In this document: piece by piece, positions 1 through 7,770 of the stretch | Layout of the letters: every line of letters starts with the position of its first letter | How positions within the stretch are numbered: the stretch's first letter is position 1 | Source of the DNA: Candidatus Hodarchaeota archaeon | GTDB lineage: Archaea > Asgardarchaeota > Heimdallarchaeia > Hodarchaeales > Hodarchaeaceae | DNA: 7,770 bases | Direction: 5' to 3' | Assembly (NCBI GenBank): GCA_016839665.1 | Contig: JAEOTU010000223.1 | Span: forward strand, 1 to 7,770 | The notes under the pieces: generated by a model | Told to the model about the DNA's origin: nothing | The model's input: only the letters and a program-made list of their open reading frames with translations | Databases searched by the model: none | Translations under genes and position numbers: made by a program

Positions 1-120
1 AGTAGTCCTAGTACTAGTAGTGATACTGAAACAGGCGAAATAACCTCTGGTTTCTCCTTTGTTGTAATGATTTCGATTGTTGTGATTGTTGGAATAACTA
101 GGAGAAAAAAGGAAGTATAG
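1..120 (+). CDS. C-terminal end of a surface-anchored protein (5' truncated by window edge)
   Basis: An open frame runs from base 1 to the TAG at 118-120 and encodes the last 39 residues of a protein that starts outside the window. It opens with a Ser/Thr-rich stretch (SSPSTSSDTETGE), as in extended, often glycosylated stalks of archaeal surface proteins. A Gly-Phe pair follows (SGFSF), then a hydrophobic segment of about 16 residues and the basic end TRRKKEV. This layout (stalk, GF, one membrane helix, basic tail) is that of archaeal PGF-CTERM-like sorting and anchoring signals, so the body of the protein is probably outside the cell. The function of the missing part cannot be judged. The class of anchor is inferred from layout; the exact PGF motif is not present. 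Confidence 0.7.
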   Translation, partial: SSPSTSSDTETGEITSGFSFVVMISIVVIVGITRRKKEV

Positions 121-251
121 TGTTAGACAATTTAATTGAAGAAGACTAAAGAAATCGCTTTGGTCCATTGTGTGGTGCGTGCTCCTGCTCCACTCGCTCC
201 TTCCTTTTATGGATTAAAAACGTAACCATATTTTCCTGTTGTCTTGGTCTG

Positions 252-827
252 TTATCTTTTACGTTTTTTGAGGTAAAAAGTGACAATTCCAAGCGCGGCC
301 AGTACAATGGTACCAAATATAATGATTATAGCAGGGTCGGGAATTCCAGAAGAGGCACCACTCTCCCATTTCCAAGAGGTGAGTAGTTGAGTGCCATAAC
401 TGTCCTCTCGTTCCAACACGATTCCAGTGGCACTATCAAGAACGAGTTTGTCAGTACTCCCAATATTATAACTTATATAGCAATAACAAGACCTCCCACC
501 GTAACTTTTCGTTTCTTTCGAATCACAACCCGATTCATAACTGTTTAACATACTGGTCGTTTTGATATCCGCAGAACCCACAGAGTAATCACTTGTAATT
601 TCTCCCTCTTTGCTTCTATCAGCTAGGATGGTACTACCAGAAATAGAAGTTATTTTAAGACTATATTTCTTTCCGTTATAGGTGTATGTCCAAGCTTCAC
701 CTACATCTATTAAGTAATCCCCAGTAGCCTGTGTATTAGTTGGAATTAAGAAAATTTGAACAGTAATAACGAAAAAAATCAAAAAAACTGTTTTCTTTCC
801 ATTTAACTTCATTCTAAATCCCGTCAT
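252..827 (-). CDS. Secreted, membrane-anchored protein of unknown function
   Basis: The 191-residue product has an N-terminal signal sequence: basic Lys11-Lys12, hydrophobic residues 13-28, and a likely cleavage site near TQA34. The extracellular part (about 35-158) is rich in Ser, Thr, Tyr and Gly and looks like beta structure. It has three cysteines (Cys101, Cys114, Cys116) that could form a disulfide or bind metal. The C-terminus is a Pro-rich turn (GIPDP), one membrane helix of about 20 residues and the tail LKKRKR, again a CTERM-like anchor. The motifs VGEAWTY and LDSATGIVLERE fit small repeated domains seen in Asgard exported proteins; that resemblance is from memory. ATG at 825-827 is used, but Met6 is an equally good start because it still leaves a complete signal peptide. 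It converges with the gene ending at 120. Exported and anchored: fairly sure; molecular role unknown. Confidence 0.8.
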   Translation of the reverse strand: MTGFRMKLNGKKTVFLIFFVITVQIFLIPTNTQATGDYLIDVGEAWTYTYNGKKYSLKITSISGSTILADRSKEGEITSDYSVGSADIKTTSMLNSYESGCDSKETKSYGGRSCYCYISYNIGSTDKLVLDSATGIVLEREDSYGTQLLTSWKWESGASSGIPDPAIIIIFGTIVLAALGIVTFYLKKRKR

Positions 828-865
828 TTTTATCTCTACAAATGCTTTTAATTCAGCTTTTTCAT

Positions 866-1174
866 TTAAAAGCCTTTAGCTAATTCTCTCATATCATCAA
901 TCAACGTTTTTTTTAATGAAAAAGTTATGTAAGTTATACATTGAATCGCTAAAAATAGAACGACTCCAGGACTGAAGGAATAGCCTTTGTCCTTTCCGCC
1001 TTTGCCAATTCTTTTTTTCCACTCGAGTTGAGATAAGATATCAGGGGGGATTTTCTTCAGATAATGAACAACATTCGCTTCGGTAAGAAATTGTCGAGCT
1101 AAACTTATACGCTCTGGTTCAGCTTCAAGCCCACATATGGTAAATGATAAGAGAAAATAGATTTGAATTATCAC
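866..1174 (-). pseudogene. Possible remnant of an IS5-type transposase N-terminus
   Basis: This 102-codon frame opens with GTG directly after an in-frame TAA and has no clear ribosome-binding site. Residues 1-15 are hydrophobic and look like read-through rather than a designed signal peptide. From about residue 20 the text (ARQFLTEANVV, ILSQLEWKKR, GYSFSPGVVLFLAI, then a predicted helix ending in MRELAKGF) follows the layout of the N-terminal region of IS5/IS1182-like DDE transposases: Trp-basic patch, Gly/Lys-rich linker, tyrosine-Ser, long hydrophobic helix, short helix. The catalytic DDE domain that should follow is absent because a TAA comes right after KGF. No terminal inverted repeats were found. 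It could instead be a real small membrane-associated protein. The transposase reading is inference from pattern only. Confidence 0.35.
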
Positions 1175-1198
1175 TAAGAAATGAATTTATGCTCGTTC

Positions 1199-1205
1199 GG
1201 AGTGA
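1199..1205 (+). promoter_or_regulatory. Ribosome-binding site deciding the start of the 1212 gene
   Basis: GGAGTGA lies 6 bases before GTG at 1212 and pairs well with the archaeal 16S tail. It sits 21 bases before the next candidate, ATG at 1227, which is too far. This favours the GTG start. Confidence 0.45.
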
Positions 1206-1211
1206 TACAAA

Positions 1212-1856
1212 GTGACAATAAACACAATGAAAACTAGAAAGATCATATTTGGTCTGGGTATTGGTCTTACTTGTTTCTCATTAGGAGTATTTCTAATATT
1301 TTTCCTCGATATCTTACTTTTTCCTTTTCAACCTTGGCCTTACGTAGATGGGGGAGGATGGGAATATATCCTCCTACATAAAAGTTTATTCTGGGAACAA
1401 TATTTACAGCATTGCCAGTTTCTTGATCCCACTTTCCTGGGTCTACTTATATGGAAGTATTGGATCATCCCATTCACAATTGGACTTAGTTTAATCTTAA
1501 ATGCAGCGAATGAGTTACAATTAGAAAATAGTGAGTTCTACAAAATCATTGACAAAACTATTCCCTATTCAAGTGTCGGAGTATTTTTTCTAAACTCTCT
1601 CCTTTATTTTGTGTATGCTTTACGATTCGAAAAAACTTTCTCTTCAGAATCACCCTATTTTGTTCTTCTAGACCCGTTTAGGTTGGTTATTCTTCTTCCA
1701 GTGATGACAATCTTACCAATGATTGTTAATTATCTGCTTTATAAGGGATTAAATTCATCTCGTCGAATCTATCTCATTATAGTTGTCTTTCTAGTAGCTT
1801 TTGATTTATTTATTACTCTATTTACCTTTGCAATTGCTTTATGGGGCTGTATTTGA
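1212..1856 (+). CDS. Orphan multi-pass membrane protein
   Basis: The 214-residue protein has about five hydrophobic helices, at roughly residues 11-36, 75-96, 119-138, 156-177 and 185-212. A loop of about 38 residues between helices 1 and 2 contains aromatic and His/Cys residues (PWPYVDGGGW, QHCQF). A charged loop between helices 2 and 3 is rich in Glu and Lys. No transporter, protease or enzyme motif is recognisable. The GTG start at 1212 is chosen because GGAGTGA is well placed; the alternative ATG at 1227 removes only five residues and no helix. It stands alone on the plus strand, starting 37 bases after the minus-strand ORF at 866-1174, so the two would be divergently transcribed. Membrane location is confident; function is unknown. 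Confidence 0.75.
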   Translation: MTINTMKTRKIIFGLGIGLTCFSLGVFLIFFLDILLFPFQPWPYVDGGGWEYILLHKSLFWEQYLQHCQFLDPTFLGLLIWKYWIIPFTIGLSLILNAANELQLENSEFYKIIDKTIPYSSVGVFFLNSLLYFVYALRFEKTFSSESPYFVLLDPFRLVILLPVMTILPMIVNYLLYKGLNSSRRIYLIIVVFLVAFDLFITLFTFAIALWGCI

Positions 1857-1939
1857 GAATAACATCCAACGATCTTAGAACAGAGTTAATAACTTTTTTA
1901 TTCAAATTTGGTGTCAGTCTTTGAGAATCTCTCTGAAAT

Positions 1940-2302
1940 CTAAACCATCCTCAAAGTTATGATCACTTCGGCATCTCTCGGGAGATCCAGTGGAATCGGA
2001 GATTGGGTGAGAAAGACAAACCCCTTATATGCAGTCATATACATATAATCATGTTTAAGAAATCTTCCTTTCTTCTTCTCCTTCATTACAACAAGAGGTT
2101 TGTCATTTTTTTCAAGGATTAGCAGAAAGTCAGCTGGCTCCACTGTCACCCGTGCACCAAATGTAGCTTTTGATAAAGCTATTTGTTGGGCTCTTGTTGA
2201 CGCCATTATTGCTACATGAGCTATTTTAATCACCTCGTTTTCTCTAGTAGCCTCAATTGGATAAAATTTGTTTAAAAATTCATCCATTCTCTCAAGATTC
2301 AT
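1940..2302 (-). CDS. Conserved-looking small soluble protein of unknown function
   Basis: This 120-residue protein has no signal peptide or membrane helix. An N-terminal helical part (about 1-45, with MDEFLNKFYPIEA and VAIMASTRAQQIALSKA) is followed by a beta-rich half. Alternating hydrophobic residues there suggest strands near 50-54, 58-64, 69-74, 90-96 and 112-118. The basic KEKKKGRFLKHD stretch (74-85) is a possible nucleic-acid or phosphate-binding loop. The protein ends in a compact strand (AEVIITLRMV), suggesting a full-length single domain. I do not recognise the family. ATG at 2300-2302 has no Shine-Dalgarno. It is divergent from the winged-helix gene at 2671 and shares with it a 368-bp intergenic region containing GTTGAT motifs on both strands, so co-regulation with the ParA-like cassette is possible. 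Confidence 0.7.
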   Translation of the reverse strand: MNLERMDEFLNKFYPIEATRENEVIKIAHVAIMASTRAQQIALSKATFGARVTVEPADFLLILEKNDKPLVVMKEKKKGRFLKHDYMYMTAYKGFVFLTQSPIPLDLPRDAEVIITLRMV

Positions 2303-2321
2303 CTTATAATAATCGTAGAAT

Positions 2322-2390
2322 CATGAGATGCTCATCAACACCATCAACACGATGAGAGAAATAAAATTAATCTTTTTCAATATTATAACC
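2322..2390 (-). promoter_or_regulatory. Candidate promoter and structured leader of the 120-aa protein gene
   Basis: Read on the minus strand, GGTTATAATA (2390-2381) is a TATA-like box. A start of transcription about 25 bases downstream would give a leader of roughly 55 bases. That leader would contain GTTGAT twice, 9 bases apart (2348-2343 and 2339-2334). It also has an ATGAG/CTCAT arm set in which CTCAT (2331-2335) can pair either with ATGAG at 2323-2327 or with ATGAG at 2352-2356. The promoter call is tentative. Confidence 0.3.
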
Positions 2391-2447
2391 TCGCTGAAAC
2401 CGACATTTTAAAGAATTTACTTGAGGAATCGAATTTAGACCACCATA

Positions 2448-2467
2448 TTAAAATAAATATATTTTAA
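2448..2467. repeat. Perfect AT-only inverted repeat
   Basis: TTAAAATA (2448-2455) and TATTTTAA (2460-2467) are exact reverse complements separated by AATA. The repeat lies in the most AT-rich block of the divergent region, overlapping the first of three ATTAAAA-type units. It could be a protein-binding dyad, an easily melted segment, or chance in AT-rich DNA. Confidence 0.45.
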
Positions 2468-2573
2468 CATATTAAAAACAGATTTTGAACTATTAAAACA
2501 TAAAAAATAGTAATTCAAGATGATTAATCAAGCAACGCTTATGGGAGAAAAAAGAGAAGGAAATTGCACTTTT

Positions 2574-2589
2574 CGAAACCCTTTTTAAG
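2574..2589 (+). promoter_or_regulatory. BRE/TATA promoter of the winged-helix gene
   Basis: CGAAAC (2574-2579) matches a purine-rich archaeal BRE and is followed by the TATA-like TTTTTAAG (2582-2589). Initiation would be expected near 2608-2612, inside the 11-bp repeats that begin at once after the TATA box. This is the classic position for an archaeal repressor operator. Confidence 0.5.
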
Positions 2590-2630
2590 TTGATGATTTG
2601 TTGATTATGTGTTGATTAACTGTTGATGGT
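2587..2630 (+). repeat. Four 11-bp direct repeats (iteron-like operator)
   Basis: GTTGAT occurs at 2589, 2600, 2611 and 2622, exactly 11 bases apart, with a consensus unit close to TTGTTGATTAT. A degenerate fifth copy (GTTGAG at 2629) is out of phase. Spacing near one helical turn would put all four cores on the same face of the DNA, as expected for cooperative binding by a small winged-helix protein. The array lies between the TATA box and the ribosome-binding site of the winged-helix gene, so autoregulation is the simplest reading. GTTGATTAA recurs at 3843, just before the ATPase gene. Confidence 0.75.
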
Positions 2631-2658
2631 TGAGATGGTTAATTGACCCCACAACCTT

Positions 2659-2664
2659 AGGTGA
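2659..2664 (+). promoter_or_regulatory. Ribosome-binding site of the winged-helix gene
   Basis: AGGTGA lies 6 bases before ATG at 2671, which fixes the start codon. Confidence 0.6.
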
Positions 2665-2670
2665 AAAATT

Positions 2671-2937
2671 ATGGCAGCAATAGACTCAAGCGACGTTATA
2701 AAAAGTGAGCAGCTTATTGAAGACGATGGCAAAATAACTCAGCTTCCCAAATCAGCGCAAGAGGTCTATTCTTTGCTCTGCGCTAACGGTGCCTTAAAAC
2801 CCCGCGAGATAGGATCGTATACGGCCCTTTCCAACAGAACCATCCGATATGCCCTTAAAATTCTCGTGGATGATTTGCTTGTTCGCCGTGTTCCTGACTT
2901 ACACGACTTACGCTCTCACTATTATGCGGTAAATTAG
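2671..2937 (+). CDS. Small winged-helix DNA-binding protein (MarR/TrmB-like fold), AspA-like candidate
   Basis: The 88-residue protein has a charged N-terminus of about 24 residues followed by a complete winged helix-turn-helix. Helix 1 is LPKSAQEVYSLLCANG (25-40), helix 2 LKPREIGSYTA (42-52), recognition helix SNRTIRYALKILVDD (54-68), and the wing runs from VRRVP to HYYAVN (71-88). The pattern SNRTIRYALKIL is typical of archaeal MarR/TrmB-type domains. There is no sensor domain, so it is either a minimal repressor or a structural DNA-binding protein. Upstream are four 11-bp repeats that are probably its operator. It is the first of three same-strand genes ending with a ParA/MinD ATPase. The size matches the roughly 93-residue winged-helix AspA of the pNOB8 partition operon (known from that system); the equivalence is inferred. 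Confidence 0.85.
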   Translation: MAAIDSSDVIKSEQLIEDDGKITQLPKSAQEVYSLLCANGALKPREIGSYTALSNRTIRYALKILVDDLLVRRVPDLHDLRSHYYAVN

Positions 2938-3001
2938 TACTAGTCCTGTATGGGATGCACAGTGCTTTCAATTTATCTCAAGATTTGGCTTGGAATTTGG
3001 T

Positions 3002-3019
3002 GTTACAGTGTACTGTAAC
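3002..3019. promoter_or_regulatory. Perfect 18-bp dyad, candidate operator or centromere site
   Basis: GTTACAGT and ACTGTAAC are exact reverse complements around a central GT. This is the longest mixed-composition perfect palindrome I found in the window. It sits 65 bases after the winged-helix gene and 163 bases before the coiled-coil gene. No poly-T run follows, which argues against a terminator. It would suit a dimeric winged-helix protein. Confidence 0.55.
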
Positions 3020-3109
3020 CTATCAAGTATGAATTTGGAGCGATAAGAATATGCAGGAGGTCTAAAAAGCGTAGCAAATTCCCTTTAATTTTTCCATTTT
3101 TTCATAAAA

Positions 3110-3142
3110 TTTAAAAATAGTTTTAAAAATTAATTTAAAAAT
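3110..3142 (+). repeat. Three TTTAAAAAT repeats with 12-bp phasing, probable promoter region
   Basis: The same nine bases, TTTAAAAAT, begin at 3110, 3122 and 3134. Each also resembles an archaeal TATA box. With initiation about 25 bases after the last copy, the leader of the 3183 gene would be about 20 bases and has no Shine-Dalgarno. The repeats may be a promoter, an AT-rich binding array, or both. Low sequence complexity makes some regularity likely by chance. Confidence 0.45.
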
Positions 3143-3182
3143 TTTCATCAACAAATACACTTTTCTTCAATCAGGGTTTCCC

Positions 3183-3833
3183 ATGGACTCAACAGAGAAA
3201 ACAAATGAGAAAAAAGAGAAAAAATCTGTTGATCTTCTTAGTGTGAACCTACAAGAAACCATTCCCAGGATTGTGTATCAGAGTCTAGACGGGGTTCGGA
3301 ACGACATTCAAAACCTCCAAGAGGCTAGTAAAGACTTACAATTGATGATGCGAGGTATTCATGCTGAAATCCGGGAGATAAAGGAAGCCACTCAAGGTAT
3401 TGAACGTACTATTGGGTCGTTACTGGATAAAACAGTCATCAAAAAAGCTGTCAAGCCTCCTGTGAGAGAAATCTCCACTGGATTAGATTTACTAACGCAA
3501 ATTCCCCAGCACCTTAGACGTACGTTTGAGACTATTCTCAAGCTTGAAAAAGGAGCAACTGCTTTGCAAGTTTCTCTTCAAACGGGAAAAAGTCGACCAC
3601 TGGAAAGTGATTATTTAAACCAACTGACAGAAAGAGGGTTTGTACTCAAGAAACATGTTGGAAAAAAAGTCCTTTTCGTGGGCAAGTTTGGTGAGATCAA
3701 TGGCGAGGAAGAAGCAACGGACTCCGATCCCGACGAATCAATCGATTTTATTGCTATGAAAAAAATGGAAGTGATGAATGCTTCCAATTCGTCTGATAAA
3801 AAGATTATTCGCATCGAAACCCTTGAAGAATGA
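3183..3833 (+). CDS. Coiled-coil plus winged-helix protein, candidate ParB-like partner of the adjacent ATPase
   Basis: The 216-residue product begins with a Lys/Glu-rich tail (1-15). A long helical, coiled-coil region follows (about 36-84, with heptad-like hydrophobics through VRNDIQNLQEASKDLQLMM and IREIKEATQGIERTIGSLL). A linker leads to a winged-helix domain at about 100-166: helix RRTFETILKLEKG, a short helix ATALQVSLQTGKS, recognition helix RPLESDYLNQLTERG, and a strand pair FVLKKHVGKKVLFVG. After it comes an acidic stretch (EEEATDSDPDES) and a mixed tail. This resembles Asgard and other archaeal coiled-coil HTH proteins; no named family is certain. It precedes the ParA/MinD-like gene by 32 bases on the same strand, where partition operons keep their centromere-binding or adaptor protein. 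The acidic tail or coiled coil could contact the ATPase. ATG at 3183 lacks a Shine-Dalgarno. DNA binding is likely; partition role is inferred. Confidence 0.85.
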   Translation: MDSTEKTNEKKEKKSVDLLSVNLQETIPRIVYQSLDGVRNDIQNLQEASKDLQLMMRGIHAEIREIKEATQGIERTIGSLLDKTVIKKAVKPPVREISTGLDLLTQIPQHLRRTFETILKLEKGATALQVSLQTGKSRPLESDYLNQLTERGFVLKKHVGKKVLFVGKFGEINGEEEATDSDPDESIDFIAMKKMEVMNASNSSDKKIIRIETLEE

Positions 3834-3865
3834 TTGCTACCAGTTGATTAATTGAAGTGATAATG

Positions 3866-4660
3866 ATGAAGATAATCGCTTTTCACAGCTATAAAGGTGG
3901 AACAGGGAAGACTCATTTATCTGCCAATTTGGCCACTGTATTGGCCCTAAAAGGTCATAAGACCGCCTTACTTGATTTAGACTTTCGTGGTCCCAACTTG
4001 CAGACACTCTGCAATATTGAAGCTAGTGTGACTATTAATGATCTCCTTTTCGACCCTGATTTAACAGGGGAGGATATTCTTGTTTCTTTTGAAGATCAAT
4101 ACAAAATTCCTCTCTATGCCGCGTTTGCTTCGACAGACTTTCGTAAAATGGGCGATATTGTTCGTGCTGACAAAAAACAACGGCAACGGTCTCTCAAGCG
4201 TATTTTACGATTACGGGATGAGCTTTCTGAAGCAGGTTTTGATTATACTATTATCGATACTAGCCCGGGTGTGCAAATGGAAAGTATTGATGGATTGGTG
4301 ATTAGTGATGCGACCTGTCTCGTTCTGAAAGCGGATGATTTCGATATTTCAGGCACCAAGAGCATGGTTACTCAGCTTTACTCTCTCCTAGACAGTAAAA
4401 ACTATGTTGTGCTGAACCGAGTTGTTGCAGAGAAATGTCCGCCCGAACAGGGTGTCTGGGACAATGATGATTTGAAAATGGTCAAGCAGTTTGAAGAAAC
4501 GATTAAAGAAGAAATGCGCATGGAAGTTATTACCTCTATTCCTTGTTTCTGTGAAGTCGCCCGGGAAGGCTCACGCAGTATTTTCAGTATTAAACATCCT
4601 GAGCATTATTTCAGCAAATATATTGAAGAATTAGCCACCAAATTATTAAATGGCTTTTGA
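3866..4660 (+). CDS. ParA/MinD-family deviant-Walker ATPase
   Basis: The 264-residue protein belongs to the ParA/MinD/Soj branch of P-loop ATPases, which dimerise on ATP and position DNA or protein cargo. Visible motifs (numbered from ATG 3866) are the deviant Walker A KGGTGKT at 10-16 with signature Lys10 and catalytic Lys15, Walker A' LLDLDFRGPN at 35-44, Walker B IIDTSPG at 129-135, and VVLNRV, the usual base-contacting Asn region. The C-terminus ends in SKYIEELATKLLNGF and lacks the basic amphipathic helix used by bacterial MinD for membrane binding, which favours a ParA/Soj-like role. Starts at GTG 3857 and ATG 3863 are also open; AGTGA at 3856-3860 is best spaced for 3866, giving MKIIAFHSYKGG. 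It is probably co-transcribed with the coiled-coil HTH gene. A copy of its 3' end lies after vapC. Confidence 0.9.
   Translation: MKIIAFHSYKGGTGKTHLSANLATVLALKGHKTALLDLDFRGPNLQTLCNIEASVTINDLLFDPDLTGEDILVSFEDQYKIPLYAAFASTDFRKMGDIVRADKKQRQRSLKRILRLRDELSEAGFDYTIIDTSPGVQMESIDGLVISDATCLVLKADDFDISGTKSMVTQLYSLLDSKNYVVLNRVVAEKCPPEQGVWDNDDLKMVKQFEETIKEEMRMEVITSIPCFCEVAREGSRSIFSIKHPEHYFSKYIEELATKLLNGF
4575..4612 (+). repeat. 38-bp direct repeat, left copy (inside the ATPase gene)
   Basis: These bases encode RSIFSIKHPEHYF of the ATPase. By hand alignment without gaps they match 5533-5570 at 31 of 38 positions. Together the two copies bracket vapBC. Confidence 0.6.
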
Positions 4661-4680
4661 TTCTAAATTTTCATCTTTTT

Positions 4681-4712
4681 GGTGTTCACCTAGCTCAATT
4701 CTCTAGGTTTTA
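4681..4712 (+). terminator. Possible terminator after the ATPase gene
   Basis: Two small inverted repeats follow the ATPase stop. GGTG-TT-CACC is at 4681-4690. ACCTAG (4688-4693) pairs with CTAGGT (4703-4708) across a 9-base loop and runs into TTTTA. The run of T residues is short and archaeal termination rarely needs hairpins, so confidence is low. Confidence 0.3.
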
Positions 4713-4804
4713 TAGACTAATAAAGTAATCTCTTTTGTAAAGAATTTTTCGGAAACTCCCTCAGCATCATCCGTTTTTTGGAACACGAACATCTCTCCAT
4801 TCTT

Positions 4805-4820
4805 AGAAAAGTTTTTAAAT
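4805..4820 (+). promoter_or_regulatory. vapBC promoter (BRE plus TATA)
   Basis: AGAAAAG (4805-4811) is a BRE-like element followed directly by TTTTTAAAT (4812-4820). Transcription would start about 4842-4848, at or within a few bases of the vapB ATG (4848). The mRNA is therefore probably leaderless, which agrees with the lack of a Shine-Dalgarno. Confidence 0.55.
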
Positions 4821-4824
4821 GATC

Positions 4825-4852
4825 TTATCATATTGTCATATGATAATATGAC
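4825..4852. promoter_or_regulatory. vapBC operator: nested dyads over the start of vapB
   Basis: TTATCATA (4825-4832) and TATGATAA (4839-4846) form a perfect inverted repeat around TTGTCA. GTCATA (4835-4840) and TATGAC (4847-4852) form a second one. Bases 4828-4851 form a 24-bp palindrome centred on CATATG with a single mismatched pair. The dyads cover the predicted transcription start and the vapB ATG, where binding of the VapBC complex would block transcription. VapBC autoregulation is well established; its use of this site is inferred. Confidence 0.65.
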
Positions 4853-5114
4853 AACTATTCATGTTAAAGACGAGGTGTGGAAGAAACTTAATTCGCTAAA
4901 AGAGCCAGGCCAATCAATGAATGAAGTCATTGAACACCTTTTAGCAATCAATGAATCCAATCTTAGGCAAAGAGCTTCTGAGAATTCAACCAGCTCATTC
5001 GAGGAATTTGACGCATTACTTGATGATTTTGTTTCAACAATTTCAGAGAAATCAATCCAAGAAACAATAGAAATCTCTCGGAAATCCTTTTCAAAGGAAG
5101 TTTTGGAGAAATGA
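4848..5114 (+). CDS. vapB: VapB-type antitoxin
   Basis: The 88-residue antitoxin partner of the PIN-domain toxin encoded next to it. Residues 1-32 (MTTIHVKDEVWKKLNSLK, PGQSMNEVIEHLL) match the pattern of short archaeal VapB antitoxins: a beta strand with alternating residues, a helix, then a second helix. This N-terminal part should dimerise and bind the operator. The C-terminal part (33-88) is polar and rich in Ser, Glu and Phe (SFEEFDALLDDF, SRKSFSKEVLEK). It is probably unfolded until it wraps the toxin and blocks its active site. An upstream TTG at 4833 is in frame, but ATG 4848 is chosen because it gives the family start MTTI and the promoter leaves no room for a leader. The stop overlaps the toxin start by four bases (ATGA), implying translational coupling. 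Confidence 0.85.
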   Translation: MTTIHVKDEVWKKLNSLKEPGQSMNEVIEHLLAINESNLRQRASENSTSSFEEFDALLDDFVSTISEKSIQETIEISRKSFSKEVLEK

Positions 5115-5524
5115 ATCAAATTCTCTTAGATACCAATGTCTTCAACGATAAGCCATTACTTAAAAAAGTGAAAATTCACTCTCAGAAGGGAAACGTCCAA
5201 GCATTCGTCAATCCTGTGATTTATCTCGAATTAGGGTACATTTTCCGAGTTCGACATAAATTCCATGTGTTTAAAAAGGTATTAGAAGAAGCAGCTATTA
5301 AATGTATATCGTTGACAGCACGTACAGCTGAACAAGCAAGTCAACTAGCTATAAATTTTAAGGATGATCCCCGTGGGGCCCAATATTTCTTTCGTGACTG
5401 CTTAATAGGTGCCACTGCCCTAGAAAACGATTTTATTCTTATAACTACTAATAAAAAGGATTTTCCTTATTTAACGAAGAAATGGACACCTCTAGAATTT
5501 ATTGAAACTCTACTACATCCATAA
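5111..5524 (+). CDS. vapC: VapC-type PIN-domain ribonuclease toxin
   Basis: The 137-residue protein is a complete PIN domain, the metal-dependent RNase fold of VapC toxins. The acidic active-site residues are visible: Asp7 in LLDTNVF, Glu40 in IYLELGY, Asp96 in FFRDCLIGATAL, and Asp117 with Asn114 in TTNKKDF. Size and order of motifs are normal, with no truncation, so the toxin is probably active unless held by VapB. VapC enzymes cut tRNA or rRNA; the target here cannot be told. It overlaps vapB by ATGA and ends with TAA at 5522-5524, eight bases before the partial ATPase 3'-end copy. The placement suggests acquisition of the module as a unit and possible stabilisation of the neighbouring ParA-like locus. 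Confidence 0.9.
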   Translation: MNQILLDTNVFNDKPLLKKVKIHSQKGNVQAFVNPVIYLELGYIFRVRHKFHVFKKVLEEAAIKCISLTARTAEQASQLAINFKDDPRGAQYFFRDCLIGATALENDFILITTNKKDFPYLTKKWTPLEFIETLLHP

Positions 5525-5531
5525 CATTGGA

Positions 5532-5574
5532 TGCAATATCTTCAGAATCAAACATCCTGATCTTAATTTCTTGT
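5532..5574 (+). pseudogene. Fragment of the 3' end of a ParA/MinD-like gene
   Basis: Translated in the frame starting at 5532, this stretch gives CNIFRIKHPDLNF, which matches RSIFSIKHPEHYF in the ATPase encoded at 3866-4660. The shared DNA is 31 of 38 bases, with substitutions that mostly keep the amino acid or its class (IF-IKHP intact). Similarity stops at the vapC end on the left and at the tail of the opposite-strand remnant (5575) on the right. It has no start codon or ATPase motifs, so it is a relic of either a paralogue or a duplication. Confidence 0.55.
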
Positions 5575-5775
5575 TCACCTTCTTCTTCGCTTGGAAGTAC
5601 GGAAAACGAGTAGTCCAGCAATTGTTAAGAGTAAGAGAATTCCCACATTCTGGATTGACAGGAGTGGTTTATTCGACGGAGTCACTGTTGTTGTTTTGTT
5701 ATTTTGAATAACAAATACCCCACTAGAAACACTTTCAGTTTGAATTCCCCAGGGGCATTTGGCAACCACCTTCAC
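5575..5775 (-). pseudogene. Truncated C-terminal tail of a surface-anchored protein
   Basis: A 66-codon frame opens with GTG just after an in-frame TAG. The first 25 residues (KVVAKCPWGIQTESVSSGVFVIQ) read like the last strands of an extracellular Ig-like domain, whose usual form is V-V-A-x-x-x-x-G with a closing F-x-I strand. A short Thr-rich linker, a hydrophobic helix (about 42-59) and a very basic end (RTSKRRRR) follow. This is the anchor of a larger exported protein, but no signal peptide or body is present, so it is probably a decayed or truncated gene. It starts 41 bases after the ABC ATPase gene on the same strand. A genuine small membrane protein co-transcribed with the ABC operon cannot be excluded. 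Confidence 0.5.
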
Positions 5776-5816
5776 TTTTTCCTAATGGACTGAAAAGAGA
5801 GAAAAAAGAAAGAATC

Positions 5817-6491
5817 TCAAACGAACCTACCAGATGACATTCTGTGAGTTTGATCGGCGTACCGTTTGAGTTCCTCATTATGAGTGACAACTAGGATGGC
5901 TGTATCCCGCTTGGTGAAGCTCTTCAGAAGTCGCATGATCGAAGCAGCATTGTCTGTATCAAGGTTTCCAGTTGGTTCATCAGCAAAAATGATTCGAGGT
6001 TTTCCTACAAGCGCTCGGGCAATCCCAACCCGCTGTTGTTCTCCACCGCTCAGTTCACCAGGATAATTATCTGCTTTGTCCCATAGACCAACTTGTTTCA
6101 AGAGAGAAACAGCACGGGTTCTCATTTCTCTACCTTTTATTTTCATGGGATAAAGTGGCGATTCAATGTTTTCCAGGGCAGTCATAATGGGAATAAGCTC
6201 CCAGTTTTGAAAAATGAATCCAACATTACCTCTTCTAAAGGCAGCTAATTTCTCTTCATCCCAATCTGCGATATTTTCATCATCATAGAGAACTTTCCCT
6301 TCCGAGGCTTTGTCCAAACCTGAAAGAATGTTCAATAAAGTTGATTTTCCTGACCCCGAGGGACCCGTCACCATGACCATTTTTGCTTTTGGGATTTGCA
6401 TATCGACGTCATTGACCGCGATCACTACCTCTTTTCCTCGGGTGTATTCCTTACTCAAGTTTTTGGCTTCAATTACTACTCTAGTGCTCAT
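5817..6491 (-). CDS. ABC transporter ATPase, MacB/LolD type
   Basis: The 224-residue nucleotide-binding subunit belongs to the MacB/LolD/FtsE class. Motifs are complete: Walker [10 protein letters not shown] at 43-51, Q-loop Gln95 in [10 protein letters not shown], signature LSGGEQQR at 147-154, Walker [13 protein letters not shown] at 167-178, and H-loop His204 in [16 protein letters not shown] and FQNxELIP are hallmarks of the class that pairs with FtsX-like permeases and drives mechanical work such as lipoprotein or peptide extrusion rather than classic import. ATG at 6489-6491 is chosen because GAGGTGA lies five bases upstream; an in-frame TTG at 6524 would overlap the permease gene and lacks such a site. 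It follows the permease gene by 10 bases in one operon. The substrate is not evident. Confidence 0.95.
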
Positions 6492-6496
6492 TTTTT

Positions 6497-6503
6497 TCAC
6501 CTC
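6497..6503 (-). promoter_or_regulatory. Strong ribosome-binding site overlapping the permease stop
   Basis: On the minus strand GAGGTGA spans 6503-6497, five bases before the ATPase ATG (6491). It overlaps the permease stop TGA (6504-6502), so translation of the two subunits is probably coupled. Confidence 0.7.
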
Positions 6504-7704
6504 ACTTTTGTCGGAAAATTTCAATTGGTCGAACTGCGAGAATGCGGAACGTTATCAAGAAAAAACCAGGAATACAAAAGATGACTACAGCAAAGAAGGA
6601 AAAGAGTGCTGTTGAAGAAAAGATGATATAAAACACATAGGAACCCTGGCTAACGAAGTATAAATATCCTTGAATGGCTAACAATCCAATTACGTACCCT
6701 GTTATCGCTACCACAAGGATTTCGCTTAAGACTACTATTCGTACATTCCAGCCAGAATACCCCATTGCTTTTAGTACCGCTACTTCTCTCCTACGGAATC
6801 GTGTTATCAAGTAGGAGTATAATGTACTCACCATAAATGTGCCAAACATTCCAAATAACAATGATAGGACCATCATATTTCTTGTTTCGTCTTTATTTGC
6901 CTTGTTTGTAAAAATAGGATCTTGAAAACCAGTAAGACCTGTATGAGTACTTGCAAGAGTATCCACATTATCATAGGTTTGACCGGTGAAAATTTGCATA
7001 AAATCACCACCTGCTAATATTGAAACGGAATGTATATAGATTTCATCATTGTCATAACCTAGATGATTTGTGCTAACAAGTAAGTCAAACGCGTCTTCAG
7101 TGATCAAAATCCATTCAAAATTTGTATCAGTAGCAACTGTTGATGCTTCTGGTTTCTCATAAATCCCTGACACTCTTAAATCAAATGTAGAATCAATATC
7201 TTCTCCTAGTTTAAATTTTGTCCCGACAACTGGTTTTGTGAAAAGAAGTACATCATCACCCGCCTCGTCATCTTCTAGTTCCATAAAGATATTCTCTGAC
7301 ACTAACACATCATCGTCACTGTTAGGAAAAGTGCCTGAAACTAGATTATTGGGTTTAATTTCGGAAAAAGCCCAAGGGTATTTCGGATCAATACTAAATA
7401 TCCGTAAGCTAGATCCAAAGTTCACATATTTGAAATAAATTACCGCTTCAGCACCAATTACATTTTGTCCTATTGCTGTTTCAGCGGCATCAAGACGAAT
7501 ATTAGGACCTGTACCAAAGCCACTAGCCTTAAGCACGACCCCTCGATGAGTTAATAGCTCTTGACGTGAAAAGTTATCAAAATAGCTTAATAATAAGATG
7601 GTTGCTCCACTAAGGATCGCAAAAACAATTACAAAGGTGAAAAACCTTCTTCGGGAGCGTGTGCTGAAAATAATTGATTTTCTTAAAAGTTTTAACATAC
7701 CCAT
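6502..7704 (-). CDS. FtsX/MacB-family ABC permease
   Basis: The 400-residue protein has the four-helix layout of the MacB/FtsX/LolC superfamily. A basic N-terminus (LLRKSIIFSTRSRRR) precedes membrane helix 1 at about 21-41. An extracellular domain of about 235 residues follows, and three helices close the protein (about 279-302, 325-350, 355-385). The loop RFRRREVAVLKAMGYSGWNV after helix 2 is the coupling region that contacts the ATPase and is the clearest family signature; the ending LAVRPIEIFRQ is also typical. The outer domain is acidic and rich in beta-type sequence (EDDEAGDDVLLF, STFDLRVSGIYE), like MacB periplasmic domains. ATG 7704 is used; Met3 is an alternative. It is first in a two-gene operon with the ATPase. 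No adaptor (MacA-like) gene is in the window. Probable role: export or mechanotransmission at the cell envelope. Confidence 0.93.
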   Translation of the reverse strand: MGMLKLLRKSIIFSTRSRRRFFTFVIVFAILSGATILLLSYFDNFSRQELLTHRGVVLKASGFGTGPNIRLDAAETAIGQNVIGAEAVIYFKYVNFGSSLRIFSIDPKYPWAFSEIKPNNLVSGTFPNSDDDVLVSENIFMELEDDEAGDDVLLFTKPVVGTKFKLGEDIDSTFDLRVSGIYEKPEASTVATDTNFEWILITEDAFDLLVSTNHLGYDNDEIYIHSVSILAGGDFMQIFTGQTYDNVDTLASTHTGLTGFQDPIFTNKANKDETRNMMVLSLLFGMFGTFMVSTLYSYLITRFRRREVAVLKAMGYSGWNVRIVVLSEILVVAITGYVIGLLAIQGYLYFVSQGSYVFYIIFSSTALFSFFAVVIFCIPGFFLITFRILAVRPIEIFRQK

Positions 7705-7770
7705 TATTGTTTTTTCCTTCTACTCTGAATTTTATGTGTTGACTTGTCATTTTAACAGATATTACTTAAA

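Follow-up and report, generated by a model that had tools for sequence, protein, structure and literature searches.

A conserved cassette of two winged-helix proteins and a ParA/MinD-type ATPase in Hodarchaeales, a candidate chromosomal positioning module

Genes and repeats of the cassette

The window (the whole stretch of DNA analysed, 7770 nt) carries three plus-strand genes in the order wH88, CC216 and ATPase. The first-pass annotation had claimed this arrangement, and the open reading frames were found as claimed (2671-2937, 3183-3833 and 3857/3866-4660, the ATPase gene having a possible earlier GTG start at 3857). The genes do not overlap and are separated by spacers of 245 bp (wH88-CC216) and 32 bp (CC216-ATPase). 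RNA genes were looked for in the window and none was found. The features of the cassette are as follows.

2582..2589, plus strand: TATA-like box TTTTTAAG at -89 of the wH88 start codon; the array starts at its final G
2589..2627, plus strand: GTTGAT array of four units 11 bp apart, at -82, -71, -60 and -49; probable operator, possible partition site
2671..2937, plus strand: wH88, 88 aa, MarR-like winged helix; likely binder of GTTGAT
3002..3019, no strand: 8-2-8 dyad GTTACAGT-gt-ACTGTAAC, with a symmetric change in L001; the spacers of L002-L008 lack the dyad
3110..3141, no strand: three TTTAAAAA units in 12-bp steps, in an AT-rich promoter-like stretch ahead of CC216; the same in L001
3147..3152, minus strand: single GTTGAT, read as ATCAAC on the plus strand, at -36 of CC216
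3183..3833, plus strand: CC216, 216 aa; a coiled coil at 23-83 follows a disordered N-terminus and is itself followed by a basic winged helix (about 100-167) and an acidic tail; putative ATPase partner
3843..3848, plus strand: single GTTGAT at -23 of the ATPase gene
3866..4660, plus strand: ParA/MinD-type P-loop ATPase with deviant Walker A KGGTGKT and a conserved CxC (C227, C229)

Direct repeats, a perfect dyad and phased AT repeats had also been described between the genes, and each was present. The four GTTGAT units begin at 2589, 2600, 2611 and 2622, in exact 11-bp steps, and four units were reached in only 1 of 20,000 first-order Markov shuffles (200 nt). The three TTTAAAAA units (3110, 3122 and 3134) arose in 29 of 10,000 shuffles of 3091-3150. 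Dyads of any 8-bp arm with a gap of 0-8 arose in 89 of 1000 shuffles, and the dyad at 3002-3019 is thus weak on its own. In L001, the window's nearest relative, it reads GTTACAGC-gt-GCTGTAAC, a symmetric change; found only in these two loci, it was rejected as a general feature of the cassette.

Predicted structures of the three proteins

The winged helix predicted for wH88 at first pass was recovered in the AlphaFold2 model at residues 27-87 (mean pLDDT 80), and the model and its structural matches assigned a fold of the MarR type. The domain has a net positive charge. No Pfam or NCBIfam cut-off was passed by wH88, and AspA chains were not among the structural matches listed for it, which excludes nothing.

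The coiled coil, internal winged helix and acidic tail proposed for CC216 agreed with the AlphaFold2 model, the heptads and the charges. In the model (mean pLDDT 70, pTM 0.36) residues 23-83 form one helix of 61 residues, a winged helix follows at approximately 100-167, and the acidic tail contains a short helix (184-201). In a 46-row alignment the heptad core positions 35, 38, 42 ... 80, picked on the window's own sequence, were 88% hydrophobic as compared with 21% elsewhere in 30-82, the second-best of the seven phases reaching 65%. Net charge was +6 in the winged helix and -9 in residues 170-216. CC216 likewise passed no Pfam or NCBIfam cut-off.

The ATPase matched AAA_31 (2e-18), CbiA (1.8e-13) and ParA (3.1e-13) in Pfam, all above cut-off, and PHROG 164, 'ParA-like partition protein', at 2.8e-27. 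It has the ParA/MinD fold and the deviant Walker A KGGxGK[ST] that mark the superfamily, the form KGGTGKT being conserved at 90% or more over 34 rows of the alignment. The closest solved structures were MinD, 'site-determining' proteins, FleN and Soj. It is not MinD proper: the minD_arch profile scored 54.2 bits (1.1e-14) against a curated cut-off of 201.75 bits. MinD carries a C-terminal amphipathic membrane-targeting helix. The chain of the cassette ATPase stops directly after the last conserved stretch, and because its C-terminus shows no added MinD-like membrane helix, the cell surface it would use is probably nucleoid DNA. A defence function was considered and rejected, as PADLOC matches were weak, the best (5.9e-05) covering the Walker region.

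Distribution and neighborhood of the trio

Protein searches returned 47 relatives for CC216 and 51 for wH88. Those with an organism name (11 and 13, respectively) were all Asgard, from Hodarchaeales or Hodarchaeota, Heimdallarchaeota, Thorarchaeota and Promethearchaeota. A genome scan gave 11 loci, eight of which (L001-L008) held the complete trio in the same order; a contig end cuts within wH88 at L009 and L011, and L010 (Aenigmarchaeota) has a weak wH88 match with the other two genes absent. The order being kept in eight relatives, conservation is not limited to one genome; such a limit was one of the outcomes that the first-pass annotation had named as refuting its reading. Among 227 genomes of one phylum (that of G004, taken as Asgard), full-length CC216 matches and strong wH88 matches (E-values no higher than 2e-39, the next being 6e-23) occurred in the same eight genomes only; some wH88 match was present in 148. 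The three cassette genes are co-inherited in Hodarchaeales, a grouping of our own for records named Hodarchaeota, Hodarchaeum or Heimdallarchaeota.

Downstream of the trio, seven of the eight relatives carry a convergent ABC ATPase, and a likewise convergent FtsX-like permease follows where the contig suffices; L001 has a different ORF in place of the ABC ATPase. This ABC/permease pair also occurs in the window, where it is separated from the trio by a VapB-like/PIN pair (4833-5524).

A plasmid or virus origin was judged unlikely and rejected: viral contigs searched with the wH88 and CC216 alignments and plasmids searched with CC216 gave no match. Relatives are chromosomal, the L004 trio lying inside a 3.16-Mb chromosome record. 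One might expect a chromosome-segregation site to lie close to an origin. In G004, a 3.16-Mb single contig, the trio lies at 644-646 kb, approximately 508 kb from the closest of the four Cdc6 matches; origin linkage was therefore not seen in this genome, which as a single case is weak evidence.

The GTTGAT array and its predicted role

GTTGAT was the top enriched 6-mer in the trio spacers (35 occurrences against 2.8 expected, at 9 of 9 loci). At 58 related loci in which wH88 is absent beside the pair there was no enrichment (6 against 9.7 expected), the count covering the 200 nt ahead of the pair, or ahead of the ATPase alone when the script recognised no partner free of overlap. This difference makes wH88 the likely GTTGAT binder. 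The trio with wH88 is one clade, and GTTGAT may track descent instead of wH88.

At least two GTTGAT units were present within 200 nt before wH88 in all eight readable loci (the window, L002, L003 and L005-L009); upstream of wH88, L001 holds just 23 nt and L004 is masked. Contig L009, from the same assembly as L001, ends in 127 nt identical to the start of L001 and supplies its absent upstream region, with the TATA-like ATTTAATA at -90, GTTGAT at -81, -74 and -67 and an inverse unit at -56. L003, L005 and L007 have a TATA-like box at -89 and GTTGAT at -80, -72 and -58 (L003 also at -47). The box starts 7-9 bp ahead of the first unit in five of the eight readable loci (the window, L003, L005, L007 and L009), a spacing at which the loose TATA pattern used turns up by chance 5% of the time; no such match was found at L002, L006 or L008. 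The trio loci are partly dependent, L001 being near the window, and since L003, L005 and L007 are near kin the independent loci are fewer than the count. Layout of the units also differs, with 11-bp direct repeats in the window and 7-bp direct plus inverse units in L009 and L008.

From its position just after the TATA-like box, the array is probably an operator that covers the promoter's start region. In plasmid par loci a single site is both operator and centromere, and by analogy the GTTGAT array is perhaps also a centromere. In five of nine loci (the window, L001, L002, L004 and L006) a single GTTGAT unit precedes CC216, at a position from -32 to -40. The palindrome TTGATGATCATCAA, carried by L008 and L006, has three sites in eight genomes, two at the trio and the third within an ORF.

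Dispersed parS-like sites were not found. A search for the three-unit array with at most 2 mismatches gave 10 matches in eight genomes and none for the reversed control; seven lay at the trio, all from three near-kin genomes (G003, G005 and G007). Of the others, one was within an ORF (G001:C429, L164) and two belonged to a tandem array at G002:C130. This array precedes the gene of a putative secreted protein and overlaps an opposite-strand ORF of 95 aa. The exact two-unit pattern was unspecific, with 1 of 11 matches at the trio and 3 in the reversed control.

A wider family of ATPases with a winged-helix partner

At an E-value limit of 1e-25 the ATPase query had 67 matches, spread over 54 of the 227 genomes. 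The 67 loci examined comprised 58 of the 59 non-trio matches, the eight trio loci and the window. By script, a CC216-type winged-helix protein lay directly beside the ATPase in 46 of these, and in 48 when L007 and L110, each with a likely spurious intervening ORF, were included. Eleven of the 19 ATPase loci without a partner belong to one clade (L146, L148, L150, L152-L156 and L158-L160); L109, L117 and L143 have a contig end on one side, and the rest are L106, L130, L136, L161 and L162. The ATPase belongs to an Asgard family, most members of which adjoin a partner protein that carries the common C-terminal winged helix. The un-iterated CC216 profile matched 29 proteins at most two genes from the ATPase. 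E-values of an iterated winged-helix profile are untrustworthy because it was built on the same ORFs and drifted to catch wH88; 17 of its 65 matches were not immediate neighbors.

The partners share the C-terminal winged helix and have swapped N-termini (coiled coil, longin-like or other). Judged by eye and length, the N-terminus is a coiled coil in the trio and at ten other loci. It is longin-like at 13 loci, five of them tested against Pfam and the rest grouped by similarity and position: for Fuz_longin_1, L110 passed the cut-off (2.7e-06, 28.0 against 26.1 bits), L111, L113 and L129 fell below it and L142 gave no match. Partner classes clustered on the ATPase tree, with 11 changes as compared with 43.8 when shuffled; several long branches were flagged in this tree and three rows had been dropped by length. 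ATPase and partner winged-helix distances were correlated (r 0.85, n=48, 0 of 999 permutations), as expected from co-inheritance, to which shared descent contributes.

The mean charge of the partner winged helix was +5.2 in the trio, +4.1 in other coiled-coil partners, +3.5 in a second module (below) and +5.4 in other non-longin partners. Longin-type winged helices were neutral (mean -0.2, range -6 to 7), and the RxxESxYLN helix motif was absent from the longin-type partners among the rows listed. The shared winged helix may therefore not bind DNA in every member of the family.

In the second module a shorter coiled-coil winged-helix gene directly precedes another MinD-type ATPase. This set of coiled-coil winged-helix protein, ATPase and membrane protein occurs in five of the eight trio genomes (G001, G003, G005, G006 and G007) and in others. 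Of 40 chosen loci from the CC216 profile, 15 were paired with an ATPase (one, L219, had been counted before) and 25 were unpaired, so that the coiled-coil winged-helix family is not always tied to an ATPase. After the ATPase, 13 of the 15 paired loci carry a same-strand protein of 455-511 aa with one to three hydrophobic segments by our own scan (one copy is cut). A divergent protein of 605-710 aa with two hydrophobic segments lies upstream in six of the 15; of two tested, that at L223 has a VWA domain above cut-off and that at L205 a weak Laminin_G match below it.

Comparison with known systems

The first-pass annotation had likened the cassette to the aspA-parB-parA system of plasmid pNOB8. 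The likeness stood in gene order (a small winged-helix protein, an adaptor and a ParA-type ATPase) and in a DNA site before the first gene, and what was borne out of the broader proposal is a conserved three-gene cassette in Asgard archaea with cassette-linked repeats. Kinship with the pNOB8 system was not supported. The suggested profile comparison by hhalign gave probabilities of 6.6% with AspA (a single AspA sequence) and 0.2% with ParB, detecting no kinship, and 98% with ParA over just 51 columns around Walker A. Both wH88 and AspA have the winged-helix fold, which is very common. In Foldseek searches with CC216, pNOB8 chains 4rs8 and 5k5q ranked 24, 30, 40 and 41, and give kinship no weight because they were interspersed with many ordinary ArsR/MarR proteins.

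According to the excerpts of PMC5120986 consulted, AspA binds an upstream 23-bp palindrome and spreads, ParB is a two-domain adaptor of 470 residues and the gene ends of the pNOB8 cassette overlap. CC216, in contrast, is a 216-aa coil and winged helix with neither the Spo0J-like ParB-N nor the CenpA-like ParB-C of that protein, the spacers here are 245 and 32 bp, the site is a set of direct 11-bp repeats instead of a palindrome, and relatives are chromosomal whereas pNOB8 is a plasmid. Membership of the pNOB8 system thus fails on two tested features, the architecture of ParB and the overlaps. The cassette may work in a similar way to pNOB8.

Archaeal MinD and ParA proteins (e.g. Haloferax MinD2 and MinD4) share the superfamily and the deviant Walker A; the cassette ATPase differs in falling far under the minD_arch cut-off and in having a dedicated winged-helix partner and the CxC motif. 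SegB, of the crenarchaeal and euryarchaeal chromosome segregation system SegAB, has a ribbon-helix-helix fold. The cassette resembles SegAB, as excerpted in PMC5120986, in combining a ParA-type ATPase with a DNA-binding partner gene and sites upstream, but segB lies downstream of segA in that account and both winged-helix genes here lie upstream of the ATPase. The position corresponding to segB holds the VapB-like/PIN pair in the window and the convergent ABC ATPase in seven of eight relatives. McdAB and PomXYZ, in the excerpts consulted, are likewise composed of a ParA/MinD ATPase and a dedicated cargo-specific partner; those excerpts mention no winged-helix partner.

Proposed function and alternatives

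The best explanation, to which we give slightly better than an even chance, is a ParA/MinD-type positioning module on the chromosome, regulated in Hodarchaeales by wH88. ATP-dependent dimers of the ATPase would form on a cell surface that is probably nucleoid DNA, and a coiled-coil dimer of CC216 would be the dedicated partner and activator of the enzyme, the basic winged helix joining the ATPase to DNA or other cargo. From the placement of the repeats, wH88 probably controls expression of the cassette: it would bind the GTTGAT array at the start region of the wH88 promoter, as well as the single units before CC216, and so set the cassette level by autoregulation. DNA segregation is a possible function by analogy, one option among several because the relatives are chromosomal, the repeats operator-like and the kin linked to membrane and longin-like proteins.

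A dedicated DNA-partition device comparable to pNOB8 and plasmid par loci, in which wH88 on the GTTGAT array would form the centromere complex, CC216 would be the adaptor and the ATPase the motor, is the principal competitor and a doubtful one. The order of winged helix, adaptor and ParA, the net positive winged helices of both CC216 and wH88, the PHROG 164 match and an array that adjoins the cassette and is almost confined to it are as such a device would have them. However, the array is placed where an operator is expected, sites are not scattered, the distance to Cdc6 in G004 is large and related pairs are linked to membrane and longin-like proteins. That the cassette is a true homologue of the pNOB8 system is very improbable, since the hhalign values, the Foldseek ranks amid generic ArsR/MarR proteins, the absent ParB architecture and the non-overlapping genes outweigh the same gene order, the winged-helix folds in both models and the appearance of 4rs8 and 5k5q in the CC216 list.

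FleN acts on FleQ, and this provides a model for a purely regulatory circuit in which the ATPase would act on CC216 or wH88 as an anti-activator or co-repressor and nothing would be positioned. Two winged-helix proteins in one cassette, an operator-like array and the appearance of FleN in the structural matches to the ATPase are consistent with this model. The long conserved coiled coil of CC216 argues against it, and partner N-termini that swap to longin-like or other sequences better fit cargo adaptors; we consider a circuit of this sort improbable. The positioning module may be part of something broader, a modular Asgard toolkit with a core of ATPase and winged helix and N-termini swapped for DNA, membrane or surface cargo, in which one Hodarchaeales copy, with wH88 and a centromere-like GTTGAT array added, would be a chromosome-segregation device. 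We regard this full version as unlikely.

Little is known of chromosome segregation and the placement of cell structures in Asgard archaea, and one Heimdallarchaeal clade has been described as the nearest phylogenetic relative of eukaryotes (excerpt of PMC8813620). The matches listed in open-licence PMC contained no description of an Asgard module of ATPase and winged-helix protein; it may be described elsewhere. The pair of ATPase and partner with swapped N-termini, one of them longin-like, constitutes a small protein set open to purification and direct tests, and the GTTGAT array of the trio offers an immediate DNA-binding test of operator versus centromere.

Similarity between the window and its nearest relative

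The wH88-CC216 spacer of the window is identical to that of L001 at 228 of 245 positions. Identity at 4-fold sites was 33/39 in wH88, 30/52 in CC216 and 48/100 in the ATPase, with similarity dropping gradually from about 3190 to 3400. Constraint may be the reason for the similar spacers, but the 4-fold sites of wH88 are likewise alike; together with the gradual drop, this means that local gene exchange explains the match between the two loci equally well.

Conservation of the trio and its GTTGAT units

The DNA of the window was compared with that of its nearest relative, L001, with the stretch 2641-3441 of the window singled out. Identity was 82-100% over the gene of the 88-aa winged-helix protein (wH88) and the following spacer, fell to about 60% inside the gene of the 216-aa coiled-coil protein (CC216), and was 76-96% over the ParA/MinD-type ATPase gene. 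This uneven identity would be consistent with either constraint or local gene exchange.

GTTGAT units were also located before wH88 of the nearest relative, on another contig of the same assembly (L009).

L009 4274-4473: GTTGAT units upstream of wH88

The layout matches that of Hodarchaeum mangrovi (L008), with 7-bp steps and an inverse, and differs from that of the window. Despite this different upstream arrangement, wH88 and the spacer that follows it are almost identical to those of the window. Separately, four GTTGAT units were seen away from the trio, in a perfect tandem array of GTTGATGATTT near position 5109 of L182 (contig G002:C130, from one of the trio genomes), with a putative secreted protein gene downstream.

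Genes downstream of the ATPase

Window 4833-5524: VapB-like antitoxin (DUF7557/VAPB_antitox) paired with a PIN-domain toxin; the pair separates the ATPase from the convergent ABC ATPase
Window 5817-7704, minus strand: ABC ATPase resembling LolD/FtsE, next to a permease resembling FtsX/MacB (weak family match for the permease)

The ABC ATPase convergent to the trio is conserved, and with its permease was retained wherever the relatives' contigs extend far enough, L001 excepted. The VapB-like/PIN pair that intervenes in the window is missing at that position in all seven relatives having the ABC gene.

The ATPase family and its other partners

Window 3866-4660, plus strand: ATPase, CxC motif (IPCFCEV) at C227 and C229
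L110 3993-4601; L111 2367-3020; L113 2294-2908; L129 2120-2737; and kin: proteins combining a longin-like part with a winged helix
L111 140-1234; L114 3-998; L115 135-1238: protein of 332-367 aa that contains a wH88-type domain

The CxC motif was invariant across 34 aligned ATPases, two of them bearing Bathyarchaeal names; a strict pattern found it in 34 of the 67 ATPases of the wider set. At L110, L111, L113, L129 and kin, in other Asgard genomes, a MinD-type ATPase is followed by a protein that is both longin-like (Fuz/MON1/HPS1 type) and winged-helix, a pairing with no published description among the matches listed in literature searches; one of five longin-like proteins tested reached the Pfam cut-off. 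In three genomes, counting from the gene of the 332-367 aa protein, the longin-like gene is two genes away and the ATPase gene three.

A second module, at L187, L205 and L223-L226, comprises a coiled-coil winged-helix protein, a MinD-type ATPase and a protein with hydrophobic segments. It is accompanied by a divergent 605-710 aa protein, whose copy in L223 contains a VWA domain.
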